From Leisingera sp. JC1 (lineage in GTDB: Bacteria > Pseudomonadota > Alphaproteobacteria > Rhodobacterales > Rhodobacteraceae), in contig NZ_LYUZ01000081.1 in NCBI RefSeq assembly GCF_001679925.1, forward strand, positions 241,100 to 305,099: a stretch of 64,000 nucleotides of DNA, in the 5' to 3' direction. Each line of letters begins with the position of its first letter. Position 1 is the stretch's first letter. The position numbers and the translations under genes were made by a program. The notes below the pieces were generated by a model that saw only the letters and a list, made by a program, of their open reading frames with translations, ran no database searches and had not been told where the DNA came from. This document shows, piece by piece, positions 1-64,000 of this stretch.

Positions 1-346
1 ACCGCGACCTTTTCCCCCGCCGCGATCTTCTCTGCCGCGATCTGCATTGCGCGTTCGGGGCTGTAGACCGGCTTGGTCAGCCCGCGCTGGCGGGCAGTGG
101 TGGCAAACACATAAGTGCAGTCGCCCAGCGCCTCCGGCACGTCGGCGCACAGCTGCGCCTCATCCAGCAGGCGGCCCGCGCCCGAGGACATTGCCACCGC
201 CTTGGGGTTGGGCCAGCCGTCGCGCGGCGCCACGATGCGCATCCGGTCGAGACCGAAGTTCCACATTGCCCGCGCCGCGGCACCGATATTCTCGCCCATC
301 TGCGGGCGGACAAGGACAAAGGCAGGCTGGGGCGTATCGGTGGGCA
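1..346 (-). CDS. TrmJ-type tRNA 2'-O-methyltransferase, partial (N-terminus)
   Basis: Amino-terminal 115 codons of a SPOUT-superfamily RNA ribose methyltransferase; the rest lies beyond the left window edge. From ATG at 346 it reads FVLVRPQMGENIGAAARAM and then MRIVAPRDGWPNPKA, the opening block of the TrmH/TrmJ family, which transfers a methyl group from SAM to the ribose of tRNA position 32. The start is supported by a GGAGA-like ribosome site just upstream. It is divergent from the thiE-like gene, with 167 bp between them in which I see no clear promoter. The family is fairly certain; the choice of TrmJ over other TrmH members rests on the N-terminus alone. Confidence 0.82.
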
Positions 347-513
347 TCGTGTTCTCCGGTAAAATCGGCACTGCTGTACTGCCCGCGCGGCGGCGGGGCA
401 AGGTCCAGCGCAGGTTCGGGCTGCATTTACCGGGGCTTCACCGCCGCAAATCCTTGCGTCCTGCCGGAAATCGGCTAAACACCGTCAAACCGCCTGAATA
501 ATGGAGCACCGCC

Positions 514-1146
514 ATGGGAAGCCCCTCTGACGCACCGGAGCAGCCGCAGATCTATTTGATCACCCCGCCGAGTTTCGAGCTGGGCAAATTCCCCGCTCAG
601 CTGGCACGGGTGCTGGATGAGGTGGACGTGGCCTGTGTGCGCCTGGACATGGCGAGCCGCGATCAGGACACCCTGAGCCGCGCAGGCGATGCGCTGCGCG
701 AGGTGACCATGGCGCGCGACGTGGCGCTGGTGATCTCTGACCATCAGATCCTGGCGGAGCGTCTGGGCCTGGACGGCGTGCATCTGACCGATGCGTCGAA
801 ATCCATCCGCACCGCGCGCAAGGCGCTGGGGCCGGATGCGATTGTCGGCTGTTTCTGCGGTGCCTCGCAGCATGACGGCATGGTGGCAGGCGAGGCAGGC
901 GCGGATTACGTGAGCTTTGGCCCCGTGGGCACCTCCGGCCTGGGGGATGGCGCGCAAGCGGAGGCGGACCTGTTCCAGTGGTGGTCGCAGATGATCGAGG
1001 TTCCGGTTGTTGCCGAAGGTGGCCTTACTGAGGATCTGGTGCGCGGCATCGCGCCCTTCACCGACTTCTTTGGCATCGGTGATGAGATCTGGCACGCGGA
1101 AGACCCGCTGGCCGCGCTCAAGGTGCTGATGCGGGCGATGGGCTGA
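514..1146 (+). CDS. Thiamine-phosphate synthase-like protein (ThiE family)
   Basis: A 210-residue TIM-barrel protein resembling thiamine-phosphate synthase, which joins HMP-pyrophosphate and thiazole phosphate in the cytoplasm. Visible family features are DGVHLTD (about residues 87-93), GCFCGAS in place of the usual G-S-C/T-H block (112-118), the phosphate-binding GADYVSFGPV (129-138) and VVAEGGL near residue 170. Key ThiE residues differ: the usual ND-R of the pyrophosphate site reads SDHQ (75-78), and the T-K-T loop after GPV is TSG. This may therefore be a ThiE paralogue with altered function rather than the main enzyme. No thiamine riboswitch or other thi genes are nearby. Start ATG at 514 has GGAG about 8 bases upstream. 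Confidence 0.75.
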   Translation: MGSPSDAPEQPQIYLITPPSFELGKFPAQLARVLDEVDVACVRLDMASRDQDTLSRAGDALREVTMARDVALVISDHQILAERLGLDGVHLTDASKSIRTARKALGPDAIVGCFCGASQHDGMVAGEAGADYVSFGPVGTSGLGDGAQAEADLFQWWSQMIEVPVVAEGGLTEDLVRGIAPFTDFFGIGDEIWHAEDPLAALKVLMRAMG

Positions 1147-1158
1147 GGCGTTGAACGC

Positions 1159-2310
1159 TCACAGGAAGACCCGCTCCACAAACCAGTAGCCGCCAATCAT
1201 CGCGATAGTGACCGAAGCCGGGATCGCCACCCGGCCGCGGTATTTCGGATGCCGCCCGAACCACAGGCGCACGCCGAGGTAGGCGGCGGCAATCACCGCC
1301 AGCTGACCCAGCTCCACACCGACGTTGAAACCGATCAGCGCTGGCAGGAACTGATTTGCAGGCAGGCCGAACTCCCCCAGTACAGAGGCAAAACCCAGCC
1401 CGTGCAAGAGCCCGAAGCCGAAGATCACAAAGCTGCGCCAGGTATGCAGCTTGCGGGCAAAGATGTTTTCCACCGCGACAAAGACAATCGACAGCGCAAT
1501 CAGCGGCTCGACAATGGCGGGGTTCACATTGACCATGCCCAGCGCGCCCAGCGCCAGCGTGATGGTATGGGCCACGGTGAACAGGCTCACCTGCAGCAGC
1601 AGCGGCTTCACCCGCGGGCTGAGGAAAAACAGCCCCAGCACAAACAGGATATGATCCAGCCCCTTGGGCAGGATATGGGTAAAGCCGACGGGGAGGTATT
1701 CCACAAAGGCTTCGACCGGGGTCTTGGCAGCGCCGCCGCCCAATGGGATCGGCGGTGAGGTCTCCCCGCCCTGCAGGTAACCCGTATAAGGCTCCTCTAC
1801 CCCGTTCTGCCGCAGCACCACGCCGCCGGACCCTTTGGGCCAGGTGATGCGCAGGCTGCCTGTTCCCGGCGGTATGTCTCCGGCCAGTTCAAGGTAAGAC
1901 GCCCGCGGCAGGCTGGCGTCGCCGACCTCGGGGATGGTGATCCTTGTAACAGCCAGATCAACGGGGGCCGCTGCCTGGATGGAGACCGTCTCCAGCCACT
2001 CCTCCGCAAAGAGCTTGACCATTGGGGTCAGTTCTTCAGGCGTCAGCGCCCGCAGTTCGTCATAATCAGCAGCTTGGGCGGTCTGGTTGGTATCCGAGAG
2101 CCCATCGAGGTTGATGCCCGCAACAAAGGCCTCCACGTTCAAACGCAGCTCCAGCGTGATCTGCCCGTCCTTGACGGTGAAATCGGCAATCGCCGGTGTG
2201 ACCTCATGCGCTCGGGTGGAAGCGGGAGCTATTGCAACCACACAGAACAGCAGCGCAAATAGGCTTTGAAGCCATGCTAAGCCGCGCCTGACAGCCAAGG
2301 ACATTTCCAT
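1159..2310 (-). CDS. HupE/UreJ family membrane protein
   Basis: A 383-residue protein with an N-terminal signal segment (LFALLFCVVAIAPAS), a soluble outer domain of about 150 residues and a C-terminal membrane domain of about six helices. The membrane part carries the HupE/UreJ_2 signatures GLDHILFVLGLFFL, a HTITL helix, VENIFA, FGLLHGLGFAS and FNVGVELGQL. HupE/UreJ proteins are associated with nickel uptake for hydrogenase and urease, but this larger two-domain form is common in marine bacteria lacking those enzymes and its substrate is unknown. Its ATG at 2310 overlaps the start codon of the divergent DUF4198 gene; a second in-frame ATG lies at 2304. The pairing with a periplasmic DUF4198 protein fits a metal-handling role (inference). 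Confidence 0.8.
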   Translation of the reverse strand: MEMSLAVRRGLAWLQSLFALLFCVVAIAPASTRAHEVTPAIADFTVKDGQITLELRLNVEAFVAGINLDGLSDTNQTAQAADYDELRALTPEELTPMVKLFAEEWLETVSIQAAAPVDLAVTRITIPEVGDASLPRASYLELAGDIPPGTGSLRITWPKGSGGVVLRQNGVEEPYTGYLQGGETSPPIPLGGGAAKTPVEAFVEYLPVGFTHILPKGLDHILFVLGLFFLSPRVKPLLLQVSLFTVAHTITLALGALGMVNVNPAIVEPLIALSIVFVAVENIFARKLHTWRSFVIFGFGLLHGLGFASVLGEFGLPANQFLPALIGFNVGVELGQLAVIAAAYLGVRLWFGRHPKYRGRVAIPASVTIAMIGGYWFVERVFL

Positions 2311-3118
2311 GCAATACCGCCTGTTCTGCTCAATTCTCTGTGCCGGGCTGATCCTTGAGGCCGCGCCGGTGTTATCCCACGAGTTTTGGATTGAGCCGGA
2401 GAAATATCAAGTGAATTCCGGGGAAACGGTGGTGGCTAAGCTGCGCAACGGTCAGGAGTTCTACGGGGCGGAGCAGCCTTACCTGGATCACCGCATCGCC
2501 CGGTTCGAAGTTTTGCAAGGCGGTACCACCCTGCCCTACATTGGCCGCATGGGGGATATGCCAGCCTTCAGCGGTGATCCGATGCCAGACGGGCTTGCCG
2601 TGCTGATCCACCAGACCCGGCCGCAGACCATCACCTATGACAGCTGGGAGGAGTTTCAGGCCTTCGTTGATCACAAGGCCTTTGGCGACATCCAGACGCA
2701 GCACCGGACGCGCGGACTGGCGGATTCGGGCTTTGTTGAACAGTACACCCGCTATGCCAAGGCCCTGGTGGCAATTGGCGATGGGACTGGCTTGGATCAG
2801 GCCGCCGGGCTGGAGACGGAGATTGTAGCCCTCGCTAATCCCTATACGGATGACATGACGGGCGGGCTTCCTATCCGTGTTCTCTATCAGGGCAATCCCC
2901 GGCCCAATGCGCAGGTCGAGGTTTTTGCTAAGGCGCCGGATGGCTCCGTCACTATCACCACCCGGCTGACGGACTCGCAGGGTAAGGCCATTGTTCCCCT
3001 AGCCCCCGGTCATATCTACCTTCTGGATGCCGTGGTTCTGCGCCCTGCCCCGGATGGTGCGGATTACGTTTGGGAAAGCCTGTGGGCTGCGCTGACATTC
3101 GCGGTGCCTGCCCGGTGA
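2309..3118 (+). CDS. DUF4198 periplasmic protein
   Basis: A 269-residue exported protein. The first 23 residues form a signal peptide, cleaved near VLSHEFWIEP. The mature start HEFW and the later beta-rich repeats, with a PIRVLYQGNPRPNAQVEVF segment, are typical of DUF4198, a family found beside nickel/cobalt transport genes and proposed to bind metal in the periplasm. AAGGA about 10 bases before the ATG supports the start. That ribosome site lies inside the coding sequence of the divergent HupE-like gene, so the promoter must overlap coding DNA. Metal binding is inferred from family context only. Confidence 0.78.
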   Translation: MQYRLFCSILCAGLILEAAPVLSHEFWIEPEKYQVNSGETVVAKLRNGQEFYGAEQPYLDHRIARFEVLQGGTTLPYIGRMGDMPAFSGDPMPDGLAVLIHQTRPQTITYDSWEEFQAFVDHKAFGDIQTQHRTRGLADSGFVEQYTRYAKALVAIGDGTGLDQAAGLETEIVALANPYTDDMTGGLPIRVLYQGNPRPNAQVEVFAKAPDGSVTITTRLTDSQGKAIVPLAPGHIYLLDAVVLRPAPDGADYVWESLWAALTFAVPAR

Positions 3119-3159
3119 TGCCGCTTGCAGAGGCCTGCCAAAGGCGGCAATAGGTCTTT

Positions 3160-4068
3160 ATGACACAAGCCCCTACCCCCCAAACACCCGCCATCCTGTG
3201 CATCGGGTCGGTCCTGTGGGACATCATCGGACGCTGCACCAGTGAAATGCAGCGCGGATCGGACATGCCCGGGCGCATCACCCGGCTGCCCGGCGGCGTT
3301 GCCATGAACATCGCCATGACCCTGTCGCGCTTTGGCATGAAGCCGGCGCTGCTGACCGCCGTCGGCCGCGACGCCGAAGGCGACGAGCTGATCCACGCCT
3401 GCGGCCACTTCGGCCTGATCACCGATCACATCTACCGCTCCGAGGATCTGCCCACCGACCGCTACATGGCCGTAGAGGGCGCCAACGGTTTGATTGCTGC
3501 GATTGCCGATGCGCATTCGCTGGAGGCTGCGGGCGACAAGATCCTTCGGCCGCTGTCCGATGGATCGCTCGGCACCGCAGACGCACCCTATCAGGGCCAG
3601 GTGGCGCTGGACGGCAACCTGACCCTGTCGCTGCTGGATGACATCGTTGCCAGCCCCGCTTTTGCCAAGGCTGACCTGCGCGTGGCGCCTGCGTCGCCGG
3701 GCAAGGCGGAACGGTTGCGCCCCTTCCTGACCCGCACCCGCGGCACGCTTTATGTGAACCTGGAAGAGGCCGGCATCCTGTGCCAGGCGGAATTCACCGA
3801 CAGCGAAACCGCCGCCACGGCGATGCTGGACCGCGGCGCCGCGCGGGTTCTGGTAACCGATGGCGGTTCATCCGCCACTGTGGCGGATGCCGAGGGCACC
3901 ATCACCCTTGTGCCGCCCCGCGTCACCGTCGCCCGGGTCACCGGCGCAGGCGATACTTTCATGGCCGCCCATATCGTTGCCGAGGCACGGGGCGAAGACC
4001 GCAAGGCCGCTTTGGCCTCAGCCCTCAAGGCTGCGGCAACTTACGTTTCAGGAGAACCCCCGCTTTGA
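3160..4068 (+). CDS. psuK: Pseudouridine kinase, PfkB family
   Basis: A 302-residue sugar kinase of the PfkB/ribokinase family. It shows the N-terminal LCIGSVLWDIIGR strand-loop, GGVAMNIAMTLSRFG, and near the C-terminus the catalytic VTGAGDTFMAAH with its general-base Asp. The gene overlaps psuG, so the likely substrate is pseudouridine, converted to pseudouridine 5'-phosphate. A ribosome site is weak at the ATG. The psuK-psuG pair provides the two-step catabolism of pseudouridine from RNA turnover to uracil and ribose 5-phosphate. Without psuG next door the sequence alone would only support a PfkB kinase. Confidence 0.88.
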   Translation: MTQAPTPQTPAILCIGSVLWDIIGRCTSEMQRGSDMPGRITRLPGGVAMNIAMTLSRFGMKPALLTAVGRDAEGDELIHACGHFGLITDHIYRSEDLPTDRYMAVEGANGLIAAIADAHSLEAAGDKILRPLSDGSLGTADAPYQGQVALDGNLTLSLLDDIVASPAFAKADLRVAPASPGKAERLRPFLTRTRGTLYVNLEEAGILCQAEFTDSETAATAMLDRGAARVLVTDGGSSATVADAEGTITLVPPRVTVARVTGAGDTFMAAHIVAEARGEDRKAALASALKAAATYVSGEPPL

Positions 4069-4979
4069 TCGACATTCAGTATTCGTCCGAAGTTCTGGCT
4101 GCAAAGGCCGATGGACAGGCCATCGTTGCGTTGGAAAGCACCATTATTACCCACGGCATGCCCTATCCGCAGAATGTCGAGGTCGCCGCACAGGTGGAGC
4201 AGGACATCCGCGATGCCGGCGCCGTGCCTGCCACCATGGCGGTGATCGACGGCGTGCTGCATGTGGGGCTGGAGCCCGAACAGCTGCAGGCGCTGGGACA
4301 GGCCAAGGGTGTAGCAAAAATCTCGCGCGCCGATATGCCCGCCTGCATCGCAACTGGCGGCACCGGTGCGACCACCGTAGCAGCCACCATGATTGCGGCG
4401 CGGCTGGCAGGGATTTCCGTCTTTGCCACCGGCGGCATCGGCGGCGTGCACAAAGGGGCTGAGACCTCTTTCGACATTTCCGCCGACCTGATGGAGCTGG
4501 CGCAGACCCCGGTCACCGTTGTCGCTGCAGGCGCCAAGGCGATCCTGGACCTGCCGAAGACCCTGGAAGTGCTGGAAACCCAGGGTGTGCCGGTGATTGC
4601 CTACGGGCAGGACAGCTTCCCCGCGTTCTGGTCGGCCCAGTCGGATCTGAAGGCACCGCTGCGCATGGACACCCCTGCTGATATCGCCCGTGCCCACGCC
4701 ACCCGTCAGGCCATGGACCTGCCCGGCGGCCAGCTGGTGGCCAACCCTATCCCGGCAGACGCCCAGATCGCGGCAGAAGACCTGGCCCCGGTCATCGCCC
4801 AGGCCCAGTCCGAAGCAGATGCACAGGGCGTTGCGGGCAAAGATGTGACCCCCTTCCTGCTGAGCCGTATTTTTGAGCTGACTGAAGGCCGCTCACTCAC
4901 CGCGAACATCGCACTGGTGCGCAACAACGCGCGGCTGGCGGCAAAGATCGCACAGGAACTCAACAATCTCGCACAATGA
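4065..4979 (+). CDS. psuG: Pseudouridine-5'-phosphate glycosidase
   Basis: A 304-residue enzyme that cleaves the C-C glycosidic bond of pseudouridine 5'-phosphate to uracil and ribose 5-phosphate. Hallmarks include ALESTIITHGMPYPQN near the N-terminus, ATGGTGATTVAATM, FATGGIGGVHKGAETSFDISADL, and the C-terminal NPIPA and TPFLL segments. I choose the TTG at 4065 as start: it lies about 10 bases after AGGAG and overlaps the psuK stop by four bases (TTGA), a normal coupling arrangement. The next methionine would remove the conserved N-terminal strand. A hairpin follows the stop codon. Confidence 0.93.
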   Translation: MIDIQYSSEVLAAKADGQAIVALESTIITHGMPYPQNVEVAAQVEQDIRDAGAVPATMAVIDGVLHVGLEPEQLQALGQAKGVAKISRADMPACIATGGTGATTVAATMIAARLAGISVFATGGIGGVHKGAETSFDISADLMELAQTPVTVVAAGAKAILDLPKTLEVLETQGVPVIAYGQDSFPAFWSAQSDLKAPLRMDTPADIARAHATRQAMDLPGGQLVANPIPADAQIAAEDLAPVIAQAQSEADAQGVAGKDVTPFLLSRIFELTEGRSLTANIALVRNNARLAAKIAQELNNLAQ

Positions 4980-4985
4980 GTTGAT

Positions 4986-5018
4986 TTTTGGGGCGGAAAC
5001 CATTGCTCCGCCCCAAAA
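4986..5018. terminator. 12-bp perfect hairpin after psuG
   Basis: Stem TTTTGGGGCGGA / TCCGCCCCAAAA with a 9-base loop, seven bases after the psuG stop codon. There is no uridine tract outside the stem, so it may act as a transcript end stabiliser or a weak terminator. Confidence 0.55.
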
Positions 5019-5059
5019 CAGTGCCTAGGTTCCACGCGGAATTCCTGGAAAACTGATCT

Positions 5060-5776
5060 ATGACCACGCCATTCGACGAAGAACCCCAACGCCGCCGCGG
5101 CCTGTTCGCCAGCCTGCGGGCCTCCTTCTTTACAGGCATCGTCGTGATCGCGCCGGTGGGGCTGACCATCTGGCTGCTTTGGTCGGTGATGGGCTGGATC
5201 GACAGTGTTGTGCTGCCGCTGGTGCCGCACACCTTCCGCCCTGAGCAGTATATCGGCATCAACCTGCGCGGCGTCGGGCTGATCATCTTCCTGCTGTTCA
5301 CCATTATCGTCGGCTGGATTGCCAAGGGCATCATCGGCCGCTCTCTGATCACTTTTGCCGAAAGCCTGGTGGACCGGATGCCGGTGGTGCGGACGGTCTA
5401 TTCCGGCATCAAGCAGATTTCCGAGACGGTTTTTGCCCAGTCCGAGCGCAGCTTTGAAAAGGCCTGCCTGGTGCAATATCCGCGCAAGGGCATCTGGGCG
5501 ATCGGCTTTATTTCCACCTATGCCAAGGGTGAGATCGCCAAGCGGGCCGAAACCAGCGGCGGGCTGGTCAGCGTCTTCCTTCCGACCACGCCCAACCCCA
5601 CGTCCGGTTTCCTGCTGTTTGTGCCAGAGGAGGATGTGATTGAGCTGGACATGACCGTTGAGGACTCCGCCAAGCTGGTTATCTCTGCAGGTCTGGTCTA
5701 CCCGAACCCCAAGGACCCCACCAAGCCGGTGGAAAACGGCAAGAAACCGAAAGTCCTGGAAAAGGAAGACGCTTAA
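5060..5776 (+). CDS. DUF502 family inner-membrane protein
   Basis: A 238-residue protein with two N-terminal membrane helices (FFTGIVVIAPVGLTIWLLW and VGLIIFLLFTIIVGWIA) separated by a short outer loop, followed by a cytoplasmic domain of about 130 residues with VRTVYSGIKQISETVF and FLPTTPNPTSGFLLFVP, the signature of DUF502. The function of the family is unknown. The C-terminus is charged and lysine-rich. Its stop codon overlaps that of the convergent patatin gene within the palindrome TTAA. Confidence 0.85.
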   Translation: MTTPFDEEPQRRRGLFASLRASFFTGIVVIAPVGLTIWLLWSVMGWIDSVVLPLVPHTFRPEQYIGINLRGVGLIIFLLFTIIVGWIAKGIIGRSLITFAESLVDRMPVVRTVYSGIKQISETVFAQSERSFEKACLVQYPRKGIWAIGFISTYAKGEIAKRAETSGGLVSVFLPTTPNPTSGFLLFVPEEDVIELDMTVEDSAKLVISAGLVYPNPKDPTKPVENGKKPKVLEKEDA

Positions 5777-6801
5777 CCGAACATCGCCGGCAGATCGGCA
5801 GAGGACCGCACGCCGAGGTTCTCACGGTCCCGCGCCAGGAACCCCTCGGCCGCGTCCCGTCCTGCCTGTTTCAGCCGCGCCAGGATCTGCGGCACCGGAA
5901 ACAGCTTGGTGGTGACCGACAGCTGCGTCATCAGATCATCATCAGCGATCATGTGCACCCGTACCTCTTTCATCCGCCCCTGCTGAATGGTGCCGTCGGC
6001 CAGCAGCCGCTGCACGAAATTGATCGCCCGCAGTTCCCGCAGCAGCGAGGAGTTGAAGCTGATCTCGTTCACCCGGTTGCGGATCTGCTGCGGCGTCTTC
6101 GGGATCTCGCTGCGCTCCAGCGGGTTGATGTTGACGATCACCACATCGCCGGGCAGCGCGTCGCGGAACAGAGGAAACAGCGCCGGGTTGCCAGTGTAGC
6201 CGCCGTCCCAATAGGCCTCCATCCGGCCGGTTTCCGGGTCCTCGATCTCCACCGCCTGGAACAAGTCCGGCAGGCAGGCAGAGGCCAGAACGGCGTCGGT
6301 GCTGATCTCTTCCCCCTCGAAGATACGGATCTTGCCGGTCCGCACGCAGGTTGCGCAGATGAACAGCTCCGGGCCTCCGCCGGCGCAGACCTCGGCAAAA
6401 TTGAACTGCTCCACCACCTCGCGCAGCGGGTTTTTGTAGAACGGCCCGTAGTGATAGGGGGAGATCACCTGGCTGAGGCTTTCCAGCGGCGAAAACGGCA
6501 TCGCGGCCTCCAGCGCGCCCGCCCATGCCACCGCGTCAAACCGCGTGAGCCAATGATTGAACCGCATGTCGCCCACGGCGCCCATCCGCGCCCAGAGCGC
6601 GTCCAGCGCGGCCTTAGCGCCTGCGCGCCCTTCCTGCACCATCCCGGCCTTGAAGGCGGCCCCGTTCAGCGCCCCGGCGGAGGTTCCGGTGATACCCGCG
6701 ACCTCGATCTTCTCGTCCTCCAGCAGCCGGTCGAGCACACCCCAAGTGAACGCCCCATGCGCGCCGCCGCCCTGCAGGGCCAGATTAATCCGTACCGTCA
6801 A
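5773..6801 (-). CDS. Patatin-like phospholipase
   Basis: A 342-residue serine hydrolase of the patatin/RssA family. With the start chosen at TTG 6801 the protein opens TVRINLALQGGGAHGAF, giving the oxyanion hole GGGAHG at residues 11-16, the nucleophile Ser41 in GTSAG, and the catalytic Asp in WDGGYTGNP. The TTG start is preceded by AGGTGG at good spacing. Longer reading to 6864 would translate the intergenic hairpins and is unlikely. Predicted role is phospholipid or lipid-droplet ester hydrolysis. The adjacent hydroxybutyrate dehydrogenase might hint at a link with storage-polymer metabolism, but this is weak inference. Confidence 0.88.
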   Translation of the reverse strand: MTVRINLALQGGGAHGAFTWGVLDRLLEDEKIEVAGITGTSAGALNGAAFKAGMVQEGRAGAKAALDALWARMGAVGDMRFNHWLTRFDAVAWAGALEAAMPFSPLESLSQVISPYHYGPFYKNPLREVVEQFNFAEVCAGGGPELFICATCVRTGKIRIFEGEEISTDAVLASACLPDLFQAVEIEDPETGRMEAYWDGGYTGNPALFPLFRDALPGDVVIVNINPLERSEIPKTPQQIRNRVNEISFNSSLLRELRAINFVQRLLADGTIQQGRMKEVRVHMIADDDLMTQLSVTTKLFPVPQILARLKQAGRDAAEGFLARDRENLGVRSSADLPAMFG

Positions 6802-6815
6802 ACGCCACCTGCCTC

Positions 6816-6881
6816 TTTCACCTTTGTGAAAATACTCCGGGGGTGAATTGCCCCGTCGGGGCAAGAGGGGGCGGCCCCCCT
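6816..6881 (-). repeat. Triple-hairpin intergenic element with a rhodobacteral-type motif
   Basis: Between the bdhA-like stop and the patatin start the minus strand carries three hairpins in succession: a G/C hairpin (6866-6881), TTGCCCC/GGGGCAA with a 3-base loop (6848-6864), and TTTCAC/GTGAAA (6816-6831). The intervening CCCCCGGAGTATTTTC resembles a motif I recall as frequent between genes of Rhodobacteraceae. It probably ends or processes the bdhA transcript. I found only one copy in this window. Confidence 0.5.
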
Positions 6882-6901
6882 CCCGCCGTCACCGCACGCG
6901 T

Positions 6902-7675
6902 TTACAGCGCGGTCCAGCCGCCATCGACGCTGAGGGTAGTACCGGTGATCTGCGCCGCTGCGTCCGAACACAGGAACACTGCGGTGCCTCCCAACTGCTC
7001 CACCGTGGCGAACTCTCGGCTTGGCTGGCGTTCCAGCATCACCTTCTTGATCACCTCTTCCCGGCCCATGCCGTATTTCTCCATGGTGTCGGGGATCTGC
7101 GCCTCCACCAGCGGCGTCAGCACATAACCGGGGCAGATTGCATTGCAGGTGATCGGCTCCTCGGCGGTTTCCAGTGCCACCGTTTTGGTCATGCCCACCA
7201 CCCCGTGCTTGGCAGCCACATAGGCGGCTTTGTAGGGCGACGCGGTCAACCCGTGCGCTGACGCAATGTTTACGATCCGGCCCCAGCCTGCGGCACGCAT
7301 CCTGGGCAGTGCTGCCGCCATGGTGTGGAAGTTGGAGTTCATGTTGATGGCGATGATCGCATCCCATTTTTCCTGCGGAAACTCGTCGATCGGCGACACA
7401 TGCTGGATGCCCGCGTTGTTCACCAGGATATCGCAGGCCCCGGCCTTCTCGATCAGCGCGCGGCAGTCGGCGCCCTTGGACATATCGGCCTGGACGTATT
7501 GGGCCTTGACGCTGAACTCACGGGCGAGTTCTGCTGCCAGCGCGTGATCCTCTTCCCGGTCGGTAAAGGAGTTCAGCACAACATTGGCCCCTGCCCGTGC
7601 CAACTCGCGGGCCACCCCCAGGCCGATGCCTGAATTCGATCCGGTGATTACGGCAGTCTTTCCTTGCAAGGTCAT
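6902..7675 (-). CDS. bdhA: 3-hydroxybutyrate dehydrogenase
   Basis: A 257-residue short-chain dehydrogenase that interconverts 3-hydroxybutyrate and acetoacetate with NAD, in ketone-body or polyhydroxybutyrate turnover. It has the cofactor motif GSNSGIG (residues 12-18), NNAGIQHVSPI (86-96), catalytic Ser139, Tyr152 and Lys156 in the Y-x3-K arrangement, and the family-typical ICPGYVLTPLVE and QITGTTLSVDGGW end. AQYVQADMSKG and KHGVVGMTKTVALET are also characteristic of bacterial BdhA. It is transcribed away from the 319-bp region that holds the small-RNA candidate. Chirality, D- over L-, is assumed from the family. Confidence 0.9.
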   Translation of the reverse strand: MTLQGKTAVITGSNSGIGLGVARELARAGANVVLNSFTDREEDHALAAELAREFSVKAQYVQADMSKGADCRALIEKAGACDILVNNAGIQHVSPIDEFPQEKWDAIIAINMNSNFHTMAAALPRMRAAGWGRIVNIASAHGLTASPYKAAYVAAKHGVVGMTKTVALETAEEPITCNAICPGYVLTPLVEAQIPDTMEKYGMGREEVIKKVMLERQPSREFATVEQLGGTAVFLCSDAAAQITGTTLSVDGGWTAL

Positions 7676-7811
7676 CGCTCCCTACCTCATGGCTGATTGA
7701 AACTGCCGCCACTGTGCCATGCTGCAGATGCAAAAGAAACGCGTAAGACTACGGATGCCGCGGAGGTCATTCCTGCCAATTTCACCGCTTGCTAAAAGAG
7801 AAAACGGGCAG

Positions 7812-7839
7812 AAAAAAACGCCCGCACAAGGCGGGCGTT
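7812..7839 (-). terminator. Intrinsic terminator of the small RNA candidate
   Basis: Nine-pair stem AACGCCCGC/GCGGGCGTT with a 5-base loop, followed on the minus strand by seven consecutive T residues. Orientation is unambiguous because the plus strand has no T-run after it. Confidence 0.8.
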
Positions 7840-7886
7840 AGTTATTGAGGCAGGTTTCATACAGGCAAGAAACCTATCGAGCAGTG
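7812..7886 (-). ncRNA. Candidate small RNA, about 75 nt
   Basis: Predicted transcript starting near 7886, seven or so bases after a strong -10 box, and ending in the T-run at 7812-7818. It would fold into hairpin 1 (stem 7852-7858 with 7869-7875, seven pairs, 10-base loop TTGCCTGTAT as transcribed) and a terminator hairpin (7817-7825 with 7831-7839, nine pairs, 5-base loop), joined by a single-stranded linker CTGCCTCAATAACT-like segment. No protein gene is placed on this strand to explain the promoter and terminator. I do not recognise an Rfam family. An Hfq-dependent antisense regulator is possible since hfq is present, but that is speculation. Confidence 0.6.
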
Positions 7887-7891
7887 ATCCC

Positions 7892-7920
7892 TTTATAAGC
7901 AATTTCCGGCTTTCGTCCAA
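7892..7920 (-). promoter_or_regulatory. Sigma70-type promoter of the small RNA candidate
   Basis: On the minus strand TTGGAC (7920-7915) and TATAAA (7897-7892) are separated by exactly 17 bases, a near-consensus housekeeping promoter, rare in this GC-rich sequence. Confidence 0.7.
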
Positions 7921-7940
7921 GCTAAAAGTTTGAAAAGACG

Positions 7941-7961
7941 AAAAAGCGCACGTAGCGTGCG
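7941..7961 (-). terminator. Second minus-strand terminator-like hairpin
   Basis: CGCACG/CGTGCG with a 3-base loop, followed on the minus strand by C and five T residues. It lies just upstream of the small-RNA promoter and could insulate it from antisense transcription of the ABC gene start. No transcript feeding it is evident. Confidence 0.4.
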
Positions 7962-7994
7962 GAGGCAAGAAAATAAGGGCAGAGCGGGATTGTT

Positions 7995-9818
7995 GTGAAT
8001 CAGCGAAAAGAAAATTTCCGGACTCTTCGCGCGGCACTGGCTGGAATCACCCTGGCAATTACCGCGAATTATGCGCAGGCAGAATCGGCCCATGGCATAG
8101 CTATGTACGGCGACCCCGCGCTGCCACCGGATTTTGTGTCTTTACCCTATGCGAACCCGGATGCACTGAAGGGCGGCAAGGTTGTGTTCGGCAATACCGG
8201 AGGTTTTGACAGCCTCAATCCGTTCACCCTTAAGGGGACCACTCCATGGCAGCTGAGGTTCTGGGGATACGAGAGTCTGATGGGCCGGTCGTGGGACGAG
8301 CCGTTCACCCTTTACGGTCTTCTGGCCGAATCGATTGAGGTGCCTGAGGACCGCTCCTGGGTCGAATTCACCCTGCGCGAGGAAGCCCGATTCTCTGACG
8401 GCAGCCCGGTCACTGTCGATGATGTGATCTGGTCCTACGAGACCTTGGGCACCAAGGGCCATCCGCGCTACCGCGGTTTCTGGACCAAGGTGGAAGCCAT
8501 CGAACAGACCGGGCCTCGCAGCCTGCGGCTGACATTCAACGTAGAGGACCGCGAGCTTGCACTGATCGCCGGCCTGCGCCCGATCCTGCAGAAGGCGCAG
8601 TGGGAGGGACTGGAGTTCGGCACGGATGAAGTTAAGGGCGCGCCTGTTGGCACTGGCGCCTATGTCGTCAGTGCCTATGAGCCCGGCCGCTTTGTCATCC
8701 TCACCCGCAACCCGGACTATTGGGCCAAGGATCTGCCCCTGCGCCGCGGCACGGGGAACTTTGACGAGCTTCGCATCGACTTCTTTGGTGACGAGACTGT
8801 TCTGTTCGAGGCCTTCAAGGCGGGCGAGTTGAGCGCATTGCGCGAGTTCAACGCCGATAAATGGGACAGTGTTTACAGCTTCCCGGCAATCACCCGCGGC
8901 GATGTGGTCAAAAGCGAGATCCCGCATCAGCGGCCCTCCGGCATGACCGGGCTGGTAATGAACACCCGCCGCGCGCCGCTGGATGACTGGCGCGTGCGCG
9001 AGGCGCTGCTGCTGGCCTTCAACTTCGAGTACATCAACGGCACCGTGACCGGCGGCACCCAGCAGCGCATCACCTCCTATTTCTCCGGCTCCGAACTGGG
9101 CATGCGGCCCGGCCCGGCAGAGGGCAAGGTACGCGCGTTGCTGGAGCCTTTTGCGGAAGAGCTGCTGCCCGGCACGCTGGAGGGCTATACCCTGCCCCAG
9201 GGTGACGGCAGCAAGCGCAACCGCAGCAACCTGCGCAAGGCAATGAAACTGCTGGATGAGGCCGGCTGGACCGTCACTGATGGCGTGCTGCGCAATGCGG
9301 CGGGCACCGCGCTGGAGCTCAGTGTGCTGATCCGCCAGGGCGATGGCGAAATGAAGACGGTCACAGAAATCTATGCCCGCGCACTGGAGCGGCTGGGAAT
9401 CACGCTGACGGCCGAAACAGTAGACAATGCACAGTACGCCGAACGGGAAAACGCCTATGACTTCGACCTCACCCGGTTCCGCCGGGAACTGTCGCTGAGC
9501 CCCGGCAACGAGCAGCGCTATTACTGGGGCAGCGACGGTGTGGATCAGCCCGGCAGCCGCAACCTGATGGGCATGGACAGCCCGGCGGCGGAGGCCTTGA
9601 TCGACGCCATGCTGACCGCAACCGAGCCTGAGGATTTCACCGCTGCGGTGCGGGCGCTGGACCGGGTTCTGACCGCCGGGCGCTATGTCATCCCGTTCTG
9701 GAGCTTTGACACCGGCCGTATCGCACACATCAAGGAAATGCGGTTCCCGGACAGGCTGCCGATTTATGGCGACCGGACAGAGTTCATGCCGGACGTCTGG
9801 TGGTATCAGGCGGACTGA
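7995..9818 (+). CDS. ABC transporter substrate-binding protein, family 5 (YejA-like)
   Basis: A 607-residue periplasmic binding protein of the peptide/nickel family (SBP_bac_5). The N-terminus has a signal peptide cleaved after YAQA. It then has GIAMYGDPALPPDF and LPYANPDALKGGKVVFG, the opening typical of the long YejA-like subgroup, LNPFTLKG, WVEFTLREEARFSDGSPVTVDDVIWSYE, and GTGAYVVSAYEPGRFV. It probably delivers oligopeptides or a related compound to an ABC permease; the permease and ATPase genes are not adjacent, so it is an orphan here. The reading frame opens at GTG 7995 with only a weak ribosome site. The next methionine would delete the signal peptide, so GTG is preferred. Confidence 0.87.
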   Translation: MNQRKENFRTLRAALAGITLAITANYAQAESAHGIAMYGDPALPPDFVSLPYANPDALKGGKVVFGNTGGFDSLNPFTLKGTTPWQLRFWGYESLMGRSWDEPFTLYGLLAESIEVPEDRSWVEFTLREEARFSDGSPVTVDDVIWSYETLGTKGHPRYRGFWTKVEAIEQTGPRSLRLTFNVEDRELALIAGLRPILQKAQWEGLEFGTDEVKGAPVGTGAYVVSAYEPGRFVILTRNPDYWAKDLPLRRGTGNFDELRIDFFGDETVLFEAFKAGELSALREFNADKWDSVYSFPAITRGDVVKSEIPHQRPSGMTGLVMNTRRAPLDDWRVREALLLAFNFEYINGTVTGGTQQRITSYFSGSELGMRPGPAEGKVRALLEPFAEELLPGTLEGYTLPQGDGSKRNRSNLRKAMKLLDEAGWTVTDGVLRNAAGTALELSVLIRQGDGEMKTVTEIYARALERLGITLTAETVDNAQYAERENAYDFDLTRFRRELSLSPGNEQRYYWGSDGVDQPGSRNLMGMDSPAAEALIDAMLTATEPEDFTAAVRALDRVLTAGRYVIPFWSFDTGRIAHIKEMRFPDRLPIYGDRTEFMPDVWWYQAD

Positions 9819-9855
9819 CCTGCTGACGCAGCGCTGCAGCCGGCATTGAGACCTG

Positions 9856-9884
9856 TTGACAGCGGCTACTTATTTCCGTATTTC
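9856..9884 (+). promoter_or_regulatory. Promoter of the arsenic operon
   Basis: TTGACA (9856-9861), a 17-base spacer and TATTTC (9879-9884). The predicted start site, about seven bases on, coincides with the ATG at 9892, implying a leaderless messenger. Confidence 0.65.
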
Positions 9885-9900
9885 GCGAAATATGGAAATA
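9871..9900 (+). promoter_or_regulatory. 30-bp palindrome, probable ArsR operator
   Basis: TATTTCCGTATTTCG (9871-9885) is followed directly by its reverse complement with one mismatch (9886-9900). It covers the -10 box, the predicted start site and the ATG. ArsR-family repressors bind such inverted repeats over their own promoters, so autoregulation by the ArsR domain encoded immediately after is likely. The nested ATTTCG/CGAAAT core may be the minimal site. Confidence 0.75.
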
Positions 9901-10725
9901 GAGCTTTCTGATAAACTCGCCGCTCTGGCGCACCCGAAGCGGCTGGCGCTGTTCCGGCTGCTGATGCGCCGATACCCGGACGGCGTGCCGGCGGGTGAAA
10001 TCGCGCAGGCGCTGGAGTTCAAGGCAAACACTGCCTCAGCTTACCTGTCTGCCCTAAAGCAGGCCGGCCTCATCACCCAGCAGCGCACCGGCACCTCGCT
10101 GATGTATTCCGCCGACCTGCCGGGCCTGCGCGGCATGTTCGACGGCCTTTTGACCGGCTGCTGCCGGAACCGGCCCGATATCTGTACCCCTGTCACCAGT
10201 GAAGTGGAAACCATGCCGACAATCGAACGCCCGTTTAATGTCCTGTTTATCTGTACTGGCAACTCTGCCCGCTCCCTGCTGGCCGAGGCCATTCTGAACA
10301 ACGAAGGCGGCGGCAGGTTCCGCGCCTTTTCTGCCGGAACCCGCCCCTCGCCAGGGCCACGCCCTGAGGTGACAGCTCTTCTGAAGGCCAAGGAGATTGA
10401 CACCAGCAGTCTGCGATCGAAGGACCTGGATGAATTTTCTGCGCCGGATGCGCCGCAGATGGATTTCATCTTCACCGTCTGCGACCACGCGGCAAACGAG
10501 GAATGCCCGGCCTGGCCCGGCCAGCCGATGAGCGCCCATTGGGGCCTGGCCGATCCGGTCAAGACCGAGGGCACCGATGCCGAACGCCGCCTCGCCTTCC
10601 AGCAGGCCTATGGGCTGCTCAGAAACAGGATCAGAGCCTTTGCGGCGCTGCCCTTTGAAACACTCGACCGCATGTCGCTTCAGCATCAGGTTGACGATAT
10701 CGGCCGCCTGAACTCCCCCGACTGA
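9892..10725 (+). CDS. ArsR regulator fused to low-molecular-weight phosphatase/arsenate reductase
   Basis: A 277-residue two-domain protein. Residues 1-100 are an ArsR-type winged helix (KLAALAHPKRLALFRLL, then TASAYLSALKQAGLITQ as recognition helix) ending in Cys90, Cys91 and Cys98, a CC-x6-C cluster like the As(III) sites of ferrooxidans-type ArsR proteins. Residues about 113-277 are a low-molecular-weight tyrosine-phosphatase/ArsC fold with the P-loop CTGNSARS (Cys121, Arg127). The protein may thus sense arsenite and reduce arsenate. ATG 9892 is preferred over upstream TTG 9856, which falls in the -35 box. First gene of a three-gene operon with arsC and an aquaglyceroporin. Whether the phosphatase domain is active on arsenate is inferred. 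Confidence 0.88.
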   Translation: MEIELSDKLAALAHPKRLALFRLLMRRYPDGVPAGEIAQALEFKANTASAYLSALKQAGLITQQRTGTSLMYSADLPGLRGMFDGLLTGCCRNRPDICTPVTSEVETMPTIERPFNVLFICTGNSARSLLAEAILNNEGGGRFRAFSAGTRPSPGPRPEVTALLKAKEIDTSSLRSKDLDEFSAPDAPQMDFIFTVCDHAANEECPAWPGQPMSAHWGLADPVKTEGTDAERRLAFQQAYGLLRNRIRAFAALPFETLDRMSLQHQVDDIGRLNSPD

Positions 10726-10745
10726 AAAAATCACGGACACAACAC

Positions 10746-11222
10746 ATGAACATTCTGGTCCTTTGCACCGGCAATTCCGCGCGCTCCATCCTGCTGGAGT
10801 CGATCTTCAACACGCTGGGCGCAGGCCGCATCCGCGCCTATTCGGCGGGTTCCAACCCCACCGGCAAGGTGCATCCCCAGTCGCTGGTGCTGCTGGGGGA
10901 ATTGGGCCATGACACCGCCGGCGCCCGTTCCAAGCGCTGGGACGAATTTGCAGGCGCAGAAGCGCCGGAGATGGATATGGTCATCACCGTCTGTGCCTCT
11001 GCCGCAGGCGAGACCTGCCCGGTCTGGCCCGGCGCGCCGGTGCGTGCCCATTGGGGGGTCGAGGACCCGGCGGCGGCAGATCAGCCGGAGTGGGACAAGG
11101 CCTTCCGCACCGCCTATATCACGCTGGAAAAGCGCGCCAAGGCGCTGCTTGAGCTGCCGATTGAAACCATGTCCTCCACCGAGCTCTCCCAGCAGCTAAA
11201 GCGGATCGGAGAGATCGCATGA
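10746..11222 (+). CDS. arsC: Arsenate reductase, low-molecular-weight phosphatase family
   Basis: A 158-residue single-domain enzyme with the P-loop CTGNSARS at residues 7-14 (Cys7, Arg13), SAGSNPTGKVHP, DEFAGAEAPEMDMVITVC and WPGAPVRAHWGVEDP. This is the ArsC/ACR2-like branch in which the product arsenite leaves by a separate channel. It is similar to the second domain of the preceding fusion, so the operon encodes two related reductases. The ATG sits 20 bases after the fusion stop, and the stop overlaps the aquaporin gene start by four bases. The reducing partner, thioredoxin or glutaredoxin, cannot be read from the sequence. Confidence 0.9.
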   Translation: MNILVLCTGNSARSILLESIFNTLGAGRIRAYSAGSNPTGKVHPQSLVLLGELGHDTAGARSKRWDEFAGAEAPEMDMVITVCASAAGETCPVWPGAPVRAHWGVEDPAAADQPEWDKAFRTAYITLEKRAKALLELPIETMSSTELSQQLKRIGEIA

Positions 11223-11875
11223 CCGGACAGAAACTGCTGGCCGAAGGGCTGGGCACCGCCATGCTGCTGGTCGGCGTAGTCGGTTCCGGAATCATGGCCG
11301 AGACCCTGGCGGACGGCAACGTGGCCCTGGCGCTTCTGGCCAATGCGATTGCCACGGGCTGCATGCTATATGCCATCATCACCACGCTGGGACCCATTTC
11401 CGGCGCCCATTTCAACCCGGCGGTGACGCTGGCATTTGCCCTGCGCGGCGAGCATTCCTGGAGCGCTGTCGCCCCTTATGTCCTAGTGCAGATCGGCGGC
11501 GGCATCCTCGGCGTATGGGCCTGCCATGTGATGTTCGACCTTGCAATCCTGCAAAGCTCGGCCACCATGCACCGCACCGGCACCGCGCAGTGGTTCTCCG
11601 AGATCCTGGCCACATTCGGCCTCTTGTTCGTGATCTTCGGCGGCTTGCGCTCACGCCCCGAAGCGGTGCCTGCACTGGTCGGCCTCTATATCACAGGCGC
11701 CTATTGGTTCACCTCCTCGACCAGCTTTGCCAACCCCGCTGTCACCATAGCGCGCGGCTTCAGCGACACCTTTGCGGGCATCTATCCGGGTCACATCCCG
11801 ATGTTCATCCTGATGCAGCTCGCCGCAGTTGGCATTGGCCACCTGATGCTGCCAAGGCTGTTTGCACCGCGCTGA
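11219..11875 (+). CDS. Aquaglyceroporin of the MIP family (AqpS-like arsenite channel)
   Basis: A 218-residue membrane channel with about six helices and the two half-helix motifs of the MIP family: FNPAVT after GPISGAH, and ANPAVTIAR after TSSTSF. In Sinorhizobium meliloti the ars operon encodes AqpS, which lets arsenite made by ArsC flow out of the cell. The same gene order logic holds here, with no ArsB or Acr3 pump in sight. The gene overlaps arsC by four bases (ATGA). A hairpin follows the stop codon. Role in arsenite export is by analogy; water or other small solutes could also pass. Confidence 0.88.
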   Translation: MTGQKLLAEGLGTAMLLVGVVGSGIMAETLADGNVALALLANAIATGCMLYAIITTLGPISGAHFNPAVTLAFALRGEHSWSAVAPYVLVQIGGGILGVWACHVMFDLAILQSSATMHRTGTAQWFSEILATFGLLFVIFGGLRSRPEAVPALVGLYITGAYWFTSSTSFANPAVTIARGFSDTFAGIYPGHIPMFILMQLAAVGIGHLMLPRLFAPR

Positions 11876-11902
11876 CAACCAGCAGAAATCCGCTTACTGA
11901 TA

Positions 11903-11929
11903 CCGCCCCAAGCCGGCACCTTGGGGCGG
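11903..11929 (+). terminator. Hairpin ending the arsenic operon
   Basis: Nine-pair stem CCGCCCCAA/TTGGGGCGG with a 9-base loop, 27 bases after the aquaglyceroporin stop. It lacks a T-run, so termination may need Rho. Confidence 0.55.
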
Positions 11930-11932
11930 ACG

Positions 11933-11961
11933 TTACAAAATCTCACAAAAAGTGTTACGAT
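11933..11961 (+). promoter_or_regulatory. Predicted promoter of the small gene at 12006
   Basis: TTACAA (11933-11938), 17-base spacer, TACGAT (11956-11961). Both boxes match the sigma70 consensus in at least four of six positions, and the gene starts 44 bases on. Confidence 0.5.
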
Positions 11962-12005
11962 AGGGGTCCGAAAACCATAATCCGTTTGTCAGGGAGTGCC
12001 CCCCA

Positions 12006-12236
12006 ATGCCTGTACAAGCAGCAGCTGCCAGCTGGATTGACAGGATGCCCCGCATCAAACAGCGCTTTCCTCACCTGAAAGCCAGCAACGCGCCATCCCT
12101 ATTGGATGACCGGGACAAATTCGTGGCTTATCTGGCCCGCACCCACCACCTCACCTTGAATGAAGCCAAGGAAGAAGTGGACGATTTCCTGTATATCGAA
12201 AGCCTTCTGAGAGAGTTGGACGGGCGCAAGCACTAG
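12006..12236 (+). CDS. Small hypothetical protein, 76 aa
   Basis: A short soluble protein I do not recognise. It has no signal peptide or membrane helix; the second half is predicted to be helical (TLNEAKEEVDDFLYIESLL) and acidic, the first half basic (MPRIKQRFPHLK). A good ribosome site (CAGGGAG) precedes the ATG at 12006 and a plausible promoter lies upstream, so expression is likely. It ends 9 bp before the stop of the convergent XRE-cupin gene. Confidence 0.65.
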   Translation: MPVQAAAASWIDRMPRIKQRFPHLKASNAPSLLDDRDKFVAYLARTHHLTLNEAKEEVDDFLYIESLLRELDGRKH

Positions 12237-12245
12237 CCCGGAAAA

Positions 12246-12869
12246 TCAGGCCAGCGACGTCACCCAGAGGATCGTTGCGTCCTCGGGGCTGACGGAAATC
12301 ACGTTGTGGCCCATCGCCGCGTCATAATAGGCGCTGTCGCCGCGGCGCATCTCCACCGGCTCATAGAATTCCGTATAAAGCTTGACCACGCCGGTCAGCA
12401 CATAAAGGAATTCCTCGCCGTCATGGCGCACCCACCCGTCAAATTCTTCCATTGACCGTGCCCGCACCCGTGCACGGTACGGCAGCATCTGCTTGCGCGT
12501 CAGCCCGTCGGCCAGCAGTTCGTGCTCATAGGTCGCGGTGGCGTGCGCTGAACCGTCGCCGGATTTGGTCACCGTCATCCGGCCGTTCACCTGATCCCGC
12601 TGCGGCGGCGTGAACAGCTGCGGGATCGAGATCTCCAAGCCCTCGGCCAGCTTCTTCAACGCCTCATAAGTCGGTGACATCTGGCCGTTTTCGATTTTCG
12701 ACAGGGTCGAGCGCGCCAGCCCGGCCTGATTGGCCGCATGTTCCAGCGTCCAATCGCGCGCTTTCCGCAACTCGCGCACGCGGGCGCCCAGGTCCAGGGG
12801 TTCGGCTTGATCGTCACCGCCGTTGGCGCGGGCGATTGTGATCAGGGATTTCGGATCGCGGCTTTTCAT
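12246..12869 (-). CDS. XRE-family regulator with C-terminal cupin
   Basis: A 207-residue transcription factor. Residues about 28-85 form the helix-turn-helix (VRELRKARDWTLEHAANQAG, RSTLSKIENGQMSPT), and residues about 120-205 a cupin (EFLYVLTGVVKLYTEFYEPVEMRRGDSAYYDAAMGHNV) that likely binds a small effector. Such proteins control amino-acid, polyamine or acyl-CoA pathways. It is divergent from the acyl-CoA ligase gene with 64 bp between the starts, so it probably regulates that gene. The first 25 residues are polar and probably disordered. Confidence 0.88.
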   Translation of the reverse strand: MKSRDPKSLITIARANGGDDQAEPLDLGARVRELRKARDWTLEHAANQAGLARSTLSKIENGQMSPTYEALKKLAEGLEISIPQLFTPPQRDQVNGRMTVTKSGDGSAHATATYEHELLADGLTRKQMLPYRARVRARSMEEFDGWVRHDGEEFLYVLTGVVKLYTEFYEPVEMRRGDSAYYDAAMGHNVISVSPEDATILWVTSLA

Positions 12870-12933
12870 GAGGACTCTATAAGCCGCACCTGCGCGCCTT
12901 GCAACGCAGGACAGTGCAGGCTAGCCATTTGCC

Positions 12934-14439
12934 ATGCTGTCGGTTTTTGATCAGGGGCCGTTTGCGCCCTGCCCTTCGCCCTTCAATCTTGCAGCCCATG
13001 TGCTGCGCCATGCCGCGCGGCTGGCAGACAAGACCGCGCTGTCGGTGCTTGACGGCGAAGGCTGCGATGATTGGAGCTATGCCCAGCTTGAGGCCGCCGT
13101 GCGCGGTACCGGCGCCGGGCTCCTGCAGGCAGGCTTGAAACCCGGCGACGCCGTGCTGATGCGGCTGGGGAACACAGTGGAGTTTCCGATCGCCTATCTC
13201 GGCGCCATCGCTGCCGGTCTGGTTCCGGTGCCGACCTCCTCGCAGCTGACCGAAGCCGAAACCGCGCGGATGCTTTCGGATCTTCAGCCCGCGGCCGTGC
13301 TGCGGGATCCGGCTGTTGCCTGTGCGAGTCACCCGCGCCAGATCAGCACGGCGGAACTGCTGGCGATGCATGAACTGCCTCCTTGTGAGTACGCCTTTGG
13401 CAACCCGGAGCAGCTTGCCTATGTGGTTTACACGTCCGGCACCAGCGGAAATCCGCGTGCCGTAGCACACGCCCACAGGGCTGTCTGGGCACGGCAGATG
13501 ATGGTGGACGGCTGGTACGGACTGCGCGAGGATGACCGGCTGCTGCATGCCGGCGCTTTCAACTGGACCTACACCCTGGGTACCGGGCTGATGGACCCTT
13601 GGGCGGCAGGCGCCACCGCGCTGATCCCGGCCCCCGGCACGCCGCTGGAGGACCTGCCTGCCCTGCTGAAGAAACACCGCGCTACGATTTTTGCCGCGGC
13701 CCCTGGCGTCTACCGGAAATTCCTGCGCGGCGGTGCTTTGAACTTGCCGGACTTGCGGCACGGGCTTTGCGCAGGTGAAAAGCTCTCACGCCATCTTCAC
13801 GAAGCCTGGGAAGCCGCATCCGGCTGCAGCCTTTTTGAGGCTTTCGGAATGTCGGAATGCTCGACCTTTATCTCCTCCTCGCCCGCGCACCCGGCGCAGG
13901 ATGGCGCTTTGGGGCAGCCGCAGCCGGGCCGCAGGGTTGCGATTGTCGGCACGGAAGGTCCGGTTCCCGTCGATGAGGAAGGCACCATCGCCATCCACCG
14001 CTCCGACCCCGGCCTGATGCTGGGCTATCTGGGTGCGCCGGAGGAAACTGCTGCCCGCTATCAGGGCGACTGGTTCCTGACAGGCGATCAGGGAGTGATG
14101 TCTGCGGACGGCCAGATCCGCTATCTGGGCCGTAGCGATGACATGATGAATGCCGGCGGCTACCGGGTGTCGCCGATTGAGGTTGAGACCGCCTTGGCCG
14201 CCCATCCCGGTATCACCCAGACCGGGGCTGCCGCGGTGGAGGTGAAGGAAGACACTTATATCATCGCCGCCTTCTATACAGGTCCCGAAGAGTTGAAGAC
14301 CGAAGACCTGCAGGCCTTTGCATCCCAGCGCCTGGCCCGCTACAAGCAGCCCCGCGCATACGTCCACTTGGACGCGCTGCCCACCGGCGCCAATGGAAAA
14401 CTGCTGCGCCGCGCCCTGCCCGCCCTGTTCAAAGGATGA
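12934..14439 (+). CDS. AMP-binding acyl-CoA ligase (benzoate-CoA ligase-like)
   Basis: A 501-residue adenylate-forming enzyme that should activate a carboxylic acid with ATP and link it to CoA. Core motifs: YVVYTSGTSGNPRAVAHAH (P-loop), EAFGMSECSTFISS (A5), DWFLTGDQGVMSADGQIRYLGR (A7), NAGGYRVSPIEVE (A8) and the catalytic lysine in TGANGKLLRR near the C-terminus. The overall layout is like benzoate/aryl-CoA or medium-chain acyl-CoA ligases; the acid is not readable from the sequence. The stop overlaps the DsbA-like gene by four bases, and the divergent XRE-cupin regulator is probably its switch. Confidence 0.87.
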   Translation: MLSVFDQGPFAPCPSPFNLAAHVLRHAARLADKTALSVLDGEGCDDWSYAQLEAAVRGTGAGLLQAGLKPGDAVLMRLGNTVEFPIAYLGAIAAGLVPVPTSSQLTEAETARMLSDLQPAAVLRDPAVACASHPRQISTAELLAMHELPPCEYAFGNPEQLAYVVYTSGTSGNPRAVAHAHRAVWARQMMVDGWYGLREDDRLLHAGAFNWTYTLGTGLMDPWAAGATALIPAPGTPLEDLPALLKKHRATIFAAAPGVYRKFLRGGALNLPDLRHGLCAGEKLSRHLHEAWEAASGCSLFEAFGMSECSTFISSSPAHPAQDGALGQPQPGRRVAIVGTEGPVPVDEEGTIAIHRSDPGLMLGYLGAPEETAARYQGDWFLTGDQGVMSADGQIRYLGRSDDMMNAGGYRVSPIEVETALAAHPGITQTGAAAVEVKEDTYIIAAFYTGPEELKTEDLQAFASQRLARYKQPRAYVHLDALPTGANGKLLRRALPALFKG

Positions 14440-15101
14440 CCCAAATGCCCGCCGTCAAGCTCGACATCCTGTCCGACCCGATCTGCCCCTGGTGCTATAT
14501 CGGCAAGACCCATCTGGACAAGGCGCTGGCGGAGGTGCCGGACCATCCGTTTGTCATTGAATGGCACCCGTTCCAGCTGAACCCTGACATGCCGCGCGAG
14601 GGCATGGACCGGCGCGAATACCTGGAGCGCAAGTTCGGCGGCAAAGAGGGCGCGGTGAAGGCCTATGCGCCAGTGGTGGAGCACGCCGAGAAGGCCGGGC
14701 TGACAATCAATTTCGAAGCGATGAAGCGCACCCCGAACACGCTGGACGCACACCGCCTGATCCATTGGGCCGGGGTCGAGGGCAAGCAGACGCAGGTTGT
14801 GGATGCGCTGTTCAAAGCCTACTTCGTGGACGCCCGGGACATTGGCGACCACGCCGTCCTGGCGGACGTCGCGCAAGAGGCAGGCATGGAGGCGGATGTT
14901 GCCGCCCGCCTGCTGGAAGGCGACAGCGATGTGCAAGCCATCCGCGAACGCGACGCCCATTCCCGCAAGATGGGCGTGAGTTCAGTGCCGACCTTCATCG
15001 TTGCAAATCAGCACGCGGTGCCGGGCGCCCAGCCGCCGGAACTGTGGAAGCAGGCGATCGAAGACATCCTGCAGCAGATAAAAGCCGCCGGGACCGAGTA
15101 A
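14436..15101 (+). CDS. DsbA-family oxidoreductase (FrnE-like)
   Basis: A 221-residue cytoplasmic thioredoxin-fold protein with the CPWC active site at residues 17-20, an inserted helical domain, and the cis-proline in GVSSVPTFIV near residue 188. There is no signal peptide. This is the FrnE/2-hydroxychromene-2-carboxylate isomerase-like branch of DsbA proteins, which includes disulfide reductases and isomerases of polyketide or aromatic pathways. It is translationally coupled (ATGA) to the acyl-CoA ligase, which suggests action on the same substrate path or on a CoA thiol; that is inference. Confidence 0.85.
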   Translation: MTQMPAVKLDILSDPICPWCYIGKTHLDKALAEVPDHPFVIEWHPFQLNPDMPREGMDRREYLERKFGGKEGAVKAYAPVVEHAEKAGLTINFEAMKRTPNTLDAHRLIHWAGVEGKQTQVVDALFKAYFVDARDIGDHAVLADVAQEAGMEADVAARLLEGDSDVQAIRERDAHSRKMGVSSVPTFIVANQHAVPGAQPPELWKQAIEDILQQIKAAGTE

Positions 15102-15132
15102 GCCGCCGCGAACTGCTTAGCATCGCAACTAT

Positions 15133-15169
15133 GCACAGATTCCTGTGCAGCCGGGCGCTGGCCCGGCTG
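15133..15169 (+). terminator. Two adjacent hairpins after the DsbA-like gene
   Basis: GCACAG/CTGTGC (15133-15148) and CAGCCGGGC/GCCCGGCTG with a 4-base loop (15148-15169). No T-run follows; likely the end of the ligase-DsbA transcript. Confidence 0.45.
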
Positions 15170-15254
15170 ACGCAATTGTGATAGCGGATGCGGACGGCTC
15201 CCAGACCGGCCCCGATCCCCGGGGGACCGCCTGCAGTGCCGCCCGAGGTTTCAA

Positions 15255-16478
15255 ATGTCACAATCTCCCGCCCATGGCATGGCCAAGGCTGAGTTCATCG
15301 CTCTGATTGCGATGATGTTCGCCACCATCGCGCTGTCGATCGACGCCATGCTGCCTGCCCTGCCGGAAATCGGCCAGACGCTCAGCCCGGACAACATCAA
15401 CCGGGCGCAGCTGGTGCTGACCTCCTTTGTTCTTGGCATGGGGCTTGGAACTTTCTTCACCGGCCCGCTGTCGGATGCATTCGGCCGCAAGCCGGTCGTG
15501 GCCGCGGGCTGCGCCCTTTATGTCCTCGCCGCGCTGACCGCCTGGCTGTCACCGTCGCTGGAGGTATTGCTGATCTCGCGCGTGCTGATGGGGATTGGTG
15601 CTGCAGGCCCGCGGATTGTGGGGGTGGCCGTTGTGCGCGACCTTTATTCAGGCCGTGAAATGGCGCGGCTGATGTCGATTGCCATGATGATCTTCATGAT
15701 TGTACCGGCCATTGCCCCCTTGATGGGCGCAGGCATCATCGCGCTGTCCGGCTGGCGCGCGATCTTCCTGCTGTTTGCCTTGTTTGCAGCGATCATTGTG
15801 CTGTGGACCAGCCTCCGCCTGCCGGAGACGCTGGCCGTAAACGACCGCCGAGCCTTTCGCGCGCCACTGCTGATGGCCGCGGTCAAGGAGATGCTGACCC
15901 ACCCCACAGTCCGCCTGTCGATCATGGTGCAGACGCTGTGCCTGGGCATGCTGTTCACCATGCTGACCATGGTGCAGCCGGTCTATGACATCATCTTTGG
16001 CCGCGCCGAAAGCTTTCCCTTCTGGTTCGGGCTGGTTGCGGTGATCTCCGGCACCGCCAGCCTGCTGAACGCCGCCATCGTGGTCCGCATCGGTATGCGC
16101 CGTATCGTCACCGTATCTCTGGCCGCCCAGATTGTGATCACTGGTGGCATGCTGCTGGTCAGCGGCTGGAGCCTGCCGGACCCGTGGATGTTCGGCCTGT
16201 TTGTGGCCTGGCAGGCCAGCGTGTTCTTCATGGTCGGCACAACCGTCGGCAACCTCAACGCCATGGCGATGGAGCCGATGGGACATATCGCCGGCATGGC
16301 CGCTTCGGTCATCGGCGCGATCTCGACCGTTCTGGCAGCAGCTATCGCTGCACCTGTCGGGCTGCTGTTTGACGGCTCGCTGGTGCCGCTGGCAGCAGGC
16401 CTGCTGATCATGGCCTGCATCGCCTTCCTGCTGATGCTGCAAATGGCCAAAGCCGAGGCACGGCTGCCCGCCGAATAA
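15255..16478 (+). CDS. MFS drug-resistance transporter, Bcr/CflA type
   Basis: A 407-residue protein with about 12 membrane helices. The signature after helix 2, GTFFTGPLSDAFGRKPVV, and RVLMGIGAAGPRIVGVAVVRDLY in helix 4 are typical of the DHA1 family, Bcr/CflA branch, which exports drugs or metabolites such as sulfonamides, bicyclomycin or sulfur amino acids by proton antiport. It stands alone between two intergenic hairpins. The natural substrate cannot be read from sequence. Confidence 0.87.
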   Translation: MSQSPAHGMAKAEFIALIAMMFATIALSIDAMLPALPEIGQTLSPDNINRAQLVLTSFVLGMGLGTFFTGPLSDAFGRKPVVAAGCALYVLAALTAWLSPSLEVLLISRVLMGIGAAGPRIVGVAVVRDLYSGREMARLMSIAMMIFMIVPAIAPLMGAGIIALSGWRAIFLLFALFAAIIVLWTSLRLPETLAVNDRRAFRAPLLMAAVKEMLTHPTVRLSIMVQTLCLGMLFTMLTMVQPVYDIIFGRAESFPFWFGLVAVISGTASLLNAAIVVRIGMRRIVTVSLAAQIVITGGMLLVSGWSLPDPWMFGLFVAWQASVFFMVGTTVGNLNAMAMEPMGHIAGMAASVIGAISTVLAAAIAAPVGLLFDGSLVPLAAGLLIMACIAFLLMLQMAKAEARLPAE

Positions 16479-16509
16479 CGGCCTTGTCCGGATAACGCCC
16501 CCTGCCTAA

Positions 16510-16531
16510 CCTTCCCCTGCAAAGGGGGAGG
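16510..16531 (+). promoter_or_regulatory. Hairpin covering the ribosome site of the TPR gene
   Basis: CCTTCCCC (16510-16517) can pair with GGGGGAGG (16524-16531), which is the Shine-Dalgarno sequence of the gene starting at 16538. One position is mismatched. It may lower or regulate translation. Confidence 0.35.
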
Positions 16532-16537
16532 TTCTTC

Positions 16538-18211
16538 ATGGGCTACGACTACGATCTTGGCAGCTACTCCTGCCCGGTGACCACGGCTTCGTCTGAGGCC
16601 CAGCTCTGGTTCGACCGGGGACTGGTCTGGACCTATGGCTACAATCACGAGGAAGCCATCGCCTGCTTCCGCCGCGCGCTGGAACACGACCCGGACTGCG
16701 CCATGGCCCATTGGGGCGTCGCCTATGCGGCGGGTCCGAATTACAACCTGCCTTGGGACCTGCGCGACGCCAAGAGCCGCGCCGAAGCGCTGGCGGAGGC
16801 CTATGACGCGGCGCAATCCGCCCTAGACTGCGCCGAAGGCTGCACGGAAGCTGAACAACTCCTGATCCGCGCCATCCAGACCCGGTATCCGCAGCGCGAA
16901 CCTGGTGAGGACATGCATGCCTGGGACTATGATTTTGCCGAGGCGATGCGCGCGGCCTTTGCCGCCTGCCCGGATCATCTGGACCTGCGCACAGTTTATG
17001 CCGAGAGCCTGCTGAACCTGACGCCCTGGAAAATGTGGGACCTGAAAACCGGTGAACCCGCCGAGGGGGCAGCCACGCTGGAAGCACAAGAAGTGCTTGA
17101 AGAAGCGATGGAGAGTGACAAGGGCGCCATGCAACATCCCGGCCTGCTTCATCTTTATGTGCACCTGATGGAGATGTCGCCGGTGCCCGAAAAGGCGCTG
17201 AAGGCTGCGGATGCCCTGCGCACATTGGTGCCGGATGCGGGCCACCTGGTGCATATGCCGACCCATATCGACATGCTTTGCGGCGACTACCGCAGTGTTG
17301 TTCACTGGAACCAGAAGGCGATCGAGGCGGACCTGAAATTCTATGCGCGCGAAGGCGCCTTCAACATTTACACGGGCTACCGCCAGCATAACTACCATTT
17401 CGTCATCTACGGGGCGATGTTCCTGGGCCAGTTTGAACCGGCGCTGGCGGCCAATCAGGGCATTCTGGACACCACCCCGCCGGAAATGCTGCTGGTCGAA
17501 AGCCCGCCCATTGCGGACTTCTTTGAAAGCTACCTGGCAATGCACCCGCATATTCTGGTCCGCTTCGGGTGCTGGGATGAGGCGATGGCGCTGGAGCTGC
17601 CCGAGGATCAGCAGCTTTACTGCACGCTGACCGCCAATACCCATTACGCCCGCGCCATTGCCTTTGCCGCAACCGGTCGCGTGGCAGAGGCCGAGGCAGA
17701 GGAGCAAGAGTTCCTGGCCGCCAAGGCGCGGGTGCCGATTTCCCGGCGGCTGCACAACAACAAGGTCGTTGACCTGCTTGAAATTGCGACGGAAATGCTG
17801 CGCGGAGAGATCGAATACCGCAAAGAAAATTATGACGCGGCCTTTACCCATCTGCGCCGCTCGGCAGAGCTGGACGACAATCTGCCTTATGATGAGCCTT
17901 GGGGCTGGATGCAGCCAACCCGCCACGCGCTGGGGGCGCTGCTGTTCGAACAGGGGCACGCTGAAGAAGCCGAGGCCGTCTACCGCGCTGACCTCGGGCT
18001 GGACGGCACCCTGTCGCGCGCCTCAATCCATCCCGGCAATATCTGGAGCCTGAAAGGGCTGCACGACTGCCTGAAGGCACGCGGCGAAACTGTTGAAATC
18101 AGGCATATTAAACAGCAACTGGACCTGGCGCTGGCGCGTGCGGACCGCACCGTCGGCGCGTCCTGCTTCTGCGCTCAGGCGGCAATGCCATCAAGCCCCT
18201 GCTGCGGCTGA
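16538..18211 (+). CDS. TTC38-like tetratricopeptide repeat protein
   Basis: A 557-residue soluble protein built from helical TPR-like repeats (for example EEAIACFRRALEHDPDCAMAHWG near residue 40 and AEEAEAVYRADLGLDG near 485). The layout matches the family of bacterial homologues of eukaryotic TTC38, whose biochemical role is unknown. Conserved-looking segments are HLVHMPTHIDMLCGDYR and GYRQHNYHFVIYGAM; such His-rich motifs suggest a site rather than a mere scaffold. The C-terminus holds cysteine pairs (SCFCAQ, then SPCCG at the very end). A strong ribosome site precedes the ATG but lies in a potential hairpin. Confidence 0.8.
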   Translation: MGYDYDLGSYSCPVTTASSEAQLWFDRGLVWTYGYNHEEAIACFRRALEHDPDCAMAHWGVAYAAGPNYNLPWDLRDAKSRAEALAEAYDAAQSALDCAEGCTEAEQLLIRAIQTRYPQREPGEDMHAWDYDFAEAMRAAFAACPDHLDLRTVYAESLLNLTPWKMWDLKTGEPAEGAATLEAQEVLEEAMESDKGAMQHPGLLHLYVHLMEMSPVPEKALKAADALRTLVPDAGHLVHMPTHIDMLCGDYRSVVHWNQKAIEADLKFYAREGAFNIYTGYRQHNYHFVIYGAMFLGQFEPALAANQGILDTTPPEMLLVESPPIADFFESYLAMHPHILVRFGCWDEAMALELPEDQQLYCTLTANTHYARAIAFAATGRVAEAEAEEQEFLAAKARVPISRRLHNNKVVDLLEIATEMLRGEIEYRKENYDAAFTHLRRSAELDDNLPYDEPWGWMQPTRHALGALLFEQGHAEEAEAVYRADLGLDGTLSRASIHPGNIWSLKGLHDCLKARGETVEIRHIKQQLDLALARADRTVGASCFCAQAAMPSSPCCG

Positions 18212-18265
18212 CTCTGAAGTGACGCGGTAAACTACTGCTGGCGCGGGCTGGCACCATTCAGTACC

Positions 18266-20023
18266 GTGAATGTTATGGATGCCTATCAGACATTCCGGAG
18301 GCTGGCCGCAATCATGGCGGTTGATGTCGTTGGCTATTCCCGGCTCATGGCCGAAGATGAAACCGCGACACTTGAAGCCTTGAAAGTTCATCGTGAGACC
18401 CTCTTGGCGCCAGCACTGGCACAGCACGGCGGACGGCTGGTGAAACTGATGGGAGACGGCGCACTGGCAGAGTTCCCAAGTGTGGTTGATGCTGTCAATT
18501 GCGCCGTGGAAATACAGCAGAGCTGCAATCAGGCACCTGCAGCAGATCCAGCCATCGTCCTTCGCATCGGCATCAACCTGGGTGATATTATTCTCCAGGA
18601 AGACGATATCTACGGCGATGGCGTCAACATCGCCGCCCGGCTGGAGCCCCTGGCGGAACCGGGCGGTATTTGCGTGTCTTCCATCGTCAAGGAAAGCCTC
18701 GGCAGCCGGATTGAAATCCCCTTTGCCGATGGCGGGCAGGTTCAGGTCAAGAACATAAAGCAGCCGCTGCATATATGGCACTGGCATCCTGATGCGGTGC
18801 GTGTCAGCCCACCAATCCAATCATTGCCGGCTCCGGCCAAGTCGGTGGCGGTCCTGCCCTTCGACAACATGTCCGGAGATACGGAGCAGGAGTTTTTCTC
18901 CGACGGGATCAGCGAAGACATCATCACCGACCTCTCCAAGGTCTCAGGCCTGACCGTCATCGCCCGCAATTCCAGCTTTGCTTACAAGGGCAAGGCCGTG
19001 GACGTGCGCAGCGTCGGACGGGATTTGGGGGTCGGCGCTGTTCTGGAGGGCAGCGTGCGGCGCGCCGGAAACCGGGTGCGGATCAATGCCCAGCTGATCG
19101 AGACCGAAACCGGCGGGCACCTCTGGGCGGACCGCTACGACCGTGAACTCACCGACATTTTTGACGTTCAGGATGAGGTGACGCTGCGCATCGTCGAAGC
19201 GCTCAAGGTTAAGCTAACCCCTGCGGAAACTGCACAGATCACCGCCACCGCTCCCCGCAGCGCAGAAGCGCACGATCTGGTCTTGCGGGCACGCAGCCTG
19301 GTCCTGTCGCCGAATCTGACCGCGGAAAAATGCCAGCATGCCGAAAACTACTGCGACCAGGCACTTGCGCTCGACCCGCTGTCCGGGCGCGCCTTTGCGA
19401 CCAAGGCCTTTGCCCGAATGCTGTCCTATTTCAACCGCTGGTCCAGTGAGACCAGCGAGGATCTGCGCTTGGCCGAAGATTACTCCCGGCGCGCCCTGGC
19501 TCTCTCGCCGGAAGCAGCAGATTGCCACCAGTCGGCAGCCCTGCTGGCACGCATCCGCAAGGATGTGGCAGGGGTGATGGAAGCAACCGGCAGGGCGTTG
19601 GAGATCAACCCGAATTACGCCTCTGCGATTTTCACCCGCGGCGACGTGAAACTGTTCTCGGGCCAGCCAGAGGAAAGCCTGCCTTTTATTGAACGGGCAA
19701 TGCGGCTGGACCCTGCGTTTTCCCAGCAATACCTGCATTTTCTAGGCATGGCCCACCTGCTGCTAGGACATTTCGAGACTGCGGAGCTGATGTTCCGCGA
19801 ACGGATCATGCTGGCTTCGCAAAGCGACGTCAGCCGCTGCATGCTGGCGGCGGCACTGGGACATCTTGGGAAGCACGAGGAAGCGCGCTCAATTTGGCAG
19901 GAACTGCTGCAGATCAACCCTGCCTACTCTCTTGATGAGCATCTGGCGCGGCTGCCGCTGACCCAAGACTGCGACATGAGTCCGGTCCGGGACGGGCTGG
20001 CCAAGGCCGGATTGCCGGCCTAG
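18266..20023 (+). CDS. Class III adenylate/guanylate cyclase with TPR domain
   Basis: A 585-residue protein. Residues about 8-180 are a class III cyclase: MAVDVVGYSRLMAEDE with the first metal Asp, LVKLMGDGALAEF with the second, and DIYGDGVNIAARLEPLAEPGGI. Then comes a TolB-like/CadC-like beta segment (SVAVLPFDNMSGDTEQEFFSDGISEDI, given here in part: VLPFDNMSGD), ARNSSFAYKGKAVDVR and GGHLWADRYDR, then TPR helices to the end. This architecture is abundant in Rhizobiales and Rhodobacterales; the product, cAMP or cGMP, and the signal are unknown. There is no membrane helix. GTG 18266 and ATG 18275 are both possible starts. The stop overlaps that of convergent mfd in CTAG. Confidence 0.87.
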   Translation: MNVMDAYQTFRRLAAIMAVDVVGYSRLMAEDETATLEALKVHRETLLAPALAQHGGRLVKLMGDGALAEFPSVVDAVNCAVEIQQSCNQAPAADPAIVLRIGINLGDIILQEDDIYGDGVNIAARLEPLAEPGGICVSSIVKESLGSRIEIPFADGGQVQVKNIKQPLHIWHWHPDAVRVSPPIQSLPAPAKSVAVLPFDNMSGDTEQEFFSDGISEDIITDLSKVSGLTVIARNSSFAYKGKAVDVRSVGRDLGVGAVLEGSVRRAGNRVRINAQLIETETGGHLWADRYDRELTDIFDVQDEVTLRIVEALKVKLTPAETAQITATAPRSAEAHDLVLRARSLVLSPNLTAEKCQHAENYCDQALALDPLSGRAFATKAFARMLSYFNRWSSETSEDLRLAEDYSRRALALSPEAADCHQSAALLARIRKDVAGVMEATGRALEINPNYASAIFTRGDVKLFSGQPEESLPFIERAMRLDPAFSQQYLHFLGMAHLLLGHFETAELMFRERIMLASQSDVSRCMLAAALGHLGKHEEARSIWQELLQINPAYSLDEHLARLPLTQDCDMSPVRDGLAKAGLPA

Positions 20024-23000
20024 GCCTTGGCCTTCTTCTTCTCGGCCACGACCTTCTCTGCCAGGTCGCGGGCGATGGCAAAGGCGCCCTTGATCTTGTC
20101 GGCATCCTTTTTCCAGTCGCGGCGCACGACGATCTTGTTGTCCTTCACCTTGGCCAGACCGTTCTGACCCTGGATGAATTCCACCAGCCCCTGCGGCGAG
20201 GCGAATTTGTCGTTGTGGAATTGGATCGTCGCACCTTTCGGGCCGCCGTCCATCTTGGCGATACCTGCGCGTTTGCACATCGCCTTGATGCGCACCACCA
20301 GCATCAGCGTGTTCACTTCCTTGGGCAGCTTGCCGAAGCGGTCGATCAGCTCCGCGGCAAAGCCCTCCAGCTCCACCTTGGTCGACAGCGACGACAGGCG
20401 GCGGTAGAGGCCCAGGCGCACATCCAGATCCGGCACGTAATCCTCGGGGATCAGCACCGGAACGCCCAGGTTGATCTGCGGCGCCCATTGCTCGTCGGCG
20501 TCCGACAGGCCTTCCATCTCGCCCGCCTTGATCTTGGCAATCGCCTCTTCCAGCATCGACTGGTACAGCTCATAGCCGACATCGCGCATCTGGCCCGATT
20601 GCTCCTCGCCCAGAAGGTTGCCGGCGCCCCGGATGTCAAGGTCTTGCGAGGCAAGCGTAAAGCCTGCGCCGAGGGTGTCGAGTGAGCCCAGAACCCGCAG
20701 CCGCTTCTCTGCCGCCGGGGTCAGCCGCTGGCGCGGTTTGGTGGTAAGGTAGGCATAGGCGCGGGTCTTGGAGCGGCCCACCCGGCCCCGGATCTGGTAG
20801 AGCTGCGAAAGGCCGAACATGTCGGCGCGGTGCACCACCATCGTGTTGGCGGTCGGAATGTCCAAGCCGCTTTCCACAATTGTCGTTGCCAGCAGCACAT
20901 CGTATTTGCCGTCATAGAAGGCATTCATCCGGTCGTCGAGTTCCCCCGCCGCCATCTGCCCGTGTGCCACCACGTAAGAGAGCTCCGGCAACTGCGCCTT
21001 CAGGAACTCCTCGACATCCGGCAGATCAGTGATGCGCGGCACCACATAAAAACTCTGGCCGCCGCGGTAGTGCTCGCGCAACAGAGCCTCGCGGATGGTG
21101 ACGCTGTCGAATTCGCTTACATAGGTGCGGATCGCCAGCCGGTCCACAGGGGGCGTTCCGATGATCGAGAGGTCGCGTACCCCGGTCAGGCTGAGCTGCA
21201 AGGTGCGCGGGATCGGCGTGGCCGTCAGGGTCAGCACATGAATGTCACTGCGCAACTGTTTCAGCCGCTCCTTATGTGCAACGCCGAAGTGCTGTTCCTC
21301 GTCGATGATCAAGAGGCCAAGGTTCTGGAACTTGATGTTCTTGGCCAGTACAGCATGGGTGCCGACCACGATGTCGACAGTGCCCTTGGCCAGTCCTTCG
21401 CGGGTCTGGCTGGCTTCCTTCGTGCTAACAAAGCGCGACAACTGCCTGACTTGCAGGGGAAACCCGCGGAAACGCTCAGCAAAGGACGCGGCATGCTGGC
21501 GGGCCAGCAGCGTGGTTGGCGCAACCACCGCCACCTGCAGGCCGGACATCGCCGCGACAAAGGCCGCGCGCATCGCCACCTCTGTTTTGCCAAAGCCGAC
21601 GTCGCCGCAGATCAGCCGGTCCATCGGCTGGCCGGAATGCAGATCCTCCATCACGTCCTCGATTGCGCGCAGCTGATCGTCGGTCTCCTGATAGGGGAAA
21701 CGGGCGGAGAACTCCTCCCAGGCGTGCGGCGGCGGGTCCATCACCGGTGCCTTGCGCAGGGCGCGCTCCGCCGCGATGCGGATCAGCTTGTCCGCCATCT
21801 CGCGGATGCGTTCCTTGAGCTTGGCCTTCTTGGCCTGCCAGGCACCGCCGCCAAGCCGGTCCAAGAGCCCCTCCTCATGGCCGTATTTCGACAGAAGCTC
21901 GATGTTCTCGACCGGCAGGTACAGCTTGGACTGTTCGGCGTATTCCAGCAGGATGCATTCATGCGCCGCACCCGCCGCGGTAACCACTTCCAGCCCCTTG
22001 TAGCGGCCGATGCCGTGGTCCACATGCACCACCAGGTCGCCGGGGCTGAGCGACTGGGTTTCGGTCAGGAAGTTCTCTGCCTTGCGGCGTTTCTTCGGCG
22101 CCCGGATCAGCCGGTCACCCAGCACGTCCTGCTCAGCGATCACCGTCATATCCGGGGCTTCAAACCCGTGCTCCAGCGCCCAGACCGCCAGGTGCAGGCC
22201 GGATTTACCGATGCGGGTGCCGTCCATCACCGGGATGGCTTCGGCCAGGCCTTCATCCTCGATCAGCCCGGTCAGACGTTCCCGCGCGCCTTCAGAGTAG
22301 GAGGCAATAAGGACCGGACCCTCTTGCATCCGCACCTTTATGTGCGCCGCCAAGGCTCCGAAAAGGCTGATGTTTTCCTGCTGTCGCTCCGGTGCAAAAT
22401 TGCGCCCGATGCGCCCGCCAGCATCCGCCACGCCGGGGCCGGAGGCCTGCGGCAGCGGATGGAACTGCACGACGCGCATATCCGCAACCGCCGCCTCCCA
22501 AGCCGCATCGTCCAGATACAGCAAGCCCGGCGGCGTCGGTTTATAGACGGTATCGATCCGCCCTTTTTGCTCCAGCGCGTGCTTGCGGGTGCCGTACTGG
22601 TCCTCGATGCTGTCCCAGCGTGCCAGCCGTGCGGGCGTCAGCTGGTCGTCCAGCGTGACGGTCGCCTGCGGCAGGTAATCGAACAGTGTCTCCAGTTTTT
22701 CATGGAAGAACGGCAGCCAATGCTCGATCCCCTGGTGCTTGCGGCCCGCACTGACCGCTTCATAGAGCGGGTCATCGGTGCCCGCCGCGCCGAACTCAAT
22801 CCGGTAATTCTGGCGGAACCGGGTGATCGCCGCCTCATCTAGGATCACCTCGGATACCGGTGCCAGCTCAACCACTTCCAGTTTCTCGGTGGTGCGCTGG
22901 GTGGCCGGATCAAACCGGCGGGCGCCGTCCAGCACATCGCCGAACAGGTCCAGCCGCACCGGGCCGCTTTCGCCGGGCGGGAAGATGTCGATGATGCCGC

Positions 23001-23472
23001 CGCGAATGGCATAGTCGCCCGGCTCCATCACCGTCGAGCTTTGGGAAAAGCCCATACGGACCAGGAAGTTGCGCAGCGCCTCTTCATCCACGCGCTGATC
23101 GACGCATGCGGTAAAAGCCGCCTCGCGCAGCACCTCCCGCGCAGGCACCCGCTGGCTGGCGGCATTGAGCGTGGTCAGCAGCACAAACTGGCTGGGCATC
23201 TGATGCACCAGCGCCGCCAGCGTGGCCATCCGCGCCGCGGAGATGTCCGCATTCGGCGACACCCGGTCATACGGCAGACAGTCCCAGCCCGGAAACACGA
23301 ACACCGGCATGTCCGGCGCAAAGAAGGCCAATGCCGCCCGCATCGCCTCCATCCGCTTGTCATCGCGCGCCACATGCAGCACCGGCGCGCCGGATTTCTG
23401 CACTTCCTTGAGGATCAGCCGGGCATCATACCCTTCAGGGGCGCCGCCCATGGTGATTGCGCGCTGTGCCAT
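20020..23472 (-). CDS. mfd: Transcription-repair coupling factor
   Basis: A 1150-residue SF2 translocase that removes stalled RNA polymerase from lesions and recruits UvrA. In order: UvrB-like N-terminal domains ([18 protein letters not shown] near residue 60; [22 protein letters not shown]), the RNA-polymerase-interaction domain ([18 protein letters not shown] near 480), the helicase core with [16 protein letters not shown] (Walker A), [10 protein letters not shown] (motif II), [13 protein letters not shown] and IRGRVGRSK, and a C-terminal TRCF domain with basic helices. Length is normal for the family. It lies 36 bp downstream of the membrane protein gene and may be co-transcribed with it. 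Confidence 0.97.
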
Positions 23473-23508
23473 GCGGTTTCCTTTCCGGGTTCGCTGAAAC
23501 CCTGCCCC

Positions 23509-24045
23509 TCAGCCCAAGGCGCCGATCGAGAGGTTCTGGTACATCCCCCAGAAGGCGGTCACAAGAATTGAGATTGACCCCACAAACTGGATGCAGAGCC
23601 GGCACATGGCCAGCCGCTTGCACAGGTCCTCGCCCAAAGCCCCGTCCCGTGCAATCCGGCGTGCCGTGAAATAGCTGATGACACCGACAAAGGACATCGG
23701 GAAGGCGAGCAGGAATACAGCCTGGGCGAATTCCATCAGGAAGACAAAGCCCAGCGTCGCCAGGGCAGACAGCAGGAAGCAGGCCAGCGCCACCAGCCAG
23801 GGGCCGGATACTTCGGCAATATAGAGGAGCCGGTTCACGTTGACGCGGACCATGTCCTCCAGGTCCTGTTCCGCCTGTCCCCCGCGGCGGCGTGCCCGCT
23901 GAACCATATCAAACGGAACACCCAGAACCCTGTGGCTGGCAGAGGACCACATCACTGCCAGTGCAATCCAGTACCAGAGATTGGAAAACGACCGAAGGTC
24001 AATCATCTCATAGAGGATTTGAAACAGATCCACTCCAGCCCCCAT
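23509..24045 (-). CDS. Rhodobacterales membrane protein of unknown function
   Basis: A 178-residue inner-membrane protein with about four hydrophobic segments: WYWIALAVMWSSASHRVL, a long pair WLVALACFLLSALATLGFVFL and AVFLLAFPMSFVGVISYF, and IQFVGSISILVTAFWGMY. A basic loop RARRRGGQAEQD lies between the first and second. I recall homologues carrying the label component of SufBCD complex in databases, a name for which I see no support here because no suf genes are nearby. It precedes mfd on the same strand. Start at ATG 24045 or GTG a few codons in. Confidence 0.7.
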   Translation of the reverse strand: MGAGVDLFQILYEMIDLRSFSNLWYWIALAVMWSSASHRVLGVPFDMVQRARRRGGQAEQDLEDMVRVNVNRLLYIAEVSGPWLVALACFLLSALATLGFVFLMEFAQAVFLLAFPMSFVGVISYFTARRIARDGALGEDLCKRLAMCRLCIQFVGSISILVTAFWGMYQNLSIGALG

Positions 24046-24217
24046 CTTGCCGCTGCCGGCCCTTTGGGCCTGTTTTATGTAACTGGCCCTATATCAACCG
24101 GGAAACGCCCGCAGGCAAGCCCGCAGAGCGCACAAGTTTCCGGGCGCGGCGAATGTGCCTCTTGTTCCCGGGGCAGCTTCCATGCCACCCATGGGCGAGC
24201 CAAAACGAGAGACCGCC

Positions 24218-25216
24218 ATGAAGCCCACCGTCGCGCCCTTTCCCGCCGCCCGCCTGCGCCGCACCCGTGCCAGCCAGGCAATCCGCAATCTGGTGCAGGA
24301 AAACACTCTGACACCATCCGATTTCATCTGGCCGGTGTTTGTCCGCGACGGCGAAGGCGTGGAAGAGCCCATTGCCTCGATGCCCGGCGTGATGCGCCGC
24401 TCGGTGGACAAGATTACCGAGGCCGCAGTTGAAGCCCAGGCGCTGGGTATTCCGGCGATCTGCCTGTTTCCCTACACCGATGCCTCGCTCAAGACCCAGG
24501 ACTGTGCCGAGGCCTGGAACCCGGACAACCTGACCAACCGTGCCATCCGCGCCATCAAGGATGCAGCGCCTGATATCGCCGTGATGACCGACGTGGCGCT
24601 GGATCCCTACAATATCAACGGCCACGACGGCTATGTGGTGGATGGCGAGATCGTCAATGACGCCACTGTCGAGGCGCTGGTCAAGATGACCCTGGCCCAG
24701 GCAGACGCCGGCGCTGACATCATCGGCCCCTCCGACATGATGGACGGCCGCGTTGGTGCCATGCGGACGGCCTTGGAACAGGCAGGCCACCACAATGTGG
24801 CGATCCTGTCATACTCGGCCAAATACGCCTCAGCCTATTACGGGCCGTTCCGCGACGCAGTCGGGGCTTCCGGCGCGCTGAAAGGCGACAAGAAAACTTA
24901 TCAGATGGACCCGGCCAACAGCGACGAAGCCCTGCGGCTGATCGAACGCGACCTGATGGAAGGCGCCGATATGGTCATGGTGAAGCCCGGCATCGCCTAT
25001 CTGGACATCTGTCACCGGGTGAAATCCGCCTTCGGCGTACCGACCTACGCCTATCAGGTCTCCGGCGAATACGCGATGATCCAGGCCGCGGCGCAGAATG
25101 GCTGGGTCGACGGCGAAAAGGTGATGATGGAAAGCCTGATGGCCTTCAAACGCGCGGGCTGCAACGGCATCCTCACTTATTTCGCCCCCGCCGCAGCGCG
25201 CCTGCTGAACGGCTGA
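24218..25216 (+). CDS. hemB: Delta-aminolevulinic acid dehydratase (porphobilinogen synthase)
   Basis: A 332-residue enzyme condensing two 5-aminolevulinates to porphobilinogen in heme and corrin synthesis. Clear features: FPAARLRRTRASQAIRNLV, the two Schiff-base lysines in SYSAKYASAYYGPFRDA and MVMVKPGIAYLD, and the C-terminal TYAYQVSGEYAMI. At the metal site the sequence is DVALDPYNINGHDG, with Asp/Ala instead of the cysteine triad of zinc enzymes, so this is the magnesium- or potassium-dependent type known in Rhodobacter. I choose ATG 24218, which gives the normal family length; upstream ATGs at 24155, 24182 and 24191 have no ribosome site. Confidence 0.95.
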   Translation: MKPTVAPFPAARLRRTRASQAIRNLVQENTLTPSDFIWPVFVRDGEGVEEPIASMPGVMRRSVDKITEAAVEAQALGIPAICLFPYTDASLKTQDCAEAWNPDNLTNRAIRAIKDAAPDIAVMTDVALDPYNINGHDGYVVDGEIVNDATVEALVKMTLAQADAGADIIGPSDMMDGRVGAMRTALEQAGHHNVAILSYSAKYASAYYGPFRDAVGASGALKGDKKTYQMDPANSDEALRLIERDLMEGADMVMVKPGIAYLDICHRVKSAFGVPTYAYQVSGEYAMIQAAAQNGWVDGEKVMMESLMAFKRAGCNGILTYFAPAAARLLNG

Positions 25217-25368
25217 TACCGCCGCCCCGGGCCACGCTGGATCACTTCAGCGGGAAGCCGCCAATATCTGCCTTTGCAGCGGATGACAGGCAGCGGTTTT
25301 CCGCGTATAACCCTGGCCAGAGCCGGATCGAACCGGCCTTGGAGCAATTCATTACAGGCACCTGAAAA

Positions 25369-25944
25369 ATGAGCGATAATTCCTCTACCCGCATGACCCG
25401 CCGCGGTTTTGCCCTGACCGCTTTGGCCGGTGCAGGCGTGACTGCCGCCTGCGGCAACGGCGTCGGCAACACCAACGCCGCAACCATCGACGCCCGTGTC
25501 GATGCCACGCTGAACCATATGTACAACCAGTACCCGAACACCCGCACCCTGGCGGACAAGGCAGCCGGCATGCTGGTGATGCCGCTGGTGACTGAGGCCG
25601 GATTTGTCTTTGGCGGCGCCTACGGCCGCGGCGCCTTGCGGATCAATGATGTGACCGTCGATTACTACGCCACCTACAAGGGCAACGCCGGCTTCCAGAT
25701 CGGGGCCCAGCAGTACGCCCATGTGCTGTTCTTCATGACCCAGGACGCGCTGGCAGACTTCCGCCGCTCGCAGGGCTGGGCGGCTGGCGCGGATGCCGAG
25801 TTTGTCATCATGAACGAAGGCGAGTCGCTGAGAGCCGATACCAACACCCTGACCTCACCTGTTCTGGCCGTGGTCTTTGCTCAGGCAGGCCTGCGTGTCG
25901 GCGCCACCCTGGAAGGCACCAAATACACCCGTATCATTCCCTAA
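25369..25944 (+). CDS. SYLF-domain (Ysc84-like) lipoprotein
   Basis: A 191-residue exported protein. The N-terminus TRRGFALTALAGAGVTAAC has a twin-arginine-like start and a lipobox (TAAC), so it is probably an outer-membrane or periplasmic lipoprotein. The rest is a SYLF/Ysc84 lipid-binding domain: AAGMLVMPLVTEAGFVFGGAYGRGAL, YYATYKGNAGFQIGAQQYAHVLFFMT, and the C-terminal GATLEGTKYTRI. Eukaryotic SYLF domains bind phosphoinositides; the bacterial ligand is unknown. Monocistronic, with two hairpins after the stop. Confidence 0.88.
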   Translation: MSDNSSTRMTRRGFALTALAGAGVTAACGNGVGNTNAATIDARVDATLNHMYNQYPNTRTLADKAAGMLVMPLVTEAGFVFGGAYGRGALRINDVTVDYYATYKGNAGFQIGAQQYAHVLFFMTQDALADFRRSQGWAAGADAEFVIMNEGESLRADTNTLTSPVLAVVFAQAGLRVGATLEGTKYTRIIP

Positions 25945-25955
25945 GAGAACGGGAT

Positions 25956-25977
25956 GGAGGCGGCAGGATCCGCCTCC
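25956..25977 (+). terminator. Hairpin after the SYLF gene
   Basis: GGAGGCGG/CCGCCTCC, eight pairs with a 6-base loop, 12 bases after the stop codon. Confidence 0.5.
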
Positions 25978-26008
25978 TCATCTGGCTGGAAATGTCCCCG
26001 CCGGAGAC

Positions 26009-26038
26009 ATGGCCTTTCCAATTGGAAAGGCCATTTTC
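26009..26038 (+). terminator. 26-bp perfect palindrome with T-rich tail
   Basis: ATGGCCTTTCC AATT GGAAAGGCCAT (26009-26034) followed by TTTCATTT. Probably the main terminator of the SYLF gene; it lies 12 bp before the stop codon of the convergent dehydrogenase. Confidence 0.7.
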
Positions 26039-26045
26039 ATTTGCC

Positions 26046-26921
26046 TCAGCCGTCCAGCTTGCGCAGCCTTTTGAACAGCGACGAGGTGTCCCAGCGCCCG
26101 CCGCCCATCTTCTGCACGTCCTTGTAGAACTGATCGACCAGCGCCGTCACCGGCAGGCTGGCGCCGGTCTCATCCGCTGCGTCCAGGCAGATGCCCAGGT
26201 CCTTGCGCATCCAGTCCACCGCAAAGCCATGCTCGAAATGATCGTCCAGCATGGTCTCGTAGCGGTTCGCCATCTGCCAGCTGCCTGCTGCGCCCTGGCT
26301 GATCACCTCCACCACCGCGCGCCCGTCGAGGCCGGCCTTTTCTGCAAAATGCAGCGCCTCGCTCAGGCCCTGCACGAGGCCCGCGATGGCGATCTGGTTG
26401 CACATCTTGGTCATCTGGCCGGCGCCGCTGCCGCCGATGCGGCGGCAGATGCGGGCGTAGGCGTCTATCACCGGCTCAGCGCGGGCATAGGCGTCTTCAT
26501 CACCGCCGCACATGACGGACAGAACGCCATTCTCCGCCCCCGCCTGCCCCCCGGAGATCGGGGCATCGACAAAAGCGATCCCCTGCTCCGCCGCAGCACC
26601 GTAAAGCTCGCGCGTGACTTTGGCCGAAACCGTGGTGTGATCGGTAAAGACCGTGCCCTTGGCCATGCCGGCAAACGCCCCGTCAGCGCCCATGCAGACC
26701 GAGCGCAGATCGTCGTCATTGCCGACGCAGGCCATCACGAACTCCGCGCCCGATGCCGCCGCACGCGGGGTCGCCGCAAAATGGCCGCCATGCTCCTTGG
26801 CCCAGGCCTTGGCCTTGGTTTCGGTGCGGTTGTAGACGGTGACCTCATGGCCTGCGGCCTGCAGGTGCCCGGCCATCGGATAGCCCATGACGCCAAGCCC
26901 CAGAAACGCGATTTTTGCCAT
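26046..26921 (-). CDS. NAD(P)-dependent beta-hydroxyacid dehydrogenase (GarR/3-hydroxyisobutyrate dehydrogenase family)
   Basis: A 291-residue oxidoreductase. Residues 1-20 carry the Rossmann motif AFLGLGVMGYPMAGHL, then YNRT at 32-35 (NADP preference is common with this R-T), FVDAPISGGQAGAENGVL (substrate loop), and the catalytic lysine region GAGQMTKMCNQIAIAG. The family reduces tartronate semialdehyde or oxidises 3-hydroxyisobutyrate and related acids; the exact substrate cannot be decided. ATG 26921 has a strong AGGGGAAA ribosome site. A longer frame extends to 27410 but overlaps the penicillin acylase gene and is rejected. Confidence 0.88.
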   Translation of the reverse strand: MAKIAFLGLGVMGYPMAGHLQAAGHEVTVYNRTETKAKAWAKEHGGHFAATPRAAASGAEFVMACVGNDDDLRSVCMGADGAFAGMAKGTVFTDHTTVSAKVTRELYGAAAEQGIAFVDAPISGGQAGAENGVLSVMCGGDEDAYARAEPVIDAYARICRRIGGSGAGQMTKMCNQIAIAGLVQGLSEALHFAEKAGLDGRAVVEVISQGAAGSWQMANRYETMLDDHFEHGFAVDWMRKDLGICLDAADETGASLPVTALVDQFYKDVQKMGGGRWDTSSLFKRLRKLDG

Positions 26922-27007
26922 CTGCTTTTCCCCTGATCTGTCTTCGCATATGTTGGCGCCAACCCTACCACCGCCGCCGCGGGGCGCAATCTGCCATGCG
27001 GCTGGAA

Positions 27008-29512
27008 ATGACAAAAACCGAGGGAAAACAACCGCTGATGGGACTTCTTTTCCGCTGGCTTCTGCGCCTTGCTGCGGGCCTGATTCTGCTGAGCATCCTG
27101 GCCGCCGCGCTGGTCTATTACCTCGCCTCGCAGTCGCTGCCCGAATACAACAAGGAACTGGCCCTGCCCGGTATCTCTTCGCCTGTGGAGATCGTGCGCG
27201 ACAACGCCAATGTGCCGCATATTTTCGGCAGCTTCGGCGCCAGCGATGAGGATGTGTATTTCGGCCTCGGCTACGCCCATGCCCAGGACCGTCTGTGGCA
27301 GATGGCAGTGATGCGCCGCACAGCGCAGGGCCGCCTGTCGGAGATTTTCGGAACCCGCACGGTGGAGACCGACACCTTCCTGCGCCGCCTCGACCTCTAC
27401 AACCTGGCACGTCAGTCGGTAGAGGTCCAATCGCCTGAAGCGATGGCAGCGCTCAAGGCCTATGCCGACGGGGTGAACGCCCGGCTGCTGGAAATCAACG
27501 AGGACGCATTGGGCCGCGGCGCGCCGGAGATGTTCCTGTTTGAGATGCCGCTTCCCCCCTGGCAGCCCGCCGACAGCATCGCGATCATGAAGCTGATGGC
27601 GCTGCAGCTTTCGGGCCATATGAAGGAAGAAATCCTGCGCGCTCGCACCTCGCTGGCGCTGAAGGATGCGGAGCGCATCCGGGACATTCTGCCGGACGCG
27701 CCGGGCAAAGGCGTGACCGCCCTGCCCGAATACGCGGAACTGGTGCCAGGTGCCCGGCAGTTTGCATCCGCCGCCCCGATTGAGGAAGACAGCCTCTTGT
27801 TTCCGGTCGCCCCGCGCGGCCTCGCTGGCGCCTCCAACGCTTGGGCCGCAGCCCCCAGCCGCTCGGCGGCAGGCGGCACGCTCCTAGCCAACGACCCGCA
27901 CCTCGGGCTCAGCGCCCCGGGCGTCTGGTATCTGGCCCGGCTGGAACTGGCGACCGGCGGGGTAATCGGCGGCACCATCCCCGGTATTCCGGCGGTTATC
28001 ACCGGCCGGTCAAATTCCTTGGGCTGGGGGGTCACCTCCTCCTACATGGACGACCAGGACCTGTTCATCGAACGGCTGAACCCGGAAAATCCGCAAGAAT
28101 ACCTGAGCGTTGACGGCTACAAGAAATTCGTCACCCGCCCCTCGATCATCAAGATCAAGGACGAGGCCCCCGTCACTCTTACCCTGCGCTGGACCGACAA
28201 CGGTCCGGTGCTGCCCGGCTCCATGTTCAATCTGGCGGAAATCACCCCGCCCGGCCATGTGGTCTCGCTGGCCTGGACCGTGCTCAGCCCCAAGGACACC
28301 TCAATGAGCGCCACAATCGGCCTGATGCGCAGCGCCTCGGTGCAGGAGGCGATCATTGCAGGCGAGGATTTCGTTGCCCCGGCGCAGAACCTGACGCTGG
28401 CAGACGAGGACACCATCGCGTTGAAAACCGTCGGCGCTTTCCCGCTGCGCCAAGCAGACCATCAAAGCAAGGGCCGGATGCCCAGCCAGGGCTGGCGCCC
28501 GGAAAACCGCTGGCAGGGCCAGGCGCCTTACGCGGAAAACCCGGAGTTCGTCAGCCCCGCTGGCGGCATCCTGGGCAACACCAACAACAAGATCCTCGAC
28601 CGCCCTTTCCCCCGGCATGTCTCCTTTGATTGGGGCGATACCCAGCGCATCCACCGCTGGGAAAAGCTGATGCAGAACCGCGAGGTGCACACCCGCGACA
28701 GCTTCATCGAGGCGCAGCTCGACACGGTCTCCTACACCGCGCGCACCCTGCTGCCGCTGATCGGCGCAAACCTGTGGTTCACCGGCGAGGCGGCCCCTGC
28801 CGGCACCCGTGAACGCCAGCGCGAGATCGCGCTGACCCTGCTGTCAGAGTGGAACGGAGAGATGAACGAGCACCTGCCGGAACCGCTGATCTATGCCGCC
28901 TGGCTGCGCGCTCTGCAGGCGCGTCTGATCACCGATGAGCTGGGCCCGGTCGCCAAATCCTACCGCCACGTGGAGCCGCTGTTCATCGAACGCGTCTTCC
29001 GCAACGTCGACGGTGCCTCGGCCTGGTGCGACGTGCGCCAGAGCGCCCCGGAGGAAACCTGCACCGACATGGCACGCCTGGCGCTGGATGATGCGCTGAT
29101 CTGGATTGAGGAACGCTATGGCGACGCGCTGGAATCGCTGCGCTGGGGCGATGCGCATCAGGCGGTGCAGGACCATGCCGTGCTGGGCGATGTGCCGCTG
29201 CTGCGCTACTTCGTGAACATCCGCCAATCGACCAGCGGCGGCGACAACACCCTGCAGCGCGGCAAAAGCTCCGGCAAGGACCCCGACCCGTTCCAGAACA
29301 TCCACGCCGCCGGCTACCGCGGGGTCTATGATTTTGCCGATCCGGACAGCTCCGTCTTCATCACCGCCACCGGCCAGTCCGGCCACCCGCTGTCGCGATA
29401 CTACGACGACATGGCCCAGCTGTGGCGGCGCGGCGAATACATCCCGATGTCGCTGGACGAAGAACTGGCCCGCGCGGCGGCAGTCGGAGTGACACGCATT
29501 TCACCTCGCTAA
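27008..29512 (+). CDS. Penicillin acylase family N-terminal nucleophile hydrolase
   Basis: An 834-residue exported amidase of the Ntn-hydrolase class. Residues about 12-36 form an anchor or signal helix (LLFRWLLRLAAGLILLSIL). The chain is expected to self-cleave before Ser276 in LAGASNAWAAAP, giving an alpha chain ending near residue 275 and a beta chain starting with the catalytic serine. Other marks are DNANVPHIFG, GLGYAHAQDRLWQM, LLANDPHLGLSAPGVWYLA and the C-terminal SGHPLSRYYDDMA. Members cut beta-lactams or acyl-homoserine lactones; quorum quenching is possible but unproven. I chose ATG 27008 since longer starts lack ribosome sites; ATG 27038 is an alternative. Confidence 0.87.
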   Translation: MTKTEGKQPLMGLLFRWLLRLAAGLILLSILAAALVYYLASQSLPEYNKELALPGISSPVEIVRDNANVPHIFGSFGASDEDVYFGLGYAHAQDRLWQMAVMRRTAQGRLSEIFGTRTVETDTFLRRLDLYNLARQSVEVQSPEAMAALKAYADGVNARLLEINEDALGRGAPEMFLFEMPLPPWQPADSIAIMKLMALQLSGHMKEEILRARTSLALKDAERIRDILPDAPGKGVTALPEYAELVPGARQFASAAPIEEDSLLFPVAPRGLAGASNAWAAAPSRSAAGGTLLANDPHLGLSAPGVWYLARLELATGGVIGGTIPGIPAVITGRSNSLGWGVTSSYMDDQDLFIERLNPENPQEYLSVDGYKKFVTRPSIIKIKDEAPVTLTLRWTDNGPVLPGSMFNLAEITPPGHVVSLAWTVLSPKDTSMSATIGLMRSASVQEAIIAGEDFVAPAQNLTLADEDTIALKTVGAFPLRQADHQSKGRMPSQGWRPENRWQGQAPYAENPEFVSPAGGILGNTNNKILDRPFPRHVSFDWGDTQRIHRWEKLMQNREVHTRDSFIEAQLDTVSYTARTLLPLIGANLWFTGEAAPAGTRERQREIALTLLSEWNGEMNEHLPEPLIYAAWLRALQARLITDELGPVAKSYRHVEPLFIERVFRNVDGASAWCDVRQSAPEETCTDMARLALDDALIWIEERYGDALESLRWGDAHQAVQDHAVLGDVPLLRYFVNIRQSTSGGDNTLQRGKSSGKDPDPFQNIHAAGYRGVYDFADPDSSVFITATGQSGHPLSRYYDDMAQLWRRGEYIPMSLDEELARAAAVGVTRISPR

Positions 29513-29516
29513 ACCC

Positions 29517-29552
29517 TTTCACGGGCCGGGCATTTTCGCCCGGCCCGTGAAA
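29517..29552. terminator. 15-bp stem terminator after the acylase gene
   Basis: TTTCACGGGCCGGGC (29517-29531), 6-base loop ATTTTC, then GCCCGGCCCGTGAAA (29538-29552). It begins five bases after the stop codon. Confidence 0.75.
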
Positions 29553-29572
29553 ACACAGACATCATTTACAGT

Positions 29573-30397
29573 ATGAAACTTTCAACTTATGTATTTCTGC
29601 TGCTCCTGGGCGCTGGCATTTTCTATTTCAAACCGGCGCTGTTGCATTCCGTAATTTACAAAACAGAAGCGCTGCAGGCGATGCCCGTCCACCAAGGCGA
29701 TGTACCCTCAGGAGGTTACGCCCGTGTCACGCGTAACGGTCTCAGTCCCGCTTTGTCGGGATGGGATCATTATTCGCCTTCCGACGAAGTGAAGCAGCTC
29801 ACTCAAACACACAGAATTTACGGACAAACCTGGCACAGTTATACACCGCCAGGCAGCGAAGCGGCGCCGGTCATCCTCTTGCTGCACGGCGCAGGGCGCT
29901 CGGGGCTTTCTATGATCGAGATGTGGCAGAAAACGGCCCAGGAACAGGATCTCATCCTAATTGCTCCGAATGCTTTAGGCTCTCACTGGGAGGTAAGGGA
30001 CCTCTCGCACACCGCATTGCAGAAAGCTCTAAGCAGCTCGACCCTTGGCCGTCCTGCTGGAAAGGTGTTCCTATTCGGTCACTCGAACGGCGCCGTGTTT
30101 GCCTCACAGCTCATCAACCGGGCTCAAGGCCCCTGGAAAGCTGCCGCCATGCATGGGGGCTTTGCGCCCGCGGAAGCTTTTCAACCAGCCGCCGAGGCAA
30201 AGCCAGTTCGTTTATACTTGGGCGACCGGGATCACATCTTCAGGACGCCCGAAGCGGAGAGAACAGGGAAATCAATGGCCAAATCCGGCCATCGGTTTAC
30301 TTTGCAACTAATCCCCGGACATACGCATTGGTTCTATGAAATCGGCCCAGCAATCGCGGAAGACAGCTGGGCATGGTTCCGGTCACTCGGCGAGTGA
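29573..30397 (+). CDS. Alpha/beta hydrolase, esterase/PHB-depolymerase-like
   Basis: A 274-residue membrane-anchored or exported hydrolase: the first 20 residues are a hydrophobic helix (YVFLLLLGAGIFYFK). The catalytic domain has LLLHGAGRSG (oxyanion region), the nucleophile serine in FGHSNGAVFAS, the acid in YLGDRDHIF and the histidine in PGHTHWFYEI. This pattern is like feruloyl esterase or PHB depolymerase-type (LpqC) proteins; the substrate is unknown. Its codon use and base composition are visibly poorer in GC than those of its neighbours, which may indicate later acquisition. It is flanked by a strong terminator and ends 9 bp before convergent hflX. Confidence 0.82.
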   Translation: MKLSTYVFLLLLGAGIFYFKPALLHSVIYKTEALQAMPVHQGDVPSGGYARVTRNGLSPALSGWDHYSPSDEVKQLTQTHRIYGQTWHSYTPPGSEAAPVILLLHGAGRSGLSMIEMWQKTAQEQDLILIAPNALGSHWEVRDLSHTALQKALSSSTLGRPAGKVFLFGHSNGAVFASQLINRAQGPWKAAAMHGGFAPAEAFQPAAEAKPVRLYLGDRDHIFRTPEAERTGKSMAKSGHRFTLQLIPGHTHWFYEIGPAIAEDSWAWFRSLGE

Positions 30398-30406
30398 CCG
30401 GAGCAT

Positions 30407-31681
30407 TCACAGCCTTTCGAACTTCGCCTTTTGCCGGTCGGTCCACAGCACAGTGATGTCAAACCCGGTCTCGGTTTGCTCTTCGCGCTGCACAAGATCC
30501 TCCTTGAACAGCCAGGCGCGCTGCTTGCCCTGCGCGAAGGTAAGCTGCAGCAGTTCCTCATGCCGCACGCCCTGCAGCTTCTCGGCAATGTCAGACAGCA
30601 GTCCGTCCAGCCCCTCGCCGGTCAGGGCTGAGATTGCATGGATGCCCTCTTCGCGGGCCGCACGCTGACGGCGGGCTTCGGCTTCTTCCTCAGACAGCTG
30701 GTCCAGCTTGTTCCAAACCTCGATCCGGGCGCGGTTTTCATCCACGCCCAGCGAGGCCAGGATTGCCTCCACGTCCTCGGCCTGCTCCTCGCTCTGGTCA
30801 TGGCTGATGTCGCGCACGTGCAGGATCACATCCGCCGCCAGCACCTCTTCCAGCGTGGCGCGGAAGGCGGCGACCAGCTCGGTCGGCAGGTCGGAGATGA
30901 AGCCCACGGTGTCGGACAGGATCACCTCCGGCCCATCGGGGATCTGCACCCGGCGCATGGTCGGATCCAGGGTGGCAAAGAGCATGTCCTTGGCCATCAC
31001 CTCCGCCCCCGTCAGCCGGTTGAACAGCGTCGACTTGCCGGCGTTGGTATAACCCACCAGCGCCACAATCGGATAGGGCACCTTGGCGCGCGAGGCGCGG
31101 TGCAGCGTCCGGGTTTTCACCACCTTGTCCAGCTGCCGGCGCAGCCGCACCAGCTGGTCGTCAATGGCGCGCCGGTCAGCCTCGATCTGGGTTTCGCCGG
31201 GTCCGCCGACAAACCCCAGACCGCCGCGCTGACGCTCCAGGTGGGTCCAGGCCCGCACCAGCCGCGTCCGCTGATAGCTGAGCGCTGCCATTTCGACCTG
31301 CAGCACGCCTTCACGCGTCGCTGCACGGTCCGAGAAGATCTCCAGGATCAGCCCGGTCCGGTCGAGGATCTTGACCTTCCAGGCCTTCTCCAGGTTGCGC
31401 TGCTGCACGGGGGAAACCGGCCCGTCGATCAGGACCAGTTCAATTTCATTCGCATTCAGGACACCCGCCAGTTCTTCGATCTTGCCGGAGCCGAACAGCA
31501 TCCCCGGATGCGCCTTGGGCAGGCGCACCACGTTTGATCCGATCACGTCAAGATCGGGCAAGGCCGCTGCCAGCGCAACGGCCTCCTCTAGCGCGGGAGC
31601 AGCCTCGCGGCGTCCCATGTCTGATTTGATTTCCGGATGCAGGACCCAGGCGCGGGTCTGCTTCCTGTCATGCTCCATCAA
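30407..31681 (-). CDS. hflX: GTPase HflX
   Basis: A 424-residue ribosome-associated GTPase that splits or rescues stalled 50S/70S ribosomes. Domain order: N-terminal HflX domain ([15 protein letters not shown]-like [16 protein letters not shown] near residue 55; [19 protein letters not shown]), the linker helix with [20 protein letters not shown] near 150-170, then the G domain with [14 protein letters not shown] (G1), [10 protein letters not shown] (G3) and NKLD (G4). The start overlaps the hfq stop by four bases, so the two are translationally coupled, as in many proteobacteria. Confidence 0.96.
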
Positions 31682-31917
31682 TTGGAGTCTTCACCCTCAT
31701 AGAGACTGATCGGCTGGGCCGGCATGATGGTCGAAATCGCGTGTTTGTAGACCAGCTGCGACTGTCCGTCGCGGCGCAGCAGCACACAGAAGTTATCGAA
31801 CCAGGTGATCACACCCTGCAGCTTGACCCCGTTGATCAGAAAGATTGTAACCGGAACCTTGGTTTTGCGAACGTGATTCAGGAAGGCATCCTGAAGATTC
31901 TGTCTGTCCGAAGCCAT
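31678..31917 (-). CDS. hfq: RNA chaperone Hfq
   Basis: A 79-residue Sm-like protein forming hexamers that pair small RNAs with messengers. Sm1 is [21 protein letters not shown] (cited in part: [10 protein letters not shown]), and Sm2 is the canonical YKHAIST at about residues 58-64. The N-terminal [13 protein letters not shown] with Gln at the proximal face is present. The C-terminus is short, as usual in alphaproteobacteria. It heads the hfq-hflX pair; the 121-bp gap before it, next to the trkH end, should hold its promoter. Confidence 0.97.
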
Positions 31918-32038
31918 TTTTTATTATCTCGCCTTTGTTCTTGCCGCGCGCTGCGGACCAGCACGCACGTTAAAATTCAGTATGGAGAAAGAAAAAATAA
32001 GTTTCCACCCGAAAAACACTTTTCACCCGCGGGAACAG

Positions 32039-33574
32039 TCAGCTGCGCCAAAGGTTCGGGGACAGCAGCGCGATGAAGGCCAGCGTCTCCAGCCGGCCCA
32101 GCACCATGGCGATGCACAGGATCAGCTTGGCCGGGTCCGTCAACAGGTTCAGAACAATCGGTGCGCTGCTGGCGCTCTCGGTCAGCGGGCCGGTGGTCGA
32201 GAGCGCGGCGATTGCCAGAACCAGCGATTGCTCGAAGCTGGACCCGACCGCTGCAAGCGCGGTGCTGACCAGCGCCAGCGACAGCGCAAACAGCATGAAG
32301 AAGATCCAGGCGACAAAGGCACCGTTCTTTTGCAGCCGCTTGGTCCGGTCACCCTCGCCGCTGACCGAGCTGGGGTGCACCAGCCGTTCCATTTCCCGAA
32401 GACCGTTCAGGTAGAGCGCATAGACCCGCAGCAGTTTGACCCCGCCCGCCGTGGTGGCAACACCGCCGCCGAATACAGCAAGCCCCAACAGGATCATTCC
32501 CGGTGTTTCCAGCCCGGACCAGGTCCGCGCGGCCTCCCAGTGCAGGCTTTCGAAACCGGTGGTGGACAGGAAAGACATCACCGTGAACAGCGTGCCCCAG
32601 AACGCCCGCAGCGCCTGCAGCAGATCCTCGGCGGCATCCACCTCGAAGGCGGCAAACCAATGGCGCAGGAACAAGAGCAGCGGCACACCGAAGACGATCA
32701 GCAGCCCGGTGCGGAACTCCGGATCCTTGTCCAGGCGCCCCTGCCCCACAGTCACCGTATCGCTGGAAAATGTCAGCCGCGACAGCGCGAAAAACATGAA
32801 CAGGAACATCACCATCTCACCGGCGATTCCGCTGCCAGCATTCTCTACGCCGCCGGTGGCGGAGATGCCCGAGGTCGCCATTACTGACATCGCATGGCTA
32901 AGGCCTGTCAGCGCCTGCGCTCCGGTGATCATGAGCAAGAGCCACAAAATCATGGTCAGCCCGGCATAGACCGGCGCCAGCGTCCGGGTGACCAGCAGCA
33001 ACTGGCGGCGCGGATCCGCGCGCTCCATATGGCCTGGCCCGGCAACGCCGCCGCCCGGTTCCCCCTTGGCGGTGACTTCGAACCCGCCCAGCGACATCGG
33101 CGCCAGCACGGCTGAGGCAGCCACCCACATCAAGAGCCCGCCCAGCCAGCCGACCATCGCCCGCCACAGATGCACGCTGGGCGGCAGGCGTCCCGGGTCC
33201 GCCCAGATATCGGCACCGGTAGTGGTGATGGCGCTGACCATGTCGAAATATGCGTTCAGGTAGCGCGTGCTGACCAGCGCGTCCTGCACCGGCACCGCCA
33301 GGAAAGCCGGCAGAACTGTGAAGGTGGCCAGCAGCGACAAGAGCTGCCCCGGCATCCCGTAGCGCGGCACCCGGTTGCCCATCGACAGCGCAATCAGCAC
33401 CACCAGGATCAGCCCCGCCAGTCCGGAATAGAAAAAGCTTTGCGATGTGTGATGGTCATCCAGCACCACCGCATGGATGGCCGGCAGCCACATCGCCAAA
33501 GACGCGATGCCCCAGATCAGCAGGAACAGCGGCAGGCGCAACACGCCGATGGGGGATTGGACCACGCGGCGCAT
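32039..33574 (-). CDS. trkH: Trk potassium uptake system, membrane subunit TrkH
   Basis: A 511-residue channel subunit with four pore-loop repeats. Filter-like segments are SAITTTGADIW, MATSGISATGGVE, FLSTTGFESLHW and ALSTTGPLT, which alternate with hydrophobic helices. It imports K+ with the cytoplasmic TrkA. ATG 33574 is the natural start: it lies one base after the trkA stop codon, consistent with coupling. The frame stays open upstream to 33640, but that part would overlap trkA and has no TrkH similarity. Confidence 0.94.
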   Translation of the reverse strand: MRRVVQSPIGVLRLPLFLLIWGIASLAMWLPAIHAVVLDDHHTSQSFFYSGLAGLILVVLIALSMGNRVPRYGMPGQLLSLLATFTVLPAFLAVPVQDALVSTRYLNAYFDMVSAITTTGADIWADPGRLPPSVHLWRAMVGWLGGLLMWVAASAVLAPMSLGGFEVTAKGEPGGGVAGPGHMERADPRRQLLLVTRTLAPVYAGLTMILWLLLMITGAQALTGLSHAMSVMATSGISATGGVENAGSGIAGEMVMFLFMFFALSRLTFSSDTVTVGQGRLDKDPEFRTGLLIVFGVPLLLFLRHWFAAFEVDAAEDLLQALRAFWGTLFTVMSFLSTTGFESLHWEAARTWSGLETPGMILLGLAVFGGGVATTAGGVKLLRVYALYLNGLREMERLVHPSSVSGEGDRTKRLQKNGAFVAWIFFMLFALSLALVSTALAAVGSSFEQSLVLAIAALSTTGPLTESASSAPIVLNLLTDPAKLILCIAMVLGRLETLAFIALLSPNLWRS

Positions 33575-33575
33575 G

Positions 33576-34952
33576 CTAGAAGTAGTCGATCGACACCTGC
33601 AGGAGCCGCTCCACCTCGGGCACGTCATCGGCCATTGCAAACAGCGCGATCACGTCGCCTTCCTCGATCCGGGTCTCACCTGACGGTCGCAGCATCTCGC
33701 CGTTCTTCAGGATGCCGCCGACCAGCACGCCTTCGGGGAAGTCCGTCTCACGGATCATCTGCCCGGCAATAGGCGAGGTCGACAGCACCTCAGCCTCAAT
33801 CATCTCAGCCTCGGCGTCGCCCAGCGAATAGACCTGCCGCACCCGGCCATAACGGATGTGGCGCAGGATAGAACTGACGGTGGTGGAGCGCGGGTTGATA
33901 TAGGCGTCGATGCCGAGGTGCGGCAGCAGCGGCACCAGGGTCGGGTCATTGATCAGAGCAATCGCCAGCGGGCAGCCTTCGGCCTTGGCCCTAACGGCGG
34001 CCAGCATGTTGACCTTGTCGTCGTCGGTCACGGCCAGAAGAGCGTCCGCCTTGTCGATGCCCGCCTCGATCATCAGTGACCGGTCCAGCCCGTCGCCATT
34101 CAGCACAATGGTGCGCTCCAGCTCCTCGGCAGCGCGTTCGGCACAGCGGCGGTCCCGCTCGATCACCTTGGCACGGATCCGGGAGGTGCTGCTTTCCAAC
34201 GCTTTGGCCACTTCTAGCCCGACGTTGCCGCCGCCAACCACCACTACACGGTCCTGGCGTTTCTCTTTCTTGCCGAAGACCTCGATGGTGCGCGGCACAT
34301 CGTCCGCGTGGGAAAACACATAGCAGCTGTCGCCGACGAACAGCTGGTCGCCCGGCTCTGGCGCAAACAGGGTGCCATCGCGGCGGACCCCCACCACAAT
34401 CGCGCGCAAGGTGGAAAACAGGTCCGTCAGCTGGCGCAGCGGCGTGTTCACCACCGGGCACTCCGCATCGATCTGAATCCCCAAAAGCTGCGCCTTGCCG
34501 CCCATGAAGGTCTCAGTGTCAAAGGCAGCAGGCGCCGACAACCGCTGCATCGCAGCCGCGGCCACTTCGCGCTCCGGGCTGATCACAACATCGATCGGCA
34601 GATGCTCCCGCTGATAGAGGTCGGAATAGATCGCGGTCAGATAGCTTTTGGCCCGCAAGCGGGCGATCTTGCGCTGGATTTTGAACACGGAATGCGCCAC
34701 CTGGCAGGTCACCATGTTGACCTCGTCCGAGTGGGTGGCGGCGATGATCATATCGGCGTCCCGCGCCCCGGCCCGGTCCAGCACATCCGGATAAGAGGCA
34801 AAGCCATGGATGCCCTGCACGTCCAGCGTATCGGTCGCGCGCCGCACCAGTTCCGGATTGCTGTCGACCACCGTGACATCATTGTGCTCACCGGACAGGT
34901 GCCGGGCGATCTGCCAGCCGACCTGGCCCGCGCCGCAGATAATGACCTTCAT
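33576..34952 (-). CDS. trkA: Trk potassium transporter, NAD-binding subunit TrkA
   Basis: A 458-residue cytoplasmic regulator with two tandem RCK units. Each begins with a Rossmann fold, VIICGAGQVGWQIARHLS at residue 3 and VVVVGGGNVGLEVAKALE near 235, followed by a TrkA_C domain (for example FPEGVLVGGILKNGEMLRPSG near the end). Nucleotide binding gates TrkH. AAGGGA precedes the ATG. It is upstream of trkH and the two form an operon that ends before hfq. Confidence 0.95.
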   Translation of the reverse strand: MKVIICGAGQVGWQIARHLSGEHNDVTVVDSNPELVRRATDTLDVQGIHGFASYPDVLDRAGARDADMIIAATHSDEVNMVTCQVAHSVFKIQRKIARLRAKSYLTAIYSDLYQREHLPIDVVISPEREVAAAAMQRLSAPAAFDTETFMGGKAQLLGIQIDAECPVVNTPLRQLTDLFSTLRAIVVGVRRDGTLFAPEPGDQLFVGDSCYVFSHADDVPRTIEVFGKKEKRQDRVVVVGGGNVGLEVAKALESSTSRIRAKVIERDRRCAERAAEELERTIVLNGDGLDRSLMIEAGIDKADALLAVTDDDKVNMLAAVRAKAEGCPLAIALINDPTLVPLLPHLGIDAYINPRSTTVSSILRHIRYGRVRQVYSLGDAEAEMIEAEVLSTSPIAGQMIRETDFPEGVLVGGILKNGEMLRPSGETRIEEGDVIALFAMADDVPEVERLLQVSIDYF

Positions 34953-35065
34953 TTACATGTCCCTTGGCGGAATTTCGGGCAAAGTTTTGCCCGATGTGAA
35001 TGACAGATGCCGCTTTCACGGTCAAATTAATTGTAACTTCCTCAGTTTGCGGCCATTCTTTCGAT

Positions 35066-35533
35066 ATGCAACGCAGTTATACAGTTACGTCGGGCGCTGT
35101 TTTGCTGGCCTTTACAACGGCCTGCGGGCCCCTGCCCGTCTACTACAAGCAGGGGGCAGAGGTATCGCGGCTGCAAAGCGACGAACTGGTTTGCGCGACC
35201 CAAGCGCTGAAGGAGGCGCCCGTCGCCAATGAGATCCGCCAGCACCCGCCGGTATTCTACCCCGGCCGGCAGGTCTGCCATAACGGCAACTGCCACTACT
35301 ATCCCGGCTACTGGTCGGAAGGCAGCATCTACACCGTTGATGTCAACAAGCCTCTGCGCCAGCGGCTGGAAAAATCCTGCATGGCCTCAAAGGGCTATCA
35401 GCAGATCGCACTGAAACGCTGCACCCGGAGCAATGCCGGCACCCCGCTTGGGCCGCGGCTGGCACCGCTGAGCGAAGCATCCTGCGCGCAGCGCAACCGC
35501 GATGGCAGTACCGTCATCCGCAGCGGCGGCTAA
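35066..35533 (+). CDS. Hypothetical lipoprotein, 155 aa
   Basis: A small exported protein with a lipobox: residues 1-19 read as a signal peptide ending FTTAC, then GPLPVYYKQG. The mature part has several Cys residues (LVCATQ, QVCHNGNCHYYPGYW, KSCMASKGYQQI, ASCAQR), six in all with the later ones probably disulfide-bonded in the periplasm. The phrase CMASKGYQ is common in small lipoproteins of Rhodobacterales, where it sits near the C-terminus. Function unknown. It is divergent from trkA. A longer frame from ATG 35000 would destroy the signal peptide and is not used. Confidence 0.72.
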   Translation: MQRSYTVTSGAVLLAFTTACGPLPVYYKQGAEVSRLQSDELVCATQALKEAPVANEIRQHPPVFYPGRQVCHNGNCHYYPGYWSEGSIYTVDVNKPLRQRLEKSCMASKGYQQIALKRCTRSNAGTPLGPRLAPLSEASCAQRNRDGSTVIRSGG

Positions 35534-35650
35534 GCATCCGGTCCTGATCCGCCGTTCAGCGGCAGGACATTTTTGATTTGCGGACTAAGTTCAAGTAAGC
35601 TGAACGCCAATTGTTTTTTGACCAGTATTCTCAAGAGAGAAAGGTACCCG

Positions 35651-35947
35651 ATGCGGATACATTTCCTGTTTGCCGCGCTGCCTGTGGCAGCTGTTACCGC
35701 AGCCTGTGAACCGACGGCTCCGATTGCTCCGCCGCCGGCGGCAGCACCTGCACCGGCCGCGGCACCTGCCAGCTATAGTGCACCTGAGCCTTCGACTTAC
35801 AGTACTCCAGCCCGCCCCACGTCCACGGCCGCAACAACTTCCCAGGTGGTCCCTGCGGAGGAAGTAAATGAAGTTGCAGTGCCTGCTAGCCAGCGCGGTG
35901 GCGGTGGCGGTGCCGGCGGTGGCGGTGGTGGCGGTGGCTGGAATTGA
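35651..35947 (+). CDS. Proline/alanine-rich lipoprotein with glycine-rich tail, 98 aa
   Basis: A 98-residue protein with a signal peptide and lipobox (VTAACEPT). After the lipid-linked cysteine it is a low-complexity Pro/Ala/Ser/Thr stretch of about 60 residues, an acidic patch PAEEVNEVAV, and a tail of almost pure glycine (GGGGGAGGGGGGGG) ending W-N. A good ribosome site (GAGAAAGG) supports ATG 35651. The caspase-like gene starts 12 bp after its stop, so the two are almost certainly one operon. I do not recognise a family. The tail may be a flexible linker or an outer-surface anchor; it could also be a substrate of the adjacent protease, which is only a guess. Confidence 0.7.
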   Translation: MRIHFLFAALPVAAVTAACEPTAPIAPPPAAAPAPAAAPASYSAPEPSTYSTPARPTSTAATTSQVVPAEEVNEVAVPASQRGGGGGAGGGGGGGGWN

Positions 35948-35959
35948 TTGGGTGCCGAA

Positions 35960-38305
35960 ATGAGTTTCCCTTCGCCCGGCCCACGCTCATTACCGGCTGC
36001 ATTCTTGGCATGCTGCACATTTTTGCATGCAACACCCGCTCTGGCAGCTTTTGAAACCAGCGAAGGCAGCGCCGCTCCCGAAACCGCCATCGTGATCGGC
36101 ATACAGGACTACGACCACGTTAGCGATCTGACCAACACCCGCAAAGACGCCGAGGCGATGGCAGAGATGCTAAAGACCTTCGGCTATACCGTCTATGAGG
36201 GCTATGATCTTGACAAGCGCGGGTTCGAGGCGCTGCTGCGGCAGGCGGCGCTCAACATCCGCGACGGCAGCCAGGTGTTTTTCTACTACGCCGGCCACGG
36301 CATTCAACTTGGACGGCGCAACTACCTGCTGACCAGCGATGCTGAGCTTACAGGGATTCACGACCTGCCGTTCCAGTCAGTCACATTGGACCGGGTGTCC
36401 GCCATTCTGGGCGGCAAGGCCGGCAGCCAGATCCTGATGCTGGATTCCTGCCGCGACAACCCGGTGCCGCAAGCCAAGCTCAACGCCGAGGTTGGCGCCC
36501 AGCTTTATGAGGCGCGCGAAGGCTTTGATGTGTTCCGCCCGCCACTGAACACGCTGGTGGCCTTCTCCACCTCCCCCGGCGCCACCGCGCTGGATGGGGA
36601 GCCCGGCAGCAACAGCCCCTATACGGCTTCGGTCGTGCGGCATTTCCCAAACAACCCCGACGAGGACGCGATGACCGTCCTGGCAGCCATCCGCAGCGAT
36701 GTCTACAGCACCACCGGCAATACGCAGGTGCCTTGGGAAAGCTCCACCCTGATGCAGAAGATCTACCTGCGCCCTGCAGAACGGTCACTGAATGTCGCCT
36801 CTGCCAGTACGGGCACGGCAACAGAGACCGTGGCCGCCAGCCTGGACCAGATCCCAGCGGAACTGTCCGTTAAGGTGCCGCTGGGCCGGGCACTGGAACT
36901 GGGGCCCGAAATCAGCCCGTATGTTCAGGAAGGCACTACGGTTTCTATCGTTGAAAATTCGTCTTCCGGCGTCACATCGCTGCAATCCGGTGACGGCCGA
37001 GCGCTTAGCGTCAGCTATGCGCCCAAGCTGACGGAACTGCCCGCCCGCCAGGACGGCGGACAGGTCCGCAAGGACCGGATGGTGCTGCGGCTGGCACAGG
37101 CCGATGCGGTGCGCGACGTGACTGTGAACCTCGAGATGATTGCCCGCCAATGCGACCTGGAGGCTGGCGACCTGCTGGACCTGCAGGGCGTTGGCCTGTT
37201 CCGCTATCCCAATGAAATCGACCTCAAGGCAGCGGAAGCCGCTTGCCGGGAGGCTGTTCAGGCCGCGCCGGACCTAGGCCGTCTGCACTATCAGCTGGGC
37301 CGGGCTCTGCAGGGACAGGGGCGCCTCATGGAAGCCTATGAAGCCTTTGAAAGGGCTGTCGAACTGGGCCATGTCCGTGCCTATAACGCGGTGGCCTATC
37401 TGCATGTCACGCAGAATGTAGACCGCGAGACGGTGCCGATCCCCTACAACCCTGACAAGGCCTTTGCGCTTTGGGACAAGGGCATTGTGGCCGGCGACCC
37501 CTTTTCGATGCATGCCCGCGGCAAACGGCTTCTGCGCAAAAGCAGCACTCCCGAGGAAAAACAGCGCGGTTATGATCTGCTGAGCCGTGCAGTCGAGCTT
37601 GGCCATACCTATTCGATGAACGAGCTCGGTTACTTTTTTTTGTGGAGCGGCGATGAACTGGCGCAGCCGGAACGCGGGCTGACCTACCTTGAGGCTTCCG
37701 CCGGGCGCGGCGACATCTATGGCACAGCCAATCTGGGCTATGTCTACCGCGATGGCGGCGCCGGCAAGGCGGTAGACAAGGAAAAGGCCCGTGCCCTATT
37801 CGCCGAGGCTGCCCAGTTAGGTCACCCGCATGCCCCGGGTGAGATCGGACGGATGATCATGAACGGCGACCTGCCCGGCAGCGATGCCGCCGAGGCGCTG
37901 GAATGGTACGACATGGGGCTTGCCCGTGGCGACGCCTGGGGAGGCGCCAATGGTGCCTGGGTGGCGCTGAACCGGCTGTCTGACCGCATCCCGGCCCATG
38001 CCGCCGCGGCCCGGGCCGGCAAGGCGATGGCCCTGAATGACCCGGATGCGCGGGCCGCCGCGCGGGAGTTGCTGGCCGGCATGACCGGGGCTGACATCGC
38101 CGCTGCCACCCAGTCTGTGCTGCGCGGGCTCGGCTCCAGTATTGCCGTTGACGGTCAGTTCGGCCCGGCCTCCCGCCGGGAGCTGGCGGACTGGGCCCGC
38201 AAGGCGGGACTGCCCGCAACCGTGCCCGAGGATGCCGTTGACCAGTTGCAGCTTGCAGCACAGGTTCATTTCGCTCTGAACCCGATCCGCCAGGACTTGT
38301 TCTGA
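35960..38305 (+). CDS. Secreted caspase-family protease with Sel1 repeats
   Basis: A 781-residue protein. A signal peptide ends near residue 29 (ATPALA). Residues about 40-270 are a caspase-like p20 domain: AIVIGIQDYDHVSDL, the catalytic His113 in YYAGHGIQLG and Cys164 in LDSCRDNP, giving an intact dyad. A beta-rich stretch follows (280-400), then TPR/Sel1-like helical repeats (about 430-690: GRLHYQLGRALQGQGRLMEAY, YSMNELGYFFLWSGDE), and a C-terminal peptidoglycan-binding-like segment with LGSSIAVDGQFGPASRREL near 720. Bacterial orthocaspases cut after basic residues; the substrate here is unknown. Start at ATG 35960, translationally close to the upstream lipoprotein gene; TTG 35948 is less likely. 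Confidence 0.87.
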   Translation: MSFPSPGPRSLPAAFLACCTFLHATPALAAFETSEGSAAPETAIVIGIQDYDHVSDLTNTRKDAEAMAEMLKTFGYTVYEGYDLDKRGFEALLRQAALNIRDGSQVFFYYAGHGIQLGRRNYLLTSDAELTGIHDLPFQSVTLDRVSAILGGKAGSQILMLDSCRDNPVPQAKLNAEVGAQLYEAREGFDVFRPPLNTLVAFSTSPGATALDGEPGSNSPYTASVVRHFPNNPDEDAMTVLAAIRSDVYSTTGNTQVPWESSTLMQKIYLRPAERSLNVASASTGTATETVAASLDQIPAELSVKVPLGRALELGPEISPYVQEGTTVSIVENSSSGVTSLQSGDGRALSVSYAPKLTELPARQDGGQVRKDRMVLRLAQADAVRDVTVNLEMIARQCDLEAGDLLDLQGVGLFRYPNEIDLKAAEAACREAVQAAPDLGRLHYQLGRALQGQGRLMEAYEAFERAVELGHVRAYNAVAYLHVTQNVDRETVPIPYNPDKAFALWDKGIVAGDPFSMHARGKRLLRKSSTPEEKQRGYDLLSRAVELGHTYSMNELGYFFLWSGDELAQPERGLTYLEASAGRGDIYGTANLGYVYRDGGAGKAVDKEKARALFAEAAQLGHPHAPGEIGRMIMNGDLPGSDAAEALEWYDMGLARGDAWGGANGAWVALNRLSDRIPAHAAAARAGKAMALNDPDARAAARELLAGMTGADIAAATQSVLRGLGSSIAVDGQFGPASRRELADWARKAGLPATVPEDAVDQLQLAAQVHFALNPIRQDLF

Positions 38306-38312
38306 TCAAACA

Positions 38313-38335
38313 CGCGCCCGGGCATTCCGGGCGCG
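38313..38335. terminator. Hairpin between caspase gene and ntrX
   Basis: CGCGCCCGG/CCGGGCGCG with a 5-base loop, in the 41-bp gap between two convergent genes. No T-run on either side. Confidence 0.5.
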
Positions 38336-38346
38336 ACAGGCCTTGA

Positions 38347-39756
38347 TCAGGCCTCTTCTTCTTCACTCTCCACATGCGCCACCCGGGCGCCTGCCTTGTT
38401 GGAGGTCACCACCCCCAGCGACTTCAGCTTGCGGTGCAGCGCCGAACGCTCCATCCCGACAAAGGATGCCGTCCGGCTGATATTGCCGCCAAAGCGGTTG
38501 ATCTGGGTCAGCAGGTATTCGCGCTCGAACGCCTCCCGCGCCTCGCGCAGCGGCAATGTTGCCAGAGCGCCGGATAGCACCACCCGCCCCTCTTCCTGCG
38601 GCTTGTCTTCCTCGCGCGGCAGATCCTTGGCCTCGATCGGACCGCTGCCGTCGCCCAGGATCAGCACCCGCTCCACCAGATTCTTGAGCTGGCGCACGTT
38701 GCCCGGCCACAGCATGGTCTGCATCAGCGCCACGGCCTCATCCGTCAGCTCGCGCAGCGGCAGGCCCTGAGCCTCGTTGAACTGGGCGATGAAGTGGCCC
38801 GCCAGCAGCGGTATATCCTCACGCCGGTCCGCCAGCGACGGCACCACTACCGGCACCACATTCAGCCGGTGATACAGCTCCTGCCGGAACGTGCCCGCCT
38901 CGATCTCCGCCTCCAGATCCTTGTTGGTGGACGACACCACCCGCAGGTCCACCTTGATCTTGTCCGATCCGCCAACCCGCTGGAATTGCTGGTCCACCAG
39001 CACCCGCAGGATCTTGGACTGGGTGCCCAGCGGCATGTCCGCGACCTCGTCAAAGAACACCACGCCGCCATGCGCCTGCTCCAGCAGCCCCGGCTCCACC
39101 CCGCGCTCCGAGGATTCGCGGCCGAACAGCACTTCCTCCATCCGGTCCGGTTCTATGCTGGCGCAGTTCACCGTGATGAACGGAGCAGAGGCCCGGTTCG
39201 AATTGGCGTGGATATAGCGGGCCGCGATTTCCTTGCCGCTGCCGGCCGGGCCGGTCAGCATCACCCGCCCGTTGGATTTGGTCACCTTGTCGAGCTGGCC
39301 GGTCAGGGTGCGGAAGGCCGCAGAGGTGCCGATCATCTCTGCCGGACCGGTATCCTTGCGCTTCAGATCGGTATTCTCCCGGCGCAGGCGCGAGGTTTCC
39401 ATCGCACGCCGGATCACCACCATCAGCTGGTCAATGTTAAAGGGCTTCTCGATGAAATCATAGGCGCCCTGCTTGATCGCAGCGACCGCGATTTCAATGT
39501 TGCCGTGGCCGGAAATGATCACCACCGGAATATCCGGGGTGTCCCGCTTCACCGCCTTCAGGATGTCGATCCCGTCCATCTGGCTATCCTTCAACCAGAT
39601 ATCCAGGATCATCAGGGCCGGCTGGGCCGCCTCCAGCTGGGCCATGCATTCATCGGAACTGCCCGCCTTGCGGGTGGCATACCCCTCGTCCTCCAGAATG
39701 TCAGAGACCAGTTCGCGGATGTCGCGTTCATCATCTACAATCAGAATGTCACTCAT
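38347..39756 (-). CDS. ntrX: Nitrogen regulation response regulator NtrX
   Basis: A 469-residue response regulator, partner of NtrY. Receiver domain 1-120 with phospho-acceptor Asp52 and Lys in IEKPF; AAA+ domain about 140-375 with GPAGSGKEIAARYIHA (Walker A) and GGVVFFDEVADMPL (Walker B); C-terminal Fis-type helix-turn-helix GGNISRTASFVGMERSALHRK. The sigma54-contacting GAFTGA loop is missing: the position after VLFGRE reads SSERGVEPGLLEQ. The protein therefore probably does not activate sigma54, as known for some alphaproteobacterial NtrX proteins. It overlaps ntrY by four bases. Confidence 0.93.
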   Translation of the reverse strand: MSDILIVDDERDIRELVSDILEDEGYATRKAGSSDECMAQLEAAQPALMILDIWLKDSQMDGIDILKAVKRDTPDIPVVIISGHGNIEIAVAAIKQGAYDFIEKPFNIDQLMVVIRRAMETSRLRRENTDLKRKDTGPAEMIGTSAAFRTLTGQLDKVTKSNGRVMLTGPAGSGKEIAARYIHANSNRASAPFITVNCASIEPDRMEEVLFGRESSERGVEPGLLEQAHGGVVFFDEVADMPLGTQSKILRVLVDQQFQRVGGSDKIKVDLRVVSSTNKDLEAEIEAGTFRQELYHRLNVVPVVVPSLADRREDIPLLAGHFIAQFNEAQGLPLRELTDEAVALMQTMLWPGNVRQLKNLVERVLILGDGSGPIEAKDLPREEDKPQEEGRVVLSGALATLPLREAREAFEREYLLTQINRFGGNISRTASFVGMERSALHRKLKSLGVVTSNKAGARVAHVESEEEEA

Positions 39757-42035
39757 GTCAGACCTGCTTTCACTGTGCTCTTGTTAGGCGCCGCCGCTGA
39801 TTTGGCTGCGGCGGGCAGGCGGATCACCGCCATTGCGCCGTTATGCGCGTGTCCCTCGAACACCGGGGCGTCTTCCAGCGTCAGCGTGCCCCCGTGCTCT
39901 TCGATGATTTTCTTGACGATCGGCAGCCCCAGCCCGGTGCCCGCATCCCGCGTGGTCACATAAGGCTCAAACAGCCGCGCCCGGTCCTCCGGCAGACCGA
40001 TGCCATTGTCGGCAATCCGGACCTCATAGGCATTGCCTGCCTGTTTCGCAGACACACGGATTTCCGGCACCAGCCCCTCCGGGGCGCCTTTTTGTTGCAG
40101 GCTTTCAATGGCCTCGCCTGCGTTCTTGATCAGATTGGTCAATGCCTGGCCAATCATGGTGGCGTCCAGATCCGAGGGCATCTCTGCCTTTGGCAGATCC
40201 GCCTTGATCCGGACATCCGGCTGGCCCTGCTGCTGCAGGATCACCGCGTCCCGCACCAGTTTCACCAGATCCTCCTCACGCCGCTCCGGTTCCGGCATGC
40301 GGGCGAATTTCGAAAACTCATCGACGATGCGGCGCAGATCATTGGTCTGGCGCACGATTACATCGGTCATGGATTGCAGCTGGTCGCTGTTATCCTCACC
40401 CAGCTTGGGTGCGAACTTGCGCTTGATGCGCTCCGCGCTCAGCTGGATCGGGGTCAGCGGGTTCTTGATCTCATGCGCGATGCGGCGGGCCACATCGCCC
40501 CACGCCGCCATCCGCTGGGCACTGACCAGATCGGTCACATCGTCAAAGGCCACCACGTAGCCCTCCAGCCCGCCCTCTCCCGAGCGGCGCGGCGACATCC
40601 GGACCAGCAGGTTTTCCAGCTGCCCTTGGCGGGTCACCTTGATCTCTTCCTGAACCACCTCAGCGCCGGTTTCGATCAGCTCAGAAAACAGCGGCCCGAA
40701 TTCCGGCACGGCAACGGCCAGCGCCAGCGACTGCTGATCCTCCTGCCAGTCCAGCAGCCGTTCAGCAGAGCGGTTCACGAAGGTCACCCGCCCGTCGGCA
40801 TCCAGGCCAACCACGCCTGAGGTCACCGAGGACAGCACCGAGTCGAACAGCCGCCGGCGGCGCTCGATCTGGCGGGTGTTGTCCAAAAGCCGCCCGTGCT
40901 GCGCCTTCAGCTCCCGCGTCATCTGGTTGAAATACTCACCCAACTGGGAAATCTCGTCGCCGCCGTCGTCAATCGGCACCTGCACATCCAGATTGCCAGC
41001 CCCGACACGCTGCGCCGCTACTGTCAGCCGCCCCACAGGACGCGACAGCCGCTCCGCAAACCACATCCCCAGCCACATAGCTGCCAGGATCAGGATTACT
41101 GCGAAGCCGATGTAAAGCAGCGCAAATTCAAACAGCACCCGTCCCCGCTCGCTCTCAAGCTGCTGGTACAGATGCGCGGTCTCCTGGGTGTCATCCAGCA
41201 GGTTCAGCAGTTCGCCATCCACATCGCGGCTGATGTACAGGAACCGGTCGACAAAGGCGTCCAGCCGCACCAGCGCGCGGAACTCGCTGTTGTTCCAATC
41301 TTCAATCAGCAGCAGGCCGTCCTCGCGGGCGGCACCTATCTGGAGATTGCTGGGCTTTTCGAAGTCAAATTCATAGGACCGCTCGCCGCGCGCGCGGATC
41401 AGGCCCGCACTGTCGACGATATAGGCCTCGCGCAGGCCGCGCTGGATCTGCAATTGGCCCTGGGCCAGCACCAGCCGCAATTCAGCGTCATTGATGAAGA
41501 AACTGCGCGACCGGCTGCTGTCGAGATAGCGCGCCAGCGCGCGGGCATCCTCGGTCAGGTCCCCCTTCTGCTGCGCCTGATAGGCCTCTGCAGCCTCCAG
41601 AGAGCTGCCGATCACCTGACGCACCCGCTGCGAGAACCAGCCCTCAAGGCCCACGTTGACCGTGAGCACCGCAAAGACCGCGACAATCACTGTGGGGATC
41701 AGCGCAAGGAAACCAAAGGCCCCGATCAGCCGCAAGTGCAGCCGGGAACCCGCCGACTTCGATCGCCGCGCCGCAAACAGGCGGAGGATCTGGGCCATCA
41801 CCAGAGCGGCAATGGTCAGGATGTAGACCAGATCGGCCAGCAGGATCAGCCGCAACGATCTGGAAGAGGCGCCCTGCCCGAACGGGCCGATAATAAGGAA
41901 GGTTGCCAAGGCAAGGATCGGGCCCAGCAGAACCAGACCGATGGTGCCGATATTGCGCGCCCGGCGGGTTCTCCGCCACCGGTCCAAGGCCGCAAACGGC
42001 CCGTATGCCGCCCTCAGATGTGACTTATGCGCCAC
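39753..42035 (-). CDS. ntrY: Nitrogen regulation sensor histidine kinase NtrY
   Basis: A 760-residue membrane sensor. Four hydrophobic helices lie in the first 340 residues (IGLVLLGPILALATFLII, LILLADLVYILTIAAL, GAFGFLALIPTVIVAVFAVL, ALLYIGFAVILILAAMWLG), with a large periplasmic loop between the third and fourth. Then HAMP (RPVGRLTVAAQRVGAGNLDV), PAS (SVTSGVVGLDADGRVTFVN), the phosphorylation site HEIKNPLTPIQL and a HATPase with IADNGIGLPEDRARLFEPY and GTGLGLPIVKKI. It phosphorylates NtrX in response to nitrogen or redox state. It is separated from ntrC by 100 bp, where a promoter could lie. Confidence 0.95.
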   Translation of the reverse strand: MAHKSHLRAAYGPFAALDRWRRTRRARNIGTIGLVLLGPILALATFLIIGPFGQGASSRSLRLILLADLVYILTIAALVMAQILRLFAARRSKSAGSRLHLRLIGAFGFLALIPTVIVAVFAVLTVNVGLEGWFSQRVRQVIGSSLEAAEAYQAQQKGDLTEDARALARYLDSSRSRSFFINDAELRLVLAQGQLQIQRGLREAYIVDSAGLIRARGERSYEFDFEKPSNLQIGAAREDGLLLIEDWNNSEFRALVRLDAFVDRFLYISRDVDGELLNLLDDTQETAHLYQQLESERGRVLFEFALLYIGFAVILILAAMWLGMWFAERLSRPVGRLTVAAQRVGAGNLDVQVPIDDGGDEISQLGEYFNQMTRELKAQHGRLLDNTRQIERRRRLFDSVLSSVTSGVVGLDADGRVTFVNRSAERLLDWQEDQQSLALAVAVPEFGPLFSELIETGAEVVQEEIKVTRQGQLENLLVRMSPRRSGEGGLEGYVVAFDDVTDLVSAQRMAAWGDVARRIAHEIKNPLTPIQLSAERIKRKFAPKLGEDNSDQLQSMTDVIVRQTNDLRRIVDEFSKFARMPEPERREEDLVKLVRDAVILQQQGQPDVRIKADLPKAEMPSDLDATMIGQALTNLIKNAGEAIESLQQKGAPEGLVPEIRVSAKQAGNAYEVRIADNGIGLPEDRARLFEPYVTTRDAGTGLGLPIVKKIIEEHGGTLTLEDAPVFEGHAHNGAMAVIRLPAAAKSAAAPNKSTVKAGLT

Positions 42036-42135
42036 GTACTGCCCTCATCCTGATGTGCGACTCTTTGCGAGTCACCGCCATATCTCGTGGCCCTGCCTAG
42101 GAAATTCACAACAAGGCCACATTTCTGTGGCGATA

Positions 42136-43500
42136 TTACATCAGTTTGCGGCGGCGTGTCACCTCAATATCCAGATCGGTGATCTTCTTACGCAGGGTAT
42201 TCCGGTTGATCCCCAGCAAATCCGCGCATTTTGCCTGGTTGCCGCCGGTCGCCGCCAGGGCGATTTCAATCAGCGGCGTCTCCACCTCGCGCAGCAGCCG
42301 CATGTACAGGCCCGGCGGCGGCAGCATGTCCCCGTGCAGGTCGAAATACCGCTGCAGGTGCCGGCCCACTGCCTCTGACAGCTTCTCATTGGCAAATCCT
42401 GCCGCGGCCGGCTGCGGACCGGCCTGCGGCCCCAGAACTGCCTCGGCATCCGCCTGGGTGATCTCCTCGCTGCGCGAAGTCAGCGCCAGCCGACGGACGG
42501 TGTTTTCCAGCTGCCGCACGTTGCCCGGCCAGGCAAAGCGGCGCAGCACCTCCCGCGCAGATTCGCTCAGCTCCCGGTGCGGCGCGCCTTCGTTCTCGGC
42601 CTTGATCAGGAAATGCTCCGCCAGCAGCGGAATATCCTCCACCCGCTCCCGCAGCGCCGGGACATGCAGCTCCGAACCGCAGATCCGGTAATAAAGATCC
42701 TGGCGCAGATCGCCGCTTTCCATCGCCTTGGCCAGGTCCTTCTGGCTGGAGGCAATAAACCGAGGCGCGTGGTCACCCGGAACATCCATCATCCGAACCA
42801 GCCGCGCCTGCGCTTCCTCCGGCAGGTCCGCCAGTTCGTCAATCACCAGGGTGCCGCCCTTCACTTGCGCCAGCAGCCGCGACGGGCCTTCCAGCGCGAT
42901 CAGATCCGCAGAATCCGCGTGCACAAACGGCAATGTCCGCCGGTCCGAAAAATCATGTATTGCCTGCACAATCAGTGATTTGCCAGTTCCGCTTTCACCC
43001 GTAACCAGCAGTGGCAAATCGGTATTCATCACCCGTGCAATCAGCCGGTACAGCGTCTGCATCACTTCGCTGCGGCCGATCAAGGGCAGCTCTTCGGGGC
43101 GCTCCTTTGCGTCGGCGCGCGCCGCCGGCGCCACGCGTTTGGCCGAAAGCGCCTTGGCCGTGCGTTTCATCAATTCAGGCAGATCAAAGGGCTTGGGAAG
43201 ATAATCGTAGGCCTCCGCCTCCTCCGCCTTGATCGCCGTCATGATGGTGTTTTGCGCCGAGATCACGATCACCGGCAGGCCGGGCCGGTCAGCCTGGATC
43301 TTGGGCAGCATTTCCAGCCCGTTCCCGTCCGGCATCATCACGTCCGAAATGACGACATCGCCCTTGCCCTCGCCTACCCAGCGCATCAGCGTGGTCAGCG
43401 AGGAAGTGGCATGCACCTTGCATCCGGCGCGGGTCAGCGCCTGGGTCAGAACGGTGCGGATAGTGCGGTCGTCGTCAGCGACCAGAACGGTGCCGTCCAT
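42136..43500 (-). CDS. ntrC: Nitrogen regulation response regulator NtrC, GAFTGA-less
   Basis: A 454-residue enhancer-binding protein. Receiver domain with Asp53 (VISDVMMPD), AAA+ domain with [18 protein letters not shown] and [15 protein letters not shown], and a C-terminal helix-turn-helix [21 protein letters not shown]. Between Walker A and B the segment [19 protein letters not shown] is short and lacks GAFTGA, the loop that contacts sigma54. This matches Rhodobacter capsulatus NtrC, which activates the housekeeping RNA polymerase. It is phosphorylated by NtrB. A short hairpin (42116-42131) lies just after the stop, a weak transcription end before ntrY. Confidence 0.94.
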
Positions 43501-43503
43501 GGA

Positions 43504-44583
43504 TCAGCTCTCCTGCGGTTTTGCGTCACGCGGCACGCGCGACAGCGACAGCCGGAACACTGTGCGCCCGGGAACCGAGCTCACGGAAATCCAGCCATTA
43601 TGCTCCGAGACGATCTTGCTTACCAAAGCAAGACCCAGCCCGGTGCCGTTCTCCCGTCCCGAGACAAACGGGTCGAAAATGTCGTCCTTTATCTTGTCCG
43701 GCAGCCCAGGACCGTCATCGGTGATCTCGATCTGAAGGGGCAGCAGCTTGCCGGTTCCGTCACTGCGGCGCAACCGGAAGGAATGCTCATAGAAAGTGCG
43801 GATATGAATACTTCCGCCTTTTGGATCAGCGGCTTCCGAGGCATTCCTCAACAGGTTCAGAACCACCTGCAGCAGCTGGTCCGCATCGCCCCAGGCCATC
43901 GGCAAGGAGGGGTCGTATTCCTCGGTAATGGTCATATGGGCGCCGAATCCCAGCAGCGCCGAACGCCGCGCCCGGTCCAGCACATCGTGCAGGTTCACCG
44001 GCTGGAATGCGGGCTCCGTCAGGTTGCCGAACTGCTCCACCTGCTCCAGCAGTTTCACGATGCGGCGGCTTTCGCTGACAATCAGGTCAGTCAGCTCCAG
44101 GTCCTCCGGCCCCAGCCCCATGCTCAGAAGCTGCGCCGCGCCGGTGATGCCCGCCAGCGGGTTCTTGATCTCATGCGCCAGCATCTCCGCCATGCCGATG
44201 GCAGAGGCAGCCGCGGATTTGGCGGAATGGGTCTGCGTCATCCGCCCGGCCAGCTCCCGCGGGGTGACCATCAGCAGCATCACCCCCTCCTGCCCCTGCA
44301 GCGGCGCGATCTGCACCCCGCATTGCAGCGGCGCCCGGCTGCCGGAGCCGACGTCGATGTCATTCACGAACAGCGGCGTGCTCTGCACCCGAGCACGGGC
44401 AAAAGCCTCCTCGATCGGTGCATCAATCGCCAGCGTGTCCCAGACCGGCTGCCCCATCAGCGCCTTGCGCGAGGTATTCAGAAACCCTTCACCAGCCGCG
44501 TTCACATCGGCGATCTTATCCCAGGCATCAATCAAAAAGGCCGGCACCGGCAAGGAGGCCCAGAGGGCAGCGCTGTCCATCAT
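43504..44583 (-). CDS. ntrB: Nitrogen regulation sensor kinase NtrB
   Basis: A 359-residue cytoplasmic histidine kinase. An N-terminal PAS domain (PVPAFLIDAWDKIADVNAAGEGFL) precedes the H-box MLAHEIKNPLAGITGAAQLLS and a HATPase with NLLRNASEAAD, ITDDGPGLPDKIKDDIFDPFVSG and NGTGLGLALVSKIV. It is a two-way enzyme controlled by PII and sets the phosphorylation of NtrC. The gene starts four bases inside the dusB stop and ends three bases before ntrC, so the three are one operon. Confidence 0.95.
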   Translation of the reverse strand: MMDSAALWASLPVPAFLIDAWDKIADVNAAGEGFLNTSRKALMGQPVWDTLAIDAPIEEAFARARVQSTPLFVNDIDVGSGSRAPLQCGVQIAPLQGQEGVMLLMVTPRELAGRMTQTHSAKSAAASAIGMAEMLAHEIKNPLAGITGAAQLLSMGLGPEDLELTDLIVSESRRIVKLLEQVEQFGNLTEPAFQPVNLHDVLDRARRSALLGFGAHMTITEEYDPSLPMAWGDADQLLQVVLNLLRNASEAADPKGGSIHIRTFYEHSFRLRRSDGTGKLLPLQIEITDDGPGLPDKIKDDIFDPFVSGRENGTGLGLALVSKIVSEHNGWISVSSVPGRTVFRLSLSRVPRDAKPQES

Positions 44584-45566
44584 GCGGCGGCCTCCGGTAT
44601 TTGCGCGCTCAGCGCTTCTGGCAGCAGCGCCAGCACTTCCGCCGGGTTCTTCTCCGTCAGCACGGCCCGGCGCATGGCGGGACCTGTTCCGGCCTCATCC
44701 ATGTACCAGCCCAGATGCTTGCGCGCGACGCGGACCCCAAGATCCTGCCCGTAGAAATCCAGCATTGCCCGGTAATGCTCTGAAACCATTTGAATAAACG
44801 CATCTCCTTGCGGAATTTCCGGTGCCGGTGTGGCCCATAGGTGATGCGCCACTTCTGCCAGCAGCCAGGGCCTGCCTTCGGCTCCGCGCCCGATCATCAC
44901 GCCATCGGCGCCGGACTGCTCCAGCGCTTGCCGGGCAGAGGCGGTATCAACGATATCGCCATTGGCCAGCAGCGGCACAGTCACCGCGTCCTTCACCGCC
45001 CGGATCGCCGCCCAATCGGCAGATCCCTTGTAGAACTGGCAGCGGGTGCGGCCGTGGATCGTCACCATCTGTACCCCGGCCTCGCAAGCCCGGCGGGCCA
45101 CATCCGGCGCGTTGAGGCAGTTATCATCCCAGCCCAGCCGTGTCTTCAGCGTCACCGGCACGTCCACAGCTTCCACAACTGCCTCGATCAGTTTCAGCGC
45201 ATGATCCGGTGTCTTCAACAAGGCAGAGCCGGAATAGCCGTTTGTCACCTTCTTGGCCGGGCAGCCCATATTGATGTCGATGATCCGGGCGCCCTGCCCG
45301 GCCACCTGTTTCGCCGCCTCGGCAATCCAGTATTCGTCGCGCCCAGCCAGCTGCACCGCGGTGTTCTCCACATCCGCGCTCAGCTCCGCCCGTTCGCGCA
45401 CGCCGGGCTTGGCCTGCACCATCTCCTGGCTTGCCACCATCTCGCTCACCATCAAACCAACGCCAAAGGAGCGGACCAGATCCCGGAACGGCCGGTCGGT
45501 GATTCCCGCCATCGGAGCCAATGCTATGGGCGGGGACATGGAGGTGGTTCCAAGCGTGAAGGACAA
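44580..45566 (-). CDS. dusB: tRNA-dihydrouridine synthase DusB (NifR3)
   Basis: A 328-residue flavoenzyme reducing uridines in the D-loop of tRNA. The barrel shows IALAPMAGITDRPFRDLVR, MVSEMVASQ, DINMGCPAKKVTNGYSGSALL with the catalytic Cys in GCPAKK, LKTRLGWDD, IHGRTRCQFYKGSADW and NGDIVDTASA. The gene was named nifR3 in Rhodobacter because it heads the ntr operon; the link with nitrogen control is by position only. Divergent from ispDF, with 182 bp between the starts. Confidence 0.95.
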   Translation of the reverse strand: MSFTLGTTSMSPPIALAPMAGITDRPFRDLVRSFGVGLMVSEMVASQEMVQAKPGVRERAELSADVENTAVQLAGRDEYWIAEAAKQVAGQGARIIDINMGCPAKKVTNGYSGSALLKTPDHALKLIEAVVEAVDVPVTLKTRLGWDDNCLNAPDVARRACEAGVQMVTIHGRTRCQFYKGSADWAAIRAVKDAVTVPLLANGDIVDTASARQALEQSGADGVMIGRGAEGRPWLLAEVAHHLWATPAPEIPQGDAFIQMVSEHYRAMLDFYGQDLGVRVARKHLGWYMDEAGTGPAMRRAVLTEKNPAEVLALLPEALSAQIPEAAA

Positions 45567-45670
45567 ATGCCTAATCCTTGTGCAACTGAGAAGTTTTTAT
45601 CCGAAGCTTTTGCTATGCAGCAATGAATTGCGCCTCTGCAAGCCACTCCCGAACCTCATTTGCCTATTTT

Positions 45671-45692
45671 TTAATCACATTCCGCCGGGTGA
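45671..45692. promoter_or_regulatory. Inverted repeat between dusB and ispDF
   Basis: AATCAC, nine bases, then GGTGATT, in the leader region upstream of ispDF, preceded by the A/T-rich CCTATTTTTT. A regulator site is possible; no protein can be assigned. Confidence 0.3.
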
Positions 45693-45748
45693 TTGCCACT
45701 TCCCGCGCCACCTCATAAACAATGCGGGACCTACCGGACGAGGACCGC

Positions 45749-46885
45749 ATGACCACAGCCGCCCTGATCGTCGCCGCCGGACGCGGCACCCGCGCAGGCG
45801 GCGGCACGCCCAAGCAATGGCGCCCGCTCAAGGGCCGCCGGGTGATAGACTGGACCCTCGAAGCCTTTGCGAATGCGGGCGTGGACCTGATCGCACTGGT
45901 TCTGTCACCGGATGACACAGCCGCCTGGGAAGAATTCTCCGGCCATCCCGGACTGTTTCTGGCCGAAGGCGGCGCCGAACGGGCAGCCTCTGTGCTGAAC
46001 GGGCTGAAGACACTGGAGACAAATGGCGTGGACAAGGTACTGATCCACGACGCCGCCCGCCCCTGTGTCAGCCCTGCCCTGATCCGCAGCATTCTCAACG
46101 CCTTGGACGAAACAGCTGCCGCAGCCCCGGCGCTTGCCGTGACCGACGCGCTGTGGACCGGCGAAGACGGCATCGTCACCGGCCCCCAGGACCGCACCGG
46201 CCTGTTCGCCGCGCAGACGCCCCAGGGTTTCCGGTTTCGGGACATTCTGGCAGCACATCTTGCCCACCCCGGCGGGGCCGCCGATGATGTGGAGGTGGCG
46301 CGCGATGCTGGGCTTGACGTGACCATCATTCCGGGGGAGCCGGACAACATCAAAATAACCCGCCCCGAGGATTTCACCCGGGCGGAACGCATTCTGGGAG
46401 CAGACATGGATATCAGGCTTGGCAACGGCTACGACGTGCACCGCTTCGGCCCCGGCGACAGAGTGATCCTGTGCGGGGTGGAAATCCCGCATGAGAAAAC
46501 CCTGCAAGGCCACTCCGACGCCGATGTTGGTATGCACGCTGTCACCGACGCCATCTATGGCGCGCTTGCGCAGGGCGACATCGGCCAGCACTTCCCGCCC
46601 TCCGACCCGCAGTGGAAAGGCGCTGCCAGCGAGATTTTCCTGCGCCACGCCGCCAACCTGGCGCGCGAGATGGGGTTCACCCTGTCGAACGTCGACTGCA
46701 CCCTGGTCTGCGAATACCCCAAGGTTGGCCCGCACGCAGCCAAGATGCGCGCAGTGATGGCTGAGATCCTGGGCATCGGCACAGACCGCGTGTCGATCAA
46801 GGCCACCACGTCGGAGCGCCTCGGCTTCACCGGCCGCGGAGAAGGCATCGCTGCAATCGCCACAGCAGCACTGGTGAAGTCATGA
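45749..46885 (+). CDS. ispDF: Bifunctional IspD/IspF isoprenoid enzyme
   Basis: A 378-residue fusion of two enzymes of the MEP pathway. Residues 1-220 are the MEP cytidylyltransferase: [33 protein letters not shown] and [10 protein letters not shown]. Residues about 222-378 are MECDP synthase: GNGYDVHRF, the metal ligands in [20 protein letters not shown], and [12 protein letters not shown]. Such fusions are common in alphaproteobacteria; in other bacteria the two genes are separate. The start at ATG 45749 has GAGGA upstream; an earlier ATG at 45722 is possible but unneeded. It overlaps pgpA by four bases. Confidence 0.96.
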
Positions 46886-47388
46886 AAAAGTCGCGCCTCG
46901 CCTTCCTGATCGGCACCGTGGGCGGCGTCGGCTATCTGCGCCCGGCCCCCGGCACCTGGGGCTCGCTTGCCGCCCTTCCCATGGCCTATGCGCTGCACCA
47001 GCTGGGCGGGTTCCTGCTGCTGGCGCTAGCAACCGTGATCTGCATGGTGGTGGGCGTTTGGGCGGCGGAAGCGATGACCCGCAACCGCGAAAACATGGAC
47101 CCCTCGGAATTTGTCCTCGATGAGGTCGCAGGCCAGTTCATTGCGCTCTGGGCTGTGTCCTACCCGGCCTGGGCGCATGATATCGAGATCACCGCGCTAT
47201 GGCCGGGCTGGATTGCCGCCTTTGCGCTGTTCCGCCTGTTCGACATCTTGAAACCCGGCCCTGTCGGCTGGGCCGACCGGCAGAAGGGCGCAACCGGTGT
47301 GATGATGGACGACATCATCGCGGGCATCCTGGCCGCCATCTGTGTCGCCGCCCTCGCATTCCTGTCGCACGGCGTTTTGGGGATGTGA
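46882..47388 (+). CDS. pgpA: Phosphatidylglycerophosphatase A
   Basis: A 168-residue membrane phosphatase removing phosphate from phosphatidylglycerol phosphate. It has [19 protein letters not shown] at the N-terminus, the acidic site [17 protein letters not shown], and [32 protein letters not shown], all characteristic of PgpA, with three or four helices. It sits in the ispDF-pgpA-cinA operon, a usual alphaproteobacterial order. Confidence 0.94.
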
Positions 47389-47390
47389 GC

Positions 47391-47882
47391 ATGAGCGCGG
47401 ATGAGCTGATCAGACGCGCGACCGCCGCAGGCATCACCATCGCCACGGCTGAAAGCTGCACCGGCGGCATGATAGCGGCCGCGCTCACCGATATTCCCGG
47501 CTCCTCCGCCGTGGTTGACCGCGGCTTTGTCACCTACTCCAATGCCGCCAAGATGCAGATGCTGGGGGTAAAAGCAGAAACTCTGGACGCCGTTGGCGCC
47601 GTCAGCGAGGAGGTCGCCGCGGAAATGGCCGAAGGTGCGGTGCGGAACGCTGGTGTCACCCTGGCCGTCTCCGTCACCGGCATCGCCGGCCCCGGCGGGT
47701 CGGAGTTCAAGCCAGAGGGCCGCGTTTGCTTTGGCCTGGCCCGCGCAGGCCAGACTGCCACAACAGAAACCGTGGAATTCGGCGCCATCGGCCGGGCAAA
47801 TGTCCGCGCCGCCACCTGCGATCACGCGCTGGAACTGCTGGCGCAGGCGATTTCCCAAATCGAACGCGAAACGGGCAGCTGA
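47391..47882 (+). CDS. CinA C-terminal-domain protein (nicotinamide-nucleotide amidohydrolase)
   Basis: A 163-residue protein corresponding to PncC, the C-terminal domain of CinA, which hydrolyses NMN to nicotinate mononucleotide. Motifs: ATAESCTGGMIAAALTDIPGSSAVVDRGFVTYSN (key TAESCTGG), VSVTGIAGPGGSEFKPEGRVCFG. The N-terminal CinA domain is absent, as is normal for stand-alone PncC. It starts two bases after the pgpA stop. An alternative frame opens farther upstream inside pgpA and is not a gene. Confidence 0.92.
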   Translation: MSADELIRRATAAGITIATAESCTGGMIAAALTDIPGSSAVVDRGFVTYSNAAKMQMLGVKAETLDAVGAVSEEVAAEMAEGAVRNAGVTLAVSVTGIAGPGGSEFKPEGRVCFGLARAGQTATTETVEFGAIGRANVRAATCDHALELLAQAISQIERETGS

Positions 47883-48021
47883 CCCGCTGCGGCGCTCAAA
47901 TTTTCAGCACTTGCAAAAAAGCCCCGTTTTTGTGCGCCTCCCGCGCCCCTGCCGCTTTTTTCTGCGCCCCGACTGCGCTTTCTCCTGACCTCACCGGTTT
48001 TTGAGGGGAAGGAACAATCGG

Positions 48022-49203
48022 ATGAACGGAGCGGATACCGCATGGATCATAGTGGCCACGGCCCTGGTCCTCTTCATGACACTGCCAGGCCTGGCCCTGT
48101 TCTACGGCGGCCTTGTGCGTGCCCGTAATGTGCTCAGCGTCTTCATGCATTGCTATGCCATTGCCTGTTTGATGAGCGTTCTGTGGCTGGCCTTCGGCTA
48201 TACGATTGCCTTCGGAAGCGGCACCTCCGGTATCTGGGGCGGTCTGGACAAGATGTTCCTGAACGGAGTCACTGCCGACAGCCTGTCCGGCACCCTGCCC
48301 GAGGTTCTGTTCTTTGCCTTTCAGATGACATTTGCCATCATCACGCCCGCGCTGATTGTCGGTGCCTATGTGGAGCGTGTCGGCTTCGGCTTTGTGCTGG
48401 TATTCTCCGGCCTCTGGATGCTCTTGTGCTATGCACCTGTCGTGCATTGGATCTGGGGCGGCGGCTTCCTGGCGGACGGCGGCATCTTCGGCGACGTGGG
48501 CGTCAAGGACTTTGCCGGCGGCATCGTGGTGCATGAAACCGCGGGCCTCGCAGCCCTGATCATCGCCTTCTTCCTCGGCCCGCGCAAAAACCGCACCATC
48601 CCGCCGCACAATCCCGGTTATGTAATGATCGGTGCCGCGATGCTGTGGGTCGGCTGGTTCGGCTTCAACGGCGGCTCGCAGCTGGCCGCAGACGGCGGTG
48701 CGGCGATGGCGCTGACCGTGACCCATATCTCTGCGGCCACCGCGTCGCTGACCTGGGCGCTGTGGGAAAAGATCAAATACGGCAAGGCGTCCCTCGTGGG
48801 TCTGGTCACCGGCACCATTGCGGGCCTCGCCTCGATCACCCCAGCCTCCGGCTTTGTCGGCCCGGTGGAGGCGCTGATCATCGGTGCCATTGCCGGTGTG
48901 CTGTGCCAGGAGATGGTCAATCTGGTGCGCAACAAGATGCAGATCGACGACACCCTCGATGTCTTTGCCGTGCACGGCGTCGGCGGCATCTTCGGCACCA
49001 TCATGATCGCCGTCTTCGGCGCCGGTGCCTGGGCCGCGCAGCTGGGCGCGCTGGTGATCGTCGGCATCTTCACCGTGGTTGTGACCATCGCGCTGGTGAA
49101 GATCTCCGCTTTGATCACATCCCTGCGCGTGGATCTTGAAAGCGAGACCAACGGCCTCGATCTCTCTGTTCACGGTGAGCGCGCATACGACATGAACAGC
49201 TGA
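48022..49203 (+). CDS. Ammonium transporter, Amt family
   Basis: A 393-residue membrane channel with about 11 helices. Signatures: GLALFYGGLVRARNVLSV near the start, HWIWGGGFLADGG, DFAGGIVVHETAGLAAL with the pore histidine, GAAMLWVGWFGFNGGSQLAAD, and the second pore histidine in DVFAVHGVGGIFGT. There is no signal peptide, unlike E. coli AmtB. ATG 48022 has GGAAGGA 8 bases upstream. No glnK lies beside it, although the ntr operon is 3 kb away, and NtrC is a likely regulator by general knowledge. A strong terminator follows. Confidence 0.94.
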   Translation: MNGADTAWIIVATALVLFMTLPGLALFYGGLVRARNVLSVFMHCYAIACLMSVLWLAFGYTIAFGSGTSGIWGGLDKMFLNGVTADSLSGTLPEVLFFAFQMTFAIITPALIVGAYVERVGFGFVLVFSGLWMLLCYAPVVHWIWGGGFLADGGIFGDVGVKDFAGGIVVHETAGLAALIIAFFLGPRKNRTIPPHNPGYVMIGAAMLWVGWFGFNGGSQLAADGGAAMALTVTHISAATASLTWALWEKIKYGKASLVGLVTGTIAGLASITPASGFVGPVEALIIGAIAGVLCQEMVNLVRNKMQIDDTLDVFAVHGVGGIFGTIMIAVFGAGAWAAQLGALVIVGIFTVVVTIALVKISALITSLRVDLESETNGLDLSVHGERAYDMNS

Positions 49204-49238
49204 CCCCGGCTATGACGGATGCCGCCACTCACGGCAAA

Positions 49239-49282
49239 CGGTGCCATTTTGCACCGGACGGGTCCCCTCGGGGACCCGTTTT
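49239..49282 (+). terminator. Tandem hairpins ending the amt transcript
   Basis: CGGTGC/GCACCG (49239-49256), then ACGGGTCCC/GGGACCCGT with a 4-base loop (49258-49279) and four T residues. A good intrinsic terminator on the plus strand. Confidence 0.8.
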
Positions 49283-49287
49283 CTGTT

Positions 49288-49929
49288 TCAAGTCATAGGG
49301 GTTAGCAGCCAGGCCTGTTCCAGCGCGTTGCACCGTTCTCCGATACGGCCATCCGCGGCGCGCTCCTCGATCAAGGTGATGCCATGGCTGCCCTGATAGA
49401 GCGCACGCACTGCTGATTCCGGCACCGAAAACGGCGGACCATCCATCAGGGACTGATCATAGTCAAAGCCGATCAGCAGCTGTTTCGCAGTGCCGGTGAT
49501 CCGGTTCAGATGCGCCGCATAGGCCTGCCGGTCCTCCGGCTTCACCGCAACCAGCGCCGCCCGGTCATAGACCGCGTCAACCGCGCCAAGATTTGCCGGT
49601 GACAGGGAGAAGAAATCACCTGCATAAAGGGTCAGTTCGCCTGACTGATAGCGGGTTAGCCCATCTGCCTGCGAGACGTCCGGTGTCTGCCCCAGCCGGG
49701 CAAAGACCTCCTCCACCGCGCCATGATTGAACTCAACACCGGTCACACGCAGTCCCTGTGACAGCAGCCAGTCCAAGTCCAGCGCCTTGCCGCAAAGAGG
49801 AACAAAGACGGATTGGCCCGCCCCCAGTACGAGCTGGGAAAAATGTTTAGTCAGCAATGAGTTGGGCGCGGCCTCGTGAAACCCGATGCGGTTCTCGCGC
49901 CAGCGCGCCTGCCAGAATTCCTGTTCCAT
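49288..49929 (-). CDS. tpm: Thiopurine S-methyltransferase family protein
   Basis: A 213-residue class I SAM-dependent methyltransferase. It begins MEQEFWQARWRENRIGFHE, the characteristic N-terminus (WxxRWxxNxIGFH) of bacterial TPMT, followed by VFVPLCGKALDLDWL, GVEFNHGAVEEVF and AVYDRAALVAV. Bacterial members methylate selenium and tellurium oxyanion products or thiopurines. Divergent from nothing; it lies beyond the amt terminator, and a short gap separates it from the ratA-like gene on the same strand. Confidence 0.92.
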   Translation of the reverse strand: MEQEFWQARWRENRIGFHEAAPNSLLTKHFSQLVLGAGQSVFVPLCGKALDLDWLLSQGLRVTGVEFNHGAVEEVFARLGQTPDVSQADGLTRYQSGELTLYAGDFFSLSPANLGAVDAVYDRAALVAVKPEDRQAYAAHLNRITGTAKQLLIGFDYDQSLMDGPPFSVPESAVRALYQGSHGITLIEERAADGRIGERCNALEQAWLLTPMT

Positions 49930-50022
49930 TGCGGGGTGCTCCTTCCATGGAAAATGACGAATTCAGCCGTTGATACGACTTGAAGCCCGCTTGAGGTCAA
50001 CAGGTATCTGCGCAACGAAACC

Positions 50023-50469
50023 CTAGCCGTACAGCTCCGCCGCACGGCGTTCAAAGGCACGCACGATCCGCTGCATGGCCTCGTTGAAAACCACGCCGAT
50101 AATTCCCTGCAGAACCGCGTTCTTGAATTCGAAATCGACGAAGAAATCTACGTCGCAGCTGCCGTCCTCGCGCGGGGTGAAGATCCAGTGGGATTTCATG
50201 TAGCGGAACGGGCCGTCCAGATACTCGGTATCGATTTTTCTCTCGCCCGGATAAAGGGTTACCCGGCTGCCGAACCGTTCCCGGAAGACCTTGAAGGAGA
50301 TCACAAGATCCGCCTCCATCACCTCTGCCTCGCCCATCGGGGCACGGCTGCGGATACGGGCCGCGGCGCACCACGGAAGGAACTTGGGATACTGCGCCAC
50401 ATCGGCCACCAGATCGTACATCTGCTGTGCCGAGTAGGGCATCTGGCGGGTTTCCGAGTGTGTGGGCAT
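50023..50469 (-). CDS. RatA/COQ10-like START-domain protein
   Basis: A 148-residue small protein with the polyketide-cyclase/START fold. Motifs: YSAQQMYDLVADVAQYPKFLPWCAAARI at the N-terminus, then FRERFGSRVTLYPGERKIDTEYLDGPFR and DVDFFVDFEFKNAVLQGIIG. Homologues are labelled ubiquinone-binding COQ10 or ribosome-association toxin RatA; in alphaproteobacteria this is usually a COQ10-type coenzyme Q chaperone. I see no antitoxin gene beside it, so the toxin label is not supported. It is transcribed divergently from hpt, with 74 bp between. Confidence 0.86.
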   Translation of the reverse strand: MPTHSETRQMPYSAQQMYDLVADVAQYPKFLPWCAAARIRSRAPMGEAEVMEADLVISFKVFRERFGSRVTLYPGERKIDTEYLDGPFRYMKSHWIFTPREDGSCDVDFFVDFEFKNAVLQGIIGVVFNEAMQRIVRAFERRAAELYG

Positions 50470-50543
50470 CTGTCCGCTGATTTTCTGCTACAATTACCGG
50501 GCGTGATGTCCTATGTACGCGCGGGAAATTCAAGGGGGCAGCC

Positions 50544-51089
50544 ATGACACAGCGTCCATATGTCATTGATGTGATGATCTCGGCCAAGGCAATCGCCGCG
50601 CGGATCGAGGAGCTTTGCGAGGAAATCCAGAAGGAATTCGGCAATACCGACAAGCTGGTCGTGGTTGGCCTGCTGCGCGGCAGTTTCGTGTTCATCGCCG
50701 ATCTGGTGCGGGAGCTGGACCTGCCGATCGAGGTCGATTTCCTGGAGGCGTCCTCTTATGGCGACTCGATGGAGAGCAGCCGGGAAGTGCGTATTCTCAA
50801 GGACTTGCGCGGTGCCATTGAAGGGCGCGACGTGCTGGTCGTGGAGGATATCGTCGACACAGGCCACACGCTGAACCACGTCACCCACCTGCTGCAAAGC
50901 CGCAATCCGGCACGGCTGAAATCCATTGCGCTGCTGGACAAGCCGTCGCGGCGCGAGGTGGATTTCCGCTCCGACTGGGTGGGTTTTGAGATCCCCGACG
51001 AATTTGTTGTCGGCTATGGCATCGACTATGCACAGCGCAACCGGAACCTGCCGTATATCGGCAAGGTGCGGTTCACTGACGAGGGCTGA
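50544..51089 (+). CDS. hpt: Hypoxanthine phosphoribosyltransferase
   Basis: A 181-residue salvage enzyme making IMP or GMP from hypoxanthine or guanine and PRPP. It has [49 protein letters not shown], the PRPP loop [15 protein letters not shown] and the C-terminal [24 protein letters not shown] with the base-contacting Phe/Asp. Length and motifs are typical of bacterial Hpt. A hairpin 14 bp after the stop is probably its terminator. Confidence 0.95.
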
Positions 51090-51103
51090 ACCGGCCAAGA
51101 ACC

Positions 51104-51126
51104 GGGGGTGACATGCGTGCACCCCC
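51104..51126 (+). terminator. Hairpin after hpt
   Basis: GGGGGTG/CACCCCC with a 9-base loop. The following 200 bp up to the RcnB-like gene contains several more short inverted repeats (for example AACCGGC at 51217 with GCCGGTT at 51231) but no gene. Confidence 0.5.
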
Positions 51127-51334
51127 TGTACACCGCCTGTGCACCGGGGATGCACTCCGGGCCGGGGTCTCATGCAAAACTGCCACAAACCGCGATAAAC
51201 GCACCGTAAACGGGAACCGGCGCCACTCCGCCGGTTTCACACCTGCTACCGGCGCTTTCCGGCGCAGCGTATTTGCCATTTGCGCGCTCCTGCCCCATGT
51301 GATTTCCAAACGCAGCGATCACAGGAGATCCGCA

Positions 51335-51721
51335 ATGCAAAAGTTTTTGACAGCAGCAGCGGCAGCCGCAATGACCCTTTCCCTTGCCCCTGCAGCCACC
51401 CACGCCGGGCCTCCGAAATGGGCTTCCGGGCACAGCAAAAGTGCGGCCCATTATGCCCCCGGCCAAGTGAAAAAACGGCACCACCGCAAGCACCGCCACA
51501 GCCACGACCATGACGACGATCATGATCATGACCGCAGCCGGTATGACGGGCGTATTCATGGCGATGACTGGGTCTATGTGGATGACTACAGCCGCTGGGG
51601 CCTGGAGCCGCCACGCGCAGGGCACCGCTATGTGCGCCAGGGCGACAAGATTTTTGAGGTGGTCAAGGACACGCTGGCGATCATCGGCGCGGTGGCCGTC
51701 GTGAATGCGCTGACCCAGTAA
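51335..51721 (+). CDS. RcnB-like periplasmic protein with His/Asp-rich segment
   Basis: A 128-residue exported protein. The signal peptide runs to about residue 24 (ATHA). Residues 46-71 are a basic and then His/Asp-rich block (for example HRHSHDHDDDHDHD), a likely metal-binding stretch. The C-terminal DWVYVDDYSRWGLEPPRAGHRYVRQGDKIFEVV fits the RcnB family, periplasmic proteins involved in nickel/cobalt homeostasis in E. coli, and ends with a short hydrophobic helix. Ribosome site AGGAG at good spacing. Metal specificity is unknown. The stop is three bases from the end of the convergent M20 gene. Confidence 0.8.
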   Translation: MQKFLTAAAAAAMTLSLAPAATHAGPPKWASGHSKSAAHYAPGQVKKRHHRKHRHSHDHDDDHDHDRSRYDGRIHGDDWVYVDDYSRWGLEPPRAGHRYVRQGDKIFEVVKDTLAIIGAVAVVNALTQ

Positions 51722-51724
51722 GGG

Positions 51725-52867
51725 TCAGCCCAGAAGGTTTCTGAGCGTGTGCAGAAAGATCCCGGCCCCGGCCGGGATTGCTGCATCCGGGAAATCGAAA
51801 TCCGGGTTGTGCAGCTGCGGCTGCGCTTCGCCCGAGCCAAGCCAGAACATCGCAGCCTTGGCCTGTTTGCCGAACTGGCCGAAATCCTCTGACCAGCGCT
51901 GCGGGTAGTCCCGCATCTGCGCCGGATGGCCTGCCGCCGCGCAGGCGGCTTGCAGCACCTCCACCGCATCCGGGTGGTTGGTGCAGGCGTCGAACACGTC
52001 GTCGAATTCTACTGACCCAGTCAGCCCCTCCGCCGCGCAGACCTGCTCCGCCAGTGCGGTGGCCTCTGCGATGAGCTGATCCATCCGGGCATCAGTCACA
52101 GTGCGCAGAGTGGCCCAGACTTCGCCCTCGCCCGGCGCAATGCCAAAGGTCGCTTCGCCCAGCCGGGCATGGGTCAGCGTGACCAGCGCAAATTCCGGCC
52201 CCAGATCACCACCTTGCCCCAGGGAAACAAGGCCCGGCAGCAGTTGGGAAATGGCGCCGGCAGGCGAAACCCCGTCCTGCGGCGCGGCAGCGTGGGAGGT
52301 TTTGCCGGTCAGTTTGATGCGCATGCCGCGCGACGCGCAGTTGGCAGCGCCGGAGCACAAGGCCACCTGACCCACCGGCAGACCCGGCAGGTTGTGCAGG
52401 GAGAAGGCATAATCCGGCGCGATCTGCGCGAAGACCGGATCGGCAATCACCGCCGCTGCACCCTTGCCGGTTTCCTCCGCCGGCTGGAACAGCAGCACGA
52501 CGCGGCCCCGCGCGGGGCGCTGTGCCGACAGGTCCGCGGCTAAAGCCGCAACCATCGTCATATGGCCGTCATGACCGCACAGGTGACCGCGGCCAGCGTG
52601 AGTGGAGCGGTAGGGCTGGTCCGACAGCTCCTCGATCGGCAAGCCGTCGAGTTCACAGCGGATCAGGACCGTGGGGCCGTCCGCACTGCCCACATAGACC
52701 GCGGCAACACCGTGGCCGCCAAGCCTGGTCAGCAGCTGGTCGGGCTGATGCTGGCGCAGGTAGTCCGCCACCATGACGGCGGTCTTCTCCTCGGCGCCGG
52801 AAACCTCGGGGATCTGATGCAGGGCGTGGCGCAGCTGCGTCAGCTGCGCCAAGCGCTCAGGCGTCAT
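51725..52867 (-). CDS. M20 family amidohydrolase (hippurate hydrolase-like)
   Basis: A 380-residue metallopeptidase. Family marks are [45 protein letters not shown] with metal-binding His and Asp, [17 protein letters not shown] with the catalytic Glu pair, and [13 protein letters not shown]. Relatives remove acyl groups from amino acids (hippurate, indole-acetyl or N-acetyl amino acids). It overlaps lipA by four bases (ATGA), so it is co-translated with a lipoate synthase gene without an obvious functional reason. Confidence 0.88.
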
Positions 52868-53817
52868 GCCAGGCCCAGCTTCTTGTTACGGGCCTCGCGC
52901 AGACGGGCGAAATCGTCACCTGCGTGATAGGAGGAGCGGGTCAGCGGTGTAGCCGAGACCATCAGGAAACCCTTGCCATAGGCGGCTTTCTCGTAGGATT
53001 TGAACTCCTCGGGCGTCACGAAACGGTCCACTGCGTGGTGTTTCGGCGTCGGCTGCAAGTACTGGCCGATGGTCAGGAAGTCGATGTCCGCAGCGCGCAT
53101 GTCATCCATCACCTGCTTCACCGCCTGCGCGTCTTCGCCCAGGCCGACCATGATGCCGGATTTGGTGAACATGGAGGGGTCCAGTTCCTTGACCCGCTGC
53201 AAGAGCCGCAGGGAGTGGAAATAGCGCGCGCCGGCGCGGACCTCAGGGTAGAGGCCCGGCACGGTTTCCAGATTGTGGTTGAAAACGTCGGGACGTGCCT
53301 CGACCACCGTTTCCAGCACCGACGGATCGCATTTCAGGAAATCCGGGGTCAGGATTTCAATGGTGGTGTTCGGGCTGCGGTGGCGCACCGCGCGGATGGT
53401 CTGGGCAAAATGCTCTGCGCCGCCGTCCTCAATATCGTCGCGGTCCACGGAGGTGATCACAACGTGGTTGAGACCCAGCTTTTCAACCGCATGAGCGACG
53501 CGGCCCGGCTCAAACGCATCCAGCGCCTCAGGCGGCTTACCGGTGGCGATGTTGCAGAAGGAACAGGCGCGGGTGCAGACCTCCCCCATGATCATCATGG
53601 TGGCGTGGCCCTGGCTCCAGCATTCGCCGACATTGGGGCAGCCCGCTTCCTCGCAGACTGTCGTCAGCTTGTTGTCGCGCATGATCTTGTGGGTTTCGGC
53701 ATAACCTTTGCCGCCCGGCGCCTTAACCCGGATCCAGCTTGGCTTCTTGGGCTGAGCGTTGTCGGGACGATGCGCCTTTTCGGGGTGGCGCTGCTCCGGG
53801 ATCTTAAGGTCTCTCAC
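52864..53817 (-). CDS. lipA: Lipoyl synthase
   Basis: A 317-residue radical-SAM enzyme that inserts two sulfurs into octanoyl groups. It contains the auxiliary cluster motif [12 protein letters not shown], the radical-SAM motif [35 protein letters not shown] (in part DRDDIEDGG), GLGED and the C-terminal [24 protein letters not shown]-like [16 protein letters not shown] with the last cluster ligand serine. The start is GTG 53817 with GGAAGGGAAA upstream; the usual ATG is absent. It is followed by the M20 gene. Length is normal. Confidence 0.96.
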
Positions 53818-53948
53818 GTGGGTTTCCCTTCCGGCCTTTGGCGTTCTGAGCGGGTTTAACATAGCTGATCTGGCTTGGCACGGGCATATCGTCAACCCTG
53901 CCTTGCCGCCTTGTCATGGCTCAAACTCAGAAAATGTGCCGTTTTTCT

Positions 53949-53978
53949 TTGCCAAAGCGGCGCAGGCGGACACATAAT
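53949..53978 (+). promoter_or_regulatory. Predicted promoter of the lysine-rich protein gene
   Basis: TTGCCA (53949-53954), 18-base spacer, CATAAT (53973-53978). Each box matches five of six consensus bases. The expected transcript would start near 53985 and include the mini-ORF at 54001. Confidence 0.55.
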
Positions 53979-54000
53979 TCCCGCAGGCAAGGAGATTTCA

Positions 54001-54063
54001 ATGCAAATCATTCAGGGAGGGACGCATGGCCAAGGAGCTGGAGAAATTCAAGGCAGAGGCTAA
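54001..54063 (+). CDS. Overlapping leader mini-ORF, 20 aa
   Basis: ATG at 54001 with a textbook ribosome site (AAGGAG, six bases upstream), encoding 20 residues (begins MQIIQGGTHGQGA) in a different frame from the main gene, and stopping 38 bases inside it. The peptide has no recognisable family and is not obviously conserved, so its role, if any, would be to control translation of the main ORF. Its ribosome site is stronger than expected by chance in this GC-rich DNA. Confidence 0.45.
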   Translation: MQIIQGGTHGQGAGEIQGRG

Positions 54064-54940
54064 GAAGCTGGCCGCCGGCACCAAGAAATTCACCACCGCC
54101 GAGGGCGATAAGCTTAAGAAGCGGATCGGGATTTCGCTGGGCAACGCCTGGGAGGGCGAGGATTATTTCCGCGAAAGCCTGGCCAAGGCGCGCAAGGACG
54201 GGGTGAAGTCGGAGAAGCTGGCCGATTTCCAGAAGAACAAGCATTTCAAGGACGGGCTGGTCACCTGGAACAAGGCGGTGGACATCCACCAGGAGGAAGT
54301 CGGCGCGATGAAGGGGTTCTGCGCCGATGCCAAGGCGCATATGGCCAAGCAGCAGGCGCTGCTGAAGGACATCGAGAAGGACCTGAAGAAACGGTCCAAA
54401 TCCTCCGCCTCGAAGAAGGACATTGAGGCGCTGCAGGGCGAGCTGGAGAAGGAGATTGCGGCGGTCAAGAAGGCCTCGGAGTACGAAGGCAAGCTGAATG
54501 CTGCGCAGAAACTGTACGGGGCGAATTTCCAGAAAACGGTCGACAAGATCCTGAAGGAAAAGGCGGACAGCCACGACAAGAAGAAAGACGCGACAGAGCT
54601 GCCGCAGCTGTTGGTGGACCGCAACCTGAAGAAATACACCAATCAGGTCGGCGCGCTGGTGAAGGCGATCAATGCCCATTGCGTGACCGCCATCGACAAG
54701 GCTGGTCAGGACCTGAAGGCCGCAGCGCCGGAGCTGAAGGCGGCAGCGGCGAAATACAAGGATCTGAAGAAGATCAACGACCAGTACCAGACCGCCAGGA
54801 AGAAGTTCCCTGGCGCCATCGAGGATTCCAAGGACAAGAAGAAGCTCTTGGCGACGCTCAAGAAGTTCAATGACCTGACCGCCGCCGCCGAACGCAAGAT
54901 CCGCGGCACCACGGTCACCATCAAAAAAGCTGCGGCGTAA
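54026..54940 (+). CDS. Lysine-rich helical protein of unknown function
   Basis: A 304-residue protein with about 60 lysines (roughly 20 percent) and much alanine and aspartate/glutamate, few aromatics and only two cysteines. It looks like a chain of charged helices with coiled-coil potential (HMAKQQALLKDIEKDLKK; KDIEALQGELEKEIAAVKK). No signal peptide or membrane segment. AGGGAGG lies 5 bases before ATG 54026. I recognise no domain. Candidates would be a DNA- or RNA-binding scaffold, or a cytoskeletal-type filament, but nothing in the sequence decides this. It is monocistronic between lipA (divergent) and a peroxiredoxin. Confidence 0.75.
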   Translation: MAKELEKFKAEAKKLAAGTKKFTTAEGDKLKKRIGISLGNAWEGEDYFRESLAKARKDGVKSEKLADFQKNKHFKDGLVTWNKAVDIHQEEVGAMKGFCADAKAHMAKQQALLKDIEKDLKKRSKSSASKKDIEALQGELEKEIAAVKKASEYEGKLNAAQKLYGANFQKTVDKILKEKADSHDKKKDATELPQLLVDRNLKKYTNQVGALVKAINAHCVTAIDKAGQDLKAAAPELKAAAAKYKDLKKINDQYQTARKKFPGAIEDSKDKKKLLATLKKFNDLTAAAERKIRGTTVTIKKAAA

Positions 54941-55114
54941 CGTCCCTCCCAGGTAGGAAGATGCCGTTTTCACGAGGTTTTCCGGCGCCGGACCGCTGCA
55001 AGTGCGGACAGGCGCAGGAAAGCTGTGCGCAATTCACAGGGATGTGTTGATGCCAGCTTAGAATCATTTTAAGCCTGCCCGCCGAATGAAATCCTCAATC
55101 AGGAGCAAGCTGAG

Positions 55115-55663
55115 ATGAAAGCTGGCGTTAAGCTGCCCGACGTGACCTTCCACACCCGTGTCCGCGACGAAGCAATCGAAGGCCCGAACCCGTTCCGCTG
55201 GGAAGACAAGACCACTGCTGACTACTTTGCAGGCAAGCGCGTTGTGCTGTTCTCGCTGCCGGGCGCCTTCACCCCCACCTGCTCCACCTACCAGCTGCCG
55301 GGCTTTGAAAAAGGCTTTGCCGACTTCCAGGCCGAAGGCATCGACGCGATCTACTGCATGTCGGTGAACGACAGCTTCGTGATGAACGCCTGGGCGCGCG
55401 CGCAGGAACTGGAAAACGTGGACGTGATCCCGGATGGCTCCGGCGAATTCACCCGCAAGATGGGCATGCTGGTCGCCAAGGACAACCTGGGCTTCGGCAA
55501 CCGCTCCTGGCGCTATGCGGCCATCGTCAACAACGGCGTTGTTGAGGCATGGTTCGAAGAGCCGGGCCTGTCCGACAACCACGGCGAAGACCCCTATGGC
55601 GTGTCCTCCCCGGAGACCGTGCTGAAGCACCTGAAAGAAGCCAAGGCGGAAGTGGCTGCCTGA
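55115..55663 (+). CDS. Peroxiredoxin, Prx5-type
   Basis: A 182-residue thiol peroxidase. The peroxidatic cysteine is Cys56 in PGAFTPTCSTYQLPGF, with Thr and Arg partners downstream (NNGVVEAWFEEPG). It has the WEDKTTADYFAGKRVVLFSLPG entry typical of glutaredoxin-coupled Prx5/AhpC-TSA proteins. Ribosome site CAGGAG 12 bases before ATG 55115. It reduces hydrogen peroxide and alkyl peroxides. A hairpin with T-rich tail follows. Confidence 0.93.
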   Translation: MKAGVKLPDVTFHTRVRDEAIEGPNPFRWEDKTTADYFAGKRVVLFSLPGAFTPTCSTYQLPGFEKGFADFQAEGIDAIYCMSVNDSFVMNAWARAQELENVDVIPDGSGEFTRKMGMLVAKDNLGFGNRSWRYAAIVNNGVVEAWFEEPGLSDNHGEDPYGVSSPETVLKHLKEAKAEVAA

Positions 55664-55689
55664 GCCGCCTCCTCTTCGTGCTGACTTCG

Positions 55690-55720
55690 AGGCCCGGCCA
55701 ATGCGCCGGGCCTTTTGCAT
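55690..55720 (+). terminator. Intrinsic terminator after the peroxiredoxin gene
   Basis: AGGCCCGGC/GCCGGGCCT with a 6-base loop (55690-55713), followed by TTTTGCATTTTT. Confidence 0.75.
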
Positions 55721-55826
55721 TTTTCCGCCCCCGGGCACCGGAAAAATTTTGACCCGCACCCGCTTCGCAGCCATTGTCCGGCAGTTGCCGGCAGGACCCG
55801 GCCCCAATGCCGAAAAGGAGAAGAAG

Positions 55827-56288
55827 ATGACGCGCAAGCAATCCGAAACGGTCAAGGAAACTGTCGTTTCGAGCTGGAGCAACAGCCGCAACTACATGAT
55901 GGCAGAGGACGAGTTCACCGGGATCGTGGTCGGCAAAGAGGCCACGGGGTCGGACTATGTCATCACCAACGGCGTGGTTTCCCCCGGCGCGGTCATCCCG
56001 GAGCATTACCACAAGTGGGAAGACCAGACCTTTCACGTCATCGAAGGGCAGCTCGAAGCCCGGATCGGCGGCGAAACCCATACGCTGGGCCCCGGTGACA
56101 GCGTCCATTGCCCGCGCGGCGTGGCGCATTTCATGAAGAATACCGGACAGGTGCAGGCCAAGCTCATCAGCTATATCTTTCCGGGTGACTGGGCCGAGGA
56201 ATTCATGGCGGAGACGTCGCGGCAGAACATGAGCGGCAACCGGGATCTTGCGCTGATCGAAGACCGTTTCGGCGTCGTCTATCTGTAA
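55827..56288 (+). CDS. Cupin domain protein
   Basis: A 153-residue single-cupin protein. The metal-binding motifs are HYHKWEDQTFHVIEGQLEARIGG (HxH and Glu, residues about 63-85) and PGDSVHCPRGVAHFM. A strong ribosome site (AAGGAG) precedes ATG 55827; upstream in-frame codons fall in the terminator and are not used. The function is unknown; related cupins serve as small-molecule isomerases, dioxygenases or sensors. Confidence 0.82.
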   Translation: MTRKQSETVKETVVSSWSNSRNYMMAEDEFTGIVVGKEATGSDYVITNGVVSPGAVIPEHYHKWEDQTFHVIEGQLEARIGGETHTLGPGDSVHCPRGVAHFMKNTGQVQAKLISYIFPGDWAEEFMAETSRQNMSGNRDLALIEDRFGVVYL

Positions 56289-56363
56289 GCCCGGTCAGGC
56301 TGATGGGAAGATGGGGGCCGCTGGTGGCGGCCCGACCCGTTTTTCCAGCCTGGCTGCACGCTC

Positions 56364-57437
56364 CTAGCCGATCATCTCTTCCTGTTGCGGGCTGGTCTCG
56401 CCATAAAACAATGCCAGATGCTGCAGGGCGATGCGCAGGACCACCTTGCCCGATCTGGCAGGCCAGCCCAGATTGCGCTCTGCGGTTTCCAGCCCCTCAA
56501 GGTGGCAGCAGCAGCGCAGGGCGATGTCGCTGAGGCCCGCGCCCAGTTTCTGCAGCGCCTCTGTCATCCTCTGGTGCGCCGCTGCCGCCGCTTCGTGGCT
56601 GGTGCTGCGCATCGGATGGCTGCCTTGGGTAAAATACAGCTCCTCCTGCACCAGATGGCTGCTGATCTGGGCCAGCTCGAAATCCTCGCGCAGCCGCCGC
56701 CCGGCCCGGACCATTGGCTGGGTCAGGAAGGACTTGCCGTCCTTGTCCAGCAGCCGGGCTAGCATCTCCAGCGGGGTTTCGGCTCCGCTGTAGCGGGACT
56801 TGCGGCCCAGTCCCCCGCCCTCGCCTGCCTCAGGCGCCTCAAACGGTGTCTGCGCTTCGGCAAAACCGCCCTCCAGCCGGGCGCGGGCACGGTTTTCCTG
56901 GTCGGCAATGATCCGGTTCAGTGCCGCGCGGCCGCCTGCAGTGATCGCATAGCGGCTGATCCGGCCCTTGCGCGAGCAGGCGATCCAGCCGGTCAGCGCC
57001 AGAGCGCCTGCCAGTGGACGCGACACCGCCACCTTGTGCCCGTCGGCTTCATGGCCTTCGCGCACCACAACGGCCATTTCCATGCCTTCGGCCGCCGCCA
57101 GAACCGCGCCGCCGCGGCTGAGCAGGGTCAGCACGCTGGCCGCCTCCCGCTCAAACCCCGAGCGCAGGCTGCGGCTGGTGGCAGAAGGCTTTTCGGTCTG
57201 CCGAGGGTCCGCGGAGGCGGAATTATAGCGTCCGGCCAGATAGGTCAGCACCTCATCAATCAGCGGATCGTCCCGCAGGATCTCTACCCGACGGACCTGG
57301 CGCAGGATGGTGGATGGATGGCAGCCCGCCTTACGGGCCAGCTGGCGGATCGGGCGGCCTGCCTCGGTGTGCTGAAGGTAGCGGCAGGTTTCCAGCGGCA
57401 CCCAGCCTGGAAAGGGTGCCTGAGTCATATTTTGCAT
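56364..57437 (-). CDS. DUF6456 domain protein with helix-turn-helix
   Basis: A 357-residue protein. An N-terminal helix-turn-helix of resolvase-like type (GRPIRQLARKAGCHPSTILRQVRRVE, residues about 27-52) suggests DNA binding. The middle has RYAITAGGRAALNR, a winged-helix-like segment, and the C-terminal part (about 215-350: ESPLEMLARLLDKDG-like TPLEMLARLLDKDGKSF, and HHCCHLEGLETAERNLGW-like CCCHLEGLETAERNLGWPARSGKVVLR in part) is DUF6456, common in alphaproteobacteria. It is divergent from the DUF6477 gene. Role unknown, possibly a transcription regulator of a conserved family. Confidence 0.78.
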   Translation of the reverse strand: MQNMTQAPFPGWVPLETCRYLQHTEAGRPIRQLARKAGCHPSTILRQVRRVEILRDDPLIDEVLTYLAGRYNSASADPRQTEKPSATSRSLRSGFEREAASVLTLLSRGGAVLAAAEGMEMAVVVREGHEADGHKVAVSRPLAGALALTGWIACSRKGRISRYAITAGGRAALNRIIADQENRARARLEGGFAEAQTPFEAPEAGEGGGLGRKSRYSGAETPLEMLARLLDKDGKSFLTQPMVRAGRRLREDFELAQISSHLVQEELYFTQGSHPMRSTSHEAAAAAHQRMTEALQKLGAGLSDIALRCCCHLEGLETAERNLGWPARSGKVVLRIALQHLALFYGETSPQQEEMIG

Positions 57438-57669
57438 TCGTAACCCCCGGTCGTTAGCCAGGCTGCCGGGTCAGCCGCACTCAAAGGTGCCTGCGGCATG
57501 CCCCTTTACGCCCGGCTGAAGTTGGACAAAAGCGCGGATCGGACGTCATTGTTTCCAGAAAAAACATAATCATCATAAAACGGACCGTTCGCCGGTCGCC
57601 CCCTTTCCGCAACACCACCTGTGGTTGTGTTATAGCAATGCCAGATCAGAGATAGGAAAGGAGACAATC

Positions 57670-58020
57670 ATGCAGGATGTATTCAGCCGCGTTTCGTTGC
57701 TCCGGCGCCCGGGAATTCTGGCGCGGGCGGCCCGGTTGGGCGCCCGGAATTACTGCCGCAAACGCGACCTGCGGCGCATTCTGGGCTACGGCGAGGTGCC
57801 CAAACCTGCCGCCGCCGTGATGCAACTGCTGGAACTGGAGGAAGCGCTCAACACCGCGCGCAAGGCAGGCGAGGCCGGGTATTCGATGATCCGCCATGTC
57901 GATGTGCTGATTGCGCTGGCGGGCGAGGCCGCCTGCCTGAAAGCCCGCGCAAAAACAAGAACGGCGGCCCCGCGGGACCGCCGTTTTTCCGCGGCAGAGG
58001 GTGCGGCCCCCTGCCCCTGA
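57670..58020 (+). CDS. DUF6477 family small protein
   Basis: A 116-residue basic protein. The conserved part is residues 1-95 (SLLRRPGILARAARLGARNY, RDLRRILGYGE, LLELEEALNTARKAG), a pattern I associate with DUF6477 of Rhodobacterales. A strong ribosome site (AGGAG) precedes ATG 57670. Unusually, the last 20 codons (from about residue 96) run through an intrinsic-terminator sequence, so the C-terminus is odd and the message may be cut before its stop codon. No function is known. Confidence 0.72.
   Translation: MQDVFSRVSLLRRPGILARAARLGARNYCRKRDLRRILGYGEVPKPAAAVMQLLELEEALNTARKAGEAGYSMIRHVDVLIALAGEAACLKARAKTRTAAPRDRRFSAAEGAAPCP
57961..57988 (+). terminator. Terminator hairpin inside the 3' end of the DUF6477 gene
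   Basis: ACGGCGG (57961-57967) pairs with CCGCCGT (57978-57984), flanking a loop that can extend the stem by CCC/GGG, followed by TTTTT (57984-57988). It lies 30 bp before the in-frame stop at 58018. Confidence 0.6.
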
Positions 58021-58035
58021 TTTTCAAGCCCGTGC

Positions 58036-59583
58036 TTACATGAAGGCGTCGGGCATGGAGGCCTTCTTCTCGGCCACATATTCATCCAGCGCCATCTTGA
58101 TGGACGGATCCAGCGCCGGCTGCTCGTAGGTGGCCAGCAGCTTCTCGACCCGGCTTTCGGCCAGCGCATAGGTGTCGCGCGCGCCTTCTTCTTCCCACTG
58201 TTCGAACGGCTTGTAGTCAAGCAGGTCGGACTTCCAGAAGGCCGATTTGAAGTTCGCCTGGGTGTGGGCGCAGCCAAGGTAGTGGCCGCCGGGCCCGACT
58301 TCGCGGATGGCATCCATTGCCTGGCCGTTCTCGTCCACGGAAATACCCTTGGCGAGGCCATGCAGTGTGCCCAGCTGGTCAGCGTCCATCACGAATTTCT
58401 CGAAGTCGGCAACCAGGCCGCCCTCAAGCCAGCCGCAGGAGTGCAGCATAAAGTTCACGCCGGACATCAGGCCCATGTTGAGCGAGTTGGCGGTTTCATA
58501 AGCCGCCTGCGCATCCGGCAGCTTGGAGCCGCAGAAGGAGCCGGCCGAACGGAACGGAACACCCAGGCGGCGGGCCAGCTGGCCTGCGCCATAGGTGACC
58601 AGCGACGCTTCGGGAGTGCCGAAGGTCGGGGCGCCGGAGTTCATGTCGATCGAGGACACGAAGGCGCCGAAGATCGCGGGCGCGCCGGGGCGGCACAGCT
58701 GGTTGTAGGCGATACCGGCCAGAACCTCGGCCAGCACCTGCGTGAGGGTGCCTGCCACCGACACCGGCGCCATGGCGCCGCCGACGATGAACGGCGAGAT
58801 GATGCAGGCCTGCATGTTCTGGGCATAGACCTCGAGCGAGCCCATCATCACGTCGTCGAAGGTCATCGGCGAGTTGATGTTGGTCAGCGAGGTCATCACG
58901 GTGTTGTTCTGCACGAACTCCTTGCCGAACAGGATGCCCGCCATATCGACGGAGTCCTGGGCACGGCTGGGTTCGGTGACGGAGCCCATGAACGGTTTGT
59001 CGCTGAGGGTCATATGCGCCATCAGCATGTCCAGGTGGCGCTTGTTCACCGGGATGTCGGTGGGTTCGCAAACGGTGCCGCCGGAGTGGTGCAGCCACTT
59101 GGACATATAGGCCAGCTTCACGAACTTGTTGAAGTCGTCCATGGTCGCATAGCGGCGGCCGCCGCTGCGGGTGCGCACGAAGGGCGGGCCGTAGACCGGT
59201 GCCAGAACCAGGTTGCGGCCGCCGATGACCACCGATTTCTCGGGGTTGCGGGCGTGCTGGGTGAACTCGGCCGGTGCGGTTTCGCACAGCTTGCGGGCCA
59301 GGCCGCGGGGGATGCGCACGCGCTCGCCCTGGACATCGGCACCTGCCTCGCGCCAGCGCTGCAGCGCCGCCGGGTTGTCAACGAAATTGACGCCGACCTC
59401 TTCCAGGATCGTGTCCGCGTTGTACTCGATGATCTCCAGCGCTTCCTCGTTCAGGATCTCGAAGTTCGGAATGTTGCGCTCGATGTACTTGGCGGTTTCG
59501 ATCTTGACGCTGGTGCGCTCGGCGCGGCGGGCGGCGCCGCCGCCGGAACCGCGGGCACGACGGCGCGGGGCTGCTTCTGTCAT
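58036..59583 (-). CDS. Trimethylamine methyltransferase family protein (MttB-like, non-pyrrolysine)
   Basis: A 515-residue corrinoid-protein methyltransferase of the MttB superfamily. The frame is uninterrupted, with no in-frame TAG, so this is the non-pyrrolysine branch, which includes glycine-betaine and other quaternary-amine demethylases. Characteristic segments: ARNPEKSVVIGGRNLVLAP, DDFNKFVKLAYMSKWLHHSGG, HLDMLMAHMTLSDKPFMGS, GGAMAPVSVAGTLTQVLAEVLAG, and HSCGWLEGGLVADFEKFVMDADQLG (in part). The N-terminus has a basic tail RRRARGSGGGAARRAER. Which amine it uses is not visible; no corrinoid protein gene is adjacent. Confidence 0.88.
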   Translation of the reverse strand: MTEAAPRRRARGSGGGAARRAERTSVKIETAKYIERNIPNFEILNEEALEIIEYNADTILEEVGVNFVDNPAALQRWREAGADVQGERVRIPRGLARKLCETAPAEFTQHARNPEKSVVIGGRNLVLAPVYGPPFVRTRSGGRRYATMDDFNKFVKLAYMSKWLHHSGGTVCEPTDIPVNKRHLDMLMAHMTLSDKPFMGSVTEPSRAQDSVDMAGILFGKEFVQNNTVMTSLTNINSPMTFDDVMMGSLEVYAQNMQACIISPFIVGGAMAPVSVAGTLTQVLAEVLAGIAYNQLCRPGAPAIFGAFVSSIDMNSGAPTFGTPEASLVTYGAGQLARRLGVPFRSAGSFCGSKLPDAQAAYETANSLNMGLMSGVNFMLHSCGWLEGGLVADFEKFVMDADQLGTLHGLAKGISVDENGQAMDAIREVGPGGHYLGCAHTQANFKSAFWKSDLLDYKPFEQWEEEGARDTYALAESRVEKLLATYEQPALDPSIKMALDEYVAEKKASMPDAFM

Positions 59584-59826
59584 GGTTTATCCTCACCACA
59601 GGCATTTCATTGCGAAGGGTATTATAGCCCTCGCGCGCGCCGCCGCCGCAGGATTGCGGCCATTCAAGTTGAAAAGCGACATTGCCGGAGCATTTTCCAC
59701 CGCGCCGGTGGACTTTAGCATACCTTTGGCACGCGGGATGCCCGTCTGCCGTTAAATGACGCACGCTCCCCGGCAAGGCGGCCAAACCCCCTTGCGGAAA
59801 ACGCGTTCCTGCCCTATGGCGCGTGC

Positions 59827-61395
59827 ATGACAGAGACATCCCATGACCGCCTTCTCATCATCGACTTTGGCAGCCAGGTCACGCAACTGATTGCGCGCCG
59901 CCTGCGCGAGCTGAACGTCTATTGCGAAATCCACCCCTATCAGAATGTCACCATGGACTTTGTGCGCGAACTGGCGCCCAAGGCGGTGATCTTCTCGGGC
60001 GGGCCGGACAGCGTGACCCGCGAGGGCAGCCCGCGGGCGCCGCAGGAGATTTTCGATTATGGCGTGCCGATCCTGGGCATCTGCTATGGCCAGCAGGTGA
60101 TGATGCACCAGCTGGGCGGCAAGGTGGAAAGCGGCCATGGCACTGCGGAATTCGGCCGCGCCTTTGTGACTCCCACCGTGGAAACACCGCCGCTGCTGGA
60201 AGGCTGGTTCGCAAACGACAACGACCGCGAGCAGGTCTGGATGTCGCACGGCGACCACGTCAGCAAGATCGCCCCGGGGTTCGAGGTCTACGGCACCTCC
60301 CCCAATGCGCCTTTTGCCATCACCGCCGATGTCAGCCGCAATTTCTATGCGGTGCAGTTCCACCCGGAAGTGCACCACACCCCGAACGGCGCCAAGCTCT
60401 ATGAAAACTTTGTCAAACTGGCGGGTTTCTCGGGCGACTGGACCATGGGCGCCTACCGCGAGCAGATGATCGAGAAGATCCGCGAGCAGGTCGGCGACAA
60501 GAAGGTGATCTGCGGATTGTCCGGCGGCGTCGACTCCTCGGTTGCGGCGATCCTGATCCACGAGGCGATCGGCGACCAGCTGACCTGTGTGTTCGTGGAC
60601 CATGGCCTGCTGCGCAAGAACGAGGCGGAAGAAGTCGTTTCAATGTTCCGCGACAACTACAACATCCAGCTGATCCACGCGGATGAGAGCGATCTGTTCC
60701 TGGGCGAGCTGGACGGCCAGTCCGACCCGGAAACCAAGCGTAAAATCATCGGCAAGCTGTTCATCGACGTGTTCCAGAAACACGCCGACACCATCGACGG
60801 CGCCGAGTTCCTGGCGCAGGGCACCCTGTATCCGGATGTGATCGAATCCGTGTCCTTCTCGGGCGGGCCTTCGGTCACCATCAAATCGCACCACAATGTG
60901 GGCGGCCTGCCGGAGAAGATGGGCCTGAAACTCGTGGAACCGCTGCGCGAGCTGTTCAAGGACGAGGTCCGCGCATTGGGCCGCGAACTGGGCCTGCCGC
61001 AGAGCTTTATCGGCCGCCACCCCTTCCCCGGACCGGGCCTGGCAATCCGCTGCCCCGGCGAGATCACCCGCGAGAAGCTGGAGATCCTGCGCGAGGCGGA
61101 TGCGATCTATATCGACCAGATCCGCAAGCATGGCCTGTATGACGACATCTGGCAGGCCTTCGTGGCGATTCTGCCGGTCCGCACCGTTGGCGTGATGGGC
61201 GACGGCCGCACCTACGACTACGCCTGCGCCCTGCGCGCGGTGACTTCGGTTGATGGCATGACTGCGGACTACTACCCGTTCAGCCACGAGTTCCTGGGCG
61301 AGACCGCCACCCGGATCATCAACGAGGTTAAAGGCATCAACCGCTGCACCTATGACATCACTTCGAAGCCTCCGGGAACCATCGAGTGGGAATGA
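59827..61395 (+). CDS. guaA: GMP synthase (glutamine-hydrolysing)
   Basis: A 522-residue enzyme that aminates XMP to GMP. The N-terminal glutamine amidotransferase has the nucleophile Cys86 in ILGICYGQQ and the His in [10 protein letters not shown]. The ATP-pyrophosphatase domain begins near residue 215 with [16 protein letters not shown] (P-loop), and the C-terminal dimerisation domain ends [10 protein letters not shown], the fixed C-terminus of GuaA. Start at ATG 59827. It is divergent from the MttB-like gene (243-bp gap, no clear promoter) and ends in an intrinsic terminator. Confidence 0.97.
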
Positions 61396-61410
61396 TCTGA
61401 CTTTATAGAG

Positions 61411-61437
61411 CCCCGGCCGGTTTGGCCGGGGTTTTTC
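61411..61437 (+). terminator. Intrinsic terminator after guaA
   Basis: CCCCGGCC/GGCCGGGG with a 5-base loop (61411-61431) followed by TTTTTC. Confidence 0.85.
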
Positions 61438-61517
61438 TTATTCTGCGGCAAGCGATTAACGTATCCGTCAGACCTCTTTGGAATAGTCCCCGAAACACGA
61501 CAGTTTTGGAGAACCCA

Positions 61518-63026
61518 ATGATTATTTGCCACCCGCTGAAACTCATCTTCATCAAGACCAAGAAGGTAGGTGGCACGTCGTTTGAAATTGCCCTGTCCAG
61601 CTTTTGCGACGACACAAGCATTATCACTCCGATCTCGCCCGACGACGAAAAGACCCGTGCAGACCTGGGCTATCCAGGTGCGCAGAATCACCAGCACCAG
61701 GCCTGGCCGGATGGCTCCGGAACAAGTGCCGGTTTCTACAACCACATCCCCGCCGAAGAGGCCCGCAAACTGATCCCGCAGGACATCTGGGACAGCTACA
61801 CCAAGGTCACAATCTGGCGCGATCCCTTTGACGCCATAATCTCCCGCTACTACTGGGAAAAAGCCGACGCCGCCGGAATTCCTTTCGGACAGTTCGTGCA
61901 GCGGTTTCCCGGCATGCTGACAGAAAACATCCAGATTGCTCCGCTGGAGGGCCCGTCTGCGCCGGATGTTTTCCTGCGTTACGAACACTTGGAAGAAGAC
62001 ATCGCCGCACTGGGCATCGACGGGCTGTGGGAGCGGTTTTCCAGCCTGCGGGCCAAAGGGGCGTTCCGCCCGAAGTCCGGCACAGACCCTGCCACGCTCT
62101 TTGCACGGCATCCTGACGCCGCAGACATTGTGGCAAAGAAATGCGCCGTTGAGATCCGCAAGTTCGGCTATACGCGCCCGGGCGCTCCAGCGGCGGCTGC
62201 CGCCATACCGGAAAAGCCCCGTGCAAACGACTTTATCTTCGCCCTTTCAGCCGGGCGTACCGGCACCGCCTGGCTGGCCCAGCTGTTGGGCGACAACCTG
62301 GAAATCAACTCTGTGCACGAGCCCATGGGCATCGAAGATTTCGGAACGCAAATGCCGGAAATCAGGCACATGCGAATGTTCAACACCTACGGCATGAACG
62401 AAAGTGTGAGAGGCTTCTGGAAGAACAAGTTGGATTCTCTGGAAGCCCCATATGCGGAATCCAATCACACTCTGGGCAAATGCGGGCTGATTGAGGCATT
62501 GGCAGGAAGCAGCATCCGCGACCGGACCACGGTGATCATCCTGCGCCGCGATCTAGCCAAGCAATGCGCGAGTTATGTGCACCGCAATGACTTCTTCAAT
62601 ATCACCCTCAGATGGCAATGGTATCTGGACATGGGCTATCGGAATTGGATCGTGGACCCGGCCAAATTCATGCAACTGGGGCAAGTTGGATGCGCCGTGT
62701 GGTACGCCTTGGAGATGGAGGCGCGCTACGCCTATTACCTGCTGACCTACGGACAGCAGATCAAATTCGTTGCTGCAAAGCTGGAAGAAGCGGTCACGCC
62801 GGCAGGAGCCACCAAGCTTCTGGCAGAACTGGGACACAAGGGCCGGATTTTCCTGCCGGAGAAAAGAAACGCCACACGCGACAAATCCGGGGTGATCGAA
62901 GAATTGACGGCCGAAATCCGAACGCTGCTGAACCGGGTGAATTTCGATCCCATCGCAGCCGCCGCCGCCTATATCAAGTCGGGACGCAGGCTGGATGCGC
63001 AGGCGATGAGCCGCGCTGCGGCCTGA
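61518..63026 (+). CDS. Tandem sulfotransferase-like protein
   Basis: A 502-residue cytoplasmic protein in which two sulfotransferase-type P-loop folds appear in one chain. The first (residues about 1-222) has the PAPS 5'-phosphosulfate loop KTKKVGGTSFE (13-23) and the 3'-phosphate motif WRDPFDAIISRY (100-111). The second (about 236-475) has SAGRTGTAWLAQLL (244-257) and LRRDLAKQCASYVHRND (342-358). A short alanine-rich linker (223-235) joins them. I choose ATG 61518, nine bases after GGAGAA. Acceptor unknown; carbohydrate or surface-polymer sulfation is plausible. Both halves keep their motifs, so either may be active. It stands alone. Confidence 0.78.
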   Translation: MIICHPLKLIFIKTKKVGGTSFEIALSSFCDDTSIITPISPDDEKTRADLGYPGAQNHQHQAWPDGSGTSAGFYNHIPAEEARKLIPQDIWDSYTKVTIWRDPFDAIISRYYWEKADAAGIPFGQFVQRFPGMLTENIQIAPLEGPSAPDVFLRYEHLEEDIAALGIDGLWERFSSLRAKGAFRPKSGTDPATLFARHPDAADIVAKKCAVEIRKFGYTRPGAPAAAAAIPEKPRANDFIFALSAGRTGTAWLAQLLGDNLEINSVHEPMGIEDFGTQMPEIRHMRMFNTYGMNESVRGFWKNKLDSLEAPYAESNHTLGKCGLIEALAGSSIRDRTTVIILRRDLAKQCASYVHRNDFFNITLRWQWYLDMGYRNWIVDPAKFMQLGQVGCAVWYALEMEARYAYYLLTYGQQIKFVAAKLEEAVTPAGATKLLAELGHKGRIFLPEKRNATRDKSGVIEELTAEIRTLLNRVNFDPIAAAAAYIKSGRRLDAQAMSRAAA

Positions 63027-63111
63027 GGCCGACACCTGCCCCGAAGCGTTCTGCTTGACCCCGCAGGGAAAATCCGCCTCTCCTCGCACTGGCTAATACA
63101 GTGAGGCAGGC

Positions 63112-63996
63112 ATGACACAGGGCGAAACACGCGCGGGGCTGGCAGCGCTGTGGATGATTGGGGCCATTGTCTCCTTCTCCGCTATGGCGATTGCCGGACG
63201 CGAGGCCGGGCTGACGCTGGACACCTTCGAGATCATGGCCTACCGCAGCCTGGTTGGGGTGGTGATTGTTGTTGCCGTCCTGACCGCTGCGGGCCGCTGG
63301 CATCAGGTCCGGCGGCAGCGGCTGGGGGTGCATCTGCTGCGCAACCTGTTCCATTTCACCGGCCAGAACCTGTGGTTTCTGGCGGTGACGCTGATTCCGC
63401 TGGCCCAGGTCTTTGCGCTGGAGTTCACCTCGCCGCTGTGGGTGATCATCCTGTCGCCGCTCCTGCTGGGCGAGGCGCTGACCCGGCGGCGGATGCTGGC
63501 TGCGGCGCTGGGTTTTGCCGGTATCCTGATCGTCGCGCGCCCCAGCCCGGACACGCTGAACCTTGGCCTCGCCGCAGCGGCCAGTTGCGCCATCTTCTTT
63601 GCCCTGACTGCGATCCTGACCAAACGGCTGACCCGGCATGAGCACACCGCATCAATCCTGTTCTGGCTGACCTCCATGCAGCTGGTCATGGGTCTGCTGG
63701 CGGCGGGATGGGACGGCGACATGGCGCTGCCGGACGCAGCCACCCTGCCCTGGCTGGTGCTGATCGGCATTGCCGGGCTGACTGCGCATTTCTGCCTGAC
63801 CACCGCCCTGTCGCTGGCGCCCGCCAGCGTGGTGGTGCCGGTGGATTTCGCCCGCCTGCCCGCCATCGCCATCCTGGGCATGGTGATCTATGGCGAGGCG
63901 CTGGATGCCTGGGTGCTGGGCGGAGCCGCTATCATTTGCTTTGCAAATTACCTCAACATAGTTGCAAGCAAGCCCCACAGAACCCCTCAGAGCTGA
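63112..63996 (+). CDS. DMT superfamily transporter (EamA)
   Basis: A 294-residue membrane protein with ten predicted helices in two EamA repeats: LWMIGAIVSFSAMAIAGREAG at the start, AYRSLVGVVIVVAV, FHFTGQNLWFLAVTLIPLAQVFALEFTSPLWVIIL (in part) in the first half and AASCAIFFALTAILTKRL to PVDFARLPAIAILGMVIYGEALDAWVLGGAAII in the second. These proteins export metabolites or amino acids; the substrate is unknown. It is the last gene in the window; the stop is at 63994-63996. Confidence 0.88.
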   Translation: MTQGETRAGLAALWMIGAIVSFSAMAIAGREAGLTLDTFEIMAYRSLVGVVIVVAVLTAAGRWHQVRRQRLGVHLLRNLFHFTGQNLWFLAVTLIPLAQVFALEFTSPLWVIILSPLLLGEALTRRRMLAAALGFAGILIVARPSPDTLNLGLAAAASCAIFFALTAILTKRLTRHEHTASILFWLTSMQLVMGLLAAGWDGDMALPDAATLPWLVLIGIAGLTAHFCLTTALSLAPASVVVPVDFARLPAIAILGMVIYGEALDAWVLGGAAIICFANYLNIVASKPHRTPQS

Positions 63997-64000
63997 CAGA

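Follow-up and report, generated by a model that had tools for sequence, protein, structure and literature searches.

Between the 3-hydroxybutyrate dehydrogenase gene bdhA (6902-7675, minus strand; TIGR01963, E 7.6e-109) and a divergently oriented gene for a family 5 extracellular solute-binding protein (7995-9818, plus strand; PF00496, E 3.2e-67), the window analyzed here, a stretch of DNA 64,000 nucleotides in length, carries a compact series of transcription signals. A sequence-only reading had proposed an unannotated small RNA in this gap between bdhA and a peptide-binding protein gene, and the domain matches of both neighbors agree with that placement. The locus thus raises the question of whether these signals delimit a gene in its own right and, if so, what function the encoded RNA may serve.

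On the minus strand, the signals follow the order TTGGAC, a 17-nt spacer, TATAAA, a first hairpin, a linker, a terminator stem and seven T. The -35 hexamer TTGGAC (7915-7920) and the -10 hexamer TATAAA (7892-7897) make up the anticipated promoter at 7920-7892, with a conserved block AACTTTTAGCTTGG at 7917-7930 of the same strand. The first stem-loop (7851-7876, minus strand) is formed by the stem UAGGUUUC/GAAACCUG and the loop UUGCCUGUAU; the heptamer CUGCCUC (7847-7853, minus strand; RNA nucleotides 33-39) we put forward as a candidate seed. The intrinsic terminator detected by a terminator scan (7812-7839, minus strand) combines a G+C-rich stem of nine pairs at 7839-7817 with seven T at 7818-7812, and the two hairpins, the linker between them and the T7 terminator foreseen by the earlier reading are all in place.

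A simple promoter scan of the window did not list the TTGGAC-17-TATAAA promoter, because the scan requires a final T in the second hexamer. Conservation supports this putative promoter instead. Among 166 distinct upstream regions, CTTGGA is retained at five or six of six positions in 152 and TATAAA in 144, the exact 14-mer AACTTTTAGCTTGG occurs in 91, and a common layout, with TATAAA separated by 6 nt from a start at ACTG and 17 nt between hexamers, is shared by 143. Across loci, the letters 5' of ACTGCTC are variable and those 3' of it nearly constant, and we therefore place the transcription start most likely at A7885. Counted from this position to the end of the T run, the predicted RNA (7812-7885, minus strand) measures 74 nt; the small RNA originally proposed is upheld, at 74 nt as against the 75 nt first given.

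Folding is consistent with a structured transcript, since a 76-nt segment reaches -25.0 kcal/mol versus -14.0 (sd 2.5) for shuffled sequences (z -4.4; 0/200 shuffles as good), and a covariance model that includes the window's own sequence and 81 others matches 7885-7814 at 98.4 bits. An 81-aa frame with a GTG start (7792-8037) crosses the element on the same strand and has no match in NCBIfam. Searching Rfam 15 at gathering thresholds returned no matches in the window, and the element, equipped with its own conserved promoter and terminator, can be regarded as a hitherto unannotated small RNA.

The element is distributed throughout the Rhodobacteraceae. A sequence search of 394 genomes of the family, almost every one from a separate genus, matched it in 384, and in 345 of 347 among good assemblies. 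When 20 genomes were picked among those with the weakest or missing matches, a laxer cut recovered the element in 17 and left three without a match. In genome G433 the small RNA is split over two contig ends (C129 and C72), and the assembly seems to break inside it. Using 311 bases of the gap as query against 61 genomes, matches were obtained in 37/37 family genomes and in 0/24 genomes outside the family. The exact 33-mer of the core could be traced to no fewer than 117 contigs from named genomes, those listed including Leisingera, Ruegeria, Paracoccus, Sulfitobacter, Yoonia, Rhodovulum, Thioclava and others, and it is on the basis of these named contigs that the family is taken to be the Rhodobacteraceae. 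Within the genus of genome G067, which is probably Paracoccus since it gave the best hit to a gene of Paracoccus aerius (73% identity), 124 of 125 genomes carry the RNA. The covariance model, built from 82 sequences, was also run with stricter filters on 289 genomes of the class, for 263 of which family membership is unstated, and yielded six matches, four of them strong and all four in the family. Two weak matches considered as possible relatives outside the family, L208 (G+C-rich and without a T run) and L209 (a terminator resemblance), were judged false from their alignments.

Conservation is concentrated in the 5' part of the RNA. Among the first 203 loci, 193 contain the core within five mismatches of 33, and 188 of these 193 have the 33-mer exactly; the ten loci without the core comprise nine weak partial matches, two of which are the G433 halves, and locus L189. 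More broadly, a 5' core of 40 nt encompassing the 5' tail, the stem-loop and the start of the linker is nearly invariant, and CUGCCUC is identical in all 82 sequences of the alignment. We know of few bacterial small RNAs in which 40 letters in a row are so nearly constant over such a range of genera. The sequence-only reading had made its proposal hinge on conservation of the stems in relatives, and both are conserved. Over the 82 aligned RNAs, 99.7% of cells preserve the first stem, six of whose eight pairs never vary, leaving too little variation for a covariation test. The terminator changes while remaining paired: all seven inner pairs have changed on both sides and are formed in 99.3% of cells, the figure for the two outer A-U pairs being 82.8%, and none of 500 shuffles reaches the observed covariation on any of five measures. 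In 12 loci from distant genera (L182-L194 except L189), the upstream region no longer closely resembles the promoter, and of their cores nine are free of mismatches, two have a single mismatch and one has three. Retention of the core next to a diverged upstream region indicates that selection seems to act on the RNA itself, rather than on its DNA context. Taken together, we regard it as practically certain that this is a real small RNA gene.

The architecture of the gene also bears on its mode of action. Intergenic location, an own promoter and an intrinsic terminator, the sequence features of Hfq-type trans-acting small RNAs, are all found here, and Hfq dependence, suggested by the earlier reading, fits the plan of the RNA. 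In the model we favor, this is a free-standing gene of the Rhodobacteraceae for a trans-acting, base-pairing RNA, which would be made in the cell and bound by Hfq and whose linker heptamer CUGCCUC would pair with the ribosome-binding site GAGGCAG of the ccrM mRNA. Such pairing would hinder production of CcrM, the GANTC DNA methyltransferase, at the level of translation, so that whatever input governs the promoter of the RNA would also bear on chromosome methylation and the cell cycle. Additional targets are probably addressed by the loop UUGCCUGUAU and the 5' tail, and would account for the invariance. That the RNA is a trans-acting base-pairing regulator we consider highly probable.

The putative target was reached by searching for complements of the loop and the linker before ATG codons in three genomes and examining 20 chosen stretches. 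Credible starts preceded by a complement belong to ccrM and a PotF-like binding protein gene (genome G000), parB (G172) and loci L281 and L286. Selection of ccrM was made among genes with TGAGGCAG before their ATG, and two families, ccrM and parB, were followed up, one of which failed; since ccrM was chosen by its motif, the independent evidence for it consists of motif conservation and restriction to the family. The identity of the gene product is clear from its match to the CcrMI structure 6pbd (E 2.6e-161), with which its domains agree. All 61 family genomes surveyed match CcrM, distantly only in G034, G073 and G103 and through a C-terminal fragment in G066, leaving 57 genera for the count; of 40 genomes outside the family, 24 contain CcrM at the chosen cut.

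CUGCCUC is the exact complement of GAGGCAG found at the ccrM start, although GAGG, as a usual ribosome-binding sequence, counts against a specific match. This heptamer is present there in 39/57 family genera versus 0/24 outside genomes, and the shorter AGGCA in 45/57 versus 2/24, so that a conserved segment of the RNA is predicted to be complementary to the ccrM ribosome-binding site in 39 of 57 genera. Within a narrower stretch near the ccrM start, GAGGCAG ranks first among all 7-mers (38/57). The commonest 7-mers at control starts reach 10% for bdhA, 12% for DUF502 and 17% for parB, and those at the solute-binding gene and a patatin gene reach 41%, with unrelated words. GAGGCAG is absent from the ccrM start in 18 of the 57 genera, G067 (the probable Paracoccus) included. 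In many genera, the ribosome-binding site of ccrM seems to be immediately preceded by a short hairpin with differing stem letters (e.g. gagcgc...gcgcc), as seen by eye at L290 and other ccrM loci.

Duplex energies (kcal/mol) reproduce the family restriction. The 15-nt linker duplex at family ccrM starts lies at -13.4 versus -8.9 (sd 2.4) for shuffles, with 74% versus 6% at or below -13, whereas outside the family it amounts to -8.6 versus -8.1. In the window's own genome, linker and ccrM can form 13 pairs around one bulged base at -18.5 kcal/mol. In the other linker sets, which stay near their shuffles, 2-12% of duplexes reach -13 or lower, the exception being parB with 23%, where shuffles, as for the loop at bdhA, give 6-7%. 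The whole 46-nt core lies only slightly above shuffles at ccrM (-25.2 versus -23.3, sd 4.2; 30 loci). Whole-molecule cofolds at ccrM do not stand out (-7.1 versus -6.5, sd 2.9); 28 of 38 of these cofolds bring the linker into pairing with the ccrM site. As a target, parB was rejected with GAGGCAG in 1/30, though its linker duplexes are slightly above shuffles. Likewise discarded was a feedback through CcrM sites in the RNA promoter, as GANTC occurs in 56/166 upstream regions versus 29% of shuffles and is hardly enriched. On this evidence we lean towards ccrM as a direct target, and judge the complete proposal, of a Hfq-held trans-acting RNA of the Rhodobacteraceae that blocks ccrM translation among other targets, to be somewhat favored as well.

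The main competing explanation retains a trans-acting RNA with other real targets, transporter mRNAs for instance, and treats the ccrM match as a coincidence of a conserved ribosome-binding site. Near-invariance over 40 nt demands more than one 7-nt seed, and genome G034, which has no ccrM ortholog (best E 1.3e-9), keeps the core intact, from which it follows that ccrM is not the sole target. The core has six mismatches in 40 in G073, the most altered core read, and three in G103, so that ccrM loss goes with core decay in at most two of the three genomes; three mismatches are also seen in G201, a genome outside the ccrM search. In G077, whose assembly is 74% complete, neither the RNA nor GAGGCAG at ccrM was found. 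In the window's own genome, motifs of the TGAGGCAG type also precede the credible starts of L272, which we take to be a solute-binding protein resembling PotF, L426, presumably a DnaJ-like protein, and L429. Among the matches listed and retrieved, TGAGGCAG-before-ATG sites are shared by G000 and G119 in at least two places, one of them at a credible start (L429, corresponding to L487 in G119). A backward-pattern control in G000 (8 versus 86 and 7 versus 63 matches), being unmatched for composition or coding, was set aside. A coincidence is nonetheless hard to reconcile with a ccrM motif that is the commonest 7-mer at its site, does not occur in the outside genomes examined and exactly complements the RNA, and we hold this explanation to be possible, though rather unlikely. 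A broader reading, in which one near-invariant RNA would control CcrM translation through most of the Rhodobacteraceae and address a second target set via its loop and 5' tail, appears to us evenly poised.

The genomic context of the RNA allows for a different mode of action, that of a cis-acting leader whose terminator would attenuate bdhA read-through or of an RNA that would regulate its divergent solute-binding neighbor. The RNA does share its strand with bdhA and lie upstream of it, the solute-binding gene is present in 106/117 loci, mostly some 180-230 nt away (several loci are cut short), and a 10-nt loop complement, AGGCAAGAAA, is present in the 5' region of the window's solute-binding gene (7963-7972). 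In start regions of 66 nt, duplexes are slightly stronger than those of shuffles for the loop at bdhA (-10.8 versus -9.5 shuffled; 23% versus 6% at or below -13) and, by about 1.1 kcal/mol each, for the three segments of the RNA at the solute-binding gene. The arrangement is not always maintained, however: bdhA was found in 91/117 loci (several cut short) and lies more than 1 kb away in seven of them (L062, L108, L110, L125, L135, L150 and L154), and in these, as in the 26/117 loci where it was not found (some cut short), the 33-mer is unchanged. Moreover, AGGCAAGAAA is not kept in other genera, as compared by eye, and over 215-nt regions the duplex energies of the RNA with both neighbors equal those of shuffles. 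The neighbors were accordingly rejected as targets in spite of the weak excess of some segments over 66 nt, and a cis-acting role is improbable.

The divergent gene has a probable promoter of its own, TTGAAA-17-TAGCGT (7930-7958, plus strand), predicted from sequence and from column conservation in 115 loci. The block AACTTTTAGCTTGG is situated between the two back-to-back promoters and overlaps the -35 hexamer of the small RNA; the two promoters could hardly be occupied together, and we infer either mutual exclusion or a shared regulator, for which AACTTTTAGCTTGG is perhaps the site. By eye, AACTTTTAGCTTGG shows near-dyad symmetry (region 7915-7958). The 5' region of the solute-binding gene (7973-7994) has conserved words of its own, such as GGATTGT in 44/107 loci. 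Beyond this gene, an apparent arsenic cluster occupies positions 9856-11875: a 289-aa protein joins a helix-turn-helix (HTH) domain to a low-molecular-weight phosphatase-type domain, which recurs in a second protein (158 aa), and a MIP protein resembling aquaporins (218 aa) is also encoded.

Two further explanations concern the nature of the element. A tiny coding RNA is suggested by ATGAAACCTGCCTCAATAACTTAA, which constitutes a seven-codon frame (MKPASIT) in many of the RNAs; it is very improbable, as the frame continues without that stop in the window and ends after MKPAS in others, and its ATG is not preceded by a ribosome-binding site. A chance juxtaposition of promoter and terminator without a gene is refuted by family-wide conservation and covariation, and its likelihood is negligible.

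Returning to a trans-acting RNA directed at ccrM, the proposal, if true, would add a riboregulatory layer to the epigenetic cell-cycle circuit of the alphaproteobacteria. Action on ccrM would connect chromosome methylation and the timing of the cell cycle with nutrient or stress signals, in a family that is prominent in the sea and in soil; named carriers of the RNA include marine roseobacters and Paracoccus. The base-pairing prediction is immediately testable.

The Rfam scans, which are also the sequence comparison bearing on the EcpR1 and AbcR families, gave no family at its threshold. At permissive thresholds, the best Rfam match is RyhB (RF00057; 26.3 bits versus a threshold of 55), likewise a small RNA ending in an intrinsic terminator, but the aligned parts are limited to promoter-side letters and the terminator. 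SorY (RF02651) was set aside at 12.5 bits versus a gathering score of 111. StsR of R. sphaeroides is, in the portions of the reports available to us (PMC11354728, PMC8307010), likewise an orphan trans-acting small RNA of the same bacterial family; its published probe (PMC11354728), compared by eye, is not contained in the RNA, and StsR was rejected on this ground. The trans-sRNA table for R. pomeroyi, as far as accessible, has no entry shorter than 101 nt (PMC4809877), and a full-text literature search for core fragments retrieved only papers unrelated by title. Among the search hits in the accessible literature, neither the present RNA nor a small RNA acting on ccrM was encountered.

Similar by description are two putative P. 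denitrificans small RNAs detected by RNA-seq and RT-PCR, intergenic 60 (80 nt) and intergenic 134 (84 nt), which in the text available are of comparable length and conserved across many Rhodobacteraceae, the latter sharing its gene context with a putative R. sphaeroides small RNA (PMC5107571). Matches outside the family are reported there for both, whereas none judged genuine was found here for the present RNA. Either may be the same RNA, in which case its expression would already be known, its role not.

Within the literature searched, and to the extent of the published text available, the closest known systems are EcpR1 and CcnA. EcpR1 of Sinorhizobium meliloti is a trans-acting RNA broadly conserved in one alphaproteobacterial order, the Rhizobiales, that pairs with mRNAs of cell-cycle regulators; it differs, by description rather than by sequence, in its targets, gcrA and dnaA, and in its dominant form of 101 nt (PMC4414408). 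CcnA of Caulobacter crescentus acts on ctrA and gcrA, and the main text of the corresponding paper does not contain the term 'ccrM mRNA' (PMC8959179). As described in the part of that source available, CcnA resembles the RNA proposed here in being a non-coding RNA that acts at the ribosome-binding sites of cell-cycle master regulators (PMC8959179).
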